The notes below the pieces were generated by a model. It saw only the letters and a list, made by a program, of their open reading frames with translations. It ran no database searches and had not been told where the DNA came from. This document shows, in pieces, positions 1 to 64,000 of a stretch of 64,000 nucleotides of DNA (positions are counted from its first letter, which is position 1; each line of letters begins with the position of its first letter). Source of the stretch: Burkholderia cenocepacia (GTDB lineage: Bacteria > Pseudomonadota > Gammaproteobacteria > Burkholderiales > Burkholderiaceae); contig NZ_CP060039.1 in assembly GCF_014211915.1 (NCBI RefSeq), forward strand, positions 2,728,001 through 2,792,000, given 5' to 3'. The position numbers and the translations under genes were made by a program.

Positions 1-1
1 C

Positions 2-724
2 GTGATCGCGCTGGTGCTGCGCTGGACACTGCGGCGCGCGCGCACGGCCGACAACGGCCGCGCCGACGACGAGCGCCGCACGCAGCTCAAGCGTGCGACC
101 GACGTGCTGAACGACATCCGGCCGCTCAAGCTCGATGCGAAGCTGTCGACGGCGCCCGGCGCCGCGGCGCTGACCGGCGAACTCGAAGCGATCGAGAGCG
201 ACGCGCGCACGCTCGTCGAGACGCTGTCGAACGGCAAGAATCCGGTGCCGCCGTATCGCGTCGACGAGCTCGAACAGCGTCACGCCAGCGTGAAAGCGCG
301 CGTCGAAGGCCGCCCCGACCCGGCCGCGCAGCCCGCGGCGCCGGTGAACGGCAGCGGCTCCGTGTACGCGCAGGAAGCCGATCGCATGACCGGCGCGCAA
401 GGCCAGCCGTATCAGCAACAGCCCTACCCGCCGCAACAGCCCTATCCGCAACAGCAGCCGCCCGTCGTGATCCAGCAAGGCGGCGGTTTCGGCGGCGGCA
501 TGGGCGGGCTCCTGACCGGCGTGCTGCTCGGCGAAGCGATGTCGGGCGGCCGCGAACGCGTGGTCGAACGCGACGTGATCGTCGACGGCGAGCACCGCAG
601 GCAGGAAGCCGACCCGGGCTTCGACCTCGGCCGCGGCGACGATTCGAACTGGAGCGACGGCAGCGGCGGCGGCGGGATGGACCTCGGCAGCAACGACGAC
701 GGCTGGACCGACGACAACACCTGA
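2..724 (+). CDS. 3' part of an unidentified, probably membrane-anchored protein
   Basis: The frame is open to the left edge, so the true start probably lies outside the window. The visible 240 residues begin with a short hydrophobic stretch (IALVLRW) followed by basic residues, which looks like the end of a membrane segment. Next come a charged, mainly helical region (about residues 20-105), a Q/P/Y-rich low-complexity stretch (about 135-155), a Gly-rich hydrophobic segment (about 158-178), and an acidic Gly/Asp/Ser tail. I do not recognise a family. The gene ends 240 bp before mscL on the same strand. No function is proposed. Confidence 0.6.
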   Translation: MIALVLRWTLRRARTADNGRADDERRTQLKRATDVLNDIRPLKLDAKLSTAPGAAALTGELEAIESDARTLVETLSNGKNPVPPYRVDELEQRHASVKARVEGRPDPAAQPAAPVNGSGSVYAQEADRMTGAQGQPYQQQPYPPQQPYPQQQPPVVIQQGGGFGGGMGGLLTGVLLGEAMSGGRERVVERDVIVDGEHRRQEADPGFDLGRGDDSNWSDGSGGGGMDLGSNDDGWTDDNT

Positions 725-964
725 GCGAGTACCCGCGCACCGGGCGCCGACCTGCCTGTCGACGCCCGGCCTCCCCCGCCACGCCCGCCTGCACGACCGG
801 CCGCGCCCGACGCGCGGATTTGTCAATCATTTCAAGATGGACTACCGGCAATGGGGCACGTTCGCTATCATGCGGCCATCGGCGTGCCACCGACCTCATT
901 CGACGCAAAGCAATCCTGCGCGTCGCGGCACGCCTCCCTCGCCCCAACCAGGAGAAAGCCGCTC

Positions 965-1396
965 ATGAGCATCATCAAGGAATTCAAGGAGTTCGCCGTC
1001 AAGGGCAACGTGATGGATCTCGCCGTCGGCGTGATCATCGGCGGCGCGTTCTCGAAGATCGTCGACTCGGTCGTGAAGGACCTCATCATGCCGGTCATCG
1101 GTGTGCTGACCGGCGGTCTGGATTTCTCGAACAAGTTCGTTCTGCTCGGCACCATCCCCCCGTCGTTCAAGGGTAATCCCGATTCGTTCAAGGACCTGCA
1201 AGCCGCGGGCGTCGCCGCATTCGGCTACGGCTCGTTCATCACGGTGGCGATCAATTTCGTGATCCTTGCGTTCATCATTTTCCTGATGGTGAAATTCATC
1301 AACAAGCTGCGCAAGCCGGAAGAAGCCGCGCCGGCCGCGACGCCGGAAGACGTCGTGCTGCTGCGCGAGATCCGCGATTCGCTCAAGCAGCGCTGA
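965..1396 (+). CDS. mscL: Large-conductance mechanosensitive channel MscL
   Basis: Homopentameric inner-membrane channel that opens under membrane tension to release solutes during osmotic downshock. The product is 143 residues, the usual length. It has the amphipathic N-terminus ([15 protein letters not shown]), TM1 with the Gly/Ala-rich pore-lining stretch [20 protein letters not shown], a periplasmic loop, TM2 (about residues 78-106), and a charged C-terminal helix. The start is fixed by GGAGAAA at 951-957, 7 nt upstream. A longer open frame exists upstream but has no family similarity. The gene appears monocistronic and is closed by a strong terminator. Confidence 0.97.
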
Positions 1397-1417
1397 GCGC
1401 CTCACGCGCCGCCCGCC

Positions 1418-1442
1418 AGGCCCGCCCCGTGCGGGCCTTTTT
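1418..1442 (+). terminator. Intrinsic terminator after mscL
   Basis: Perfect 8-bp GC-rich stem (AGGCCCGC at 1418-1425, GCGGGCCT at 1431-1438) with a 5-nt loop, running into a T5 tract at 1438-1442. Confidence 0.9.
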
Positions 1443-1729
1443 ATTGCGCGCGCGATGCGCCGCCGCATGCGGCCCATCTCACTTTTTTGTGACGAGCGAA
1501 TGCACGCGCGGGAAAAGCAGGTCTATGATGGAGACTAAACGACAGTACGGGCGCCAAGACGCTGGCTGTGTCGATCATGGCGAGCAGGTCGACGGGAGAC
1601 ATTGATCGTCGTACTGCACGAATGCAGCATTTTCGTGTGCTATAAAGGATCGACATGCGGCGTACATAGCCGGGAGTGGGTCGCATGAAAGTGCCGCATT
1701 TCTTGCAATTGTTTTTGAGGCGAGTGTTT
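1443..1729. other. Intergenic region between mscL and the hypothetical gene
   Basis: About 290 bp, more AT-rich than its surroundings. It probably holds the promoter and leader of the gene that follows. No RNA gene or repeat was recognised. A TATAAA-like stretch lies at about 1641-1646, but without a convincing -35. Confidence 0.4.
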
Positions 1730-2176
1730 ATGTCCTTCCCGAAAAAACGTCGGCGTGCGCCGCAGGATGGCCAGGAATCGTTCCTCGCGGTCTTGCGCCA
1801 CTCGAAGCCGTTTGCCCAGCTCGACACCAAGATTGCCCGCGCCCGCGCGCAGGACGAACCCGTCCTCTATGCGCACGTGCTGCCCGGCCTCGACGTGCTC
1901 CTGTGCAGCGTGCGCGGCGCGCAGCCGCCGTATCCGGCCATCGCCGAGCTGCGCAAGCGCTGCATCGAATCGATCGCCAACGCGCTCGAGCAGCCGCTCG
2001 ACGGCCTCGAGAACGGCGGATACTGGTACGAAGCGAACGGCTTCGGCTTCCTCGTCTTCGCCAGCCGTGCGCGTGCGCGCATCCTGCCCGAGTTTGGTGC
2101 AGGCACGAAGGCGAGCCTGCGCGGCGGCCTCGGCCGCCAGAACGCGGGCGACACGACACCCCGCTCGCTCGGCTGA
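1730..2176 (+). CDS. Conserved hypothetical protein (148 aa)
   Basis: I recognise no domain. The product has a basic start (MSFPKKRRRAPQDGQ), then a mixed alpha/beta region that includes hydrophobic strands (VLLCSVRG, GFGFLVFASRARARILPEF). It has no signal peptide or membrane segment. The start at 1730 has GAGG about 9 nt upstream. An in-frame ATG at 1685 (MKVPHF) also has a purine-rich GGGAGTGGG upstream and cannot be excluded. The gene stands alone between mscL and a convergent oxidoreductase gene. Confidence 0.7.
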   Translation: MSFPKKRRRAPQDGQESFLAVLRHSKPFAQLDTKIARARAQDEPVLYAHVLPGLDVLLCSVRGAQPPYPAIAELRKRCIESIANALEQPLDGLENGGYWYEANGFGFLVFASRARARILPEFGAGTKASLRGGLGRQNAGDTTPRSLG

Positions 2177-2190
2177 TCCGCCAGTCATTC

Positions 2191-2216
2191 GATGGGCCGC
2201 CTCCGCGCGGCCCATC
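2191..2216. terminator. Stem-loop between convergent genes, possible bidirectional terminator
   Basis: Perfect 10-bp inverted repeat (GATGGGCCGC at 2191-2200, GCGGCCCATC at 2207-2216) with a 6-nt loop, lying between the ends of two converging genes. Neither side has a clear T-tract, so termination may be inefficient or factor-assisted. Confidence 0.5.
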
Positions 2217-2242
2217 TGCCATTCACATGCCCCGCTTGCCCG

Positions 2243-3136
2243 TCACGACACCTGCTGACGGCCGTTGTTCGGCCGCACGATGTCGATGAACGCGGCGAAA
2301 TCGGCGCCGGCGAGTCCCTGCGCGGCGCCCAGCCTCAGCACCTGCTGCACGGTGGCCGACACGGGCATCACCGCGCCCGTGTCGCGCGCGGCGTCGGCAA
2401 TGGCATCGACATCCTTCTGAAATGTACTCAGCGCGCCGATCGGTGGATGGCCGCCCGACGTCATGCGCGGCACGAACGTCTGCAGCAGCACCGAATCGGC
2501 CCAGCCGCCGGCCAGCGCCTCGGCCAGGCGCGCGGCGTCGATGCCGCTCGCCTGCGCGAGACCGACCGCCTCGGCAATCGCGGTGACCGTCGCGGTGACG
2601 ATCGCCTGGTTGCACAGCTTCGCCGTCTGGCCCGCGCCCGCGTCGCCCATGTGCGTGATGCGCGACGCATACGTGTCGATCAGCGGGCGCACCGCGTCGA
2701 GATCGGCCGCGCGGCCGCCGGCCATCACCGCGAGCGTGCCGGCCTGCGCGCCCGGCACGCCGCCGGACACCGGCGCGTCGACCCAGCCGACTCCAAGCGC
2801 AGCCGCACGCGCCGCGTAGTCGCGCGTGGCGGCGGGCGGAATGCTCGAATGATCGACGATGCGCTGCACGCGGAGTGTGCTCACGCCCCCGGAAAGCAGC
2901 CCGTGCTCACCGAACACGACGTCGCCGACCGCACGACCGTCGAGCACGCACACGAACACCGTATCGACGCGCTCGGCCAGCTCGCGCGGCGTGCCGACCA
3001 CCTGCGCGCCGTCCTTCACCAGCGCCTCGGCCTTGTCGCGTGAGCGATTCCATACGCTGACGCGATGCCCGGCCGCCAGCAAATGCCGAATCATCGGCGC
3101 GCCCATCAATCCCGGTCCGCAAAATCCGACTTCCAC
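2243..3136 (-). CDS. NAD(P)-dependent oxidoreductase, 3-hydroxyisobutyrate dehydrogenase / tartronate-semialdehyde reductase family
   Basis: Cytoplasmic beta-hydroxyacid dehydrogenase of about 297 residues. The N-terminal Rossmann domain begins with the nucleotide-binding motif GFCGPGLMGAPM. The substrate-binding signature DAPVSGGVPGAQAGTL is in the middle, and the catalytic-Lys region (GAGQTAKLCNQ) opens the all-helical C-terminal domain. I placed the start at GTG 3136 because the Rossmann strand begins right after it and GAGGAA lies a few bases upstream; the open frame continues further but without similarity. Substrate specificity cannot be read from sequence. The nearby pathway makes glyoxylate, so a GlxR-like role is possible but unproven. 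Confidence 0.85.
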   Translation of the reverse strand: MEVGFCGPGLMGAPMIRHLLAAGHRVSVWNRSRDKAEALVKDGAQVVGTPRELAERVDTVFVCVLDGRAVGDVVFGEHGLLSGGVSTLRVQRIVDHSSIPPAATRDYAARAAALGVGWVDAPVSGGVPGAQAGTLAVMAGGRAADLDAVRPLIDTYASRITHMGDAGAGQTAKLCNQAIVTATVTAIAEAVGLAQASGIDAARLAEALAGGWADSVLLQTFVPRMTSGGHPPIGALSTFQKDVDAIADAARDTGAVMPVSATVQQVLRLGAAQGLAGADFAAFIDIVRPNNGRQQVS

Positions 3137-3281
3137 GATGTTCCTCGTCTCCGATATGGGTTGCACTTGCCGCCCATCATACCTATCACTCAAGAAGCCG
3201 GGCACGCACGGCGCCGTAGCGGAATCGTAGTGGGACCGCGGCTTGCACCGGCAATACAGACCGATATCCCAGGGAGGCATC

Positions 3282-3491
3282 ATGAGCGACCACGTGTACA
3301 AGTTGATCGAACTGACCGGTTCGTCGCGGCAATCGAGCGACGACGCGATTCGCAACGCGATCTCGAAAGCCGGCAAGACGCTGCACAACCTGCACTGGTT
3401 CCAGGTGACCGAAACGCGCGGCCACATCGAAGGCGATCAGGTCGTGCACTGGCAGGTCACGCTGAAGGTCGGCATGCGCATCGACGACTGA
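3282..3491 (+). CDS. Dodecin family flavin-binding protein
   Basis: Small protein of 69 residues that in known members forms hollow dodecamers storing or buffering flavins. The sequence shows the dodecin pattern: [15 protein letters not shown], the helix [14 protein letters not shown], then [14 protein letters not shown] and a last strand [12 protein letters not shown]. Trp39 and Gln58 align with the flavin-stacking Trp36 and Gln55 described in the Halobacterium protein. The start is fixed by AGGGAGG at 3271-3277. It lies alone, divergent from the oxidoreductase gene. Confidence 0.93.
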
Positions 3492-3628
3492 CGCGCCCGC
3501 CGCTTCACCCGCCGCGCCGCGATCCGGATGCGCGCCCTGCGTGTCCGCGCGGCGCCGCGCGCCCCGCATCCCCCCGTTCAGGCCCCTTGTCGCAGCCAGG
3601 CCGGCGCGTGCCTGCGGGTATCCATCTC

Positions 3629-3660
3629 TTGACGCTGATTTTCGTTCATATTAAAAACGA
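3629..3660 (+). promoter_or_regulatory. Promoter and LysR-type operator candidate upstream of the LysR gene
   Basis: TTGACG (3629-3634), a 17-nt spacer and TAAAAA (3652-3657) resemble a sigma-70 promoter. An inverted repeat TCGTT-N9-AACGA (3642-3646 and 3656-3660), which fits the T-N11-A rule of LysR boxes, overlaps the -10, suggesting autorepression. This is inference from pattern only. Confidence 0.4.
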
Positions 3661-3710
3661 TATACCCACCCCACCCCTCGATCAGCCCAGCCATATAAAC
3701 CGGAGATAAC

Positions 3711-4640
3711 ATGAGTCAGCAACGCGAGGCGATCGACACGTACCTCTTGCGCGTCTTGCACACCTTGTTGATGGAGCGCAGCGTGACGCGCGCGGCCGTC
3801 AAACTGAACCAGTCGCAACCGGCGATCAGCGCCGCGCTGCGGCGCCTGCGCGACATCACCGGCGATCCGCTGCTGGTGCGCGGCAAATCCGGCATGGTGC
3901 CGACCGAATACGGGCTGCGCCTGCTCGAGCCCGTGCAGAACGCGCTGCGTGAAATCGAGCGCATCAAGTTCCAGCAGCACAACTTCGACCCGGCCACGTC
4001 GATCCGCTGCTACCGGATCGGCTGCCCCGACTACCTGAACGTGCTGTTCGTGCCGACCGTCGTCGAACGCTTCCGCCTGGCCGCGCCGAACGCAACGCTC
4101 GAGTTCCATTCGCTCGGCCCCGCGTTCGACTACGAGCTCGCGCTGGAAGACGGCAAGCTCGACATCGTCGTCGGCAACTGGCCCGAGCCGCCGGAGCAAC
4201 TGCACCTGTCGAACCTGTTCGTCGATGAAATCGTCTGCCTGATGAGCAACACGCACCCGTTCGCGAAACGCGGCGGGCTCACGCTCGACCAGTACCTGAA
4301 CGCGCCGCATCTCGCGCCGACGCCGTACTCGGTCGGCCAGCGCGGCGCGATCGACGTGCATCTCGCGCGCGAACGGCTCAAGCGTCACGTGGTCGTCACG
4401 CTGCCGTACTTCAACCTCGCACCGTACGTGCTCGTGAAGTCGGACCTGATCTTCACGACCACGCGGCTGTTCGCCGATCACTATGCGAAATTCCTGCCGC
4501 TGTCCGTCGTGCCGGCGCCGCTCGACTTCCCGCCGATGCAGTACTACCAGCTGTGGCACGAACGCTGCCATTACTCCGACGAAGTGCGCTGGCTGCGCAG
4601 CCTCGTCGCCGAAGCCACCCGCACGCTGATCGAGGCGTAG
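3711..4640 (+). CDS. LysR family transcriptional regulator (NodD/PecT-like branch)
   Basis: DNA-binding regulator of 309 residues. The N-terminal winged helix-turn-helix (about residues 8-66) contains SVTRAAVKLNQSQPAISAALRRLR and GDPLLVRGK. A LysR substrate-binding domain follows from about residue 95 with two alpha/beta lobes (RIGCPDYLNVLFVPTVVERFR; LDIVVGNWPEPP). It faces the purine catabolic deaminase, transcribed convergently. A role in controlling purine or nucleobase use is plausible from context only; the effector is unknown. Confidence 0.9.
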   Translation: MSQQREAIDTYLLRVLHTLLMERSVTRAAVKLNQSQPAISAALRRLRDITGDPLLVRGKSGMVPTEYGLRLLEPVQNALREIERIKFQQHNFDPATSIRCYRIGCPDYLNVLFVPTVVERFRLAAPNATLEFHSLGPAFDYELALEDGKLDIVVGNWPEPPEQLHLSNLFVDEIVCLMSNTHPFAKRGGLTLDQYLNAPHLAPTPYSVGQRGAIDVHLARERLKRHVVVTLPYFNLAPYVLVKSDLIFTTTRLFADHYAKFLPLSVVPAPLDFPPMQYYQLWHERCHYSDEVRWLRSLVAEATRTLIEA

Positions 4641-4770
4641 TCGCATGCGGCGCACCACGCGTGCGCCGTTCGCTCAGTTACGCGTGACCACGACTCGTTG
4701 CACGACGGGTGGTGGCCACAATGGCCGCGCCCCGCTGCGCAACGTGCTGCGCGACCTCCCCGCCGACGCG

Positions 4771-6183
4771 TCAGCGCGACGCTTCCACGAGCGCCTGCGC
4801 CAGCGCGTTGTGACGCTCGATCACCGGCGGCAGATCGAGCGTCGCGAGCCGCCCTGCCCGCACCACCACCTTCCCGTTCACCACCGTGTACGCCGTCTGC
4901 GACGGCGCGCAGAACACGAGCGCCGCGACCGGATCGTGCAGCGCGCCCGCGAACAGCGGCTGACGCAGGTCGAACGCGGCGAAATCCGCGGCCATGCCGG
5001 GCTTCAGCGCGCCGATGTCGTCGCGGTTCAGCACCTTCGCACCGCCGAGCGTCGCGATCTCGAGCGCTTCGCGCGCGGTCATCGCGTCGGGCCCGAAGCC
5101 GACCCGTTGCAGCAGCAGCGCCTGGCGTACCTCGGCCACCATCTGCGCGCCGTCGTTCGACGCCGAACCGTCGACGCCCAAGCCGACCGGCACGCCCGCG
5201 AGCCGCATCTTCTTCACCGGCGCGATACCGGACGCCAAGCGCATGTTCGAGCACGGGCAATGCGCGACGCCCGTGCCGGTGCGTGCAAACAGGCCGATGC
5301 CCGCATCGTCGAGCTGCACGCAGTGCGCGTGCCACACGTCGTGGCCGACCCAGCCGAGATCTTCCGCATATTCGGCGGGCGTCATCCCGAACTTCTCGCG
5401 GCTGTACGCGATGTCGTTGACGTTCTCCGCGAGGTGGGTGTGCAGCGACACGCCGTATTCGCGCGCGAGCACGGCCGCGTCGCGCATCAGCTCGCGGCTC
5501 ACCGAGAACGGCGAGCACGGCGCGACCACCACGCGCAGCATCGCGTAACGGCCTTTGTCGTGATAGGTCTCGATCAGGCGCTGCGCGTCGCGCAGGATGT
5601 CGGGTTCGCGCTCGACGACCGAGTCGGGCGGCAGCCCGCCGTCGCGCTGGCCGACGCTCATCGCGCCGCGACTCGCGTGAAAGCGCATGCCGATCCGCTG
5701 CGCGGCGCCGATGCTGTCGTCGAGCCGGCTGCCGTTCGGGTAGATGTACAGATGATCGCTCGACGTCGTGCAGCCCGATTGCAGCAGCTCGGCCATCGCG
5801 GTAAGCGTCGACACCTCGATCATCTCGGGGCTCAGGTGCGCCCAGATCCGGTACAGGTTCGTGAGCCAGCCGAACAGCTCGGCGTTCTGCGCGGCCGGCA
5901 CCGCGCGCGTGAGGCTCTGGTACATGTGGTGATGCGTGTTCACGAGCCCCGGGATCACGAGGTGGCCGCGCAGGTCGAGCACTTCGTCGGCCGTGTCGGG
6001 CAGCTCGGCGCTCGGGCCGACCGCGACGATCCGGTTGTCTTCGATGTAGAGCCCCGCGTCGCGCAGCTCGCGGCGCGTGTCGTCCATGGTCACGAGCACG
6101 TCGGCGTGCTTGACCAGCAGGGTTTTCGGGCGGGATGAGGAAGGGTTCGGCGCGCGTGCGCCAGCGTGCTGCTCGAGATTCAT
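4771..6183 (-). CDS. Amidohydrolase, 8-oxoguanine deaminase type
   Basis: Metal-dependent deaminase of the cytosine deaminase/AtzB/TrzN branch of the amidohydrolase superfamily, 470 residues. Visible features are the first metal-binding motif NTHHHMYQ (His84-His86), the HTHLAE strand, HC in HAHCVQLDD, the strand-8 Asp in GLGVDGSASND, and C-terminal beta-sandwich elements (ADFAAFDL, VVNGKVVVRAGR). These match proteins annotated as 8-oxoguanine deaminase, which converts 8-oxoguanine to urate and ammonia. That activity would feed the urate pathway encoded just downstream. The first ~20 residues are a poorly conserved extension, so a start inside it is possible. Substrate assignment is by family and context. 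Confidence 0.85.
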   Translation of the reverse strand: MNLEQHAGARAPNPSSSRPKTLLVKHADVLVTMDDTRRELRDAGLYIEDNRIVAVGPSAELPDTADEVLDLRGHLVIPGLVNTHHHMYQSLTRAVPAAQNAELFGWLTNLYRIWAHLSPEMIEVSTLTAMAELLQSGCTTSSDHLYIYPNGSRLDDSIGAAQRIGMRFHASRGAMSVGQRDGGLPPDSVVEREPDILRDAQRLIETYHDKGRYAMLRVVVAPCSPFSVSRELMRDAAVLAREYGVSLHTHLAENVNDIAYSREKFGMTPAEYAEDLGWVGHDVWHAHCVQLDDAGIGLFARTGTGVAHCPCSNMRLASGIAPVKKMRLAGVPVGLGVDGSASNDGAQMVAEVRQALLLQRVGFGPDAMTAREALEIATLGGAKVLNRDDIGALKPGMAADFAAFDLRQPLFAGALHDPVAALVFCAPSQTAYTVVNGKVVVRAGRLATLDLPPVIERHNALAQALVEASR

Positions 6184-6689
6184 GCGTTCTCCGCGTCGGT
6201 CTGCCTCCAGGGGCTGCCCTGGAAGCGGTCACACTGCCGTTCGAACGCTGAATCGCGGCACGCCCCGGTGCCTGCGTCCGTTCGAACGCCCTGGCCCGGT
6301 TACCCGGCGTGCTCGCCGTCTTCGGGGTACGCGCCGGCCACCGGCCGACGCGCACGGCGGCAGGATCGCCCAAGCGCGTGCCGCGCACAATACGCGATCC
6401 GGAATACCGCCCTTCAGGGATTCGGTATGGTACGCCGCCCGCCGCCCCACCGGGCGCTCGCAACCGGCGCGTGAAGCCCTTCCGGCCGGCCGTCGACAGC
6501 CGCTCATGCGCGGCGCATTATCTTCGATATCGCGCCCGTATTTGCGTGGGGAACCTTTTTACAATGCCTGCACGGCGCTCGCTTCACTCTCGCCGACGGG
6601 TATGTAGCCACGTGACGTGGAGCCTCGATCCGCCGCACAGTCATGGATCGAGTCGCCGCCGAACCTCGCATTCACACAAGGAACAACGA
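6184..6689. promoter_or_regulatory. Divergent control region between the deaminase gene and uraH
   Basis: 506 bp with no gene I can support. It contains two identical 10-bp palindromes CGTTCGAACG at 6238-6247 and 6279-6288, 41 bp apart (about four helical turns), and a 7-bp-arm hairpin TCCAGGG/CCCTGGA at 6206-6223. A TACAAT hexamer at 6560-6565 could be a -10 for uraH, but no matching -35 is clear. Confidence 0.45.
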
Positions 6690-7043
6690 ATGGGAAAGCT
6701 CACTACCCACGTACTCGATACGGCACACGGTCGCCCCGGCGCCGCCATCAAGGTGGACCTCTACGCGCTGGACGGCGAATCGCGCCGCGCGATCAAGACC
6801 GTGCTGACCAATAGCGACGGCCGCTGCGACGAACCCCTGCTCGAAGGCGCGGCGCTCGCCGCCGGCGAATACGAACTCGTATTCCATGCCGGCGACTACT
6901 TCGCGGCGCTCGGCGTGAAGGTGCCCGAACCCCGCTTCGTCGATCGCGTCGTGCTCCGCTTCGGCATCGCCGACACCGGCTCGCACTACCACGTGCCGCT
7001 GCTCGTGTCGCCGTGGTCGTACAGCACCTATCGCGGCAGCTGA
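6690..7043 (+). CDS. uraH: 5-hydroxyisourate hydrolase (transthyretin-like)
   Basis: Converts 5-hydroxyisourate, the product of urate oxidation, to OHCU. The product is 117 residues, the normal bacterial length. It begins with the family motif LTTHVLDTAHGRPG (catalytic His7) and ends with the diagnostic tetrapeptide YRGS; SHYHVPLLVSPWSYSTYRGS is the classic C-terminal signature. The start follows AAGGAAC. The open frame extends far upstream but without similarity. It is followed 53 bp later by puuD, which makes its substrate, so the two are likely co-transcribed. Confidence 0.96.
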   Translation: MGKLTTHVLDTAHGRPGAAIKVDLYALDGESRRAIKTVLTNSDGRCDEPLLEGAALAAGEYELVFHAGDYFAALGVKVPEPRFVDRVVLRFGIADTGSHYHVPLLVSPWSYSTYRGS

Positions 7044-7096
7044 CAATCGAAGCAGCGCCTGCATCAAGACAAACGATCTGAGTCTGGAGGAGTTTC

Positions 7097-8290
7097 ATGG
7101 AAGGCTTCATCACCGACTGGCTGAACCTCGCGCTGCGATGGCTGCACGTCATCGTCGCCATTGCGTGGATCGGCGAGTCGTTCTATTTCGTCGCGCTCGA
7201 CAACAGCCTGAAACCGCCGACCGACCCGAACCAGCGCAAGCGCGGTGTGTTCGGCGAGCTGTGGCACGTCCACGGCGGCGGTTTCTACAACATGCAGAAG
7301 TACACGGTCGCCCCGCCGGAAATGCCCGATGACCTGCACTGGTCGAAGTGGCCGTCGTACACGACGTGGCTGTCGGGCTTCACGCTGTTCTTCGTGCTGT
7401 ACCTGCTCGCCCCGAACACGTACCTGATCGACAAGAACGTGCTCGACATGGGCCCGGTCGTCGCCGTCGCGTCCGCGCTCGGCTTCCTCGCGGCCGGCTG
7501 GATCGTCTACGACTCGCTGTGCCGCATCCTCGGCACCAACGATCGCGTGCTCGGCATCTGCGTCGGCCTCTACGTCGTCGTTGCGGCATACCTCGCGTGC
7601 CACATCTTCTCGGGCCGTGCCGCCTACCTGATCGTCGGCGCGATGCTCGCGACGATCATGTCGGCGAACGTGTTCTTCGTGATCATCCCGGGCCAGCGCA
7701 AGATGGTCGACAAGATGCTCAAGGGCGAAGAACCGAACCCGATCTACGGCAAGCGCGGCAAGCAGCGCTCGGTGCACAACACGTACTTCACGCTGCCGGT
7801 CGTGTTCGCGATGCTGTCGAACCACTATGCGATGACGTACACGAACAAGTTCAACTGGGTTGTGCTCGTGCTGATCATGCTGGCCGGCGCGCTGATTCGC
7901 CAGTTCTTCGTGATGCGTCACCGCGGCAAGCAGCTGTGGTACCTGCCGATCGGCGGCGTCGCGCTGCTGTCGGGCGCGCTGGTGTGGACGATGCCGAAGC
8001 CGGTCGCCCCGGAAGCGCAAGCGGCCAACGCACCGAAGATCGCGATCAACGACATCATGCCGATCATGCAGCAGCGCTGCGTCGAGTGCCACTCGGCGAA
8101 GCCGACGCTGATGGGCAGCGCGCCCGCGGGTGTGATGTTCGACACGCCGGACGAAGTGTCGAAGAACGCGCAGCGCATCTACGACCAGGCCGTGCGCCTG
8201 AAGGCGATGCCGATCGGCAACGTCACGCACATGACCGACGACGAGCGGACCAAGCTCGCCGCCTGGTTCGAGGGCGGCGCGGTCAAGTAG
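7097..8290 (+). CDS. puuD: Membrane-bound urate hydroxylase PuuD with C-terminal cytochrome c domain
   Basis: Oxidises urate to 5-hydroxyisourate and passes electrons to a cytochrome rather than to O2, replacing soluble uricase. The 397-residue protein has about eight hydrophobic segments in its first 300 residues (for example LRWLHVIVAIAWIGESFYFVAL and VVLVLIMLAGALIRQFF). A c-type cytochrome domain follows with one haem site, Cys328-V-E-Cys331-His332, and a Met-rich distal region (KAMPIGNVTHMT). The start is preceded by GGAGG. It sits directly after uraH and ends at a strong terminator. Known family members are described as inner-membrane proteins with the cytochrome domain on the periplasmic side. 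Confidence 0.95.
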   Translation: MEGFITDWLNLALRWLHVIVAIAWIGESFYFVALDNSLKPPTDPNQRKRGVFGELWHVHGGGFYNMQKYTVAPPEMPDDLHWSKWPSYTTWLSGFTLFFVLYLLAPNTYLIDKNVLDMGPVVAVASALGFLAAGWIVYDSLCRILGTNDRVLGICVGLYVVVAAYLACHIFSGRAAYLIVGAMLATIMSANVFFVIIPGQRKMVDKMLKGEEPNPIYGKRGKQRSVHNTYFTLPVVFAMLSNHYAMTYTNKFNWVVLVLIMLAGALIRQFFVMRHRGKQLWYLPIGGVALLSGALVWTMPKPVAPEAQAANAPKIAINDIMPIMQQRCVECHSAKPTLMGSAPAGVMFDTPDEVSKNAQRIYDQAVRLKAMPIGNVTHMTDDERTKLAAWFEGGAVK

Positions 8291-8341
8291 GCCGCCCGCC
8301 GCGCGCCGGAAGTCATTCGCCGGCGTCATCCTCTCCGTTCG

Positions 8342-8369
8342 CGGGCCCGGTCACGGGCCCGTTTTTTTT
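8342..8369 (+). terminator. Intrinsic terminator after puuD
   Basis: Perfect 8-bp stem (CGGGCCCG at 8342-8349 and 8354-8361), 4-nt loop, then T8 at 8362-8369. Confidence 0.95.
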
Positions 8370-8393
8370 CCTGCGCGGCATGCCCTTCGCGCG

Positions 8394-8804
8394 CTACCTG
8401 CGCATCGCGTCGCGCTGCAGTGCGACGAGTGCATCGCGTGCGCGCGGGCCGTCGTCGAACGGCACGAAAATGTGATCGTGGTACGCGGCGGCCATCACGT
8501 TGCAACTGATACCGGCCGCGCCGAGCGCCCGCGCGAATGCGGCCGTGAGGCCGACGGCCGCGAGGTCGGAATGCACGGTCAGCGTGATCCAGGCGGCGCG
8601 AAACAGCACCGGCCAGCCGCGACGCGCGGCCGTCTCCTCGTCGACCACGACCGTCAGCCCTTCCGCTTCGCGGAACGTCGCGATCACTTCGGATACCGAT
8701 ACGTCGGCGTCGTGCGGCAGCGAGATGAACGCGAACGCGCCCGGATGCAGTTCGGGCCGCATCGTGCGCAGCAGGACCGGGAGGTCGTTTTCAGGCTGGC
8801 TCAT
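8394..8804 (-). CDS. ACT-domain protein
   Basis: Cytoplasmic protein of 136 residues made of two ACT-like halves. The first contains LRTMRPELHPGAFAFISLPHD and a central strand LTVVVDEETAARRG. The second contains ITLTVHSDLAAVGLTAAFARALGAAGISCNVMAAAYHDHIFVP, which is typical of the small CASTOR-type ACT proteins that bind amino acids. I chose the start MSQPENDLP because similarity begins there; the frame stays open upstream and the Shine-Dalgarno is weak. Ligand unknown. It converges on puuD and is not obviously part of the purine pathway. Confidence 0.85.
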   Translation of the reverse strand: MSQPENDLPVLLRTMRPELHPGAFAFISLPHDADVSVSEVIATFREAEGLTVVVDEETAARRGWPVLFRAAWITLTVHSDLAAVGLTAAFARALGAAGISCNVMAAAYHDHIFVPFDDGPRARDALVALQRDAMRR

Positions 8805-9155
8805 CGGAGGATCGCGCCCGGAACCGGACGTCGTGTGGTGGCGATGCGGGCACGATAGCACGCGCGACAGCGGCGAACCGGTGCCGCTGTTCGAGCCGTG
8901 CAACTCGAACCGATGCCGATGTATGTCACGTTCCCGCCGAACCGGCATGTCAGCGCGACGCTGCGTGTGCTCGTCGACCGGGGCGCCGGGCTGATGGCGC
9001 AGCATGCGCCGGTTGTGAATCGGCAGCGCGGCGGCCAGAGTTGGCGCGATACGCGCAAGGGCGCGGCGACCTGAACGGCGAGAAAACGAGCGCACATAAA
9101 AAAACCCGCGCAGGTTGCGCGGGTTTCGACAGGCGGACGACCAGATCATCCCGAC
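8805..9155. other. Intergenic region between the ACT-domain gene and allA
   Basis: About 350 bp with no gene I can support. The only clear element is the allA-side terminator at 9098-9126. Confidence 0.5.
9098..9126 (-). terminator. Intrinsic terminator after allA
   Basis: 10-bp perfect stem (AAACCCGCGC at 9102-9111, GCGCGGGTTT at 9117-9126), 5-nt loop. On the minus strand it runs into T7 (A7 at 9098-9104). It closes the puuE-uraD-alc-allA group. Confidence 0.93.
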
Positions 9156-9668
9156 TCAGGCCGTCACCGCATCCAGTGCATCCTCGGTGAGCCACAGCGA
9201 CTCCTGCAGATCCTGCTCGTTCAGGTTCAGGCCGTCGCCGCCGCGATCGACGACGATGAAATCGCTGACGCCGCCCAACGCGATCAGAGGGTGATGCCAC
9301 ACGCCCTTCGCGTAATTGACGCCCTGCCAGCCGCTCGTGACAAATGCACGAATCTTCGCCGGATCGAGATCGCCCGCGGGCGCGACGACGACGAGATACG
9401 GCTGGTCGTTGAGCGGCACGAACGCCTGGCTGCCGAGCGGGTGCCGTTCCAGCATCTTCACTTCGAACGGCAGCGTGCGCGGCTGGCCGCGGAACAGGTT
9501 GACGAGCGTGCGGCCGCCTTCATCGGTCACGTCGACCTTCGCGAGATCGTGAAAGCGGATCGTCGTGCCGAGGTTGATCGGGATCTGCTTCGCCCCTTCC
9601 GTTTCGATCACGTCGCCGAACGGCGCGAAGGCTTCCTTGGTCAGCGGTTCGATGGCAAGCGTCTTCAT
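9156..9668 (-). CDS. allA: Ureidoglycolate lyase
   Basis: Splits ureidoglycolate to glyoxylate and urea, the last step of allantoate breakdown here. The product has 170 residues, with the cupin-like AllA pattern: [52 protein letters not shown], and [21 protein letters not shown]. Its ATG overlaps the stop codon of allantoicase by 4 bp (ATGA), so translation is coupled. It is the last gene of the group before a terminator. Confidence 0.95.
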
Positions 9669-10678
9669 TTGTCGAGCGTCCCCCACAGGCGCAGGCGCGA
9701 CACGCCGCCGTCCGGAATGATGTTCAGTCGCACGTGCGTGACGGGGCCGAGCGACGCGATGTCGTGTTCGAAGTAGTGCTGCTTGTCCATCTGCAGCTTC
9801 TGTTCGCCGAGCAGCACCGGCCAGAACATCGATTGCGTGATCAGCGAGCTGTCGGTGCCGCCCGACACATAGGCGGCCTGGATCGAGCACCGATCCGGGT
9901 AATTGCCCTTGAAGAACGCGGTATCGACTTCGATCTTGCGGATCACGCCCGGCTGCGCGAGCGCGATGATCGCCCAGTCGTTGCCCGGTTCGCGGCGGCG
10001 GCGCGTTTCCCAGCCATCGCCCATGTTCACGCCGCGGCCCGGCAGCAGCAGGTTCGATGCGACGCCGAAGTGCTGGTTGTTTGCGGCCACCACGTAACCG
10101 CCGTTTTCCATCGCCGCGAGGTCGAACTGCTCGGTCGCGCTCGCGCCGGCCCAGTCGAGCTGCGGCTGGCCGTACACACGCAGGCGCGCGATGCCGCCGT
10201 CCGGGTAGATGTTCACGCGCAGATGCGTGAACGAGCGTGCATCGTTCGCTTCGACGTAGTGATGGCTGTTGCCCTGCAGCGTCGTCGACGGCACGATCTC
10301 GACCCACTCGGTCGCCTGCGTCGGCGCGCCGTCAGCCACGAACGCGGCCTCGATCGACGCGGCCGGCGGGAAGTTGCCGGTGAAGTGGCTCGTGTCGATG
10401 TCGAAGCCCTTGATCACGCCCGGGCGCGCGAGCTTGACGATGCACCAGTCGTAGCCGGTCGTGCGCTTGCGGCGCGTTTCCCACCCGTCCATCCACTTGC
10501 CGTGGTCGTCGTACTTGCCGGGGATGAAGACGGCCGGCTCGGGGTTCAGCATCCGGTCCTTCGGTGCGAAGAAATCGTCGCTGGCCTCGAGCGCCTGCGC
10601 ACCGAGACGCGGGTCGGCAAGATTCACGTAGCGCCGCGTGAAATCGGGTGCGTTCGGATCGAGAAGCGGAACAGCCAT
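9665..10678 (-). CDS. alc: Allantoicase
   Basis: Hydrolyses allantoate to ureidoglycolate and urea. The 337 residues consist of two tandem copies of the allantoicase jelly-roll repeat: repeat 1 around residues 25-175 ([43 protein letters not shown]) and repeat 2 around 195-335 ([44 protein letters not shown]). Each carries the conserved H/N and RLN..PDGG.(S/A)RLR(V/L)(Y/W)G elements. It is followed directly by allA with a 4-bp overlap and preceded by uraD after 88 bp. Confidence 0.97.
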
Positions 10679-10766
10679 GATGTTTCCTTGTTTCAGTGAG
10701 ACGATCGGGCCGCCGCGACGCAGCGGGCCGTATTGTGGTGTCAGGCGGCGGTGTCGGGCGGCGGTG

Positions 10767-11288
10767 TCAGGCGTCGATCAGGTCGTCGAGGCGAAAGCGC
10801 GCGATCCGGTAGATCTGGTCGAGGCTCGCGCGCAGCTCCTCGGCGCGCGAATGATTCACGCGCGACTCGAAGTTCGCGATGATGCCGTGGCGGTCATAGC
10901 CGCGCACCGCGAGGATGAACGGGAAGCCGAATTTCTCGCGATACGTGCGGTTCAGCGTCAGCAGCTTGTCGAACTCTTCGTGCGTGCACTGGTCGAGGCC
11001 CGCGCCGCTTTGCTCGCGGGTCGACTCGGCGGTCAGCTCGCCGCGCACGGCGGCCTTGCCGGCCAGTTCCGGGTGAGCGTTGATCAGTGCGAGCTGGCGC
11101 GCTTCGCCGCCGGTTTCCACCGCATTCGACATCGTCTGGTGCAGCGCGTCGATGCTCGCGAACGGCCGTTGGCCCGCGGCGACCTCGGCCACCCACGGCG
11201 AATGTTCGAAGATCCCCGACAGCGCCGCGACAAATGCGCTCGGCGCCATCGTGTTCAGTTGTTCCAACGTGTAGCGCATCGCCTTCAT
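10767..11288 (-). CDS. uraD: OHCU decarboxylase
   Basis: Decarboxylates 2-oxo-4-hydroxy-4-carboxy-5-ureidoimidazoline to (S)-allantoin. The product is 173 residues, the normal size. It has the catalytic HPELAGK motif (His72) and the conserved [20 protein letters not shown] block. The ATG overlaps the puuE stop by 4 bp (ATGA). A second in-frame ATG three codons in is also possible, but coupling favours the first. Confidence 0.96.
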
Positions 11289-12238
11289 GCTTTCCCTTCG
11301 TTTCGATGATTGGGCTGATACGGATGATGTTCACGCCAGTGACGCGCGATATCGACACGGCGCGTCACCCATACGCGATCGTGCTTCTCGATGTGATCGA
11401 GGAACCGCTGCAGCCCGCGGAACCGGCCCGGCCGGCCGAGCAGCCGGCAGTGCATGCCGATCGACAGCATCTTCGGCGCTTCGTCGCCCTCCGCGTACAG
11501 CACGTCGAACGCATCGCGCAGATACTGGAAGAAGTGATCGCCGGTATTGAAGCCCTGCGGCGTCGCGAAACGCATGTCGTTCGTGTCGAGCGTGTACGGC
11601 ACGATCAGTTGCGGCGACGTGCGGCCGCCCGACACTTCGACGTCCATCCAGAACGGCAGGTCGTCGCCGTAGTTGTCGGAGTCGTACAGGAAGCCGCCGT
11701 ATTCGGCGACCAGGCGGTGCGTGTTGGGGCTGTCGCGGCCGGTATACCAGCCGAGCGGGCGCTCGCCCGTCACGCGCTCGATCGCTTCCATCCCGAGGCG
11801 CATGTGCTCGGCTTCGAGTTCCGGCGTCATGCTCTGGTAGTGAATCCAGCGCCAGCCGTGGCACGCGATCTCGTGGCCGAGTTCGACGAACGCCCGCGCG
11901 AGCTCCGGATGCCGCTCGATCGCCATGCCGACGCCGAACACCGTCAGCGGCAGCCCGCGCTTCTCGAATTCGCGCAGGATGCGCCACACCCCGGCCCGCG
12001 ACCCGTATTCGTAGATCGACTCCATGCTCATGTGGCGGTCCGGATACGCGGCCGCGCCGACGATTTCGGACAGGAACTGTTCGGAGCCCGGATCGCCGTG
12101 CAGCACGCAGTTCTCGCCGCCCTCCTCGTAATTCAGCACGAATTGCACGGCGACGCGGGCGCGCCCCGGCCAGTTCGCCTGCACGGGATGGCGGCCGTAG
12201 CCGATCAGGTCGCGGGGATAGTTGGGATCGAGTGGCAT
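11285..12238 (-). CDS. puuE: Allantoinase PuuE (polysaccharide-deacetylase fold)
   Basis: Ring-opens allantoin to allantoate. The 317-residue protein belongs to the cofactor-poor PuuE type rather than the amidohydrolase AllB type. It shows the NodB-like domain: VQFVLNYEEGGEN near residue 35, HEIACHGWRWIHYQ near residue 115, and a conserved end (LSIGMHCRLLGRPGRFRGLQRFLDHI). It is translationally coupled to uraD. The 186 bp upstream hold a short tandem repeat, and no good Shine-Dalgarno is visible. Confidence 0.96.
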   Translation of the reverse strand: MPLDPNYPRDLIGYGRHPVQANWPGRARVAVQFVLNYEEGGENCVLHGDPGSEQFLSEIVGAAAYPDRHMSMESIYEYGSRAGVWRILREFEKRGLPLTVFGVGMAIERHPELARAFVELGHEIACHGWRWIHYQSMTPELEAEHMRLGMEAIERVTGERPLGWYTGRDSPNTHRLVAEYGGFLYDSDNYGDDLPFWMDVEVSGGRTSPQLIVPYTLDTNDMRFATPQGFNTGDHFFQYLRDAFDVLYAEGDEAPKMLSIGMHCRLLGRPGRFRGLQRFLDHIEKHDRVWVTRRVDIARHWREHHPYQPNHRNEGKA

Positions 12239-12260
12239 GGTTCGAAGTGCGGCGAAAGCA

Positions 12261-12312
12261 GGCTAAATAAGCGGGCTGAATAAGCGCGCTGAACGAGCGG
12301 GCGCGAATAATG
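12261..12312. repeat. Short 13-bp tandem repeat upstream of puuE
   Basis: Four consecutive 13-bp units at 12261, 12274, 12287 and 12300. The first two are GGCTAAATAAGCG and GGCTGAATAAGCG (one mismatch) and the next two are progressively diverged. The array starts 23 bp upstream of the puuE start codon on the minus strand. Confidence 0.6.
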
Positions 12313-12423
12313 GGTTCGCATCGACCGCGCGGTGCCGGAGGCGGCCGCACCAGCCGATGCGATGACGGCCCAGTGTAGCGAAAACGTTCATACGCGCCCA
12401 TACAGCGGCGCAGATAGTGCATG

Positions 12424-13215
12424 TCAGACGGTGTGTATGTGCGGTTGCGGCAAATTCGTCGGAGGTTCCGCCGCCTCCCCGTCCGGCGGGCTGAAGCGGG
12501 CGAACGCGCCGCCGTAGCGCTTCGGCAGCGGCCGCGCGTAGTCGCCGCGCTTCGCGGTCGCGAGGCGCAGCGCGACGAGCGCCTCGGCCCATTTGACGGC
12601 CGCCGTGACGCCCTCGACCACCGGCGCGCCGATCTGCTGCTCGATCTCGTGCGCGAATTCGGCCATCCCCGCGCAGCCGAGCACGATCGCGTCGGCGCCG
12701 TCCTCATCGAGCGCGCGCCGGCATTCGTCGACGATGATCCGGCGCGCGGCCGAGCCGGGCCGGTCGAGTTCGAGCACCGCGACGTCGGTCGCGCGCACGT
12801 TGCGGCAGAACCGTTTCATCCCGTAGCGTTCCGCGAGGTGCCACGCCATCCCGCAGGTACGCGCGAGCGTCGTGACGACCGAGAAGCCCGGCGCGAGCAC
12901 GCTCGCCGCATGCATCGCGGCCTCGGCGATGCCGATCACCGGCCCGCGCGCGAGCTCGCGCGCCGCATACAGGCCCGGATCGCCGAAACACGCGATCACG
13001 TACGCGTCGCAGCCGTCGCGCTCGCCCTGCGCGATCTCGGCGAGCAGCCCCGGCGTCGCGAGCGCCTCGTCGTAATACCCTTCGATCGACGGCGGCCCCA
13101 TCGGCGGGCTCACGGCCACGATCTCCGTGCCGGCGGCCGCGACCTCGCGCGCGCAGCGGCCCATCGCGTCGGTCATCCGCTGCGTCGTATTCGGATTGAT
13201 CAGTCGGATCTTCAT
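12424..13215 (-). CDS. Asp/Glu/hydantoin racemase family protein, probable allantoin racemase
   Basis: Cofactor-independent racemase of 263 residues with the two catalytic cysteines in typical contexts: Cys76 in YVIACFGDPG and Cys181 in IVLGCAGMAEF. The N-terminal MKIRLINPNTT is the hydantoin racemase hallmark. Lying between an NCS1 permease and puuE, it most likely interconverts allantoin enantiomers so that allantoin from either source can be used; hydantoin racemase is the alternative. The C-terminal ~30 residues (PPDGEAAEPPTNLPQPHIHTV) are an unconserved tail. Confidence 0.88.
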   Translation of the reverse strand: MKIRLINPNTTQRMTDAMGRCAREVAAAGTEIVAVSPPMGPPSIEGYYDEALATPGLLAEIAQGERDGCDAYVIACFGDPGLYAARELARGPVIGIAEAAMHAASVLAPGFSVVTTLARTCGMAWHLAERYGMKRFCRNVRATDVAVLELDRPGSAARRIIVDECRRALDEDGADAIVLGCAGMAEFAHEIEQQIGAPVVEGVTAAVKWAEALVALRLATAKRGDYARPLPKRYGGAFARFSPPDGEAAEPPTNLPQPHIHTV

Positions 13216-13225
13216 CGCATGCTCC

Positions 13226-14710
13226 TTACGCCTTCGCGCTCGCGAGCAGCCGGTAGAACACGAAGCCGAGCCCCGCGCCGATGAACCACGAGAAATTCGC
13301 GAGGGCCTGCCAGCCCGGCACCATCACGCAGATCACCGCGATCACCGCGGCCGGCAGCAGCGCGGCGAGCGCGCGGCGGTTCACGCCGCCCGTGTACCAA
13401 TAGGCGCCGCTTTCCGACATCGTGTACAGGTCGTCGCGCACGAGGCGGCCACGCTTGACGAGGTAGAAGTCGGCGATCAGCACGCCGTACAGCGGGCCGA
13501 TGAACGCGCCGAGCACGTCGAGCGTGTAGTGGATCACGGCCGGGTTGTTGAACAGGTTCCACGGCGTGATGAAGATCGACGCGACGGCGGCGAGCATCCC
13601 GCCTGCGCGCCAGCTGATCAGGCGCGGCGCGACGTTCGAGAAATCGAACGCGGGCGACACGAAGTTCGCGACGATGTTGATGCCGATCGTCGCGATCGTG
13701 AACGTCAGCGCGCCGAGGATCACCGCGGTCGGATGGTCGATGCGGCCGACCGTCGCGACCGGGTCGGTGATCAGTTCGCCGAACACCGGCAGCGTCGCGG
13801 CGGTGGTGATCACCGTGACGAGCGAGAACGCGAGAAAGTTGACCGGCAGCCCCCAGAAATTGCCGCGCTTCACGTCGCCGAACGAGCGGCAGTAGCGTGA
13901 GAAATCGCCGAAGTTCAGCATCGGCCCGGAGAAGTACGACACGACGAGCGACACCGCGGTGATCATCACCGGGATCACTTCCGCGCCGTGATACTTGACG
14001 CCGCCGAGGTTGATGCCGATGTTGCGCCAGCCCGCCCGCCACACCATGTAACCGGCCAGAATGAACATCACGACATAGACGGCCGGGCCCGCGAAGTCGA
14101 TGAACTTCTTGATCGTCTCCATGCCGTTCCAGAACACGAACGCCTGGAGCACCCACAGCAGCATGAAGCCGGCCCAGCCGACCGCCGACAGCCCGAGGAA
14201 GCCGTAGCGATGGACGTCCGCATACGGCAGCCATTGCGGGAAGAATTTCAGCACGACGATCACGAGCGCGCTCGACGCGAGATAAGTCTGGATGCCGTAC
14301 CACGCGATCGCGATCAGCCCGCGGATCACGGCCGGCACGTTCGCGCCGAGCACGCCGAAGGTCGCGCGGCACGCGACCGGGTACGGCACGCCGATCTGCT
14401 GGCTCGGCCGCGCGATCAGGTTGCACAGCGCGTTCACGAGGCCGATACCGACGATCAGCGCGATCAGCACTTGCCAGCTCGTCAGCCCGAGCGCGAACAG
14501 ACTGCCCGCGAACACGTAGCCGCCGACGCTGTGCACGTCCGACATCCAGAACGCGAAGATGTTGTACGAACCCCATGTCTGATTTTTAAGGGGTGCCAAA
14601 TCTTCGTTGTACAGACGTTCGCTGTAACCATCCGGCAGTGCCGGACCGCCGCCCTCGCCGCCTTCTTCCGCCGGATAGGCGCTGTCGTGCGCCACACTGA
14701 ACTGAGCCAT
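13226..14710 (-). CDS. NCS1-family nucleobase/allantoin:cation symporter
   Basis: Inner-membrane permease of 494 residues with twelve hydrophobic segments. Family signatures are visible: LYNEDLAPLKNQTWGSYNIFAFWMSDVHSVGGY at the N-terminus, NALCNLIARPSQQIGVPYPV, GPMLNFGDFSRY and a GPLYGVLIADFYLVKRG end. AAGGAGAA just upstream of ATG 14710 sets the start. It is ten bases ahead of the racemase gene, so the two form a transcription unit. Allantoin (PucI-like) or a related hydantoin is the likely substrate, inferred from context. Confidence 0.92.
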   Translation of the reverse strand: MAQFSVAHDSAYPAEEGGEGGGPALPDGYSERLYNEDLAPLKNQTWGSYNIFAFWMSDVHSVGGYVFAGSLFALGLTSWQVLIALIVGIGLVNALCNLIARPSQQIGVPYPVACRATFGVLGANVPAVIRGLIAIAWYGIQTYLASSALVIVVLKFFPQWLPYADVHRYGFLGLSAVGWAGFMLLWVLQAFVFWNGMETIKKFIDFAGPAVYVVMFILAGYMVWRAGWRNIGINLGGVKYHGAEVIPVMITAVSLVVSYFSGPMLNFGDFSRYCRSFGDVKRGNFWGLPVNFLAFSLVTVITTAATLPVFGELITDPVATVGRIDHPTAVILGALTFTIATIGINIVANFVSPAFDFSNVAPRLISWRAGGMLAAVASIFITPWNLFNNPAVIHYTLDVLGAFIGPLYGVLIADFYLVKRGRLVRDDLYTMSESGAYWYTGGVNRRALAALLPAAVIAVICVMVPGWQALANFSWFIGAGLGFVFYRLLASAKA

Positions 14711-14859
14711 GACTTCTCCTTGACGCGGCCGCCAGGCCGCTCCACCGTCATCGATATCGCTCCGGATCATCGCCCGGAGTCGGACCAGCGGCCCGCGGCA
14801 AACACCGCAGGCCTGCATTGCGCTCGTCGTGTGGCGCGCGGCCGGGTTCGCGTCGCCGC

Positions 14860-15564
14860 TCAGGCGCCGCCGAACACTTCGCGCAAATCGACCTGCCCTT
14901 GCGCGGGCCGGTCCAGCATCTTCAGTTCGACATGCTGCAGGTGGCGCGCCATCAGCGTCACCGCCTGCTTCGGATCGCCCGCCTCCAGCGCGGCGAGGAT
15001 CTCGTCGTGGTCGTCGCACGAGCACGGGCTGCGCCCGTGCGATTCGTACAGCGCCGACATCAGCGTCGAGCGTGCGACGAGCCCTTCGAGGCACTCGCTG
15101 AGCGTCGCATTGCCCATCAGCGTCGCGAGCGCCGTGTGGAATTCGCCCGACAGCCGGATCCATGCCGCGAAGTCGTGCCGCTCGAACGCCTTGCGCTCCT
15201 TGTCGATCAGCGCGGCGACGCCCTTCAGCCGCTTGGCGCCGGGGCCGGTCGCGAGCCGTTCGACCACAGCGAGCTCGATGATCCGGCGCATCTCGAACAC
15301 CTCGTGCACGTCCTGCAGCGTCGGGCTCGCGACGAACGCGCCGCGGTTCGGCTCGAGGTCGACCAGCTTGTCGGTCGCGAGCTGCGCGAGCGCCTGGCGG
15401 ATCGTCCCGCGCTTCACGCCGAACACGTCGCAGAGCTGCGCCTCCGTCAGCTTCGCGCCCGGCGCGAGCCGATGCTCGAGGATCGCGGTGCGAATCCGCT
15501 CGGCGATCGCTTCGGGGCCGGCTGCACCGGACGGAGTGGAATCGGGCTCGTTCATGATCTGCAT
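14860..15564 (-). CDS. GntR family regulator, FadR/FCD subfamily
   Basis: DNA-binding regulator of 234 residues. The N-terminal winged HTH (about residues 18-82) contains TEAQLCDVFGVKRGTIRQALAQLATDKLVDLEPNRGAFVASP. The C-terminal all-helical FCD effector domain has the conserved Asp/His metal-site pattern (EFHTALATLMGN, HDEILAALEAGD, MARHLQHVELKM). It lies 149 bp upstream of the permease gene on the same strand and is the probable regulator of the allantoin genes. A palindrome over its own promoter suggests autoregulation. An ATG three codons downstream is an alternative start. Confidence 0.93.
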   Translation of the reverse strand: MQIMNEPDSTPSGAAGPEAIAERIRTAILEHRLAPGAKLTEAQLCDVFGVKRGTIRQALAQLATDKLVDLEPNRGAFVASPTLQDVHEVFEMRRIIELAVVERLATGPGAKRLKGVAALIDKERKAFERHDFAAWIRLSGEFHTALATLMGNATLSECLEGLVARSTLMSALYESHGRSPCSCDDHDEILAALEAGDPKQAVTLMARHLQHVELKMLDRPAQGQVDLREVFGGA

Positions 15565-15579
15565 CGTGTGATGGTCCTC

Positions 15580-15611
15580 ATCCTAGGGCGGACATAAAGA
15601 TTGTCAACAAT
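15580..15611 (-). promoter_or_regulatory. Promoter of the FCD regulator with overlapping operator
   Basis: On the minus strand, TTGACA (15607-15602), a 16-nt spacer and TAGGAT (15585-15580) form a good sigma-70 promoter. The palindrome ATTGT-CA-ACAAT (15600-15611) covers the -35 and resembles the TNGTNNNACNA pattern known for FadR-type GntR regulators. Confidence 0.6.
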
Positions 15612-15741
15612 TCTTTTGCGGCATCTCGCACAATCGGCGTGCACCAGCCTGTTCTCATTCGGTGCAATGCGCACGAAATCCATGCACGGCAAGCCAGACG
15701 GGCAAGAGGGAGGCACTTCTGGACGTATACCCTCCCGGTCA

Positions 15742-15755
15742 TTTTGTTGACAAAA
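15742..15755. promoter_or_regulatory. Second GntR/FCD-type palindrome
   Basis: TTTTGT-TG-ACAAAA is a perfect 6-bp-arm palindrome with the same TTGT..ACAA core as the site at 15600-15611, about 143 bp away. This spacing would permit looping by one regulator dimer pair. The interval 15565-15884 holds no gene I can support. Confidence 0.5.
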
Positions 15756-15828
15756 ATGGTGCACATCCGGGCGAAAATCGTGTCGACATCGACGAAAAAT
15801 ATGGACCGTTAGTTGCGCACTTACATAA

Positions 15829-15854
15829 AGAAAAAGGCGGGGAGCCCCGCCTTT
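15829..15854 (-). terminator. Intrinsic terminator after the LD-carboxypeptidase gene
   Basis: AAAGGCGGGG (15833-15842) and CCCCGCCTTT (15845-15854) form the stem; on the minus strand it ends in a T-tract from A7 at 15829-15835. The two-base centre means the real loop opens by a pair or two. Confidence 0.8.
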
Positions 15855-15884
15855 CGATCGATCGCGCCGGCGCCGGCGCCGGCA

Positions 15885-16823
15885 TCAGCCGAGATGCGGA
15901 TAGTCCGACAGCGTGAGCCGGAACCCGTGCGCGTTCGCGACCAACTGCGCCTGTGCGCCGAACGGCAGCGTCAGCAGGTCGGGCACATGGCCGAACTGGA
16001 GCCCGGTGACGACCGGAATCCCGACCACCGCGCGCACCTGTTCGATCATCGCCTGCATGTCGTAGCCGTTGTCGTACTCGAACGGCCGCGCGCCGGTGAA
16101 CTGGCCGAGCACGAGCGCCTGCTGCCGCGCAAGCAGCCCCGACAGGTGCAGTTGATAGATCATCCGCTCGATCCGGAATGGCTGCTCGTTGACGTCTTCG
16201 ATGAACAGGATGCCGCCCTCGATGTCGGGCATGTACGGCGTGCCGACCAGCGACGTGAGGATCGCGAGGTTGCCGCCCCACAGCGTGCCCGTCACGTTCG
16301 CCGTCTGCACCTGCGGTGCATCGGCGACGATCGTCGTGCCGGGCTGCGTCAGCGTCTGCCAGAAATGCTGCATCGTGAAGTCGCTGGGCGTTTCCGCGCC
16401 GAAATCCGCCGACAGCATCGGACCGCCGAACGTCTTGATGCGCGCCTTCGCGTACAGCGCCAGCTGGATCGCCGTGAAATCGCTGTGACCGACGAGCGCG
16501 ATCGGCTGGTCGCGCAGCCGGCGTTCGAGCCCGCGATAGTCGAGCCCGTGCAGGATGCGCGCGGCGCCGTAGCCGCCGCGCACCGCGAGCGCGATGTCCG
16601 GCAGCGGCCGCCCGGGATCGGCGAGGCGGTTCAGGTCGCCTGCCCGTTCGCCGTCGGTGCCGCCGAAACGCTGGAAGCGCCGCTGCGTCGCCTCGATGTT
16701 CTCGATGCGCTGCTGCGCGGTGCTGAGGCGCTCGAGCGCGCGGTTGATCGCGTCGGGGTCGTGCGGATAGCCGGACGGAGCCAGCAGGCGGATGGTGTAG
16801 GACGCGGCGGGCTGGAAGGACAT
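15885..16823 (-). CDS. ldcA: LD-carboxypeptidase, peptidase S66 family
   Basis: Cytoplasmic serine peptidase that trims the terminal D-Ala from murein tetrapeptides during recycling. The S66 catalytic triad contexts are visible: the nucleophile Ser in LVGHSDFTAI, the Glu in ILFIEDVNEQPFRIERM, and the His in LQFGHVPDLLTLPFG. AVRGGYGAARIL precedes the nucleophile as in the family. The product is about 312 residues from MSFQPAASY; an ATG eight codons upstream (16847) is the alternative start. MccF-type microcin immunity peptidases share the fold, but this length and context fit LdcA. Confidence 0.92.
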   Translation of the reverse strand: MSFQPAASYTIRLLAPSGYPHDPDAINRALERLSTAQQRIENIEATQRRFQRFGGTDGERAGDLNRLADPGRPLPDIALAVRGGYGAARILHGLDYRGLERRLRDQPIALVGHSDFTAIQLALYAKARIKTFGGPMLSADFGAETPSDFTMQHFWQTLTQPGTTIVADAPQVQTANVTGTLWGGNLAILTSLVGTPYMPDIEGGILFIEDVNEQPFRIERMIYQLHLSGLLARQQALVLGQFTGARPFEYDNGYDMQAMIEQVRAVVGIPVVTGLQFGHVPDLLTLPFGAQAQLVANAHGFRLTLSDYPHLG

Positions 16824-16926
16824 GGCGAAAGGTATCGGGGTCGTCAAACCTGCTTAGAGGGTCCGAACCGGGTCCGGTTCACGAAAAGCGTGCACGCCCG
16901 GGACGCCGGGCGCGGCAAGAGGTGGC

Positions 16927-17921
<995 letters not shown>

Positions 17922-17950
17922 CAGTCAATCGGAACAATGCGGCAGGCCGA

Positions 17951-17979
17951 ATTCTAGCAGGGTGACGCCGGTATGACAG
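17951..17979 (-). promoter_or_regulatory. Promoter candidate for DUF1992-tadA
   Basis: On the minus strand, CTGTCA (17979-17974), a 17-nt spacer and TAGAAT (17956-17951), about 30 bp before the DUF1992 start. The rest of 17922-18200 shows nothing I can name. Confidence 0.45.
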
Positions 17980-18200
17980 GCCCTTCGAATACATGCTCGA
18001 TATTGTATTTTTAGGGGCCGAATCGCGGCGCATGCGCGCCGATCGCCGTCAGTTGCCGCTCTGCTGCGCCGCAGCAGGCTGAGCGCCGGTTGGACGCCTC
18101 CAGACGGAGGCGAGGTCCGGGCCATTTATTTATCCACGACGATCCAGCAGGCGCCTGCCGACCCGGCGAAAACGCCAGCCGCCCTGCTTCCGTTGCCCGC

Positions 18201-19436
18201 TTACGCTGTCGCCGTTTCCGGCCGCGCCTTCGCGAACGGACGGAACATCGTCGCGATCAGGAACGCGCCGAGCCCGATCGCGAACGAGCCGAGGTACAGC
18301 CAGCCGTAGCTGCCGAACGCATCGACGATCAGCCCGCCGGCGACCGGGCCCGCGGCCATCCCGAGGCTGCCGGCCATCGCGCAGCCGCCGATCACGGTGC
18401 CCATCATCCGCAGCGGAAAGTTCTCGCGCGCGAGCACCGAATACAGCGGCATCACGCCCGCATAGATGAAGCCGAACAGCGTCGCGACCGCGTAGAAGCC
18501 GTCGAGCGTGCGCACGAAGTAGTAGCCGAGCGCGCCGAGCGCCTGTGCGAGCAGCCCCGCCACCAGCATGCGCTTCGCGCCGAGGCGATCGCCGAGGACC
18601 CCGAACGCGATCCGGCCGCCCATGCCCGCCAGCCCTTCGACGCTGTAGATCGACACCGCGACGATCAGCGGAATCCCGCAGGTCACCGCGTAGCTGACCG
18701 TATGGAAGATCGGGCCCGAATGGGTCGCGCAGCAGAAGAAATTGGTCAGCACCAACACCATGAACTGCGGCGAACGCAGCGCATCCGCCACCGACATCGC
18801 GGCAGGCGCGCCGGCCGACGCAGGCGCAGGCGCCGCGTGGGCGGATGCAGGATCGAGCGCGGGCGCCCGGCGCACCAGCAGCGACACCGGGATCATCACG
18901 ACGGCCGCCAGCGCGGCGATCAGCAGCATCGACGCGCGCCAGTCGCGCACCGACACGAGCCAGGCGGCCAGCGGCGCCATTGTCATCGGCGCCATCCCCA
19001 TGCCGGCCGACACGAGCGATACCGCGAGGCTGCGGTGCGTGTCGAACCAGCCGGTCACGCACGCCATCATCGGCGCGAATATCGCGGCCGTCGCACTGCC
19101 CACGGCCAGGCCGAAGGTCAACTGGAACACGAGCAGCGACGGCGCGCGGCTCGCCAGCGCCAGGCTCGCCGACAACAGCACGGCGCCCGCGATGACGACC
19201 GGGCGCGTGCCGACGCGGTCCGACAGGCTGCCCCACGCCATGCTGGCGAACGCCATCGCGATGAAGCCGAGCGTCATCGCCGCGGAAATGCCGGTCATCG
19301 ACCAGCCCGTATCGCGCGCGATGGACCGCAGGAACACCGGCAACGAGAACATCGCGCCGATCGCGACGCAGCCCATCAGGCCGCCCGCGGCGACGATCAC
19401 CCAGCGGTATCGGGAATCCGGCATGTGGCGTGTCAT
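18201..19436 (-). CDS. MFS transporter (OxlT/monocarboxylate-like)
   Basis: Inner-membrane major facilitator of 411 residues with twelve hydrophobic segments split by a Pro/Ala-rich central loop (about residues 190-215). The MFS loop 2-3 motif is visible as GSLSDRVGTRPVV, and its repeat in the second half as GRIAFGVLGDRLGAKRMLV. The start MTRHMPDSRYRW is set by GAGGAGGG 5 nt upstream. It resembles transporters of small organic acids; the substrate is not predictable. It is divergent from the GntR/UTRA regulator, so its expression may be linked. Confidence 0.88.
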   Translation of the reverse strand: MTRHMPDSRYRWVIVAAGGLMGCVAIGAMFSLPVFLRSIARDTGWSMTGISAAMTLGFIAMAFASMAWGSLSDRVGTRPVVIAGAVLLSASLALASRAPSLLVFQLTFGLAVGSATAAIFAPMMACVTGWFDTHRSLAVSLVSAGMGMAPMTMAPLAAWLVSVRDWRASMLLIAALAAVVMIPVSLLVRRAPALDPASAHAAPAPASAGAPAAMSVADALRSPQFMVLVLTNFFCCATHSGPIFHTVSYAVTCGIPLIVAVSIYSVEGLAGMGGRIAFGVLGDRLGAKRMLVAGLLAQALGALGYYFVRTLDGFYAVATLFGFIYAGVMPLYSVLARENFPLRMMGTVIGGCAMAGSLGMAAGPVAGGLIVDAFGSYGWLYLGSFAIGLGAFLIATMFRPFAKARPETATA

Positions 19437-19672
19437 GTGGCCCTCCTCGTTGGTTGCACCATTCGCGGAAAACCGGGTGATGAGCGCATGGCGCGGCGCC
19501 CCGCCCGGTCGATATCGATACGACGGGCGACGCAGCGGGAAATCGACATGCGCGGCGTATGGGCCGCGGATTTTTATTGTCGGCGATTCCACGCGGCTCG
19601 CAAGGGTCGGATCATCCGCTCACCCCGCTCCCGCTTTTCCGCAACGGGAAATTCGAAATCACAAATAGTTGG

Positions 19673-19723
19673 TTGGGGCGCGCAATGACGCTGGCTACAC
19701 TCGCCCCATCTTGTCATAACAAG
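19673..19723 (+). promoter_or_regulatory. Promoter and operator candidate of the AprA-like operon
   Basis: TTGGGG (19673-19678), a 17-nt spacer and TACACT (19696-19701) form a moderate promoter. A palindrome CTTGT-CATA-ACAAG (19710-19723) lies at about the transcription start and ends 7 bp before the ATG. It also occupies the Shine-Dalgarno region; no strong ribosome site is otherwise visible. Binding by the regulator encoded next would block its own operon. Confidence 0.5.
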
Positions 19724-19730
19724 TTGACCG

Positions 19731-20501
19731 ATGACCCCACCCAACGTCGTGCCGCTGTCCGCGGCCCCGCTCTACGTGCAGATCAAGGACACGCTGCGCG
19801 CGCGCATTCTCGACGGCACCTACGCGCCGCACAGCCGGATGCCGTCCGAGCACGAGCTCTGCGCGATGTTCGACGTCAGCCGCATCACGGTGCGCCAGGC
19901 GCTCGGCGACCTGCAGAAGGAAGGCCTGCTGTTCAAGCTGCACGGCAAGGGCACGTTCGTGTCGAAGCCGAAGGCGTTCCAGAACGTGACGTCGCTGCAG
20001 GGTTTTGCCGAGGCGATGTCGTCGATGGGCTACGAGATCGTCAACCAGTTGCGCAGCCTGCGCACCGTGAAGGCCGATCGCCATCTCGCGACGAAGCTGA
20101 ACGTGCAGGAAGGCGCGCCGCTCGTCGAGATCCATCGCGTGCGGCTGCTGAACCGCGAACCCGTGTCGCTCGAACAGACCTGGGTGCCCGAAGCGCTCGG
20201 CAAGCGCCTCGCGGGCGCCGATCTCGCGACCCGCGACATCTTCCTGATCCTCGAGAACGACTGCGGCATCCCGCTCGGCCATGCCGACGTGTCGATCGAC
20301 GCGATCCTCGCGGACGACGAAATCGTCGACGCGCTGCACGTCGAGGAAAGCAGCCCCGTGCTGCGCATCGAGCGCCTCACGCACGACGCGTCGGGTGCGC
20401 CGATCGACTACGAATACCTCTACTTCCGCGGCGACGCCTTCCAGTACCGGTTGCGCGTCGACCGGCAAAAGGCGCGCAAACCTGCAAGGAGCCCGCGATG
20501 A
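19731..20501 (+). CDS. GntR family regulator, HutC/UTRA subfamily
   Basis: Regulator of 256 residues. The winged HTH (residues ~12-80) contains SRMPSEHELCAMFDVSRITVRQALGDLQKEGLLFKLHGKGTFV. The UTRA ligand-binding domain follows (residues ~95-245: LQGFAEAMSSMGYEIVNQ, EIHRVRLLNREPVSLEQTWVP, APIDYEYLYFRGDAFQYRL). It is the first gene of the AprA-like operon, and its stop overlaps the next start by 4 bp, so it is made together with the enzymes. It is most likely a local repressor relieved by the transported compound or a product of it. Confidence 0.93.
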   Translation: MTPPNVVPLSAAPLYVQIKDTLRARILDGTYAPHSRMPSEHELCAMFDVSRITVRQALGDLQKEGLLFKLHGKGTFVSKPKAFQNVTSLQGFAEAMSSMGYEIVNQLRSLRTVKADRHLATKLNVQEGAPLVEIHRVRLLNREPVSLEQTWVPEALGKRLAGADLATRDIFLILENDCGIPLGHADVSIDAILADDEIVDALHVEESSPVLRIERLTHDASGAPIDYEYLYFRGDAFQYRLRVDRQKARKPARSPR

Positions 20502-22237
20502 ATACCCATGTGCACGAATACGACGTCGTCGTGGTCGGCGGCGGCACGGCCGGCCCGATGGCCGCCATCAAGGCGAAGGAGCGCGATCCGTCGCTGCGCG
20601 TGCTGCTGCTCGAGAAGGCCAACGTGAAACGCAGCGGCGCGATCTCGATGGGGATGGACGGCCTGAACAACGCGGTGATCCCCGGTCATGCGACGCCCGA
20701 GCAATACACGCGCGAGATCACGATCGCCAACGACGGGATCGTCGACCAGGAAGCCGTGTACGCGTATGCGACGCACAGCTTCACGACGATCGAGCAGCTC
20801 GACCGCTGGGGCGTGAAGTTCGAGAAGGACGGCACCGGCGACTACGCGGTGAAGAAGGTCCATCACATGGGCTCGTACGTGCTGCCGATGCCGGAGGGCC
20901 ACGACATCAAGAAAGTGCTGTACCGGCAACTGAAGCGCGCACGCATCGCGATCACGAACCGGATCGTCGCGACGCGCGTGCTGACCGACGCGCAGGGGCG
21001 CGCGAGCGGCGTGCTCGGTTTCGATTGCCGCACCGCCGACTTCCACGTGATCCGCGCGAAGGCCGTGATCCTCTGCTGCGGCGCGGCCGGCCGTCTCGGG
21101 CTGCCGGCATCGGGCTACCTGATGGGCACGTACGAGAACCCGACCAACGCGGGTGACGGCTACGCGATGGCCTATCACGCGGGTGCCGCGCTCGCGAACC
21201 TCGAATGCTTCCAGATCAATCCGCTGATCAAGGATTACAACGGCCCGGCGTGCGCGTACGTGACGGGGCCGCTCGGCGGCTTCACCGCGAACGGCAAGGG
21301 TGAACGCTTCATCGAATGCGACTACTGGAGCGGCCAGATGATGTGGGAGTTCTACCAGGAACTGCAGAGCGGCAACGGCCCCGTGTTCCTGAAGCTCGAC
21401 CATCTCGCGGAAGAAACGATCCGGACCATCGAGCAGATCCTGCATACCAACGAACGGCCCAGCCGCGGCCGCTTCCATGCGGGGCGCGGCACCGACTACC
21501 GCAGCCAGATGGTCGAGATGCACATCTCCGAGATCGGCTTCTGCAGCGGCCACAGCGCGTCGGGCGTGTACGTGAACGCACGTGCCGAGACGACCGTGCC
21601 GGGGCTTTACGCGGCCGGCGACATGGCGGCCGTCCCGCACAACTACATGCTCGGGGCATTCACGTACGGCTGGTTCGCCGGGCAAAACGCAGCCGACTAC
21701 GTGGCCGGCCGCGACCACGCGCCGGTGGACGACCAACAGATCGACGCCGAGCGCACCCGCGTGCTCGCACCGCTGCTGCGCGAACGCGGGCTGGCGCCGG
21801 CGCAGGTCGAGTACAAGCTGCGCCGGATGGTGAACGACTACCTGCAACCGCCGAAGGTGACGCGCAAGATGGAGATCGGGCTGCAACGTTTTGACGGAAT
21901 TATTGAGGATATCGAAGAAATCAAGGCCGACAATCCGCACGAACTGATGCGTGCGGCCGAAGTGCGCGCGATCCGCGATTGCGCCGAAATGGCCGCGCGC
22001 GCGTCGCTGTTCCGCACCGAAAGCCGCTGGGGGCTGTACCACCATCGCGTCGATTTTCCGCACCGCAACGACGCGGAATGGTTCTGCCACACGTGGTTGC
22101 GCAAGGATACCGCAGGCGCGATGCGCAGCGAGAAGCGGCCGGTCGAACCGTACGTCGTGCCGCTCGCCGACGACGAACGCGGCGCCTACGCGCAGTTGCG
22201 CATCCGCGAACCGGCCGCGCTCGCGGCCGCCCTTTGA
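20498..22237 (+). CDS. AprA-like FAD-dependent oxidoreductase, fumarate reductase/adenylylsulfate reductase superfamily
   Basis: Flavoprotein of 579 residues. The FAD dinucleotide motif is VVVGGGTAGPMAAIKAKE (Gly14-Gly19), followed by LLLEKANVKRSGAISMGMDGLNN. That last stretch closely matches the equivalent segment of the AprA subunit of dissimilatory APS reductase (K.x.V.RSGA...G....N). It also has a second FAD contact (GLYAAGDMAAVPHNYMLGAFTYGWFAG) and the helical C-terminal domain. The downstream ferredoxin resembles AprB. AprA proteins are usually longer, and no ATP sulfurylase, QmoABC or dsr genes are nearby, so true sulfate respiration is unlikely. The natural substrate is unknown. NCBI-style labels such as fumarate reductase flavoprotein would be family-level only. 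Confidence 0.85.
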   Translation: MNTHVHEYDVVVVGGGTAGPMAAIKAKERDPSLRVLLLEKANVKRSGAISMGMDGLNNAVIPGHATPEQYTREITIANDGIVDQEAVYAYATHSFTTIEQLDRWGVKFEKDGTGDYAVKKVHHMGSYVLPMPEGHDIKKVLYRQLKRARIAITNRIVATRVLTDAQGRASGVLGFDCRTADFHVIRAKAVILCCGAAGRLGLPASGYLMGTYENPTNAGDGYAMAYHAGAALANLECFQINPLIKDYNGPACAYVTGPLGGFTANGKGERFIECDYWSGQMMWEFYQELQSGNGPVFLKLDHLAEETIRTIEQILHTNERPSRGRFHAGRGTDYRSQMVEMHISEIGFCSGHSASGVYVNARAETTVPGLYAAGDMAAVPHNYMLGAFTYGWFAGQNAADYVAGRDHAPVDDQQIDAERTRVLAPLLRERGLAPAQVEYKLRRMVNDYLQPPKVTRKMEIGLQRFDGIIEDIEEIKADNPHELMRAAEVRAIRDCAEMAARASLFRTESRWGLYHHRVDFPHRNDAEWFCHTWLRKDTAGAMRSEKRPVEPYVVPLADDERGAYAQLRIREPAALAAAL

Positions 22238-22248
22238 GGAACCTTGCC

Positions 22249-22494
22249 ATGTCCCATACCCCGCACGACATCTTCCAGCGCAGCAGCGCGCCCGTGACGA
22301 TCGACGAGTCGCTGTGCATCGCCGACAAGGGCTGCACCGTGTGCGTCGACGTGTGCCCGCTCGACCTGCTCGCGATCGACGTCACCAAGGGCAAGGCCTA
22401 CATGCAGTTCGACGAATGCTGGTACTGCATGCCGTGCGAACGCGACTGCCCGACCGGCGCGGTCAAGGTCGACATTCCTTACCTGCTGCGCTGA
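22249..22494 (+). CDS. AprB-like 2x[4Fe-4S] ferredoxin
   Basis: 81-residue electron carrier with two [4Fe-4S] sites. The cluster ligands fall in Cys23-x5-Cys29-x2-Cys32-x3-Cys36-Pro and Cys57-x2-Cys60-x2-Cys63-x3-Cys67-Pro. Wording such as VCPLDLLAIDVTKGKAYMQFDECWYCMPCERDCPTGAVKV parallels the cluster-binding half of AprB, but the C-terminal tail that embraces AprA in true APS reductases is absent. GAGGA lies 8 nt upstream. It follows the flavoprotein by 11 bp and is its likely redox partner. Confidence 0.9.
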   Translation: MSHTPHDIFQRSSAPVTIDESLCIADKGCTVCVDVCPLDLLAIDVTKGKAYMQFDECWYCMPCERDCPTGAVKVDIPYLLR

Positions 22495-22549
22495 CGCGGC
22501 GCGGCGCGGCGCCCACCAAGGATCGTGCCGGCCATTTTAACGGTGGAAT

Positions 22550-22609
22550 GCCGCTGTCAAACAGCGGCGCTCCTTTCCTCCCCGTCCTGAAGGGCCGGGT
22601 TTCTCGGAG
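22550..22609 (+). repeat. Two stem-loops in the 121-bp gap before the binding-protein gene; possible IS200/IS605-type end remnant
   Basis: A perfect 7-bp hairpin GCCGCTG-N5-CAGCGGC (22550-22568) is followed by TTTCCTCCCCGTCCTGAAGG and GGCCGGGTTTCTCGGAG, containing a second imperfect hairpin (22581-22587 with 22593-22599). The second part resembles the right ends I associate with IS200/IS605 elements carrying only tnpB. GGAG at 22606-22609 serves as ribosome site for the next gene. No transposase is present. Confidence 0.35.
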
Positions 22610-22615
22610 CAACTG

Positions 22616-24040
22616 ATGAAAACAACGCTACGGATGTTTCGCCTGCTCACCGCGTCGCTCGCGGTCGCGGCCACCGGTTTCGCGCATGCGGAGACGATCC
22701 GCGTCGCGATCGGCACACAGGACACGACGATCAACTGCGCGACCGGCGGCCTGCTGATCCGTGAACTGCATCTGCTCGACAAGTACCTGCCGCGCACCGG
22801 CAAGTACCAGGACGTGAAATACGACGTGCAGTGGAAGGATTTCACGTCCGGCGCGCCGCTCACCAACGAGATGGTCGCCGGCAAGCTCGACTTCGGCGCG
22901 ATGGCCGATTTCCCCGGTGCCTTGAACGGCGCGGCGTTCCGCAAGGCCGGCCGCAAGAGCGTGTTCATCACCGTGCTCGACGGCAGCATCGACGGCAGCG
23001 GCAACGGGATCGTCGTCCCGTCGAATTCGACGGTGCGCGGGCTGGCCGACCTCAAGGGCAAGACGATCTCGGTGCCGTTCGCATCGACCGCGCACGGCAT
23101 GCTGCTGCGCGCGATCAAGGCCCAGGGCTGGAACCCCGACACCGACGTGAACATCGTCACGCAGGCGCCCGAAGTGGCCGGCAGCGCGCTGAAGGCGAAC
23201 AAGATCGACGCGCATGCGGATTTCGTGCCGTTCGCCGACCTGTTCCCGTACCGCGGCATCGCGCGCAAGATCTACGACGGCGCGCAGACCCACGCGCCGA
23301 CCTTCCACGGCGCGCTCGTCGATGCGGACTACGCGCAGCGCTATCCGGAAATCGTCGTGGCCTATCTGCGTGCCGCGATCGAAGCGAACCGCCTGCTCGC
23401 GCAGAACCCGGAAAAGTACAGCCTGCTGATCGAGAAGGTCACCGGCATCGAGGCGCCGGTCGACTACCTGTATCACGGGCCGCTCGGCATCCAGACCCGC
23501 GACCTGACGTGGAAGCCCGAATACCGGCAAGCGGTCGCGACGGCGATCGATACGCTGAAGCTGCTGAAGAAGACCGACTCCGCGCCCGATCCCGCGACGT
23601 TCGTCGACGACCGCTATATCCGCGCGGCGTTCAAGGCGTCCGGGCTCGATTACGACGCGGCGTTGAAACACTACGGCAAGCAGCCGCTCGTCGCGAACGA
23701 TGCGACGACCGGCAAGCCGATCCGCGATTTCAACGACGTCGCGCAAGTGTGGCTCACCAGCGACGAACCGGTACGCAACTACGCGAGCCCCACCGCCGCG
23801 TTCGTGGCGCTCGGCAAACTCGGCCCGTCCGCGAAGGTGCGGGCGGTGTTCGTGCACGACCATGCGAGCGGCCTGAAGCTGTTCGCCGACCAGGCGTGGT
23901 ACGTGAAGGACGCACACGGCGTGCTCACCGCGTTCCTGTTGAAGTCGGGCGCCGACGCGTACGCGCAGCAGGTATCGGGCGCGGTGGTCGACTACGCGGC
24001 CGCGAAGACCGTCACCGCGCAGGCGCTCGCCGCCCGCTGA
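22616..24040 (+). CDS. ABC transporter periplasmic binding protein (SsuA/TauA/NrtA type) with NosL-like C-terminal extension
   Basis: 474-residue exported protein. The signal peptide is 1-25, cut after FAHA. Residues ~28-345 form the NMT1/SsuA-like binding domain (IRVAIGTQDTTINCATGGLLIREL, VAGKLDFGAMADFPGAL, LKGKTISVPFASTAHGMLLRAIKAQGW). This is over 100 residues longer than usual. The extension (~365-465) contains AVFVHDHASGLKLFADQAWYVKD, GVLTAF, GADAYAQ and SGAVVDYAAAK, which resembles the NosL copper-chaperone fold but lacks a CGM metal motif. The substrate is unknown; relatives carry sulfonates, nitrate or pyrimidine precursors. Confidence 0.85.
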   Translation: MKTTLRMFRLLTASLAVAATGFAHAETIRVAIGTQDTTINCATGGLLIRELHLLDKYLPRTGKYQDVKYDVQWKDFTSGAPLTNEMVAGKLDFGAMADFPGALNGAAFRKAGRKSVFITVLDGSIDGSGNGIVVPSNSTVRGLADLKGKTISVPFASTAHGMLLRAIKAQGWNPDTDVNIVTQAPEVAGSALKANKIDAHADFVPFADLFPYRGIARKIYDGAQTHAPTFHGALVDADYAQRYPEIVVAYLRAAIEANRLLAQNPEKYSLLIEKVTGIEAPVDYLYHGPLGIQTRDLTWKPEYRQAVATAIDTLKLLKKTDSAPDPATFVDDRYIRAAFKASGLDYDAALKHYGKQPLVANDATTGKPIRDFNDVAQVWLTSDEPVRNYASPTAAFVALGKLGPSAKVRAVFVHDHASGLKLFADQAWYVKDAHGVLTAFLLKSGADAYAQQVSGAVVDYAAAKTVTAQALAAR

Positions 24041-24086
24041 ACGTCGCGCGCCTTTCCCCTTCCATTCGTCGACACCGGACTTCCGC

Positions 24087-24962
24087 ATGGCTGCCACCCT
24101 CGACCTCGTCAAACGCCGTCTCGCCGACGCACCGCGCAGCGGTGACACCCGCTCGCCGCATTCCGCCGCGCGCCGCCGCTCGACCCCGATGCGCCGCCGC
24201 GCATGGCGCATCGCGTCGCTCGCCGCCTGCATCGCGCTGTGGCAGGCCGCTGTTCACTGGCGGCTGTCGCTCGGCATCGTCACGTTCGCGAACGTGCCCG
24301 CGCCGGCCGACGTCGGCCCCGCGCTGGCAGCGTTCCTGCAATCGCCGAAGCTGCCGATGCACCTGTTCGCGAGCATCACGCGCGTGCTGGCCGGCTTCGT
24401 CGCGGCGGCGGTCGCCGGCATCGGCCTCGGGCTCGCGATCGGCCGCTATCGCGCGCTCGAGGACACGCTGCTGCCGCCGCTCGAGATGCTGCGGCCGATT
24501 CCGGCCGTCGCGTGGATTCCGCTCGCGATCCTGATGTTCCCGTCGTCCGAGCTGAGCATGATGTTCATCACGTTCGTCGGCGCGCTGTTCCCGATCCTGC
24601 TCAATACCGTGCATGGCGCCGAAGCCGTCGACCCGCGACTCGTCGCGACCGCGCGCAGCCTCGGCACGCGCGGCCTCGCGCTCTATGCGGAAGTGATCCT
24701 GCCCGGCGCCGCGCCATCGATCTTCACGGGCCTGTCGATCGGAATGGGCACCGCGTGGTTCTGCCTCGTCACGGCCGAGATGATCGCGGGCCAGTACGGG
24801 ATCGGCTATTTCACGTGGGAATCCTATACGTTGCAGAACTACCCGGACATCGTGGTCGGCATGGCGCTAATCGGCCTGCTCGGGATGGGCAGCAGCCTGC
24901 TCGTCAAGCGTATCGGCGCGGCGCTCACGCCGTGGTACGCACCGCGTGGAGGCCGATCATGA
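24087..24962 (+). CDS. ABC transporter permease, SsuC/TauC family
   Basis: Inner-membrane permease of 291 residues with a ~45-residue basic N-terminal extension and six hydrophobic segments. The EAA loop that contacts the ATPase is recognisable as HGAEAVDPRLVATARSLGTRGLALYAEVILPGAAPSIFTGL, typical of the nitrate/taurine/sulfonate family. Its TGA overlaps the ATPase start by 4 bp (ATGA). It lies 46 bp after the binding-protein gene. Confidence 0.92.
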   Translation: MAATLDLVKRRLADAPRSGDTRSPHSAARRRSTPMRRRAWRIASLAACIALWQAAVHWRLSLGIVTFANVPAPADVGPALAAFLQSPKLPMHLFASITRVLAGFVAAAVAGIGLGLAIGRYRALEDTLLPPLEMLRPIPAVAWIPLAILMFPSSELSMMFITFVGALFPILLNTVHGAEAVDPRLVATARSLGTRGLALYAEVILPGAAPSIFTGLSIGMGTAWFCLVTAEMIAGQYGIGYFTWESYTLQNYPDIVVGMALIGLLGMGSSLLVKRIGAALTPWYAPRGGRS

Positions 24963-25747
24963 GTACGCCGGACATTGCGTCGCCCGCGCCCGGCCGTATC
25001 GGCGTGCGCGCGCTGACGATCGAACTCGGCCCGCCGCATGCGCGCTTCGCGGCGCTCGATACGCTCGACGTCGACATCTCACCCGGCGAATTCGTCTGCG
25101 TGCTCGGGCCGTCCGGCTGCGGGAAATCGACGCTGCTCGGCGCGCTCGCCGGCCACGTCGCGGCCACGCATGGCGAGATCATGGTCGACGGCGAACGCGT
25201 CGACCGCCCGCATCCCGATCGCGGGCTCGTGTTCCAGCAGCACACGCTGTTTCCGTGGAAGCGCGTGATCGACAACGTCGCGTTCGGCCTGAAGATGAAA
25301 GGCGTGCCCGCGCGGGAGCGCCGCCGCGAAGCGGCCGAACTGCTCGAACTCGTCGGGCTCGGCGGCTTCGGCGCGCACTATCCCGCGCAGCTTTCCGGCG
25401 GCATGCAGCAGCGCGTCGAGATCGCCCGCGTGCTGATCAACCGGCCGCGCGTGCTGCTGATGGACGAGCCGTTCGGCGCGCTCGACGCGCAGACGCGCCG
25501 GATGATGCAGACGCTGCTGCTCGACATCTGGTCGCGCATCGGCACGACCGTGCTGTTCGTCACGCACGACATCGAGGAAGCGCTGTTTCTCGGCGACCGC
25601 ATCCTGATGCTGTCGCCGCGGCCCGCGCGCATCGTCGCCGATATCCGCGTGCCGCTCGCGCGGCCGCGCACCGACGACAGCACGACCGAGCCCGCGTTCG
25701 TCGACATCAAACGCCGCTGCCTCGCGCTGTTGCGCGACGCCGCCTGA
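24959..25747 (+). CDS. ABC transporter ATP-binding protein, SsuB/TauB family
   Basis: 262-residue ATPase energising the adjacent permease. The Walker A motif is GPSGCGKST, the Q-loop VFQQHTLFPWK, the signature LSGGMQQR, Walker B RVLLMDEPFGALD, and the switch His in LFVTHDIEEALFL. VFQQ..LFPW is typical for importers of the nitrate/sulfonate group. The start ATG 24959 is coupled to the permease stop. Longer open frames upstream lie inside the permease gene and are not meaningful. Confidence 0.94.
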   Translation: MSTPDIASPAPGRIGVRALTIELGPPHARFAALDTLDVDISPGEFVCVLGPSGCGKSTLLGALAGHVAATHGEIMVDGERVDRPHPDRGLVFQQHTLFPWKRVIDNVAFGLKMKGVPARERRREAAELLELVGLGGFGAHYPAQLSGGMQQRVEIARVLINRPRVLLMDEPFGALDAQTRRMMQTLLLDIWSRIGTTVLFVTHDIEEALFLGDRILMLSPRPARIVADIRVPLARPRTDDSTTEPAFVDIKRRCLALLRDAA

Positions 25748-25786
25748 ACGCACGTGCCCGCCCATTCACCGCACCGACTCTTTCCC

Positions 25787-26791
25787 ATGACCGCTTCTTC
25801 CTCCGCTTTCCCGCTGCCCGGCGTGCCGGCCGCCGATCACGCCGATCATGCCGCGCTCGTCGCGCGCCTCGCCGCGGCCGACGCATCGGTGCGCCGCATC
25901 GCGCTGCTCGAACTCGCCGATCTCGAAGCGCCCGAACTCGTGCCGTCGTTCATCGCGGCGCTGCGCGACGACCCGTCGGCCGACGTGCGCAGCGAGGCCG
26001 CGCGCGTGCTCGACGCATGGGAGCAGCCCGAGGTCGTCGACGCGCTGTGCCACGCGCTGCTCGATCCGGACGACGGCGTGCGCGCCACCGCCGCGCAAAG
26101 CCTGTCCGAACTGAAGGACACGGCATCGGGCGCCGTGCTGTGCCGCTGGGCCGATCGGCCGGAGCCGTTCGTGCGCGGCGCCGTGCTGCGCGGCTTGCGC
26201 GAGTTGCGCGACCCCGACGCGTTCGCGCCCGCGCTGCGCGCGCTCGACGCGAGCGCCGCTGCCGTCCGCGCCGAGGCGGTCGTCGTGCTCGGCTGGCTCA
26301 AGGACGGCCGCGCGCTGCCGCCGCTCGCCCGCGTCGCGACCGCGGACGCCGACGCGGACGTGCGGCGCGCCGCGGTCGGCGCGATCGGGTTTGCGGCGGC
26401 GGGCGACACCGCCGTCGTCACCGCGTTGCTCGCGGCGCTGCGTGACGCCGAGTGGCAGGTGCGCGAGGAAGCCGCCAGCACGCTCGGCAAGCTGCGCATC
26501 ACCGTTGCGCGCGACCCGCTCGTCGCCGCGCTCGACGACGATTACTGGCAAGTGCGCGTGCGTGCCGTCCGCGCGCTGGGCCAATTGCGCGATGCGGCCG
26601 CGGCGTCGGCCGTCGTCGCGCTGCTCTCGCATGCGATCAGCAATCTGCGCAAGGAAGCCGCGCTCGCGCTCGGCGAATTGCGCGACCGGGCGACGCTGCC
26701 CGCGCTGCACGACGCACTCGACGATCGCGACCCCGAAGTCCGCAAGGCCGTGCGGATCGCGATCGGACAGATCGACGAGGCGTCGCGATGA
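25787..26791 (+). CDS. HEAT-repeat protein
   Basis: 334-residue all-helical protein built almost entirely of ~31-residue HEAT/PBS-lyase-like repeats. Examples are DDPSADVRSEAARVLDAW, DPDDGVRATAAQSLSELKD, DADADVRRAAVGAIGFAAAGD, DAEWQVREEAASTLGKL, DDYWQVRVRAVRALGQLRD and DRDPEVRKAVRIAIGQI. No signal peptide. Such proteins act as scaffolds, and some help insert cofactors (the CpcE/F lyases), so it may assist assembly of the flavoprotein-ferredoxin pair. That is inference from operon position. The ATG 25787 is preferred over GTG 25754. Its stop overlaps the next start by 4 bp. Confidence 0.88.
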   Translation: MTASSSAFPLPGVPAADHADHAALVARLAAADASVRRIALLELADLEAPELVPSFIAALRDDPSADVRSEAARVLDAWEQPEVVDALCHALLDPDDGVRATAAQSLSELKDTASGAVLCRWADRPEPFVRGAVLRGLRELRDPDAFAPALRALDASAAAVRAEAVVVLGWLKDGRALPPLARVATADADADVRRAAVGAIGFAAAGDTAVVTALLAALRDAEWQVREEAASTLGKLRITVARDPLVAALDDDYWQVRVRAVRALGQLRDAAAASAVVALLSHAISNLRKEAALALGELRDRATLPALHDALDDRDPEVRKAVRIAIGQIDEASR

Positions 26792-27066
26792 TCGCGCCGA
26801 CCGAAATCGCACTCGATCACCCGGCACGTGCACTGACGCTGCGCTGGCCCGATGGCGCGACGCAACGTATCGACTATGTGCAATTGCGCGGCAGTTGTCC
26901 GTGCGCGGAATGCCGAAAGATCCGGCTCGACGGCGGCCAGGTCGACGCGCGGCCCGGCCTGACGCTCGACGGCGTCGAGGCGCTCGGCTACGGCGTGCGC
27001 CTTCTGTTCGGCGACGGCCACGCACGCGGCATTTATCCGTGGCCGTACCTGGCGGACCTCGCGTAG
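26788..27066 (+). CDS. DUF971 (gamma-butyrobetaine hydroxylase N-terminal-like) protein
   Basis: 92-residue protein. It has the DUF971 pattern: IALDHPARALTLRWPDGATQRIDYVQLRGSCPCAECR, then EALGYGVRLLFGDGHARGIYPWPYLADLA. Cys37, Cys39 and Cys42 form the CPCxxC cluster, with His/Asp nearby, and look like a zinc- or Fe-S-binding site. DUF971 domains occur alone near Fe-S assembly genes and fused to gamma-butyrobetaine hydroxylase. It is last in the operon and coupled to the HEAT gene (ATGA). It may help metal-centre assembly, which is a guess. Confidence 0.88.
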   Translation: MIAPTEIALDHPARALTLRWPDGATQRIDYVQLRGSCPCAECRKIRLDGGQVDARPGLTLDGVEALGYGVRLLFGDGHARGIYPWPYLADLA

Positions 27067-27172
27067 CGATGATGACGCGGCTTTCGCGCTCGCGCGGGCC
27101 GGATGGCAGACGTGCGAAAACGCTGCGATACTGACGCCCACGATCATCGCCACCTACCGTGGGAGCCGCACC

Positions 27173-28057
27173 ATGCAAACCGCAGTCGGATTCATCGGTC
27201 TCGGCGTGATGGGCACGCCGATGGCGCTCAATCTCGCGCGGGCCGGCACGCCGCTCGTCGCGTGGAGCCGTTCGCACGGCAGCGACGACGCGCTGCGCGA
27301 CGCCGGCGCACGCGTGGCCGAAAACGTCGACGACGTGTTCGCGTCCTGCCGCACCGTGATCCTGATGCTCGCGAACGACGCGGCAATCGATGCCGTCCTC
27401 GCGCGCGGCACGCCCGGTTTTGCCGCCCGGGTCGGCGGACACACGATCGTCAACATGGGCACGAATGCGCCCGAATACTCTCGCGCACTCGCCGACGAAA
27501 TCGCCGCCGCATCGGGCCGCTACGTCGAGGCGCCCGTGTCGGGCTCGCGCAAGCCGGCCGAAGCCGGTCAACTCGTCGTGATGCTGGCCGGCGCGCCGGA
27601 GGACGTCGACGCCGTACGCGCGCTGGTGAAGCCGCTGTGCCGCGACAGCTTCGTATGCGGCGACGTGCCGTCGGCGCTGACGATGAAGCTCGCCGTCAAC
27701 CTGTTCCTGATCACGATGGTCACCGGTCTCACCGAAGCCACGCACTTCGCGCAACGCCACGGTATCGACCTTGCACGCTTCGCCGACGTGCTGAATGCCG
27801 GCCCGATGGCCAGCGACGTGTCGCGCGTGAAGCTCGGCAAGCTCGTCGCGGAAGATTTCTCGGTGCAGGCCGCGATCACCGACGTGCTGAAGAATGCGCG
27901 CCTCGTCGCCGAATCGGCACGCAGCATCGGCATCGCGTCGCCGCTGCTCGACATCTGCCATGCGCTTTACGGCGAAACCGAGCAGGCCGGACATGGCGAG
28001 GACGACATGGTCGCTGTGATCCGCGCGATCGAACGGCGTACCGGGGACGCGCGATGA
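27173..28057 (+). CDS. NAD(P)-dependent oxidoreductase, 3-hydroxyisobutyrate dehydrogenase family
   Basis: 294-residue beta-hydroxyacid dehydrogenase. The Rossmann motif is GFIGLGVMGTPMALNLARAG, the substrate site YVEAPVSGSRKPAEAGQLVVMLAG, and the catalytic Lys context ALTMKLAVNLFLITMVTGLTEA. It is a distinct paralogue of the gene at 2243-3136. It follows the AprA-like operon by 106 bp on the same strand and could be co-expressed with it. The sequence resembles the GLYR1/succinic-semialdehyde reductase branch; the substrate is not certain. Confidence 0.9.
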   Translation: MQTAVGFIGLGVMGTPMALNLARAGTPLVAWSRSHGSDDALRDAGARVAENVDDVFASCRTVILMLANDAAIDAVLARGTPGFAARVGGHTIVNMGTNAPEYSRALADEIAAASGRYVEAPVSGSRKPAEAGQLVVMLAGAPEDVDAVRALVKPLCRDSFVCGDVPSALTMKLAVNLFLITMVTGLTEATHFAQRHGIDLARFADVLNAGPMASDVSRVKLGKLVAEDFSVQAAITDVLKNARLVAESARSIGIASPLLDICHALYGETEQAGHGEDDMVAVIRAIERRTGDAR

Positions 28058-28109
28058 GCCGCGTGCACGTAGTACCCGCGTTCGTTCGAACCGACAGGTA
28101 GGCGCGACC

Positions 28110-28598
28110 ATGTCCGCAACCGGCATGTCCGCAACCGGCAACGCTACACCCTTGCGCCCCGTTCCCGCCGTGATCGGCATCGTGCTGCGCGAACGCGACG
28201 TGCTGCTCGTGCGCCGCGCGAATCCACCCGATGCAGGCTGCTGGGGCTTCCCCGGCGGCAAGATCGAGCCGGGCGAGCCGCTCGCGGATGCGGTCGTGCG
28301 CGAAATCGCGGAAGAAACGACGGTCGACGTGGAAGCGCTCGACGCCTTTACCGCGCTGGACGCGTTCGATTACGATGCGCACGGCGCCGTGCGCCAGCAT
28401 TTCGTCATGGTCGCCGTGCTGTGCAGATGGCTGCGCGGCACGCCGGCCGCCGGCGACGATGCGCTCGACGCGCGCTGGTTCGACATCGACGAACTCGACC
28501 GCGACGATTTGCCGATGAGCGCCGGCGTGCGCGACGTCGCGCGGCGAGCGATCGAGCGAGCGGCGGTGCCAGGCAACGCGCGATCGCCATCCGGCTGA
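28110..28598 (+). CDS. Nudix hydrolase
   Basis: 162-residue pyrophosphohydrolase. The Nudix box Gly50-x5-Glu56-x7-Arg64-Glu65-Ile-x-Glu68-Glu69 (GGKIEPGEPLADAVVREIAEE) is intact, preceded by CWGFPG, with a following aromatic strand FDYDAHGAVRQHFVMVAVLC. The pattern resembles ADP-ribose pyrophosphatase/NUDT family members. The first ten residues come from an exact 15-nt duplication (ATGTCCGCAACCGGC twice, 28110-28139), so either ATG may be used. Substrate unknown. Confidence 0.88.
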   Translation: MSATGMSATGNATPLRPVPAVIGIVLRERDVLLVRRANPPDAGCWGFPGGKIEPGEPLADAVVREIAEETTVDVEALDAFTALDAFDYDAHGAVRQHFVMVAVLCRWLRGTPAAGDDALDARWFDIDELDRDDLPMSAGVRDVARRAIERAAVPGNARSPSG

Positions 28599-28689
28599 CA
28601 CACCGCTGTCGCTTGCGCATCACCGCGACGCGTTCGCTCCGTCACGACGCCCGCTACCCGCCGAGCGCGGGATCACCACCCGTCAAACC

Positions 28690-29139
28690 ATGATCAGAAT
28701 CCGACAATCCACCGAGGCCGACGGCACATACGTGCTGGACATCTGGCGCAACGCCGTCGATGCCACGCATCACTTCCTGAGCGACGACGACCGTCGCGCG
28801 ATCGAATCCGAAGTCGTCGCATTTCTGCCGGGCGCGCCGCTCGATCTAGCCGTCGACGAGACCGATCGTCCGATCGGCTTCATGCTGCTCGACGGCGGCC
28901 ACATGGAAGCGCTGTTCGTCGATCCCGCCCACCATGGTGCGGGTGTCGGGCGGCGGCTGGTCGAGGAAGCGCTCAAGCGCCATCCCAACTTGTCGACCGA
29001 CGTCAACGAACAGAACGAGGCGGCTGCGGGATTTTATGAACGGCTCGGATTCGAGCGCTGCGGGAGATCGGCACTGGATGGACAAGGTCGGCCTTATCCG
29101 CTGATTCACCTTCGTTATCGCGGTGGCGATCGGGACTGA
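28690..29139 (+). CDS. GNAT family N-acetyltransferase
   Basis: 149-residue acetyl-CoA-dependent transferase. It begins MIRIRQSTEADGTYVLDIWRNAVDATHHFLSDDD. The acetyl-CoA pyrophosphate loop is visible as ALFVDPAHHGAGVGRRLVEEAL (H-x-G-x-G-x-G-R). The motif ends with NEQNEAAAGFYERLGFERCGRS. The layout resembles YjaB-type acetyltransferases. Acceptor unknown. It stands after the Nudix gene with a 91-bp gap. Confidence 0.9.
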   Translation: MIRIRQSTEADGTYVLDIWRNAVDATHHFLSDDDRRAIESEVVAFLPGAPLDLAVDETDRPIGFMLLDGGHMEALFVDPAHHGAGVGRRLVEEALKRHPNLSTDVNEQNEAAAGFYERLGFERCGRSALDGQGRPYPLIHLRYRGGDRD

Positions 29140-29220
29140 GCCGGCGCCCCGACGAGAACGGGACGCTGTACCGGCCCGGTCCGGATGCGCTGAAACGGCA
29201 CCGCCCTCACGGCATCGCGA

Positions 29221-29844
29221 TCATCCCGACGAGTTGCCGGTCGTCAACGGCCAGCGCCCCAACACGTCGTAGTGCGACTTGCCGAGCCAGCTATCGATCA
29301 GGACGAAGTCGAACACGGTCCAGGTAATCGGCTCGATCCGATACCCATCGGGCCTCTGTGCGCCATACAGCAGCGTCACGTGCGGGGTGAAACTCGAGGG
29401 GAAAACAGGCACGCTTACCCTTTTCAACGCGTCTCGCAACTGCCGCCGAAAATCGATCAAGTCTTCCAGACCGGCCTTCCCCGTCAGCACCAGCGGCTGA
29501 CGACCGGACCGCCTGTTGAAGCTGATGATCTTGTCGAACCTCACGGAGAAAGACGGCACTTCCATGCGATCCGCGACCGCGCGGGCCCGTGCAAGCGTAG
29601 CGCCCGGCACGTAAGCGAAGTCGCCTAGCGAGCCCAGCGTGATGTGCAGACGCTCGGTGCCCACCGGACTGTCCTTCTGCTGCTGCAAGCTTTTGGCGAT
29701 TCCGGCAATGCGCGCGGCCGTGGCCGTATCCGGCATCACGGCGAAAAAGAAGCGGTGCACGGGAACCGGCGGCGGCGCATCGAATCCGGGTAGCGTCAGT
29801 TGAGTCACGGCAGCATGTCCGACTGGCGTGGAGCGAAATTTCAT
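29221..29844 (-). CDS. 2H phosphoesterase, RNA 2',3'-cyclic phosphodiesterase (ThpR/LigT) family
   Basis: About 207 residues with the two HxT motifs of the 2H superfamily: His67-Ile-Thr69 (ERLHITLGSLGDF) and His155-Val-Thr157 (TPHVTLLYG). The family hydrolyses 2',3'-cyclic phosphates and shows weak 2'-5' RNA ligase activity. FFAVMPDTATAARIAGIAKSLQQQ is the typical start of the fold. I placed the start at MKFRSTPVG; an ATG twelve codons earlier (29880) is open too. No partner genes are evident. Confidence 0.88.
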   Translation of the reverse strand: MKFRSTPVGHAAVTQLTLPGFDAPPPVPVHRFFFAVMPDTATAARIAGIAKSLQQQKDSPVGTERLHITLGSLGDFAYVPGATLARARAVADRMEVPSFSVRFDKIISFNRRSGRQPLVLTGKAGLEDLIDFRRQLRDALKRVSVPVFPSSFTPHVTLLYGAQRPDGYRIEPITWTVFDFVLIDSWLGKSHYDVLGRWPLTTGNSSG

Positions 29845-29947
29845 TATCGTCAATCGGTAGCCTGCTCGCTCGCCGCTCACCGCTAGACGAATCCGCCGTT
29901 CACACGCCTGAAGATGCTACCCTCTCGGCCAAACTCGACACCCTCTG

Positions 29948-30586
29948 ATGACGCCCCCGAATTCAACCATGCAAACCGTCGCGGTACTGGACTTCGAAAC
30001 AACCGGCCTGTCGCCGAATCTGGGCGACCGTGCAACCGAAATTGCCGTCATCCTGCTGCGCGACGGGCAGGTCGTCGACCGTTTCCAGAGCTTGATGAAT
30101 GCCGGCCGACGCATCCCGTCCGATGTCGTTGCGCTCACCGGCATCACGAACGACATGATCGCGACGGCGCCGCCGGCGTCCGAAGTCATGAAGGAAGCGG
30201 CGGCGTTCGTCGGCAAACATGCGGTCGTCGCCCACAACGCCGGTTTCGACAAACGCTTCTGGCAGTCGGAACTCGGGATGCTCGGCATGTCGGCCGACCA
30301 TGCGTTTGCGTGCACGATGCTGGTGGCGAGACGGATCTACCCGGACGCCCGGAGTCACCGCCTGTCGAGCCTGGCCGAGATGCTGCGGCTGCCGCAAACG
30401 GGCCGTGCGCACCGCGCGATGGTCGATGCGGAGATGGCCGGCCATCTGTGGTGCCGGTTGCAGCAGGATATTTCGCGGACTTACGGGCTGGACCGGATCG
30501 ATCACGCGTTGATGTCGCGGGTTCAGGTGACGACCAAGGCGAAAGTGCCGATGTATTTGCGGTCGCTCGGGCGGGGGCATGCGTGA
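29948..30586 (+). CDS. DEDDh 3'-5' exonuclease, DnaQ-like
   Basis: 212-residue exonuclease domain protein with the full DEDDh set: Asp15 and Glu17 in VLDFETTGLSP, Asp101 in AHNAGFDKRFW, and His155/Asp160 in AHRAMVDAEMA. It is a stand-alone member related to the polymerase III epsilon proofreading subunit but without the C-terminal alpha-binding region, so it is probably a repair or turnover nuclease. A second ATG at codon 8 (MQTVAVLDF) is a possible start. Confidence 0.9.
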   Translation: MTPPNSTMQTVAVLDFETTGLSPNLGDRATEIAVILLRDGQVVDRFQSLMNAGRRIPSDVVALTGITNDMIATAPPASEVMKEAAAFVGKHAVVAHNAGFDKRFWQSELGMLGMSADHAFACTMLVARRIYPDARSHRLSSLAEMLRLPQTGRAHRAMVDAEMAGHLWCRLQQDISRTYGLDRIDHALMSRVQVTTKAKVPMYLRSLGRGHA

Positions 30587-30644
30587 CGCATCCCGTCCAG
30601 GGACGACAATACGGCGCTGCCTGACCAACCGCACGCGTTAACGC

Positions 30645-30670
30645 AAAACGGCCTGGCAATTGCCAGGCCG
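30645..30670. terminator. Bidirectional terminator between the exonuclease gene and guaA
   Basis: A 22-bp perfect palindrome at 30649-30670, centred on AATT (arms CGGCCTGGCAA and its complement). It is followed by TTTT on the minus strand (A4 at 30645-30648) and a weaker CTTCTT on the plus strand. It lies 124 bp after the guaA stop. Confidence 0.7.
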
Positions 30671-30793
30671 CTTCTTGTCCCGCGTGAGCCGGGGCAGCAC
30701 GCCACCGAACCGGCAATCCGCTTGCGAACTATCGCGACATCGACCGATGCGCGACGACACGAGCGGAATCGAACGCCGATTCAGCCGGCATAC

Positions 30794-32413
30794 TCACTCC
30801 CACTCGATCGTCGCCGGCGGCTTCCCCGAGATGTCGTACACGACCCGATTGATCCCGCGCACTTCGTTGATGATGCGATTCGACGCGCGACCGAGCAGCG
30901 CATACGGCAGATGCGCCCAATGCGCGGTCATGAAGTCGGTCGTCTGCACCGCGCGCAGCGACGTCACGTAGTCGTATGTCCGCCCATCGCCCATCACGCC
31001 GACCGACTTGACCGGCAGAAACACCGCGAACGCCTGGCTCGTCAGGTCGTACCAGCTCTTGCCGACATCGGCCTCGCCGCACAGGCCGGCAGCCGCATCC
31101 TGCGCGGTCGCGGTCGTGTTGCGCAGTTCCTCGATGAAGATCGCGTCCGCGCGGCGCAGCAGCTCCGCGTATTCGCGCTTCACTTCGCCGAGAATCCGCA
31201 CGCCGAGGCCCGGGCCCGGGAACGGATGGCGGTACACCATCTCCGGCGGCAGACCGAGCGCGACACCCAGCTCGCGCACTTCGTCCTTGAACAGGTCGCG
31301 CAGCGGCTCGAGCAGCTTCAGGCCGAGCGTTTCCGGCAGGCCACCGACGTTGTGGTGGCTCTTGATCGTCGTCGCCTTCTTCGTCTTCGTGCCGCCCGAT
31401 TCGACCACGTCCGGGTAGATCGTGCCCTGCGCGAGCCACTTCGCCTTCGACAGCTTCTTCGCCTCGGCCTGGAACACCTCGACGAACTCGCGGCCGATGA
31501 TCTTGCGCTTCGCTTCCGGATCGGTCACGCCGGCCAGATGGCCGAGGAACTGGTCGGACGCATCCACGTGCACGACCTTCGCATGCAGGCGGCCCTCGAA
31601 CATGTCGAGCACCATCTTGCCTTCGTTCAGGCGCAGCAAGCCGTGGTCGACGAACACGCAGGTCAGCTGATCGCCGATCGCGCGATGGATCAGCGCGGCC
31701 GCAACGCTCGAATCGACGCCGCCCGACAGGCCGAGAATCACTTCCTCGTCACCGACCTGCTCGCGGATCTTCGCGACGGCTTCCTCGATGTGGTTCTTCA
31801 TGATCCAGTCGGGCTTCGCACCGGCGATCTGCAGCACGAAGCGCTCGATGATCTGGCGGCCCTTCACCGTGTGCGTGACTTCCGGGTGGAACTGCACCGC
31901 GTAGTAGCCGCGCGCCTCGTCGGCCATGCCGGCGATCGGGCAGCTCGGCGTCGACGCCATCAACGCGAAGCCCGGCGGCAACTCGGCCACCTTGTCGCCG
32001 TGGCTCATCCAGACCTTCAGCATCCCGTGGCCTTCGGCCGTCGTGAAATCCTCGATGCCGTCGAGCAGGCGCGTATGGCCGTGCGCACGCATTTCCGCGT
32101 AGCCGAATTCGCGATGGTCGCTCCACTCGACCTTGCCGCCGAGTTGCACGGCCATCGTCTGCATGCCGTAGCAGATGCCGAGCACCGGCACGCCGATATC
32201 CCACACGGCCTGCGGCGCGCGCAGTTGGTGGTCTTCGTACGTGCTCGCGTGGCTGCCCGACAGGATCACCGCCTTCGGCGCGAACTCGCGGACGAAGTCG
32301 TCGGACACATCGTTCGGATGGATTTCGCAGTAGACGTGCGCTTCACGCACGCGCCGTGCAATCAGTTGGGTGACTTGCGAACCGAAGTCGAGAATCAGGA
32401 TTTTGTCGTGCAT
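30794..32413 (-). CDS. guaA: GMP synthase (glutamine-hydrolysing)
   Basis: Converts XMP to GMP with glutamine and ATP. The 539 residues comprise an N-terminal class I glutamine amidotransferase (catalytic Cys81 in GICYGMQ, His176 and Glu178 in QFHPEV). This is followed by the PP-loop ATP pyrophosphatase (SGGVDSS at 230-236) and the C-terminal dimerisation domain ending in the family-typical [14 protein letters not shown]. It is downstream of guaB, separated by a small membrane-protein gene. Confidence 0.98.
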
Positions 32414-32520
32414 GGCTGCGGACGGGATGAAGAGAATAAGAAAAGCAGCGCACGAAGCGCTGCGTCAAAAGCATGGACAGCGGCGTCGGGCGGCAGGCGG
32501 CTCGCGCGACGCATCGCCGG

Positions 32521-33129
32521 TCAATCCTGCGACGGCGGGCGCGCGTCGAATGCGACGCTGCCTGACGCGCGATCGGATGCGGCCGATGGACTAGCGGCGC
32601 CCGGCGCCAAAGGCGCCACCGGGCGGCTGACGACCGGCTCGACCCGCGGCGGCTGCGTGGAGGCCGGCGCCGGTTCGACCGGACGCCTCGCGTCCCGGCC
32701 CTCGAGCGCCTGCGCCCTGTCGGCCCTTTCGCGCCGACGCACGGCCGATGCGAGCCGCACGCCGCCGAGACCGAGCACGATCAGCGCGACCCCGGCCACC
32801 GCCGACAGCACCCGGCCGGCGGCCGCCAGCGCGGGACCGCTGCCGGTGCCGATCGACCACACGACCGTCAGCACGCCGGTCAGCCAGTTCACATGGCCGA
32901 CCGCCCGTGCGACGGGCGCCGTGAGGTCGCCGTTGAACGCCGCATGAAACGCGAGCCACGCGAGCCCGAGCAGCGCGATGCCGAACGCCTGACCGAGCAT
33001 CGCCGGCTGGATGTTCGCCAGTTGCAGCGCGTCGAACAGCGCCTGCCAGGGCGTCAGCACGAACAGCACGCCGAACGCCAGCAGCAGCACGGCATCGACG
33101 ATCAGCACGGCTCGCAGCAGCGGTTTCAT
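32521..33129 (-). CDS. Small predicted membrane protein between guaB and guaA
   Basis: 202 residues. Four hydrophobic segments are visible in the first ~125 residues (AVLIVDAVLLLAFGVLFVL; GQAFGIALLGLAWLAFHAA; NWLTGVLTVVWSIGTG; VAGVALIVLGLGGVRLA). A cytoplasmic-looking Pro/Ala/Arg-rich low-complexity tail follows. I do not recognise a named family. It begins 6 bp after the guaB stop, so it is surely co-transcribed, yet nothing suggests a role in GMP synthesis. Confidence 0.75.
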   Translation of the reverse strand: MKPLLRAVLIVDAVLLLAFGVLFVLTPWQALFDALQLANIQPAMLGQAFGIALLGLAWLAFHAAFNGDLTAPVARAVGHVNWLTGVLTVVWSIGTGSGPALAAAGRVLSAVAGVALIVLGLGGVRLASAVRRRERADRAQALEGRDARRPVEPAPASTQPPRVEPVVSRPVAPLAPGAASPSAASDRASGSVAFDARPPSQD

Positions 33130-33135
33130 CGGCGA

Positions 33136-34596
33136 TCAGTCCACGTGGTAGTTCGGCGCTTCCTTCGTGATCTGCACGTCGTGCACGTGCGACTCGCGCA
33201 TGCCCGCCGCGGTGATCTGGACGAATTCGGCCTTCTCGTGCAGCTCGTCGATCGTCTTGCAACCGCAGTAGCCCATGCTCGCGCGCACGCCGCCGACCAG
33301 CTGGAACAGGATCGCGTTGACCGAACCCTTGTAAGCGACACGGCCTTCGATACCTTCCGGCACGAGCTTGTCGATGTTCGCCGAGTTGTCCTGGAAGTAG
33401 CGGTCAGCCGCGCCGTCCTTCATCGCGCCGACCGAGCCCATGCCGCGGTACGACTTGTACTGGCGGCCCTGGTACAGGAACACGTCGCCCGGCGCCTCTT
33501 CGGTGCCCGCGAACATGCTCCCCATCATCACCGCGTTCGCGCCGGCCGCGAGGGCCTTCGACACGTCGCCCGAGAAGCGCACGCCGCCGTCCGCGATGCA
33601 CGGCACGCCGGTGCCCTTCAGCGCTTCCGACACGTTCGCGATCGCGCTGATCTGCGGCACGCCGACACCCGCGACGATCCGCGTCGTGCAGATCGAACCC
33701 GGGCCGATACCGACCTTGACCGCGTCCGCGCCGTATTCGATCAGCGCCTTCGCGGCGGCGGCCGTCGCGATGTTGCCGCCGATCACCTCGACGTGCGGGA
33801 AGTTCTGCTTGACCCAGCGCACGCGCTCGAGCACGCCCTTGCTGTGACCGTGCGCGGTATCGACGACGATCACGTCGACGCCGGCCTGCACCAGCAGCTC
33901 GACACGCTCTTCGTTGTCCGGACCGACGCCGACCGCCGCGCCTGCGCGCAGCTTGCCGTGTTCGTCCTTGCACGCGTCCGGGTGCTCGGTCTGCTTCGTG
34001 ATGTCCTTGACGGTCATCAGGCCGCGCAGTTCGAACGCGTCGTTGACGACCAGCACGCGCTCGAGGCGGTGGCTGTGCATCAGCGCCTTCGCTTCGGCGA
34101 GCGGCGTGCCTTCCTTGACCGTGACGAGGCGCTCGCGCGGCGTCATGATCGACTTGACCGGCTCGTCGAGGCGCGTTTCGAAACGCAGGTCGCGGTTCGT
34201 GACGATGCCGACGAGCTGCGGGCCTTCGACGACCGGGAAACCCGAGATGCCATGCTGGCGCGACAGCGCGATCACGTCGCGCACCTTCATTTGCGGGGGC
34301 ACCGTGATCGGGTCGCGGACGACGCCCGACTCGAAACGCTTGACCTTCGCGACTTCGCGGGCCTGTTCGGCCGGCGTGAGGTTCTTGTGGACGATACCGA
34401 CGCCACCCTGCTGGGCCATCGCGATCGCGAGGCGACCTTCGGTGACCGTGTCCATCGCGGCGGACACGAGCGGCATGTTCAAGGAGATGTTGCGGGTCAG
34501 CTTGGTCTTGAGGCTGGTGTCGCGCGGGAGAACGTCGGAGAAGGCGGGAACGAGGAGCACGTCATCGAAAGTGAGTGCTTTTTGGATCAGACGCAT
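33136..34596 (-). CDS. guaB: Inosine-5'-monophosphate dehydrogenase
   Basis: NAD-dependent oxidation of IMP to XMP, the first committed step to GMP. The 486 residues are the normal length. The catalytic loop is GPGSICTTR with Cys303, and two CBS domains are inserted at about residues 92-205 ([44 protein letters not shown]). It also has the active-site flap region ([12 protein letters not shown]) and the [15 protein letters not shown] substrate strand. It heads the guaB-orf-guaA unit. Confidence 0.98.
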
Positions 34597-34622
34597 GGCA
34601 AATCCTATGGGCGCAAAAGCGA

Positions 34623-34652
34623 ATTATACGCGAAGCGCCGTGAATTTTCACA
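34623..34652 (-). promoter_or_regulatory. Promoter candidate of guaB
   Basis: A perfect -10 TATAAT (34628-34623 on the minus strand) 27 bp before the guaB ATG, with a weak TGTGAA-type -35 about 18 nt upstream. The interval 34597-34876 shows no gene I can support; a short open frame on the minus strand (34648-34896) has no recognisable similarity. Confidence 0.5.
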
Positions 34653-34876
34653 ACACGAACAACGGCTTAGCCGGTTTCGGCCGTTCGGGGGCCGAATCGT
34701 TCGGATCGCCGTTCGGTTCGTTTTCGATCGTCTTTCGTTTCACCGCCGCATCGAGCCATTCGCGCAACCGGCGGCCGGGCGGCATGTGCCCGTGTCGCGG
34801 CGGGGCCACACGGCCGCGACGGCGGCGGCCGCGCGCACGGCCCGGCGACCCGCCGAAGCGGCTTGCCAGCCCTGCC

Positions 34877-35710
34877 TCACGCCAGCCCGGCCGCACGGGC
34901 GATCATCGCCATGCCGCCCGCCACCACCCCGCAACCGACGGTCCGCGCGACGCGCCCGCCGGCCGGCACAACGCGTTCGGCGGCGATCGCGACCGTCACG
35001 GCGGCCATCACACGCAGATCCATCATGCCGGCCGCCAATGCGACCACCATCAGGTTCCCGCAACACGCGCAGCACCGGATCGCGGCGCGCATGCCGTACC
35101 GCCATGCCGTGACGGCCGCCGCCCGTGGCCGATGCACATCGTGCGCCTCCGCATGCCGGCAGCACGCGAGCCGGCGCGCCTTCCACCCGGAGAATTGCAA
35201 TGCGCCCGCGGCCAGCACGACGGCGCCGGACACGAACGGCATCGCCCGGGCGAGCGCCGGCAGACGGCCGGCGGCCGTCGTCATTACGGCGCCGGCCGGA
35301 AACACGAGCGCGCCGAGCGCCATCCAGACCGAGAAATATCCCGCCCCCGCGACGACGACGAGCCAGGCCGACCGCGCTGCCGCCTGCGGGCCGATGCGCC
35401 GCCGGTAATGCCAGAGCTGCGGCGCGAGCACGGGCAGCATCATCGTCACCGTCATCGCGCCCCACATTCCGGCGAACGTCGCGAATGCGCGCCCGCCGCC
35501 TCGCCCGCACGGCCGCAGCCAGGCGGCCGAGGCCATCCAGCCGCCGGGCATCGGTTCGCCACCCATCGCGGCCATCGACGCATGCTGCGCCAGCGTCGCC
35601 ACCACGGCGACCGCAAACACGGCCGCGACCGCCACGCCGAATGCCCGCGGATCGAGGGCCGTCTCGCCGGTTATCGGCCCGGCTTTCGGCCCGGTCGTCG
35701 TTCGTGTCAT
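34877..35710 (-). CDS. DUF2182 integral membrane protein
   Basis: 277 residues with about seven hydrophobic segments. The DUF2182 signature MWGAMTVTMMLPVLAPQLWHYRRR is present, followed by the YFSVWMALGALVFPAG segment and cysteine/histidine groups (RRLACCRHAEAHD and AIRCCACCGNLMVVALAAGMMDLRVM) that suggest metal binding. Many DUF2182 genes pair with a DUF1326 gene; none is adjacent here. It is 28 bp from DUF899 on the same strand and probably co-transcribed with it. Function unknown. Confidence 0.85.
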   Translation of the reverse strand: MTRTTTGPKAGPITGETALDPRAFGVAVAAVFAVAVVATLAQHASMAAMGGEPMPGGWMASAAWLRPCGRGGGRAFATFAGMWGAMTVTMMLPVLAPQLWHYRRRIGPQAAARSAWLVVVAGAGYFSVWMALGALVFPAGAVMTTAAGRLPALARAMPFVSGAVVLAAGALQFSGWKARRLACCRHAEAHDVHRPRAAAVTAWRYGMRAAIRCCACCGNLMVVALAAGMMDLRVMAAVTVAIAAERVVPAGGRVARTVGCGVVAGGMAMIARAAGLA

Positions 35711-35738
35711 CGCGTGCTCCCACCCGTGGCCACCGCGC

Positions 35739-36503
35739 TCAGCCGCGCGCGTACTCGTCGTGACGGCGCCACCACGGGCCGGCCTCGTTGCGTCCGCGCG
35801 GCGCGCGATCGAGCCACTGGTACATCCCCCACAGCCCGTCGAGGCCGCGCGCGTAGGTCGAATACGTGTGATAGACGGCGCCGTCCTCGCGCACGAACGC
35901 GCTCATCCCCGGCCGGTCGAGCGAATACGTGCGCGCGTCGGTGCCGCAGGTGGCCGCGAACTGCACGACGGGCGCCGGCGGCGGATCCATGTCCATCGCA
36001 TGGCCGGCCCGCGCATAGTTGTATTCGACGTCGCCCGCGCGCTGCTGCGTTTCGGTGAACGACACGTTGAAGTCGAAGTTGAAATCGCTGCCGACCGACG
36101 ACGCCCACGGGAACGTCCACCCCATTCGCTGCCGGTACGCGAGCAGTTTCGCGAGCGGCGCGCGTGACACGGCCGCGAGCGTCACGTCGTGATGGGCCAG
36201 ATGCACGGCAAAACCGTCGAAGCCGTCGGCGAGCGCCGAGCACGACGGGCAGCCCGCCTTGTAGTCGGGGCCGAACATGAAGTGATAGACGAGCAATTGC
36301 GAACGGCCGCGAAACAGGTCGTCGAGCGTCGCCTGCCCTTCCTCGGTATCGAACCGGTAGGTCTTGTCGACGCGCACCCACGGCAGCGCCTGGCGCCGCC
36401 GCGCGAGTTCGTCGCTTTGCCGCGTCAGCGCCTTTTCCGCGTCGAGCAGCACGCGACGTTCGGCCAGCCATTCGTCGCGGGTTCCGGTGAGATGGGTCGT
36501 CAT
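35739..36503 (-). CDS. DUF899 family (thioredoxin-like) protein
   Basis: 254 residues. DUF899 has a thioredoxin-like fold; the visible hallmarks are YRFDTEEGQATLDDLFRGRSQLLVYHFMFGPDYKAGCPSCSALADGFDG, where CPSC is a CxxC motif in the expected place. VSRAPLAKLLAYRQRMGWTFPWASS and DEYARG at the end are also typical. AAGGAGGAAC upstream fixes the start at 36503; the frame is open far beyond but without similarity. It is divergent from the wHTH regulator. Catalytic activity is unproven. Confidence 0.92.
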   Translation of the reverse strand: MTTHLTGTRDEWLAERRVLLDAEKALTRQSDELARRRQALPWVRVDKTYRFDTEEGQATLDDLFRGRSQLLVYHFMFGPDYKAGCPSCSALADGFDGFAVHLAHHDVTLAAVSRAPLAKLLAYRQRMGWTFPWASSVGSDFNFDFNVSFTETQQRAGDVEYNYARAGHAMDMDPPPAPVVQFAATCGTDARTYSLDRPGMSAFVREDGAVYHTYSTYARGLDGLWGMYQWLDRAPRGRNEAGPWWRRHDEYARG

Positions 36504-36617
36504 TGCGGGTTCCTCCTTTCGATGGGTATCCGGGCACGGCGTCCGAGGCCGTGTGCGTGGTGCTAGATTAGTGGCGTGCATCGGACCGGAGGGAGTGACA
36601 AGTGTGTCGGGATTCGG

Positions 36618-37838
36618 ATGGATTCGCTGATCACGGCGGCCGCGCGCGCGCTCGCGACCGGTGACGCGCTCGGCGCGCTGAACCGCGTCGCGCTGCGCGA
36701 CGATGCGCCGGCGCTCGCGCTGCGCGGCATCGCGCTGGCGCAGCTCGGCGATTTCGACCGGGCGCGCGCGCTCGTGCGCGCCGCCGCACGCGCATTCGGT
36801 GCGAAGGAAGCGGTCGCGCGGGCGCGCTGCGTCGTCGCGGAAGCCGAGATCGCGCTCGCGTCGCGCGACCTGCGCTGGCCGACGCGTGCGCTCGATGCGG
36901 CCTGCGCGACGCTCGACGCGCACGGCGACCGCGCGAACGCCGCGCATGCCCGCTATCTCGGTGTACGCCGGTTGCTGCTGATCGGTCAGCTCGACGAGGC
37001 AGAACGGCTGCTTGCGCATCTCGATCCCGTGCCGCTGCCGCCCGCGTCACGCGCCACCCATGAATTGATCGCGGCCGGCATCGCGATGCGCCGCCTCCGC
37101 ACGCACGCGGCCCGCGCGGCGCTCGACCGTGCGCGGACAGCCGCCCACGCCGCCGGCATCGCCGCGCTGACGGCCGAGGTCGATACCGCGGCGCGCGTGC
37201 TCGACGCACCGGCCGCCCGGCTCATCGCGCGCGGCACGTCGCGGCTCGTACCGCTCGACGAAGTGGAGACGCTGTTCGAGTCGAATGCGCTCGTCGTCGA
37301 CGCGTGCCGCCACACGGTGCGCGATGCGCGCACGACCGTGTCGCTCGCGCGGCGTCCGGTGCTCTTCGTGCTCGCCCGTGCGCTGGGCGAAGCGTGGCCG
37401 GCCGACGTATCGAGAAACGCGCTCGTCGCCGCCGCGTTCCGTGCGAAACAGGCCGACGAATCGCATCGTGCGCGGCTGCGTGTCGAGATCGGCCGACTGC
37501 GTGCGGTGCTGCGTCCGCTCGCGAACGTCGTCGCGACGCCGCGCGGCTTCGCGCTCGAACCGCTCGGCGTGCGCGAAACCGTCGTCCTCGCGCGCCCGGT
37601 CGACGATCGCCATGCGGCCGTGCTCGCACTCCTCGCCGACGGCGAAGCGTGGTCGAGCTCCGCGCTGGCGCTCGCGCTCGGCGCCAGCCAACGCACCGTG
37701 CAGCGTGCGCTCGACGCGCTCGCGGAAACCGGCAAGGTGCAGGCGCTCGGCCGCGGACGCGCGCGCCGCTGGATGACGCCGCCGCTGCCCGGATTCGCGA
37801 CGACCTTGTTACTCCCGGTTGCGCTACCGGGCGATTAG
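36618..37838 (+). CDS. Large helix-turn-helix regulator with TPR-like N-terminus
   Basis: 406 residues, very Ala/Arg-rich. Residues ~1-210 are helical repeats of TPR-like character (ALRGIALAQLGDFDRARALVRAAAR; ARYLGVRRLLLIGQLDEAERLLAHL). A central segment, VDACRHTVRDARTTVSLARRPVLFVLARALGEAW, resembles an OmpR/SARP-style DNA-binding arrangement (residues ~235-330). The C-terminal winged HTH is SSSALALALGASQRTVQRALDALAETGKVQALGRGRARRWM. It sits divergent to DUF899 and 31 bp before the beta-propeller gene. It is probably a local regulator of one or both. Confidence 0.75.
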   Translation: MDSLITAAARALATGDALGALNRVALRDDAPALALRGIALAQLGDFDRARALVRAAARAFGAKEAVARARCVVAEAEIALASRDLRWPTRALDAACATLDAHGDRANAAHARYLGVRRLLLIGQLDEAERLLAHLDPVPLPPASRATHELIAAGIAMRRLRTHAARAALDRARTAAHAAGIAALTAEVDTAARVLDAPAARLIARGTSRLVPLDEVETLFESNALVVDACRHTVRDARTTVSLARRPVLFVLARALGEAWPADVSRNALVAAAFRAKQADESHRARLRVEIGRLRAVLRPLANVVATPRGFALEPLGVRETVVLARPVDDRHAAVLALLADGEAWSSSALALALGASQRTVQRALDALAETGKVQALGRGRARRWMTPPLPGFATTLLLPVALPGD

Positions 37839-37869
37839 GATGGCCCCATCGAACGACGAGGTGACGAAC

Positions 37870-38556
37870 ATGAAACGCTCCACCGCAGAGATCCTTCACG
37901 AGTACGGCCCGTTCCCGGGCGTCGACGGCGTGCACGGCGTCACGTTCGACGGGCAGCACGTGTGGTACGCATCCGGCGACAAGCTGAATGCGCTCGACCC
38001 CGAGCGCGGCACAACCGTCCGCTCGCTCGACGTCGCCGCGCACGCGGGCACCGCGTTCGACGGCCGCCACCTGTTCCAGATCGTCGAGGACCGCATCGAG
38101 AAGATCGACCCCGAATCGGGTCGCGTGCTCGCGACGATCCCGGCGCCCGGCGGCGGCGCCGATTCGGGGCTCGCGTGGGCGGAAGGCACGCTGTGGGTCG
38201 GCCAGTACAGCGAACGCAAGATTCATCAGGTGGACCCGCAGTCGGGCGCCGTGCTGCGCACGATCGAATCGAACCGCTTCGTCACCGGCGTGACGTGGGT
38301 CGACGGCGAGCTGTGGCACGGCACGTGGGAAGCCGACCAGAGCGACCTGCGACGCATCGATCCGCACACGGGCGAGGTGCTCGAGCAGATCGACATGCCG
38401 GCCGGCGTCGGCGTGTCGGGGCTCGAATCCGACGGCCACGACCGCTTCTACTGCGGCGGTGGCAACAGCGGCAAGCTGCGTGCCGTGCGCCGCCCGGCGC
38501 GCACGCGTACCGCCACCGACGGCACGGACGTGATACCCGATCCGGCAGACGGCTGA
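37870..38556 (+). CDS. Beta-propeller protein, glutamine-cyclotransferase/streptogramin-lyase-like
   Basis: 228 residues made of short blade repeats: GVHGVTFDGQHVWYASGDKLNALDPERG, GTAFDGRHLFQIVEDRIEKIDPESGRVL, GLAWAEGTLWVGQYSERKIHQVDPQSGAVL and GVTWVDGELWHGTWEADQSDLRRIDPHTGEVL. It has no signal peptide, unlike secreted glutaminyl cyclases. The repeats are Vgb/YncE-like, and enzymatic activity cannot be inferred. GAGGTGA precedes the ATG. It follows the wHTH gene closely and is likely co-transcribed. Confidence 0.82.
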   Translation: MKRSTAEILHEYGPFPGVDGVHGVTFDGQHVWYASGDKLNALDPERGTTVRSLDVAAHAGTAFDGRHLFQIVEDRIEKIDPESGRVLATIPAPGGGADSGLAWAEGTLWVGQYSERKIHQVDPQSGAVLRTIESNRFVTGVTWVDGELWHGTWEADQSDLRRIDPHTGEVLEQIDMPAGVGVSGLESDGHDRFYCGGGNSGKLRAVRRPARTRTATDGTDVIPDPADG

Positions 38557-38677
38557 TCCACCGCGTGCCCACGCTGCCCGAACGCGCTGCCGTGCCCCGA
38601 GTGCAGGAATGAACAAGACGCCGCCGCGACGACATCGCTAAGATGCGCGCACTTCAGTCATTCGTTCGGAGCGGTCG

Positions 38678-39643
38678 ATGCAGCGCGGCGTGGTGTACGG
38701 TGTCCTGGCAGGCGCCCTGTGGGGCATGGTGTTTCTCGTTCCGCGGCTGCTGACCGATTTCTCGCCGCTGCTGCTGAGCGCCGGCCGCTATACGATGTAC
38801 GGCCTCGTGTCGCTCGCGGCCGCACTGCCGGTCGCCCGCTCGCTGCTCGTGCGCTTGACCCGCAAGGATCTGGTCGCGCTGGTGAGGCTCGCCGTCATCG
38901 GCAACGTCGCGTACTACATGCTGCTGTCCGGCGCCGTGCACCTGATCGGCATCGCGCCCAGTTCGCTGATCGTCGGCGTGCTGCCCGTGACCGTCACGCT
39001 CGCGGGCCTCGGCGACCATGGCGCGATGCCGCTGCGGCGGCTCGCCGCTCCGCTCGCGCTGGTGATCGCGGGTATCGTCTGCATCAACGTCGACCTGTTT
39101 ACATCCGAAGCCGCGCACGCCACGACGCTCGCCCAGAAGCTCGCGGGCATCGCGTGCGCGGCGGGCGCGCTCGCGAGCTGGACCTGGTATGCGGTGGCGA
39201 ACACACGCTACCTGCAGCGCCATCACCACTTCGGCGGCAACGAATGGTCGGTGCTGTGGGGTGTCGTGACGGGGTTGATCGGCGGGCTCTGCTGGATGGC
39301 GATCCTCGCGCTGCCGGCCGGCACGGTGCAGGCGGCCGTCCCCGCATCGCGGTGGCAGTTGTTCTGGCTGCTGAACCTCGTGCTCGCGATCGGCGCGTCG
39401 TGGCTCGGCAACGGGCTGTGGAATGCCGCGTCGAAGCGGCTGCCGCTCACGCTGTCGGGCCAGCTGATCGTGTTCGAAACCGTGTTCGCGATGCTGTATG
39501 CGTTCGTGTACGACCAGCGGATGCCGCACGCGCTCGAAATCGCCGCGCTCGTGCTGCTGCTCGCCGGCGTATACGGCTCGGTGCGGCGGCACGGCGACAC
39601 ACCGGGCAGCGCATCGACAAACGCAAACGCCGCGGCCCATTGA
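38678..39643 (+). CDS. DMT superfamily (EamA) transporter
   Basis: 321-residue inner-membrane protein with ten hydrophobic segments in two EamA halves. The first opens VVYGVLAGALWGMVFLVPRLL; the second half covers LAGIACAAGALASWTWYAVANTRYLQR and ASWLGNGLWNAASKRLPLTLSGQLIVFETVFAMLYAF. Such proteins export amino acids or metabolites; the substrate is unknown. Its stop codon lies inside the loop of the following stem-loop. Confidence 0.9.
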   Translation: MQRGVVYGVLAGALWGMVFLVPRLLTDFSPLLLSAGRYTMYGLVSLAAALPVARSLLVRLTRKDLVALVRLAVIGNVAYYMLLSGAVHLIGIAPSSLIVGVLPVTVTLAGLGDHGAMPLRRLAAPLALVIAGIVCINVDLFTSEAAHATTLAQKLAGIACAAGALASWTWYAVANTRYLQRHHHFGGNEWSVLWGVVTGLIGGLCWMAILALPAGTVQAAVPASRWQLFWLLNLVLAIGASWLGNGLWNAASKRLPLTLSGQLIVFETVFAMLYAFVYDQRMPHALEIAALVLLLAGVYGSVRRHGDTPGSASTNANAAAH

Positions 39644-39657
39644 GCGCCGCGGCGTTT
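39625..39657. terminator. Stem-loop enclosing the EamA stop codon, possible bidirectional terminator
   Basis: Perfect 12-bp stem AAACGCCGCGGC (39625-39636) / GCCGCGGCGTTT (39646-39657) with a 9-nt loop containing the TGA (39641-39643). It separates EamA from the convergent rnfH; only TTT follows on each side. Confidence 0.65.
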
Positions 39658-39685
39658 GATCAGATCAAACCGAGCGAACGACGCG

Positions 39686-40009
39686 TCAGCGCGCGTCCTT
39701 GTGCATCCACTTGCGGCCCTCGATCGAGCCGGCGCGGCGGGACTTGTCGACGCGCCGCTGGCGCGCGAGCTTCGGATCGACGATCAGTGGACGGTAGATC
39801 TCGACGCGGTCGTGATCGACGAGCGGCGCGTCGAGCGGTGCGAGCTTGCCGTACACGCCTGTCTTCGCGTGTGCGAGATCGATCTCCGGATGCAGCGCGA
39901 GCACGCCGCTCGCGTCGATGGCCGAGCGCACGGTCGCCCCTTCGGGCAGCGACAGCGGAATCAGCGTCTGGCGGTCCGGCAGCGCGTAGCAGACTTCGAT
40001 CGACAGCAT
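39686..40009 (-). CDS. RnfH family ubiquitin-fold protein
   Basis: 107 residues. The RnfH pattern is SIEVCYALPDRQTLIPLSLPEGATVRSAIDASGVLALHPEIDLAHAKTGVYGKLAPLDAPLVDHDRVEIYRPLIVDPKLARQRR, a beta-grasp domain with a basic tail. The family is often next to ratA and smpB, as here. In some bacteria it is associated with the Rnf electron-transport complex, but no rnf genes are in this window, so its role here is unknown. Four bp separate it from ratA. Confidence 0.9.
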   Translation of the reverse strand: MLSIEVCYALPDRQTLIPLSLPEGATVRSAIDASGVLALHPEIDLAHAKTGVYGKLAPLDAPLVDHDRVEIYRPLIVDPKLARQRRVDKSRRAGSIEGRKWMHKDAR

Positions 40010-40013
40010 CGCG

Positions 40014-40451
40014 TCACCCCTTCCCGTAGCGTTGATCGGCGCGCTTTACGAACGAATCGACGAACGTGTTCGCGATGTGGCTGAACACCGGCCCGATGAT
40101 CTTTTCGAGCAGGATGCTCGAAAACTCGTAGTGCAGCGCGAATTCGATCTTGCACGCATCGGCGCGCAGCGGGATGAAGCGCCACGAACCCGTGAACTTC
40201 TTGAACGGCCCGTCTGCGAACTCCATGTCGATCCGGGTCGGACGCTGCTGCGTGTTGCGGGTCGCGAAATGCTGCTTGATACCCTTGAAGTTGATGTCGA
40301 TGCGCGCTTCCATCCCGCTCTCGTCCTGACGGCGAACCTCGACACCGCCGCACCAGGGCAGGAAATTGGGGTAGTCGGCCACGTCGGTGACGAGGTCGAA
40401 CATCTGTTCCGCCGAATGACGGATCAATACGGTTTTCTGGACATCTGCCAT
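40014..40451 (-). CDS. ratA: RatA/Coq10-like START-domain protein
   Basis: 145 residues of the polyketide cyclase/START fold: MADVQKTVLIRHSAEQMFDLVTDVADYPNFLPWCGGVEV, KGIKQHFATRNTQ, GSWRFIPL and LEKIIGPVFSHIANTFVDSFVKRADQRYG. In E. coli the homologue was described as a ribosome-association toxin; the wider family, including Coq10, binds ubiquinone, which may be the ancestral role. It is divergent from smpB, a conserved arrangement. Confidence 0.92.
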   Translation of the reverse strand: MADVQKTVLIRHSAEQMFDLVTDVADYPNFLPWCGGVEVRRQDESGMEARIDINFKGIKQHFATRNTQQRPTRIDMEFADGPFKKFTGSWRFIPLRADACKIEFALHYEFSSILLEKIIGPVFSHIANTFVDSFVKRADQRYGKG

Positions 40452-40550
40452 AAATCGCGCGGCATCGCTTAAAGTGGGAACGCCAAGCCGGGCGATACGC
40501 GCCCCGCTTTGCTAAAATCGTGATTTTAAACGAGTTGGCCCGATCCTTTC

Positions 40551-40997
40551 ATGAGCATCATCGACAACAGGAAAGCGCACTTCGATTATCACATCGAGGA
40601 ACGCTACGAGGCGGGGCTCGTGCTGGAGGGCTGGGAAGTCAAGGCGCTGCGCGCCGGACGCGGCCAGATCAAGGAAGGCTACGTCGTGGTGAAGAACGCC
40701 GAGATCTTCCTGATCGGGACCCATATCAGCCCGCTGCCCGAAGCCTCGACGCACATCAAGCCCGACCCGGTTCGCACGCGCAAGCTGCTGCTGCACCGCG
40801 AGGAAATCAAGAAGCTGATCGGCAAGGTCGAGCAGCGCGGCTACACGCTCGTGCCGCTTAACTTCCACTACAAGGGCGGTCGCGTGAAATGCGACATCGC
40901 GCTCGCGAAGGGCAAGAAGCTGCACGACAAGCGCGAAACCGAGAAGAAGCGCGACTGGGAACGCGAGAAGGCACGCATCATGCGCGCCGGCACCTGA
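40551..40997 (+). CDS. smpB: SsrA-binding protein
   Basis: tmRNA partner in trans-translation. The product is 148 residues, with [45 protein letters not shown] and the basic C-terminal tail [23 protein letters not shown] that enters the decoding centre. A TAAAAT at 40513-40518 may be its -10. No tmRNA gene is in the window. A terminator follows at 41021. Confidence 0.97.
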
Positions 40998-41020
40998 CAC
41001 ACGGCGTTCATCGCAAACGA

Positions 41021-41045
41021 CACGGCCCGCTCGAAGCGGGCCGTG
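41021..41045 (+). terminator. Intrinsic terminator after smpB
   Basis: 11-bp perfect stem CACGGCCCGCT (41021-41031) / AGCGGGCCGTG (41035-41045), 3-nt loop, then TTGCTTT. Confidence 0.75.
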
Positions 41046-41146
41046 TTGCTTTGGACTGCCTGAATCGCGCCGGCCGGTCGCGGCTGCGCGACGATTCGCC
41101 GCAGGACGATACGCACGCGGCAGCTGCGTGCGCATCGATGTTGGGC

Positions 41147-42082
41147 TCAGCCCTTCGTGCCGGCCCCCACGCCCGCGCTCTTGACGATCGTCAGCGCCGA
41201 CGAGATCGCGGTGCCGAGATCTGACAGGTTCGACGGCACGATCAGCGTATTGCCCTGCTTCGCGAGATTCGCGAACGCACCGACATACTGCTCGGCGACC
41301 TTCAGGTTCACCGCGTCCATCCCGCCTTGCGACTGGATCGCGCTCGCGATTTTCTGGATCGCCTGCGCGTTCGCCTCGGCCACCGCCAGAATCGCGGCGG
41401 CTTCGCCCTGCGCCTGGTTGATCGCGGCCTGCCGCTCGCCTTCCGACTTCTGGATCGCGGCTTCGCGCGCCCCCGACGCGAGGTTGATCTGCTCCTGCTT
41501 GCGGCCTTCGGATGCGGCGATCAGCGCACGCTTTTCGCGCTCCGCGGTGATCTGCGCCTGCATCGCATGCAGGATCTCCTTCGGCGGCGTCAGGTCCTTG
41601 ATCTCGTAGCGCAGCACTTTCACGCCCCAGTTCGCCGCAGCGTCGTCGAGCGCCGACACGATGCTGTGGTTGATGAAATCGCGCTCCTCGAAGGTCTTGT
41701 CGAGCTCGAGCTTGCCGATCACCGAGCGCAGCATCGTCTGCGACAGCTGCGTGATCGCGAGCACGAAGTTGCTCGACCCGTACGACGCCTTCATCGGGTC
41801 CATCACCTGGAAATACAGCACGCCGTCGACCTGCAACTGCGTGTTGTCGCGCGTGATACAGACCTGGCTCGGCACGTCGAGCGGAATTTCCTTCAGCACG
41901 TGCCGGTACGCGATGCGATCGACGAACGGCAGCACGATATTGAGACCGGGCGACAGCGTCGCGTGGTAGCGCCCGAAGCGCTCGAGCACCCATGCATGCT
42001 GCTGCGGCACGATCTTCACCGTCTTCGACACGATCACGATCGCGATGACGAGCAGGACAACCCAGATGATCAGCGAATCCAT
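41147..42082 (-). CDS. SPFH/Band 7 membrane protein (QmcA/stomatin-like)
   Basis: 311 residues. One N-terminal membrane anchor (LIIWVVLLVIAIVIVSKTVKIV) is followed by the SPFH domain (PQQHAWVLERFGRYHATLSPGLNIVLPFVDRIAYRHVLKEIPLDVPSQVCITRDN). Next comes a long coiled coil of Ala/Glu/Gln repeats (EREKRALIAASEGRKQEQINLASGAREAAIQKSEGERQAAINQAQGEAAAIL) and an unstructured tail. These proteins form oligomeric rings in lipid microdomains. It lies 36 bp downstream of nfeD, the standard partner. Confidence 0.95.
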   Translation of the reverse strand: MDSLIIWVVLLVIAIVIVSKTVKIVPQQHAWVLERFGRYHATLSPGLNIVLPFVDRIAYRHVLKEIPLDVPSQVCITRDNTQLQVDGVLYFQVMDPMKASYGSSNFVLAITQLSQTMLRSVIGKLELDKTFEERDFINHSIVSALDDAAANWGVKVLRYEIKDLTPPKEILHAMQAQITAEREKRALIAASEGRKQEQINLASGAREAAIQKSEGERQAAINQAQGEAAAILAVAEANAQAIQKIASAIQSQGGMDAVNLKVAEQYVGAFANLAKQGNTLIVPSNLSDLGTAISSALTIVKSAGVGAGTKG

Positions 42083-42118
42083 GAAGTATTTCCTCCTTGT
42101 TGTTGTATCAGCGGACGA

Positions 42119-42553
42119 TCAGCCCGCGGGTTTCGCCACGACCACGAGGCAATTGCCGCGCACGGCGCTCACCTGGTACACGCGTGCATCGTCGCGCTCG
42201 CCGTGCGCGAGCTCGACGTCCCAATCGGCCCCGCGATACTGCACGCGCGCGCGGCCGTCACGCCACGCGTCGACCGTGACGGTCGAGCCGATATCGAGAT
42301 TGACGTCGGGATTCGTCGACGTGTCGCGCTTCTGCTTGCGGCCGAGCCCCGAACGGCGCAGCACGATCATCGCGACGATCGCGATCGCGGCCGCCGCGCC
42401 GAACTGCACGTGCGGCGCGAAACCAGCCAGTTGCAACAACCCGCCGGCGAGAAAACCGAGCGCGATCATCAACAGATAGAACGTGCCGGTCAGCAATTCG
42501 GCCACGACCAGCACGCCGACTCCGACCCACCAGAACAGATGCCCCGACATCAT
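42119..42553 (-). CDS. NfeD family protein
   Basis: 144 residues. Two to three hydrophobic segments (LFWWVGVGVLVVAELLTGTFYLLMIALGFLAGGLLQLAG; FGAAAAIAIVAMIVL) precede a C-terminal OB-fold (IGSTVTVDAWRDGRARVQYRGADWDVELAHG). The short-form NfeD works with the SPFH protein encoded next. GGAG six bases upstream selects the first ATG of an ATGATG pair. An in-frame upstream extension runs through a DNA repeat and is unlikely to be translated. Confidence 0.92.
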   Translation of the reverse strand: MMSGHLFWWVGVGVLVVAELLTGTFYLLMIALGFLAGGLLQLAGFAPHVQFGAAAAIAIVAMIVLRRSGLGRKQKRDTSTNPDVNLDIGSTVTVDAWRDGRARVQYRGADWDVELAHGERDDARVYQVSAVRGNCLVVVAKPAG

Positions 42554-42580
42554 TGTGGTCTCCAGAAAAACGTCCCCGAT

Positions 42581-42745
42581 GCTCACTATATTCGCTGCGC
42601 TCGCGGCTGTGCGAAGCGGTCGGTACTCTTGGACAGCCCGGCGAGTACCGAAGGAAAACCACCCCACGCTCACTGCGTTCGCTGCCCCCCGCGGGGCGGT
42701 CGGCACTCTTGGGGCGGCCCGGCGAGTACCGACGAAAAAAACACC
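42581..42745. repeat. Two diverged copies of an ~80-bp repeat, period 87 bp
   Basis: Copies at about 42581-42662 and 42668-42745 share GCTCACT..TTCGCTGC, GCGGTCGG.ACTCTTGG and CCCGGCGAGTACCGA. Each copy contains facing GGTACTC/GAGTACC-like arms (clearer in copy 1) that can fold into a hairpin. They lie between the nfeD start and the ppsA terminator. Confidence 0.7.
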
Positions 42746-42766
42746 CCGGTGCTTACCGGGGTGTTT
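42735..42766 (-). terminator. Intrinsic terminator after ppsA
   Basis: 12-bp perfect stem AAACACCCCGGT (42739-42750) / ACCGGGGTGTTT (42755-42766), 4-nt loop. It runs into T6 on the minus strand (A6 at 42735-42740). Confidence 0.93.
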
Positions 42767-42842
42767 ATAGCACGAACCTTGCATTTTGCCTTCAACGAAA
42801 GCGCGGCGGACCGCCCTTTCGCCGAAGTTGCATCACGACTCG

Positions 42843-45245
42843 TTACTTGCGGTTGGCGGCGAGCGCCTGCCACGTATCGATGATCGTGTCGGGGTTCAGC
42901 GAGATCGACACGATGCCTTCGTCCGTCAGCCATTGCGCGAAGTCCGGGTGATCGGACGGGCCCTGGCCGCAGATCCCGACGTACTTGCCCATCTTGCGGC
43001 AGGTATCGATCGCACGCTTCAGCAGGAACTTGACGGCCGGGTCGCGCTCGTCGAAGTCGACTGCCAGCAGTTCCATGCCCGAATCACGGTCGAGGCCGAG
43101 CGTGAGCTGCGTGAGGTCGTTCGAGCCGATCGAGAAACCGTCGAAGTGCTCCAGGAACTCTTCGGCGAGGATCGCGTTGGTCGGGACTTCGCACATCATC
43201 ACAAGGCGCAGGCCGTTTTCGCCACGCTTCAGGCCGAACTTCTCGAGCAGGCCGACGACGCGCTCCGCCTGCTTCACGGTCCGCACGAACGGCACCATGA
43301 TCTCGACGTTGGTCAGGCCCATCTCGTCACGCACGCGCTTCAGTGCACGGCATTCCATCTCGAACGCCTGCGCGAAGTCCTCGGCGATGTAGCGCGACGC
43401 GCCGCGGAAGCCCAGCATCGGGTTTTCCTCGTCCGGCTCGTAACGCGAACCGCCGATCAGCTTCTTGTACTCGTTCGACTTGAAGTCGGACAGACGCACG
43501 ATCACCGGCTTCGGATAGAACGCCGCCGCGATCGTCGCGACGCCCTCCGTCAGCTTGTCGACGTAGAACTGACGCGGCGACGCGTGACCGCGCGCAACGC
43601 TCTCGACCGCCTTCTTCAGGTCCTGGTCGATGTTCGGGTACTCGAGGATCGCCTTCGGGTGCACGCCGATGTTGTTGTTGATGATGAACTCGAGACGCGC
43701 GAGGCCAACACCACCGTTCGGCAGTTGCGAGAAGTCGAACGCGAGCTGCGGGTTGCCGACGTTCATCATGATCTTGACCGGGATTTCCGGCAGTTCGCCG
43801 CGCTGCACTTCCGTGACTTCCGTCTCGAGCAGCCCGTCGTAGATCTTGCCTTCGTCGCCTTCCGCGCACGACACGGTGACGAGCGCGCCGTCCTTCAGGA
43901 TGTCGGTCGCATCGCCGCAGCCGACGACGGCCGGCACGCCGAGTTCACGCGCGATGATCGCCGCGTGGCAGGTACGGCCGCCACGGTTCGTGACGATCGC
44001 CGCCGCGCGCTTCATCACCGGCTCCCAGTTCGGGTCGGTCATGTCGGCCACCAGCACGTCGCCCGGCTGCACGCGTTCCATTTCCGACGGATCCTGGATC
44101 ACGCGCACGGGGCCCGCGCCGATCTTCTGGCCGATCGCACGACCCGTCGCGAGCACCTGCGACTGACCCTTCAGCTTGAAGCGCTGCTCTGCCTTGCCGG
44201 ATGCCTGGCTCTTCACCGTTTCCGGACGTGCCTGCAGGATGAAGATCTTGCCGTCGCGGCCGTCCTTGCCCCACTCGATGTCCATCGGACGCTGATAGTG
44301 CTTCTCGATGATGACCGCGTACTTCGCCAGCTCGATCACGTCTTCATCCGTAATCGAGTAGCGGTTGCGCTGCTCGTGCGGCACATCGACCGTCTTCACG
44401 CGGCCCGGCTCGCCCGGCTGCGTGAATTCCATCTTGATCAGCTTCGAGCCGATCGAGCGGCGGATGATCGGGTACTTGTCCTGCGCGAGCGTCGTCTTGA
44501 ACACGTAGAACTCGTCCGGGTTCACTGCGCCCTGCACGACGGTTTCGCCCAGGCCGTAGCTCGACGTGATGAACACGGCGTCCTTGAAACCCGATTCGGT
44601 ATCGATCGTGAACATCACGCCGGCGGCGCCGACGTCCGAGCGGACCATGCGCTGCACACCGGCCGACAGCGCGACTTCGGCGTGCGTGAAGCCCTTGTGC
44701 ACGCGGTACGAGATCGCGCGGTCATTGTACAGCGACGCGAACACGTGCTTCATGCGGTCGAGCACGTCGTCGATGCCGACGACGTTCAGATACGACTCCT
44801 GTTGGCCGGCGAACGAGGCGTCGGGCAGATCTTCCGCGGTCGCGGACGAGCGCACCGCGAACGACAGCTCGCTCGGCGAGCCGTTCTTCAGCACTTCGAA
44901 CTGCGCGCGGATTTCCTGCTCGAGGCGCGGCTGCAGCGGTGCGTCGACGATCCATTTACGGATTTCGGCACCGGCTTCGGCGAGCGCCTTCACGTCGTCG
45001 ATGTCGAGCGACTCGAGACGCTTGGCGATGCGATCGGTGAGGTCGTTGTGCTTGAGGAAATCGCGGAATGCGAGCGCGGTCGTGGCGAAACCGGTGGGTA
45101 CGCGAACGCCTGCTTCGGAAAGCTGGCTGATCATCTCGCCGAGCGACGCATTCTTGCCGCCCACGATTTCCACATCGGTCATCCGCAACTGCTCGAACGG
45201 AATTACATACGCCTGGTCCTTTGCGACGTTTGCTGCGTTAGTCAT
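42843..45245 (-). CDS. ppsA: Phosphoenolpyruvate synthase
   Basis: Makes PEP from pyruvate and ATP for gluconeogenesis. The 800 residues have the N-terminal ATP-grasp domain ([56 protein letters not shown]), the phospho-His swivel domain ([26 protein letters not shown]) and the C-terminal PEP/pyruvate barrel ending in [18 protein letters not shown] and [17 protein letters not shown]. The start [11 protein letters not shown] is preceded by TAGGGG. It is divergent from its regulator ppsR. Confidence 0.98.
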
Positions 45246-45621
45246 ACAAGCCCCTAAGTGTGAAAAAAATGCTCGATCGCGCAAGTGGGCTCGAACGCGG
45301 GCGCTTGCAAAAAGGCGCGGCGCGTCTTGCGCAACCTGTTAGATAAACACTCGCAGCGGCGGAAATCTTCCGACCCGATTTACAAAAATCCCGGCAGAAG
45401 GGCGATATTTTCAGACAAATCGCCAGACTTGCCGGGAGTTCCGGAATCGCGCGGCCCAGCCACGGGGCGCCGTTCGCGCCCTGCCCCCGCAATTGCTTAT
45501 CCAACAGGTTGCCGCTATTCTACCGTGCCGGCTGCCGGATGTGGCGCGACCTTGTCACTGGGTCTGGAGGCTCGCCTCCAGCCGCCCGCGCAACTGCCCT
45601 TCACGCTCGACGTCCAGATTC
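45246..45621. promoter_or_regulatory. Divergent promoter region of ppsA and ppsR
   Basis: 376 bp without a gene I can support. For ppsR, TTGCTT (45493-45498), a 17-nt spacer and TATTCT (45516-45521) form a plausible promoter about 100 bp before the ATG. The ppsA side is AT-rich but has no unambiguous pair of hexamers. Confidence 0.45.
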
Positions 45622-46437
45622 ATGCTGCCTACCGTATTCATCGTCTCCGACGGCACCGGGATCACTGCCGAAACCTTCGCGCACTCGATCCTCTCCCAGT
45701 TCGACCAGAAATTCCGCCTCGTGCGCGTGCCGTTCGTCGACTCGCTCGACAAGGCCTATGCGACCGTCGAAAAGATCAACGAAGCCGCCGTGCACGACGG
45801 CCGTCGCGCGATCGTGTTCACGACGCTCGTCGACAGCGAGTCGAACGACATCGTCAAACGCTCGAACGCGCTCGTGCTCGACATGTTCCAGCGCTTCGTC
45901 GAACCGCTCGAGCAGGAACTCGAGCTCAAGTCGAGCCACGCGATGGGCCGCGGCCATCAGAACGCGGACACCGAGGAATACAAGACGCGGATCGAGGCGA
46001 TCAACTTCTCGCTCGCGCACGACGACGGCCAGTCAAATCGCAACCTGTCGGAGGCCGACGTGATCCTCGTCGGCGTGTCGCGCAGCGGCAAGACGCCGAC
46101 GAGCCTGTATCTCGCGATGCAGTACGGCGTGAAGGCGGCCAACTATCCGCTGATTCCGGAAGACTTCGAACGCGGCAAGCTGCCGTCGGCGCTGGCGCCG
46201 TACAGCGAGAAGCTGTTCGGGCTGTCGATCGACCCGCAGCGCCTGTCGGAGATCCGCAACGAGCGCCGGCCGGGCAGCAAGTACGCGGCCCCCGAGAACT
46301 GCCGCTACGAGATCAACGAGGCCGAAGCGATGATGCGCCGCGAAGGGATCAAGTGGCTGTCGTCGACGCACAAGTCGATCGAGGAAATCGCGACGACGAT
46401 CCTGCAGGAAATCCGGCTCGACCGGCAGTCGTACTGA
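45622..46437 (+). CDS. ppsR: PEP synthase regulatory protein (bifunctional kinase/pyrophosphorylase)
   Basis: Turns PEP synthase off by ADP-dependent phosphorylation and back on by phosphate-dependent dephosphorylation. The product is 271 residues. It begins MLPTVFIVSDGTGITAETFAHSILSQF, with the P-loop GVSRSGKTP at residues 151-159 and the conserved YPLIPEDFERGKLP. The ATG at 45622 is where family similarity begins; the frame is open upstream. Adjacent divergent ppsA supports the assignment. Confidence 0.97.
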   Translation: MLPTVFIVSDGTGITAETFAHSILSQFDQKFRLVRVPFVDSLDKAYATVEKINEAAVHDGRRAIVFTTLVDSESNDIVKRSNALVLDMFQRFVEPLEQELELKSSHAMGRGHQNADTEEYKTRIEAINFSLAHDDGQSNRNLSEADVILVGVSRSGKTPTSLYLAMQYGVKAANYPLIPEDFERGKLPSALAPYSEKLFGLSIDPQRLSEIRNERRPGSKYAAPENCRYEINEAEAMMRREGIKWLSSTHKSIEEIATTILQEIRLDRQSY

Positions 46438-46480
46438 GCGCGGAAGCGCTGGCGGCCGTCAGGCCGTCGCCGAAAGCAGC

Positions 46481-46506
46481 AAGGCCGCGTCAAACGCGGC
46501 CTTGTT
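46481..46506 (+). terminator. Intrinsic terminator after ppsR
   Basis: 10-bp perfect stem AAGGCCGCGT (46481-46490) / ACGCGGCCTT (46494-46503), 3-nt loop, followed by GTTTC. The T-tract is short. Confidence 0.7.
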
Positions 46507-46537
46507 TCGTTTCACGACACATGCACCGCGCGCGGCG

Positions 46538-47320
46538 TCACGCCGGTCGCTGCTGCCGCACCTGCTCGAACAGGCACACTGCCGCCGCCGCCGCGACGTT
46601 CAGCGACTCCATCCCGCCCGGCTGCGGAATCGTCACGCGATGCGTGGCCGCGTCGCGCCAGAATGCCGACACGCCGGCACCTTCGTTGCCGAACACCCAG
46701 GCGACGGGCCCCGACAGGTCGCAGTCGTAGACCGCCTGCGCGCCGTGCGAGTCGGTCAGCGCGACCGGCACGTCGAGGCGTTCGGCAAGCGCCTCAGCTT
46801 CGACGTCCTCATGGATCGACAACAGGAAATGCGCGCCCATGCCCGAGCGCAGCACCTTCGACGACCACGCATAGGCCGTCCCCGGCGCGCAGAACACGTG
46901 ACGCACGCCGGCCGCCGCCGCGCTGCGCAGGATCGAGCCGACGTTGCCGGCATCCTGCACGCCGTCGAGCACGACCGACGTGTGCGTCACGCGTTCGGGC
47001 AGCGGGTGCGCCGGCCGGTCGACCAGCAGCAGGAAACCGACGCCGTTGACGACGTTCGACAACTGCCCGAACAGCGCGTTGGGCAGCGTGACGATCCGCT
47101 GCGCGTCGATGCGTGCGACGATCGCCTGCGCCTCGGCGAGGCCGAGCGCACCTTCGGTCGTGACGCACAGTTCGGGCGTCGCGCCCGTATCGAGGTACGC
47201 GCTTGCCAGGTGGAAACCTTCGAGCAGCGCCTGGCCGCTGCGGCGCTGATGGGGCGTCGAACCCGCGAGCGCCTTCAGGCGCTTGTACAGCGGATTGTCG
47301 CGGGATGTGATGCTTTTCAT
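46538..47320 (-). CDS. SpoU/TrmH family RNA methyltransferase
   Basis: 260-residue SPOUT methyltransferase acting on rRNA or tRNA ribose 2'-OH. It begins with the substrate-binding domain [21 protein letters not shown]. The knotted SAM-binding motifs follow: [35 protein letters not shown], and [22 protein letters not shown]. The target nucleotide is not predictable. Its start overlaps the rnhB stop by 4 bp, placing it last in the lpx-rnhB unit. Confidence 0.93.
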
Positions 47321-47961
47321 CGAATCAGGTCAAGCGCCGCACGAACCGGCGCGAACGAGCGCCGATGCGCTTCGCACGGGCCGTGCTCGCGGAGTGCGGC
47401 AAGGTGTTTCGCGGTGCCGTAGCCCGCATGCACGTTGAAGCCGTACACCGGGAAGCGTTCGTGCAGGTCGACCAGCATCCGGTCGCGCGTGACCTTCGCG
47501 AGGATCGACGCGGCCGAGATGCTCGGCACGAGCGCGTCGCCACTGACGATCGCCTCGGCACGCACGCTCAGCGTCGGGCAGCGGTTGCCGTCGATCTGCG
47601 CGAGCGTCGGCAGTACCGACAAGCCTTCGACGGCGCGCTTCATCGCGAGCATCGTCGCGTGCAGGATATTCAGCGTATCGATCTCGTCGACACTCGCCGA
47701 CGCGACGCAATACGCGTGCGAACGCGTGACGATCAGGTCGTACAGCGCGTCGCGCTTCTTCGCGGACAGCACTTTCGAATCGTCGAGCCCGTCGATCGGC
47801 TGCGCCGGATCGAGGATCACCGCGGCGGCGACTACCGGCCCCGCGAGCGGGCCGCGGCCGGCTTCGTCGACGCCGCAGACGATCTCGTCCGGACGGCTGA
47901 AGTCGAAACCGCCCTGCACGTCGCTCGACGCGCGGCGGCGTGGCGCACGGACCGCGGTCAT
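47317..47961 (-). CDS. rnhB: Ribonuclease HII
   Basis: Removes ribonucleotides and RNA primers from DNA. The 214 residues include the catalytic acidic motif [56 protein letters not shown] and [15 protein letters not shown]. The ATG at 47961 overlaps the lpxB stop by 4 bp. About 25 N-terminal residues precede the conserved domain. Confidence 0.96.
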
Positions 47962-49127
47962 GCGCGCCCCTTGCGTTGTTCGAGCACACGCACGACGGCC
48001 TCGGCCGCCTTCGCGGCCGTGTTCTGCCGCAGCGACAGATGCATTTCGGTAAACACTTCGGTGAGCGTGCGGCGGTTCGCGTCGTCGCGCAGCTGCGTGA
48101 GCGTCGCATCGGCGAGCGCCTCGGGCGTCGCGAAATGCTGCAGCAGCTCGGGCACGACGAAGCGACCCGCGAGGATGTTCGGCAAGCCGACATACGGCAG
48201 GTAGCCCTGCCGGCGCATGATCTGCCCGGTCAGCCAGGGCACCTTGTAGGAGATCACCATCGGCTTTTTCAGCAGCGCGGCTTCCAGCGTGACGGTGCCG
48301 CTCTTCACGAGGATCGCGTCGGCGGCCGTCATCGCGACCTGCGAGCGGCCATCGGTGATCGTCAATGCGAGCTGCGGGTGCGCGTCGACGAGCGGCTGCA
48401 GCAGTTCGCGCAGTGCGGGCGTCGCGGCCGGCATCACGAATCGCACGCCGGGTTCGCGCTGCTGCATCAACGCCATCGCCGCGAAGAACGTCGGGCCGAT
48501 CAGCGCGATCTCCGAGCGCCGGCTGCCCGGCAGCACCGCGATCACGGGGCCGTCGGCCGGCAGACCCAGCGCGATGCGCGCACCGTGCGTGTCGGGTTCG
48601 AGCGGGATTTCGTCGGCGAGCGGATGACCGACGTAGGTCGATGCGACGCCGGCCTTGTCGAGGATCGCCGGCTCGAACGGGAACAGGCACAGCATGTGGT
48701 CGACGGACTTCGCGATCTTCTTGATGCGGCCGCCGCGCCACGCCCAGATCGACGGGCACACGAAGTGGATCGACGGAATGCCCGCGTCGCGCGCGGCCTG
48801 CTCGACGTTGAAGTTGAAATCGGGTGCGTCGACGCCGATGAACGCGTCCGGCCGCTCGGCGAGCAGTTGGCGCTTCAGTTCGCCGCGAATCCGCAGGATC
48901 TCGGGAATCTGGCCCAGCGCCTCGACATAGCCGCGCACGGTCAGCTTGTCCATCTGCCAGTGCGAGTCGAAGCCCTGCGCGATCATGCGCTGCCCGCCGA
49001 TCCCGTAATACTGGGCCGATTCGGGCAGCCGCTCGCGCAGCCCGCCGAGCAGCGACGCCGCGAGCAGGTCGCCCGACGGCTCGCCGGCCACCATCGCGAG
49101 TCGCAGCTGATTGGTCGGGAGCGGCAT
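47958..49127 (-). CDS. lpxB: Lipid-A-disaccharide synthase
   Basis: GT19 glycosyltransferase joining UDP-2,3-diacylglucosamine and lipid X. The 389 residues have the N-terminal [47 protein letters not shown] and [16 protein letters not shown] elements ([17 protein letters not shown]), and [23 protein letters not shown]. It is 3 bp after lpxA and coupled to rnhB. Confidence 0.97.
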
Positions 49128-49130
49128 CGC

Positions 49131-49919
49131 TTAGCGGATGATGCCGCGTTGCGACGCGTCGATGAACTCGACGAGCGCCGTCACCGGTGCATCGCCGTCG
49201 CCGGCCGCTTCCGCGAGTTCGCGCAGTTGCACCTTCGCTTCTTCCAGCGACAGGCCGTTCTTGTACAGCACGCGGTACGCGCTGCGCAGCGCCGAGATCG
49301 CATCGGCCGAAAAGCCGCGCCGGCGCAGCCCTTCGACGTTGATCCCGTGCGGCTCGGCCTTGTTGCCGGCTGCGATCACGAACGGGGGGATGTCCTGCAC
49401 GAGCGCCGACGCGCCGCCCAGCATCGAGTGCGCGCCGATGCGCACGAACTGGTGCACGCCCGACATCCCGCCGATGATCGCGAAGTCGCCGATCTCGACA
49501 TGACCGGCCATCTGCGCGTTGCTCGACAGGATCACGTTGTTGCCGACGCGGCAGTCGTGGCCGATGTGCACGTAGGCCATGATCCAGTTGTCGTCGCCGA
49601 GCGTCGTCACGCCGACGTCCTGCACGGTGCCCGTGTGAATCGTCGTGAATTCGCGGATCGTGTTGCGGTTGCCGATCACGAGCTTCGTCGGCTCGTCCTT
49701 GTACTTCATGTCCTGCGGACGGCCGCCGACCGACGCGTAATGGCCGATGCGGTTGTCCTCGCCGAGCGTCGTATGGCCTTCGATCACGCTGTGCGAGCCG
49801 ATCGTCGTGCGCGCGCCGATCGTGACGTGCGGGCCGACGATCGCGTACGGGCCGATCTCGACCGATTCGTCGATCTGCGCGCCCGGCTCGACGATCGCGG
49901 TAGGATGAATCCTGGTCAT
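49131..49919 (-). CDS. lpxA: UDP-N-acetylglucosamine O-acyltransferase
   Basis: First step of lipid A synthesis. The 262-residue left-handed beta-helix is built of hexapeptide repeats ([63 protein letters not shown]). The catalytic His lies in [14 protein letters not shown], and a helical C-terminal tail ([32 protein letters not shown]) follows. It is between fabZ and lpxB in the standard order. Confidence 0.97.
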
Positions 49920-49986
49920 GCGCCGTTGCCTCTCGATATGATGTGTCGCGTTGTTCGCGTGATGTTACCCATGCGTGCCGCGTCGC

Positions 49987-50454
49987 TCAGGGCGCCGCGT
50001 CGGCCGTCTTGACCGTGCACATCAGTTCGGCTTCCGCCGCCACCTTGCCGTCCACTTCCGCCACCGCCTTGAACTTCCAGATGCCGCGGATGTAGCGCTC
50101 GAACGTCACGTTCAGGATCAGCTGGTCGCCCGGTTCGACCACGCGCTTGAAGCGCGCGCCGTCGATCCCGACGAAGTAATACAGCGTGTTCTCCGGATCC
50201 TTCGGCTGCTCTTCCGCGAACGTCAGCAGCGCCGCGGCCTGGGCGAGCGCCTCGAGGATCAGCACACCCGGCATCACCGGCCGCTTCGGGAAATGCCCCT
50301 GGAAGAACGGCTCGTTGATCGACACGTTCTTCAGCGCTTTGATCCCTTTGTGCGGCTCGAGTTCGAGCACGCGATCGACGAGCAGAATCGGGTAGCGATG
50401 CGGCAGCAGCGTGAGGATCTTGTGGATGTCGAGATTGATTTTTTCAGTGCTCAT
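49987..50454 (-). CDS. fabZ: 3-hydroxyacyl-ACP dehydratase FabZ
   Basis: Hot-dog fold dehydratase of fatty acid elongation. The 155 residues from [32 protein letters not shown] include the catalytic His in [28 protein letters not shown] and its Glu in LEAL. The frame is open further upstream, but the family start is at 50454. It is 67 bp ahead of lpxA. Confidence 0.97.
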
Positions 50455-50583
50455 GATGGTTCGTCTCACGCAGAGGCTGCGCGGTGGTGATGCAAAGGCT
50501 GAAGCGGGCCGCCGCGCGGCCCCGTCTGGCAAACCGGGCCGGTTGCGCTGGCCGTGCCCGGTTCGTGGTCTCGCATGATGCGC

Positions 50584-51663
50584 TCAGGCGTCGGTGCCGC
50601 CCTGGGCGGCGAGCGCGGCTTCGAGCGCCTTGATGCGCTCGCGCAGCTTGTCGAGGTTGCGCACGAGCGCGGCGCTCTTGTTCCATTCGCCGTGGTCGAC
50701 GGCCGGAAACGCGCTGGTATAGATGCCGGCCTTCGGCAGCGACTTCGATACGCCCGACTTCGCGGTGATGATCACATAGTCGCCGAGCGTCACGTGGCCG
50801 GCGATCCCGGCCGCGCCGCCGATCATGCAGTGGCGGCCGATCGTCGTGCTGCCCGCGATGCCGGCGCTGCCGGCGATCACCGTGTACGCACCGATCCGGC
50901 AGTTGTGGCCGATCTGGACCTGGTTGTCGATCTTCACGCATTCCTCGATGACGGTATCCGCCATCGCGCCGCGATCGATCGTCGTGTTCGCGCCGATTTC
51001 GACGTCCGGGCCGATCGTCACGCCGCCGACCTGCGGGATCTTGACCCAGCTGCCGGTACGCGCGTCGCCGTCGCCGACGAAATCCGGTGCGAAGCCGAAG
51101 CCGTCGGAGCCGATCACGGCGCCCGCATGGACGATCGCGCGCGGGCCGACCTTGCAGCCGTGGTACACCGATGCGTTCGGATAAAAGTGCGAGCCGGCGC
51201 CGATCGTCGTGCCGCGGCCGACGAACACGTTCGCGTCGAGCTGCACGCCGTCTTCGATCACCGCGCCGGCCTCGATCGTCACGTGCGGGCCGATCACCGC
51301 GGTCGCGGCGACCTTCGCGGCCGGATCGATCGTCGCGCTCGGATGCACGCCGGCCGCGCGCGGCGGCGTGGCGAGGTCGATGAACATCTGCGCGACGCGC
51401 GCGAAGTACGCGTACGGATTCGGCGTCACGATGAAGTTGCGGCCTTGAGCGGCCGCACCCAGCTTTTCCAGATCCTTCGGTGCGATCAGGACCGCACCGG
51501 CGCGGGTCGACTCGACCTGCGACAGGTACTTCGGGTTCGCGAGGAACGCGAGCTGCTGAGGGCCCGCCTGGTCGAGCGGTGCGAGCCCGCCCACCTTGCA
51601 CTGTGCGTCGCCGGCGATCTCGCCGCCGAACCGTTTTACGAGTTCCTCAAGCGTCAATGCCAT
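50584..51663 (-). CDS. lpxD: UDP-3-O-(3-hydroxyacyl)glucosamine N-acyltransferase
   Basis: 359 residues. The N-terminal uridine-binding domain ([45 protein letters not shown]) precedes a beta-helix of hexapeptide repeats with the catalytic His context [20 protein letters not shown]-terminal helix ([28 protein letters not shown]) that binds acyl carrier protein in homologues follows. It is 16 bp after skp. Confidence 0.97.
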
Positions 51664-51679
51664 TCGTCGTCTGCTCCGT

Positions 51680-52207
51680 TCAGTTCGTCGAGCCGGACGC
51701 GAGCGCCTTGAGCACCTTGTCGGTGATGTCGATGCGCGGGCTGACGTACACGGCTTCCTGCACGATCAGGTCGTAATTCTGCTGCTCCGCGATCTGCTTG
51801 ATGACCTTGTTCGCCTTTTCCAGCACGGCCGCCAGCTCTTCGTTGCGACGCTGGTTCAGGTCTTCGCGGAACTCGCGCTGCTTGCGCTGGAAGTCGGTGT
51901 CGAGCTGCGCCAGGTCGCGCTGCTTCTGCGCGCGATCAGCCGCCGACAGCGACGCGCCGTTCTTGTCCAGCGAATCGGACATCGACTTCAGACGCGCCGC
52001 CAGGTCCTGCAGATCCTTGTCACGCTTCGCGAACTCGGCTTCGAGCTTCGTCTGCGCCGCCTTGGCGGGCGCCGACTCGCGCAGGATCCGATCCGAATTG
52101 ACCGCCGCGATGCGGGCGACGTCCTGTGCGTGCACCGTTGCCGCGCCCAGGGCCAGCGCAACGGTCAGCGCGCACATCACTCGTTTCGAAAACTTACCGG
52201 TTAGCAA
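51680..52207 (-). CDS. skp: OmpH/Skp family periplasmic chaperone
   Basis: Holds unfolded outer-membrane proteins in the periplasm. The 175 residues have a signal peptide ([28 protein letters not shown], cut near AHA or HAQ). The tentacle-forming charged helices follow ([73 protein letters not shown]). It sits between bamA and lpxD as usual. Confidence 0.95.
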
Positions 52208-52241
52208 AATTACCCTCTCGTTGCTGTTGTCATGCGTTCGG

Positions 52242-54551
52242 TCAGAACGCCGTCCCGATCTGGAACTGGAATTTCTGGTACTGGTCGCCTTCGTGCTTCT
52301 GCAGCGGGAAGCCGAGGCTCAGCTTCAGCGGGCCGATCGGCGAGATCCACGCGAGACCCACACCGTAGCCGTAACGCAGGCCGTTGGCGCCCGTACTCGT
52401 GCCGCCCGGCGCATTGCCCCACACGTTACCGCCGTCGAGGAACGTGAACACGCGCAGCGTGCGGTCGTAACCCGTGCCCGGCAGCGGGAACGTCAGCTCG
52501 ATGTTGCCGACCAGCATCTTCGAACCGCCGATCGGATCGTTCGTCTTCGTGTCGCGCGGGCCCAGCGAGCTCGGCTCGTAGCCACGCACGGAGCCGATAC
52601 CGCCCGCGTAGTAGTTCTTGAAGATCGGGTACGGGTTGCCGATACCGTTACCGTAGCCGCCTTGCAGGTTCAGGCCCAGGATGAAGCCGCGCGAGAACGA
52701 ATAGTAGTACTGCGCCTGCAGGTCGGCCTTGTAGTACTGGATCTTGCCGACCGGCACGCCGTACTCCATGTTCGCCTGCGTGAAGTAGCCGCGGCTCGGG
52801 ATCAGCGCGCTGTCACGCGCGTCGCGCGACCATGCGACCGTCAGCGGCACCGTGTTCGACACGCGGCCGAACTCGTTCACGTAATCCTGGTAGCTCTGCG
52901 GCGTGTTCGAATCGACGTCCAGGCGGTTCTGCTCGAAGCCCGCGCCGAAGTAGACGGTGTCGACTTCCGAGAACGGAATGCCGAACTTCAGGTTGCCGCC
53001 CGCGCTGATGATCCGGAAGCTCGAGCTCGTCGAATAGTAGAGCGGCTGGTACGTGCGGTAGAAGACGTCGGTGATCCGCTTGATGCCGTCGACCGTGAAG
53101 TACGGGTCGACCTGCGTGACGGTCAGCGTGCGGTAGCTCTTCGCGGTGTTGACGTTCACCGACAGGCTCGTGCCCGAACCGAACACGTTGTCCTGCGACA
53201 CGCCGGCCGACAGCACGACCTTGTCCGTCGACGAGAAGCCGGCACCCAGCGTGATCGCGCCGGTCGGCTTTTCGTCGACCTTCACGTTCACGTCGACCTG
53301 GTCGTTCGTGCCTTCGACCGGCACCGTCGTCACGTCGACGTTGGTGAAGTAGCCGAGGCGGTTCACGCGGTCCTTCGACAGCGCGAGGCGGTTCGAGTCG
53401 AACCACGAGCTTTCGAGCTGACGCATTTCGCGGCGCACCACTTCGTCGCGCGTGCGCGTGTTGCCGACCACGTTGATGCGGCGCACGTACACGCGGCGGC
53501 TCGGATCGACGACGAGGTTCAGGTTCACCTTGTGGTTCGCCTGGTCGATGTCCGGCTGCGCGTTGACGGTCGCGAATGCGTAGCCGTATTCACCGAGCTT
53601 GTCGACGATCGACTTGGTGGTCTGCTGCAGCTTTTCGGCCGAGAAGCGGTCGCCCGGCTTGATCTTGATCAGCTTGTTGAGTTCGGCCTCGCGATCGAGC
53701 AGGTTGCCCGACAGCTTGATGCCCGACACCGTGTACGGCTCGCCTTCGTGCAGCGTGACCGTCAGGTACATGTCCTTCTTGTCCGGCGAGATCGACACCT
53801 GGGTCGACTCGATGTTGAACTCGAGGTAGCCGCGGTTCAGGTAGTACGAGCGCACGGCCTCGAGGTCGCCCGTGAGCTTTTCCTTCGAGTACAGGTCGTT
53901 CTTCGTGTACCAGGAGAACCAGTTCGGCGTCGACAGCTGCATCTCGTCGCGCAGCGTGCTGGTGCTGAACGCCTTGTTGCCGATGAAGTTGATCTGACGG
54001 ATCTTCGCGCTCGGGCCTTCGGCCACCGCGAACAGGATCGACACGCGGTTCGCGTCGACCGGCGTGATCGTCGTCTTGACCTCGGCCGCATAGAAGCCGC
54101 GCGTCAGGTACTGGCGCTTGAGCTCCTGCTCCGCCTTGTCGACGAGCGCCTTGTCGTAGTAGCGGCCATCGGCGAGGCCGACCGCGCGCAGCGCCTTCGT
54201 CAGGTTGTCCTTGTCGAATTCCTTCGTGCCGGTGAAGTCGATCGACGCGATGGCCGGACGCTCCTGCACCTGCACGATCACGACGTTGCCCTGCGTGGCG
54301 ATACGCACGTCGTTGAAAAAGCCCGTCGCGTACAACGCGCGGATTGCTTCGGATGCCTTGTCGTCCGTGAAGGTATCGCCCTGCTTGATCGGCAGATAGG
54401 CGAACACCGAACCCGCTTCGACGCGCTGCAGCCCCTCGATCTTGATGTCTTGCACCACGAACGGTGCCGCTGCATGCGCCGCGAGGCCGTGCGCGGCGAG
54501 CGCGGCCGCTGCAACTGTCTTAGGTACAAAGCGATGAGGTTTGAACAACAT
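52242..54551 (-). CDS. bamA: Outer membrane protein assembly factor BamA
   Basis: Core of the BAM complex. The 769 residues start with a signal peptide (about 1-28, ending AAHAAA). Five POTRA domains follow (about 30-425; the first begins FVVQDIKIEGLQRVEAGSVFAYLPIKQGDTF), then a 16-strand barrel with the conserved lid-loop region and GGIGSVRGYEPSSLGPRD. The protein ends in the outer-membrane signature Phe (QKFQFQIGTAF). It lies 61 bp after the rseP end. Confidence 0.98.
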   Translation of the reverse strand: MLFKPHRFVPKTVAAAALAAHGLAAHAAAPFVVQDIKIEGLQRVEAGSVFAYLPIKQGDTFTDDKASEAIRALYATGFFNDVRIATQGNVVIVQVQERPAIASIDFTGTKEFDKDNLTKALRAVGLADGRYYDKALVDKAEQELKRQYLTRGFYAAEVKTTITPVDANRVSILFAVAEGPSAKIRQINFIGNKAFSTSTLRDEMQLSTPNWFSWYTKNDLYSKEKLTGDLEAVRSYYLNRGYLEFNIESTQVSISPDKKDMYLTVTLHEGEPYTVSGIKLSGNLLDREAELNKLIKIKPGDRFSAEKLQQTTKSIVDKLGEYGYAFATVNAQPDIDQANHKVNLNLVVDPSRRVYVRRINVVGNTRTRDEVVRREMRQLESSWFDSNRLALSKDRVNRLGYFTNVDVTTVPVEGTNDQVDVNVKVDEKPTGAITLGAGFSSTDKVVLSAGVSQDNVFGSGTSLSVNVNTAKSYRTLTVTQVDPYFTVDGIKRITDVFYRTYQPLYYSTSSSFRIISAGGNLKFGIPFSEVDTVYFGAGFEQNRLDVDSNTPQSYQDYVNEFGRVSNTVPLTVAWSRDARDSALIPSRGYFTQANMEYGVPVGKIQYYKADLQAQYYYSFSRGFILGLNLQGGYGNGIGNPYPIFKNYYAGGIGSVRGYEPSSLGPRDTKTNDPIGGSKMLVGNIELTFPLPGTGYDRTLRVFTFLDGGNVWGNAPGGTSTGANGLRYGYGVGLAWISPIGPLKLSLGFPLQKHEGDQYQKFQFQIGTAF

Positions 54552-54612
54552 GCATCCCCAATATTTAGCTGCATCAAATCGGGCGGCTGGCCAGCGGCCG
54601 CCGCCTGACGCT

Positions 54613-55985
54613 TCAGAAATGGATTAACCGAGCCAGATCGTTGAACAGCGCGATCGCCGACAACGCGACGATGCAGATCAACCCGGCTCTTTGCAGAATC
54701 AGCTGCCAGCGCTCCGAGACGGCTTTCCCGGTCGCGGCTTCAACCGCATAATATAACAGATGCCCCCGTCCAAAACGGGAATCGGCAACAAGTTCAGGAC
54801 GCCAAGGCTAATGCTGACAAGGGCGAGGAACGACAGGAACGCCGACGGACCGAGCCGCGCGCTCTTGCCTGCGTAGTCGGCGATCGTCACCGGGCCGGAC
54901 AGGTTCTTCAGCGACGCGTTGCCCGTGATCATTCGCCCGAACATCTTCAGCGAATACACGGAAATGTCCCACGTGCGGTGCGCGCCGAGCCGCAGGCTCT
55001 CGATCGGCCCGTAGCGCACGTCCACCGATGGCGCGTGCATCGACAGCGCCGCGCCGATACGGCCGATCTGCTGCCCCGATTCGTCGTCACGCTGCATCTG
55101 CGGCACGATCGACACCGTCTGTGCGGCGCCATTGCGCTCGATCCGCAGCTCGAGCGGCTGGCCCGCATGGTGCTTCACCGTATCGATGAAACGCGCCGCG
55201 CCGCCGATCGGCTTGCCGTCGAGCGCGACCAGCTTGTCGCCGACCTTCAGGCCGGCCTGCTCCGCCGCGCTGCCCGGCTGCACCGACGCGACCGACAACG
55301 TGCCGCCGCCGGCCTCGAAGCCCAGATGGGCCATGAAGTCGTCGTCGAGCTGGCTGTCGGGCACGTTGCGGAGGTCGACACGGAAGTCGAACGTCGCGTT
55401 GCCGTCACGCGCGCCGAGCACGACCTCGCGATGGTCGAACGCGGCCGACAGCAGCTTCCAGCGCAGGTCCGACCACGATCGCACCGGCTCGGACTCGCCG
55501 CCCTGCGCGTTGCGGATCGACACGACCGTCTCGCTGCCGTCGAAGCCCGCGCGGGCCGCTGCGGTGCCGGCGGCCGGCGGCGCGACGATCGCGGTCGGCT
55601 CGGTCACGCCGGTGGCGAATACGAGGGAAAACAGTGCGATTGCCAGCAGGAAGTTTGCAATCGGCCCGGCCGCGACGATCGCGATGCGCTTGTAGACCGA
55701 CTGGCGATTGAATGCCTGACCAAGCTCTTCGGGCGGAATGCCTCCCGGGCCCGGATCGCGCTCGTCGAGCATCTTCACGTAGCCGCCGAGCGGCAGCACG
55801 GACAGCGTCCACTCGGTGCCCGTCCTGCGGCTGACCCAGCGCGCGATGGGCTGGCCGAAGCCGATCGAGAAACGCAGCACCTTCACGCCGCACCAGCGCG
55901 CGACGCGATAATGTCCGCACTCATGCACGACGACCAGTACCCCGATCGCCACCGCAAACGCGACCAGTTCGACCAGCACGTTCAT
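54613..55985 (-). CDS. rseP: RIP metalloprotease RseP, with apparent frameshift near the 3' end
   Basis: Inner-membrane site-2 protease that cleaves anti-sigma factors. HExxH (His21-Glu-x-x-His25) lies in TM1, a PDZ-containing periplasmic middle follows (SVQPGSAAEQAGLKVGDKLVALDG), and LLNLLPIPVLDGG-type TM3 residues are present (LGVLNLLPIPVLDGG). Just after DGG, in a G5 run on the minus strand (54763-54767), the frame shifts and ends at 54699 with a foreign tail. Adding one G restores HLLYYAVEAATGKPVSERWQ...IHF, ending at 54613 (457 aa, the normal length). The interval is therefore not a multiple of three. Because rseP is usually essential, a homopolymer sequencing error is likely; a real lesion would remove the last membrane segment. 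Confidence 0.9.
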
Positions 55986-55996
55986 GAGCACCCCAT

Positions 55997-57193
55997 TCAG
56001 ACAGTACGCTCCACGCGTGGCGCAGGCGCTTTCGCAATGATCGCGGCGGCGAGGCGGCGAGCCTCGGCATCCGCCGCGAGGACGTCGTCGAGCCCGTCGG
56101 GCGCGCGGTTCGGCAGCGTGTTGAGCACGGCGTCGACCGTCGCCGCGATCGCCATGAAGCCGATCCGGCGCTCGAGAAATGCTTCGACCGCCACTTCGTT
56201 CGCCGCGTTCAATGCGGCGCTCGCGATACCGCCTTCCTCGAGTGCCTTCAGCGCGAGCGCGAGGCACGGGAAGCGCGCGTAATCGGGCCTCTCGAACGAC
56301 AGCTGGGCGATCTGCGCGAGGTCGAGCTGGTCGACGCCCGCGTCGACGCGCTCGGGGAATGCGAGCGCGTGGGCGATCGGCGTGCGCATGTCGGGGTTGC
56401 CGAGCTGCGCAAGCACCGAGCCGTCGCGGTACGACACGAGCGAATGGATCACGCTCTGCGGATGGATCAGCACGTCGATCCGGTCACCCGGCAACCCGAA
56501 GATCCAGTGGGCCTCGATCACCTCGAGGCCCTTGTTCATCATCGTCGCGGAATCGACCGAGATCTTGCGGCCCATCACCCAGTTCGGGTGCTTGCATGCC
56601 TCGTCCGGCGTCACGTCGACGAGCGTGGCCGGCTCGCGCGTGCGGAACGGCCCGCCCGACGCGGTCAGGATGATCTTCGAGATCCCGCCGTGCTCGGCCG
56701 CGTCGCGCGGCATGCACTGGAAGATCGCGTTGTGTTCGCTGTCGACCGGCAGCAGGATCGCGCCATGGTCGCGCACGGCGTCCATGAAGATCGCGCCCGA
56801 CATCACGAGCGCTTCCTTGTTCGCGAGCAGGATCCGCTTGCCGGCGCGTGCGGCCGCCAGGCTCGGCGCGAGGCCGGCCGCGCCGACGATCGCCGCGACC
56901 ACCGTGTCGCAGCCGTCGCTCTTCGACACGTCGACGAGCGCCTGCGGCCCGTGCAGCACGACCGTCTTGCTGCCCGCCGCGCGCAGTTTCGCGTCGACGT
57001 GCGCGGCGGTTGCGGCATCGCCGACCACCGCCACCTCAGGCGCGAAGCGCAGACACTGCTCGACGAGCTTGTCGCCGTTGCGGTGCGCGGTCAGCGCGTA
57101 GACCGAGAAGCGCTCGGGATGGCGCGCGACCACGTCGAGCGTGCTGTCTCCGATCGAGCCCGTGGAACCGAGCAATGTCAGACGTTTTTGCAT
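55997..57193 (-). CDS. dxr: 1-deoxy-D-xylulose-5-phosphate reductoisomerase
   Basis: Second step of the MEP isoprenoid pathway (DXP to MEP, NADPH-dependent). The 398 residues start [26 protein letters not shown] (NADPH motif). They continue with the metal-binding [13 protein letters not shown] and [11 protein letters not shown], with [30 protein letters not shown] in the catalytic domain. It lies between cdsA and rseP, 11 bp before the latter. Confidence 0.98.
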
Positions 57194-57208
57194 AACAGGA
57201 ATAATGGT

Positions 57209-58030
57209 TTAACCAAGCAGCAGCATCGCGAGCGGCAGCACCGGCAGCAGCGCGTCGACACGATCGAGCACGCCGCCGTGGCCCGGCAGCAGTCCGCTCG
57301 AATCCTTCACGCCCGCCTGCCGCTTCAGCAGCGACTCGAACAGGTCGCCGATCACGCTGTAGGCAACCAGCAGCGTCAGCGCGGCCCACGCACCGGGCAT
57401 CCCGTAGCGCGCGGCAAATGCAGAAAACAGGGTCGGTTCGAATGCGTGCACGGCCATCGCGACACCGGCGACGACCATCACCGCGAACCAGCCGCCGATC
57501 GCGCCTTCCCAGCTCTTGCCGGGGCTGATCGTGATGGCCAGTTTACGCTTTCCGAAGGCCTTGCCCGCGAAGTATGCGCCGATATCGGCCAGCCAGACGA
57601 CGAGAAGTAGCGACAGCACGAACGGCACGCCCAGCGCGCGGGCTGCCACGAGCGCGTGCCAGCAGGCGGCAAACACGACGAGGCCCGCAGCCAGCAGGAA
57701 CGGCCGCCAGACGCCGCCCGCGAGTGCGGGCTTGCGCCGCAGCGCGAACGGGCCGACCAGCAGCCAGAACACGCCGGCCGCCATGAAAAGGGGACGGGAC
57801 GCAGCCGCATCGACGCCGAGCGGCGCGGTGGCTGCGAGCGCGAGCGCCGCGACGAGCGCATAGACGATCGGACCGGCGCCGCCGAGCTTCAGCAGGCGCG
57901 CCCATTCCCACGCGGCGAACACCAGCACGACGCCGATCAGCGCGCCGAACCCGGCGAGCGGCGCGAACAGCGTCACCGGCAGCAGCACTGCCAGCATCAC
58001 GATCGCCGTGATCACACGGGTTTTCAGCAT
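57209..58030 (-). CDS. cdsA: Phosphatidate cytidylyltransferase
   Basis: Integral membrane enzyme making CDP-diacylglycerol for phospholipid synthesis. The 273 residues contain about eight hydrophobic segments and the C-terminal signature [31 protein letters not shown]. The ATG at 58030 overlaps uppS by 7 bp. The downstream gene is dxr after 15 bp. Confidence 0.96.
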
Positions 58031-58806
58031 GAAAGGGAGTCGGCGTTCTGCGATTGCGGTTCGAGCTGCGCACTCGTGCGCCCGAAACGGCGCTCGCGCT
58101 CGGTATACGACGCCATCGCGTCGGCCAGTGCCGCGCCGTCGAAATCCGGCCAGTACTTGTCGGTGAAATAGAATTCGGCGTACGCGAGCTGCCACAGCAG
58201 GAAGTTGCTGACGCGTTGCTCGCCGCCGGTGCGGATGAAGAGATCGGGCTCCGGCGCGTAGGCCATCGCCAGGTGCGGCGCGAATGCGTCCTCGGTCACC
58301 TCGACCTCGCGGCCTTCGCGCACGGCCTGCTCGACGAGCTTCTTCGTCGCCTGCAGGATGTCCCAACGGCCACCGTAGTTGGCCGCGATGGTGAGCGTCA
58401 GACGGGTATTGCGCGCCGTCTTGGTTTCGGCACGGCGAATCAGCTCGCGGATGCGCGGCTCGAAACGGTCGAGATCGCCGACGACGCGCAGGCGGATCCC
58501 GTTCGCATGCAGCTTGCCCACTTCGCGCTCGAGCGCGGTGATGAACAGCCGCATCAGGAACGACACTTCGTCGTTCGGCCGGCGCCAGTTTTCCGAACTG
58601 AACGCGAACAGCGTCAGGTATTCGACGCCGGCGCGCGCGCAGCCCTCGACCACCGCCCGCACGGCATCGACGCCGCGGGTGTGCCCCGCGACGCGCGGCA
58701 AGCGGCGTTCGGTCGCCCAACGGCCATTGCCGTCCATGATGATCGCGATGTGACGCGGCACGACACCGACGTCAGGCACGCGAACGGTAGAGCTGGTATA
58801 GGTCAT
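58024..58806 (-). CDS. uppS: Undecaprenyl (polyprenyl) diphosphate synthase
   Basis: cis-Prenyltransferase making the lipid carrier of murein and O-antigen. The 260 residues include the diphosphate-binding motif [43 protein letters not shown] and the C-terminal [26 protein letters not shown]. It is followed by cdsA with overlap and preceded by frr after 49 bp. Confidence 0.97.
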
Positions 58807-58855
58807 GGCCGTTGAGACAGTAATGCGGGAAGAAGGCGGCGCGCGAGGACGGTCG

Positions 58856-59416
58856 TCAGACCGTCATGATCTCGGCTTCCTTGGTCTGCACGAGCTTGTC
58901 GATTTCGGCAACGTGCTTGTCGGTCAGCTTCTGCACGTCGTCGCTCGCGCGGCGCTCGTCGTCTTCCGAGATTTCCTTGTCCTTCACGAGCTTCTTCAGC
59001 GCTTCGTTCGCGTCGCGGCGCAGGTTGCGGATCGCGACCTTGGCCGTTTCGCCTTCGCTCTTCACGACCTTGGTCAGCTCGCGGCGGCGCTCTTCCGTCA
59101 GCGCGGGCATCGGCACGCGGATCAGGTCGCCGGTCGTTGCCGGATTCAGGCCCAGATCGGCTTCGCGGATGGCCTTCTCGACCTTCGCGACCATGTTCTT
59201 TTCCCACGGCTGCACGCCGATCGTGCGCGCGTCGACGAGCGTCAGGTTCGCGACCTGCGAGATCGGCACCATCGAGCCGTAGTAGTCGACCTGCACGTGA
59301 TCGAGCAGACCGGTGTGTGCACGGCCCGTACGGATCTTGGCCAGATCGTTCTTGAACGCTTCGATCGAGCGCTGCATCTTTTGCTCGACGCCCTTCTTGA
59401 CATCAGCGACACTCAT
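58856..59416 (-). CDS. frr: Ribosome recycling factor
   Basis: Splits post-termination ribosomes with EF-G. The 186 residues are the normal length. [60 protein letters not shown] and the C-terminal KELSEDDERR-like helix ([38 protein letters not shown]) are diagnostic. It is between pyrH and uppS. Confidence 0.98.
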
Positions 59417-59507
59417 TTCAACCTCCGAACCTTCAAACCTTCAAAGAACGCGGGCCCCGCCCGGCGCATGTCGCGCGCCGCGGCCGGTCGCCCGCATCCG
59501 CGGGAGT

Positions 59508-60377
<870 letters not shown>

Positions 60378-61259
60378 TTACTGCTGCTTTGCTGCTGCGA
60401 CTTGCGCGGCCACTTCGGCGGCGAAGTCGTCCTGGCGCTTCTCGATGCCTTCGCCGACGACGAACAGCGCGAACTTCTGCACCGTCGCATTCGCTGCCTT
60501 CAGCATCTGCTCGATCGTCTGCTTGTCGTTCTTCACGAACGTCTGGTTCAGCAGCGACACTTCCTTCAGGTACTTCTGGACGCTGCCGTCGACCATCTTG
60601 GCGACGATTTCGGCCGGCTTGCCCGATTCCGCGGCCTTCTGCTCGGCGACGCGGCGTTCCGTGTCGATCAGTTCAGCCGGCACGTCGGCCGACGACAGCG
60701 CGACCGGCTTCATCGCGGCGATGTGCATCGCGACGTCCTTGCCGACCTGCTCTTCCGCACCCGTGTACTCGACGATCACGCCGATACGCGCGCCGTGCAG
60801 GTACGTGGCGATCTTGTTCGCGGTTTCGAAACGGACGAAACGGCGGATCGACACGTTCTCGCCGATCTTGCCGATCAGCGCCAGACGCACTGCGTCGACG
60901 GTCGAGCCTTCGAGCGGCAGCGCCGACAGCGCGGCCACGTCGGCCGGGTTCTGCGTCGCGACGAGTTCCGCGACCGTCTTCGAGAACGCGAGGAAGTCGT
61001 CGTTCTTCGCGACGAAGTCGGTTTCGCAGTTCAGTTCGACCAGCGCGCCTGCGTTGCCGCCGACGAACGATGCGACGACGCCTTCTGCCGTCACGCGCGA
61101 TGCGGCCTTGCTCGCCTTGTTGCCGAGCTTGACGCGCAGCAGTTCTTCAGCCTTGGCCAGATCGCCGTCGGCTTCCGTCAGCGCCTTCTTGCACTCCATC
61201 ATCGGTGCGTCGGTCTTCGCGCGCAGTTCTGCCACCATGCTTGCGGTAATTGCCGCCAT
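60378..61259 (-). CDS. tsf: Elongation factor Ts
   Basis: Nucleotide exchange factor for EF-Tu. The 293 residues start [42 protein letters not shown], with the TDFVAKND motif ([15 protein letters not shown]). Of two adjacent ATGs, the second (61259) has the better 6-nt spacing from GGAG. It is separated from rpsB by an intrinsic terminator. Confidence 0.98.
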
Positions 61260-61370
61260 CATTCGCTCCTTGAGTCTGTATTCACAACGCCGCCCGCTTG
61301 GACGCGAACGGCCGAGATTCGTTTCCGGACCCGCGCCGATTCGGCGCGATCAGGTCCGGCGCACAAGCTT

Positions 61371-61403
61371 AAAAAAAGGGGGCCTGTTGAGAGCCCCCTT
61401 TTT
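61371..61403 (-). terminator. Intrinsic terminator/attenuator between rpsB and tsf
   Basis: Stem AAAAAGGGGGC (61373-61383) / GCCCCCTTTTT (61393-61403), 9-nt loop. On the minus strand it runs into T7 (A7 at 61371-61377). It lies 18 bp after the rpsB stop and so would limit read-through into tsf. Confidence 0.9.
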
Positions 61404-61421
61404 GCGCCGGCTCGGGGCCAG

Positions 61422-62162
61422 TTACGCGTTTTCCTCGACGTACTCGTCGTCGCCGCGTGCGGCCTGGACCACTTCGTTGACCGCGTTCGCGCGGCCTTCG
61501 AGGATCGCGTCGGCCACGCCTTCGGCGTACAGCGCGACTGCCTTGCTCGAGTCGTCGTTACCCGGGATCACGTAATCCACACCTTCCGGCGAGTGGTTCG
61601 TATCGACCACGGCGATGACCGGCACGCCCAGCTTGTTCGCTTCCGTGACGGCGATCTTGTGGTAGCCGACGTCGACGACGAAAATTGCGTCCGGAATGCC
61701 GCCCATGTCCTTCACGCCGCCGATCGACTTCTGCAGCTTGGCGATTTCGCGTTCGAACAGCAGCGCTTCCTTCTTGCTCATCTTCTCGGTTTCGCCCGAT
61801 TCGACGGCCGCTTCCATGTCCTTCAGGCGCTTGATCGATACCTTCAGCGTCTTGAAGTTGGTCATCATGCCGCCGAGCCAGCGTGCGTTGACGTACGGCA
61901 TGCCCGCACGTTGCGCTTCCTGGGCGATCGTGTCACGCGACTGGCGCTTCGTGCCGACGAACAGGATCGTGCCGCGGTTCGCTGCCAGCTGGCGCACGTA
62001 CTTCTGTGCGTCCGTGAACATCGGCAGCGTCTTTTCGAGGTTGATGATGTGAATCTTGTTGCGGTGACCGAAAATGAACGGAGCCATCTTCGGGTTCCAG
62101 AAGCGCGTCTGGTGACCGAAGTGGACACCCGCTTCCAGCATTTGGCGCATCGTAACTGCCAT
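61422..62162 (-). CDS. rpsB: Ribosomal protein S2
   Basis: Small-subunit protein uS2. The 246 residues start [46 protein letters not shown] and contain [35 protein letters not shown]. An acidic tail DDEYVEENA ends the protein. TGGAGAATTTAC before the ATG fixes the start. It is divergent from map. Confidence 0.99.
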
Positions 62163-62541
62163 GTAAATTCTCCACGAGGGTTGGGTCTTAAGCCGGCTGC
62201 CGTACCGCCGCGCGACCCCGCCTCGAAGGACGTGGATTCCGCACGGACGGCACCCTGGTTGCGCCGGCTTGCGATTCGGCACGTGCGAAACGCCCGTGCC
62301 GTAAGCCTTTCACCGCGATGCCGCCCCAAGATGGGGCACAACGGCAAATTTGGATATCGACTTAGCCAAAGAGTATAGCACGCGGATTTGTCCGCTCTCA
62401 AGTCGCGCGGCACTTCCGCTTGCCGCGCGGCAGCTGGCCGGACAATCCGCGAAAACCCGCATCCGCGCGGCCGGCAGGGGCTGCGAGGCCCGCCATAAGG
62501 TGCGATAATCCGTCAATTCACCGCATTCCAGGCATACCTCG
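62163..62541. other. Divergent intergenic region between rpsB and map
   Basis: 379 bp without a gene I can support. It holds the rpsB promoter (62372-62401) and a ~200-nt rpsB leader, which is long enough for autogenous control by S2, though no specific structure was recognised. The map promoter was not identified. Confidence 0.5.
62372..62401 (-). promoter_or_regulatory. rpsB promoter
   Basis: On the minus strand, TTGAGA (62401-62396), an 18-nt spacer and TATACT (62377-62372): a strong sigma-70 match about 210 bp before the rpsB start codon. Confidence 0.7.
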
Positions 62542-63357
62542 ATGGCTATTACGCTCAAAAACGAACACGATATCGCGGAGATGCGCGTCGCCTGCCGTCT
62601 CGCGAGCGAAGTGCTCGACTTCATCACGCCGCACGTCGTCGCGGGCGTCACGACCGCCGAACTCGACCGCCTCTGCCACGAGTTCATGCTCAACGAGCAA
62701 GGCACGATCCCCGCGCCGCTGAACTACCAGCCGCCCGGCTATCCGCCGTACCCGAAGGCCACCTGCATTTCGGTCAACGACGTGATCTGCCACGGCATTC
62801 CCGGCGAGAAGGTGATCAAGAACGGCGACGCGCTGAACATCGACATCACCGTGATCAAGAACGGCTACTTCGGCGACACCAGCCGGATGTTCATCGTCGG
62901 CGAGGGTTCGATCCTCGCGAAGCGCCTCGTGCAGACCACCTACGAATGCATGTGGCTCGGCATCGACCAGGTCAAGCCCGGCGCGCACCTCGGCGACATC
63001 GGCTACGCGATCCAGAAGCACGCGGAGGCACAGGGCTACAGCGTCGTGCGCGAATACTGCGGCCACGGCATCGGCACGGTGTTCCACGAGGACCCGCAGG
63101 TCGTCCACTACGGTCGCCCGGGCACCGGCATCGAACTGAAGGCCGGGATGATCTTCACGATCGAGCCGATGATCAACGCCGGCAAACGCGACATCCGCAC
63201 GATGCCCGACCAGTGGACGGTCAAGACGCGCGACCGCAGCCTGTCCGCGCAGTGGGAGCACACGGTGCTCGTCACCGAAACCGGTTACGAAGTGCTGACC
63301 GTGTCGGCCGGCTCGCCGGCGCGCCCCGTATTCGCGCAACCGGCCGCCGCCGTCTGA
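62542..63357 (+). CDS. map: Methionine aminopeptidase, type I
   Basis: Removes the initiator Met from nascent proteins. The 271 residues have the pita-bread fold metal ligands in context: Asp in NIDITVIKNGYFGDTSRMF (two Asp), His in REYCGHGIGTVFHEDPQVVHYG, Glu in MIFTIEPMINAG and Glu in AQWEHTVLVTETG. It is ahead of glnD on the plus strand, a widely conserved neighbourhood. Confidence 0.98.
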   Translation: MAITLKNEHDIAEMRVACRLASEVLDFITPHVVAGVTTAELDRLCHEFMLNEQGTIPAPLNYQPPGYPPYPKATCISVNDVICHGIPGEKVIKNGDALNIDITVIKNGYFGDTSRMFIVGEGSILAKRLVQTTYECMWLGIDQVKPGAHLGDIGYAIQKHAEAQGYSVVREYCGHGIGTVFHEDPQVVHYGRPGTGIELKAGMIFTIEPMINAGKRDIRTMPDQWTVKTRDRSLSAQWEHTVLVTETGYEVLTVSAGSPARPVFAQPAAAV

Positions 63358-63402
63358 GCGCCGTCGCGCCAGCCCTCCCCACCCGCACCTGAACGGCCGC
63401 CC

Positions 63403-64000
63403 ATGAGCGCTCACGCTGCCCCCTCGCCCGAAGCGCTGTCGCGGCGCGCCGAATTCAAGGCCGCCAAGACGGAGATGCTGGAGCGCTTTCGTCACGCGGC
63501 GAACGTCGCGTCGCTGATGCACGCGCTGTCGAAACTCACCGACGATGCATTGAAGCGCGTGTGGGACGAATGCGGGCTGCCCGCGACGCTCGCGCTCGTC
63601 GCCGTCGGCGGCTACGGGCGCGGCGAGCTCGCGCCCTATTCCGACGTCGACATTCTCGTGCTGCTGCCGGATGCGCACGACGCGGCGCTCGACGCGCGCA
63701 TCGAGCGGTTCATCGGGATGGCGTGGGATCTCGGCCTCGAGATCGGCAGCAGCGTGCGCACGGTCGCGCAGTGCATCGAGGAGGCGTCGCAGGACGTCAC
63801 GGTGCAGACCTCACTGCTGGAAGCGCGCCGCATCGTCGGCAGCACCGCGCTGTTCGAGCGCTTCACCGTGCGCTACCACGAAGCGCTCGACGCCCGCGCG
63901 TTCTTCACCGCGAAGGTGCTCGAGATGCGCCAGCGCCACGCGAAGTTCCAGGACACGCCGTACAGCCTCGAACCGAACGTGAAGGAAAGCCCCGGCGGGC
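63403..64000 (+). CDS. glnD: [Protein-PII] uridylyltransferase, 5' part
   Basis: Sensor of glutamine that uridylylates PII. Only the first 199 codons are in the window and the frame is still open at the right edge. The nucleotidyltransferase motif is [28 protein letters not shown] (GGYGRGEL..SDxD). [31 protein letters not shown] follows. The start [20 protein letters not shown] lies 45 bp after the map stop. Confidence 0.95.

Follow-up and report, generated by a model that had tools for sequence, protein, structure and literature searches.

The analysed window is a 64,000-nucleotide stretch of the genome of Burkholderia cenocepacia (B. cepacia complex). Between positions 19731 and 27066 it carries eight genes on the plus strand, all present and open as the first-pass annotation had listed them, and these constitute a real operon. 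The features of the locus, in window coordinates, are:

19710..19723, no strand: perfect palindrome CTTGTCATAACAAG, unique in the genome and the likely operator of the GntR/UTRA regulator
19731..20501, plus strand: GntR/UTRA (HutC-type) regulator (Pfam UTRA 132 bits, GntR 76.5 bits)
20498..22237, plus strand: FAD flavoprotein, AprA-like alpha subunit (matches NCBIfam PRK08275)
22249..22494, plus strand: two-cluster ferredoxin, AprB-like beta subunit (aprB is its top NCBIfam match, below cut-off)
22517..22620, no strand: end of a tnpB-type element, presumably IS200/IS605-like (11 genome-wide matches, itself included)
22616..24040, plus strand: SsuA/TauA-type substrate-binding protein with a C-terminal NosL-like domain (AlphaFold pLDDT 86.6)
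24087..24962, plus strand: NitT/TauT-type ABC permease (Pfam BPD_transp_1)
24959..25747, plus strand: NitT/TauT-type ABC ATPase (taurine ATPase model 253 bits, cut-off 357)
25787..26791, plus strand: HEAT-repeat protein, PBS-lyase type (HEAT_2 199 bits; a GTG at 25754 is a possible alternative start)
26788..27066, plus strand: DUF971/GBBH-like_N protein with a Cys motif (PF06155 67.6 bits)

The genes are closely spaced. Four overlaps of 4 bp had been claimed; three exist (ATGA, at exactly 20498, 24959, and 26788) and the fourth does not. The remaining gaps are 11 nt between the flavoprotein and ferredoxin genes, 121 nt between the ferredoxin and binding-protein genes, and 46 nt and 39 nt elsewhere. 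The 121-nt gap contains the tnpB-type element end, which provides the GGAG preceding the ATG of the binding protein; longer copies of the element, of about 1.16 kb, have a TnpB-like frame. Within 19500-27300, an Rfam search (E up to 0.1) returned nothing, a promoter scan found none, and terminator-like sites were not above those in shuffled sequence. In the one literature collection covered, no publication was found that appears to describe the operon.

Linkage of these genes is widely conserved. Relatives were collected at E up to 1e-8 and coverage of at least 40%, and the flavoprotein is accompanied by the small ferredoxin in all 80 that were fetched. HEAT is present in 78/80 loci (in the two exceptions, L044 and L096, the locus is cut off by a contig edge) and the GntR/UTRA regulator in 77/80, in agreement with the earlier proposal of a single functional unit. 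The binding protein was found in 64/80 loci (three of the 64 at only 23-26% identity), DUF971 in 63/80, and the permease in 61/80 (two at only about 30% identity or less). Because linkage is kept across the 80 relatives, the arrangement is far beyond chance. Conserved linkage with the transporter, HEAT, and DUF971 genes had been set beforehand as a test, and it holds in Pseudomonadota and, albeit in rearranged form, in the four cyanobacterial loci and the one actinomycete locus read. The operon thus spans three phyla, Pseudomonadota, Cyanobacteriota, and Actinomycetota. Acid-mine sulfur oxidisers are also among the carriers, and are a poor fit to a sulfonate substrate.

The importer had been assigned to the sulfonate/taurine/nitrate type, an assignment borne out by the binding protein, which shares the SsuA/TauA fold and the sulfonate-binding Gln with the SsuABC/TauABC systems. 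Its Q35 aligns with the Gln of Xanthomonas citri SsuA (3e4r), and hence with TauA Gln30, and is invariant in 14/14 and 28/28 relatives. It differs from those systems in several respects. TauA Asp205 and Glu106 are replaced by His231 and Asn130, both invariant, so the residues for the taurine amine are not retained; the partner enzyme is neither SsuD nor TauD; and the protein carries an additional NosL-like domain, about 120 residues long, a part that the fold search barely probes. At E up to 0.1 the NosL profile was detected in 11/14 and 25/28 relatives and gave no match in the window's own binding protein. The last 125 residues of the latter contain no Cys or Met, and thus no Cys/Met copper motif of a NosL copper chaperone; the relatives resemble NosL by the profile match only.

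The binding protein scores 117 bits against TIGR01728 (SsuA; cut-off 163.5), and NrtA/CmpA-type proteins match its fold nearly as well as TauA/SsuA, the top folds. Similarly, the permease falls below cut-off with each of the ntrB, SaoP, SsuC, and TauC models, and the top transporter models are a mixture of ntrB, Sao, Ssu, and Tau. Together with the acid-mine carriers, these observations could mean that something other than organosulfur, a different small anion or the precursor of a cofactor, is brought in and reduced by the flavoenzyme. However, the sulfonate-type Gln is invariant, and TauD, TauE, and sulfonate and sulfate transporter genes adjoin the operon in several lineages; we consider such a substrate unlikely.

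Support from the neighbouring genes is scattered. TauE/SafE and PF03601 genes adjoin the operon in three cyanobacterial plasmids (two of them from one genus), and a TauE gene lies beside it in Aquabacterium; the exporter genes at locus L030 are confirmed. The single TauD above 50% identity is located just upstream of the operon in two of the four genomes carrying it. Co-location with TauE/YeiH is not supported as a general rule in the genome set: it was seen in 2/80 loci (tblastn, eight query proteins), compared with four genes for TauE across the whole 7.6 Mb genome.

The first-pass annotation held that the flavoprotein and ferredoxin closely resemble APS reductase. The two-subunit plan stands: as in AprBA (Archaeoglobus fulgidus, 1jnr/2fja), an FAD alpha subunit is paired with a [4Fe-4S]2 beta subunit, here a short one of 81 aa. 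The closeness does not. The flavoprotein scores 1151.8 bits against PRK08275 (NF006131; curated cut-off 587) and 179 bits against TIGR02061 aprA (cut-off 641.75), and the ferredoxin scores 38.3 bits against TIGR02060 aprB (cut-off 135.65), with AprB chains among its solved-structure matches. The AlphaFold model of the flavoprotein is poor (66.5), and the active-site assignments therefore rest on sequence alignment. In that alignment AprA Asn-74, His-398, and His-446 correspond to N57, H352, and H381, of which N57 and H352 are invariant in the aligned relatives, and the K-D segment is kept. In contrast, key APS-binding residues are replaced: Arg-265 by L243 and Trp-234 by Y212, neither of which varies in the two alignments of 19 and 26 relatives. 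A family-specific segment, V121-P132, takes the place of the AprA nucleotide loop.

Among solved relatives, led by a PAPS reductase alpha subunit (8a8o, 204 bits) and AprA, 8a8o ranks first both by sequence and by fold. It is the structure of the Methanothermococcus thermolithotrophicus enzyme (PMC10322725). The alpha-beta plan is shared with the operon enzyme, but 8a8o keeps the AprA Arg and Trp, has a PAPS loop (104-123) unmatched in the operon flavoprotein, and groups with AprA. A phylogenetic tree had been fixed in advance as the test of membership in a characterised enzyme class, and no such placement was found: a branch with 100/100 support joined AprA and the M. thermolithotrophicus enzyme and excluded the flavoprotein family, and SdhA/NadB formed a third group, also apart from it, in a tree that is unrooted and has long branches. 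Sequences L122 and L123, in wrong frames, were left out, and the version without SdhA was a quick tree only. Despite these nearest relatives, a role as APS or PAPS reductase in sulfate assimilation is extremely improbable, and for such an enzyme a dedicated importer would be pointless; the replaced residues, exchanged loop, model cut-offs, and tree are the grounds for discarding that identity. Judged by its sequence, the pair is of AprBA-like build, yet is not an APS reductase.

The electron path of AprBA is nevertheless retained. The eight Cys of the two [4Fe-4S] motifs and Trp58 are found in at least 98% of 87 ferredoxin sequences, and Trp58 aligns with AprB Trp-B48, which transfers electrons between cluster I and FAD. 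Additionally, FdxA lies 3' of HEAT in 14/80 loci, of which three also have FNR (ferredoxin reductase) and seven an Nfn-like oxidoreductase; FdxA and FNR also occur at a Methylobacterium locus. Therefore, electrons probably flow into the flavoenzyme.

The operon may represent an undescribed route of sulfite release from organic sulfur. Our preferred reading, tentative at a probability of about 0.42, is an import and cleavage system for sulfonate-type organosulfur with ferredoxin-driven reductive release of sulfite. The ABC importer would take up a small compound with a sulfonate-like group, and the cytoplasmic alpha-beta enzyme, composed of the FAD flavoprotein and the [4Fe-4S]2 ferredoxin, would cleave it. 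Electrons would pass from NAD(P)H to ferredoxin and through the two clusters and the conserved Trp to FAD, and SO3 would be removed reductively, most likely by attack of the reduced flavin N5 on sulfur as in the AprA mechanism, yielding sulfite.

The enzyme could instead act on the carbon skeleton of the imported sulfonate, by C=C/C=O reduction or dehydrogenation in the manner of fumarate reductase, with sulfite released elsewhere or later. AprA Arg-265 is lost, the Q-x-N-P segment of the flavoprotein (Q239, N241, P242) is nearer to the Q-F-H-P of SdhA/NadB than to AprA, and the family falls outside the AprA clan in the unrooted tree that has SdhA/NadB as its third group. However, the operon enzyme retains the AprA-type Asn (N57), which SdhA and NadB lack, together with the His-446 counterpart, the K-D segment, and the AprB-type Trp, and carbon-skeleton chemistry is judged improbable. 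A sulfur oxyanion, inorganic or S-linked, that offers a good leaving group (thiosulfate, polythionate, or an S-sulfonate) would suit flavin N5 attack chemically and would match the presence of the operon in Acidithiobacillus and Thiobacillus. Such a substrate is quite improbable, as the importer is of the sulfonate type and S-sulfonates are already dealt with by simple thiol chemistry.

Release of sulfite from organic sulfonates is otherwise carried out by SsuD, TauD, Xsc, and glycyl-radical sulfite-lyases, which use O2 and flavin, O2 and 2-oxoglutarate, thiamine diphosphate, or a radical. For the operon enzyme the presumed outcome is the same, but ferredoxin electrons and FAD would be used. 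If the desulfonation reading is true, many bacteria from soil, plants, and clinical sources, as well as many cyanobacteria, possess an undescribed O2-free route from organic sulfonates to sulfite, and the fold behind sulfate respiration has been reused for desulfonation, with the AprBA electron wire retained and the substrate pocket altered. A broader proposal is rather doubtful: that the enzyme represents a third AprBA-type class beside APS and PAPS reductases, with which aerobic members of Pseudomonadota, Cyanobacteria, and Actinomycetota perform ferredoxin-driven reductive desulfonation independently of O2 by way of a flavin N5-sulfite adduct, served by a dedicated importer and accessory proteins and, in some cases, by an exporter of sulfite.

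The HEAT and DUF971 proteins would aid assembly or cluster loading. HEAT matches the PRK13800 model, which describes a flavoprotein fused to HEAT, in its C-terminal part, and at one actinomycete locus (Tsukamurella) it is itself fused to the flavoprotein. The DUF971 Cys motif is present in 63/63 collected copies, including that of the window.

The palindrome CTTGTCATAACAAG is the sole match in the 7.6 Mb genome, allowing up to one mismatch. It is likely the operator of the regulator, which is regarded as dedicated to the operon because of this uniqueness and would sense the imported compound or its product; a general sulfur-starvation regulon as the sole control is not favoured for the same reason. 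A relaxed form of the palindrome, chosen after a stricter first pattern was known to occur in 25/77 upstream stretches, lies near the regulator start in 51/76 loci, compared with eight sites elsewhere in the same loci. The question of its substrate is directly testable, since the compact operon seems to regulate itself and is found in easily grown bacteria. At one locus (L041), the palindrome also lies just before a TauE/SafE frame.

The eight genes of the first-pass annotation (GntR/UTRA regulator, flavoprotein, ferredoxin, binding protein, permease, ATPase, HEAT protein and DUF971 protein, in that order) were all found on the plus strand at 19731-27066 of the window (G000:C1:2728001-2792000 in a 7.6 Mb genome), and the ATGA overlaps claimed at 20498, 24959 and 26788 are each exact. 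Their closest database proteins are from Burkholderia, mainly B. cenocepacia and other cepacia complex members. A scan of public genomes yielded at least 589 relatives of the flavoprotein; the best 80, all from Pseudomonadota (80/80), were fetched, and the window genes were matched to these loci at E up to 1e-8 and coverage of at least 40%. Among these best 80, the ferredoxin is present in every locus, the HEAT protein in 78 (both absences, L044 and L096, are loci that end at a contig edge), the regulator in 77 and DUF971 in 63. For the importer, any similar ABC ATPase was found in 67 loci, the binding protein in 64 (at just 23-26% identity in L082, L106 and L109) and the permease in 61 (at about 30% or less in L052 and L099). 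No frame of at least 100 aa lies between the ferredoxin and HEAT genes in the 11 inspected loci that lack an importer there, and thus the importer is separable. The flavoprotein occurs in 15 of 299 genomes sampled from the phylum, counting the window's own, a patchy spread as for an accessory function. Additionally, 51 plasmid records match it at E up to 1e-100, and the 16 plasmid regions read, which include four cyanobacteria and one actinomycete, all carry the ferredoxin and HEAT repeats, with DUF971 annotated in seven. The gene set is conserved beyond the window, and the proposed eight-gene unit is not only upheld but strengthened, as a conserved module centred on an enzyme that resembles AprBA without being an APS reductase.

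In comparative analyses, the suggested likeness to dissimilatory APS reductase (AprBA) extends to the subunit plan and not to the substrate site of AprA. The flavoprotein scores 1152 bits against PRK08275, and 179 and 286 bits, both below cut-off, against aprA and PRK06854. Among solved structures, it comes closest to a PAPS reductase alpha subunit (8a8o; 204 bits) and to AprA of A. fulgidus; a fold search gives the same relatives, from a weak predicted model. In a 26-row unrooted tree, whose long branches make finer placement unsure, AprA groups with PAPS reductase in one clan, the family (the flavoprotein and its PRK08275 relatives) lying outside their 100/100 branch, and SdhA and NadB form another, from which the flavoprotein is likewise apart. 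Of the AprA active-site residues named in PMC2211403, alignment shows Asn-74, His-398 and His-446 kept (N57, H352 and H381), whereas Trp-234 and Arg-265, both retained in PAPS reductase, are replaced by Y212 and L243. All five positions are invariant in family alignments (n=19 and n=26). In place of the nucleotide-recognition loop of AprA and PAPS reductase, the family has a segment of its own with invariant V121, H122, G125 and Y127-P132. Therefore, the pair shares the AprBA plan but has a different substrate site, and identification as an APS reductase was rejected on the two replacements, the loop, the model scores below cut-off and the position outside the AprA clan.

Across 87 ferredoxin sequences, the eight Cys and W58 are retained in at least 98%. 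In A. fulgidus AprB, the residue aligned with W58 is Trp-B48, through which, according to PMC2211403, electrons pass between cluster I and FAD. A separate ferredoxin gene, FdxA, follows HEAT in 14 of the 80 loci, three of them with a ferredoxin-NADP reductase (FdxA and such a reductase also occur at the Methylobacterium radiotolerans locus) and seven with a large oxidoreductase. The presence of FdxA, with or without reductase genes, beside the operon points to electrons flowing in, and thus to the enzyme being a probable reductase. The prototype of this large oxidoreductase (L020:10574-14035, Acidithiobacillus caldus) is a 1153-aa Nfn/glutamate-synthase-like protein directly 3' of FdxA; its matches to glutamate-synthase/Nfn-like models are below their cut-offs, and it may serve the system as a ferredoxin reductase.

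The most likely function, to which a probability of roughly 0.4 is given, is ferredoxin-driven release of sulfite: the importer would take up a sulfonate-like compound, from which the AprBA-like enzyme would free sulfite, both substrate and cleaved bond being putative. Three cyanobacterial plasmids, two from Pseudanabaena, have TauE/SafE and PF03601 genes next to the operon, and Aquabacterium has TauE there; TauE or YeiH homologues occur in just two of the 80 genome loci, not clearly more than chance. Sulfonate or sulfate markers, among them TauD, LLM monooxygenases and a sulfate-binding protein, are found in 15 of the 80 loci, a raw count in which five loci are Caballeronia sharing one gene. 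At >50% identity, TauD is single-copy in four of five genomes, lying just upstream of the operon in two (G058 and G146), with a second TauD-like gene in between, and elsewhere in the other two. Acid-mine sulfur oxidisers are among the bacteria keeping the enzyme, which agrees poorly with this function. On the A. caldus plasmid pTcM1, an insertion element apparently interrupts the binding-protein gene; an OprD-type porin is encoded nearby. The binding protein (22616-24040 and relatives) joins an SsuA-like part to a NosL-like domain, which has two Cys in L025, L038, L039, L041-L043, L055, L059, L086, L107 and L111 and none in the other copies checked.

The module is probably self-regulated. A perfect palindrome, CTTGTCATAACAAG, at 19710-19723 occurs once in the 7.6 Mb genome, allowing one mismatch, and 51 of 76 loci have a relaxed form between -200 and +120 relative to the start of the regulator, with eight sites elsewhere in the same loci. 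Given this uniqueness and placement, the regulator looks dedicated to the operon. Five of the eight other sites are in Caballeronia, about 850 bases past the regulator start (the one traced, L070, is between regulator and flavoprotein); others lie before the binding protein (L078) and 290 bases upstream of the regulator (L042). The last of the eight, L041:8014, directly precedes an open frame that encodes a TauE/SafE protein and itself follows a PF03601 exporter gene, and in this one relative a sulfite-exporter-type gene may belong to the regulon. A divergent regulator of some 670 aa is found in cyanobacterial versions (L022:7661-9676; similar at L029:7379-9415 and L030:7676-9676); that of L022 combines a LysR domain with a weakly matched (20.8 bits) NMT1-like binding-protein domain and is possibly a sensor derived from the importer's own binding fold.

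Rearranged versions were also found. In Tsukamurella (L024), a single 893-aa protein comprises flavoprotein and HEAT repeats (PRK13800, 1568 bits against a cut-off of 1196; HEAT_2, 94.8 bits). In the four cyanobacteria, the place of DUF971 after HEAT is always taken by an Mrp/NBP35-type gene (Pfam was run on two), which hints at a role for DUF971 in cluster loading without proving it. In Nostoc edaphicum, five genes separate flavoprotein from ferredoxin:

L023:11707-14888: two HAD hydrolases, a methyltransferase, a GNAT protein and a VOC protein

In the window, a 104 nt tnpB-type element end (22517-22620) lies between the ferredoxin and binding-protein genes, stops at the ATGA where the binding-protein gene begins and provides a GGAG ribosome-binding-like site. 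The same end adjoins an apparent gene start in other genomic copies (L140, L142 and L143); a target complementary to ATGA would account for this.
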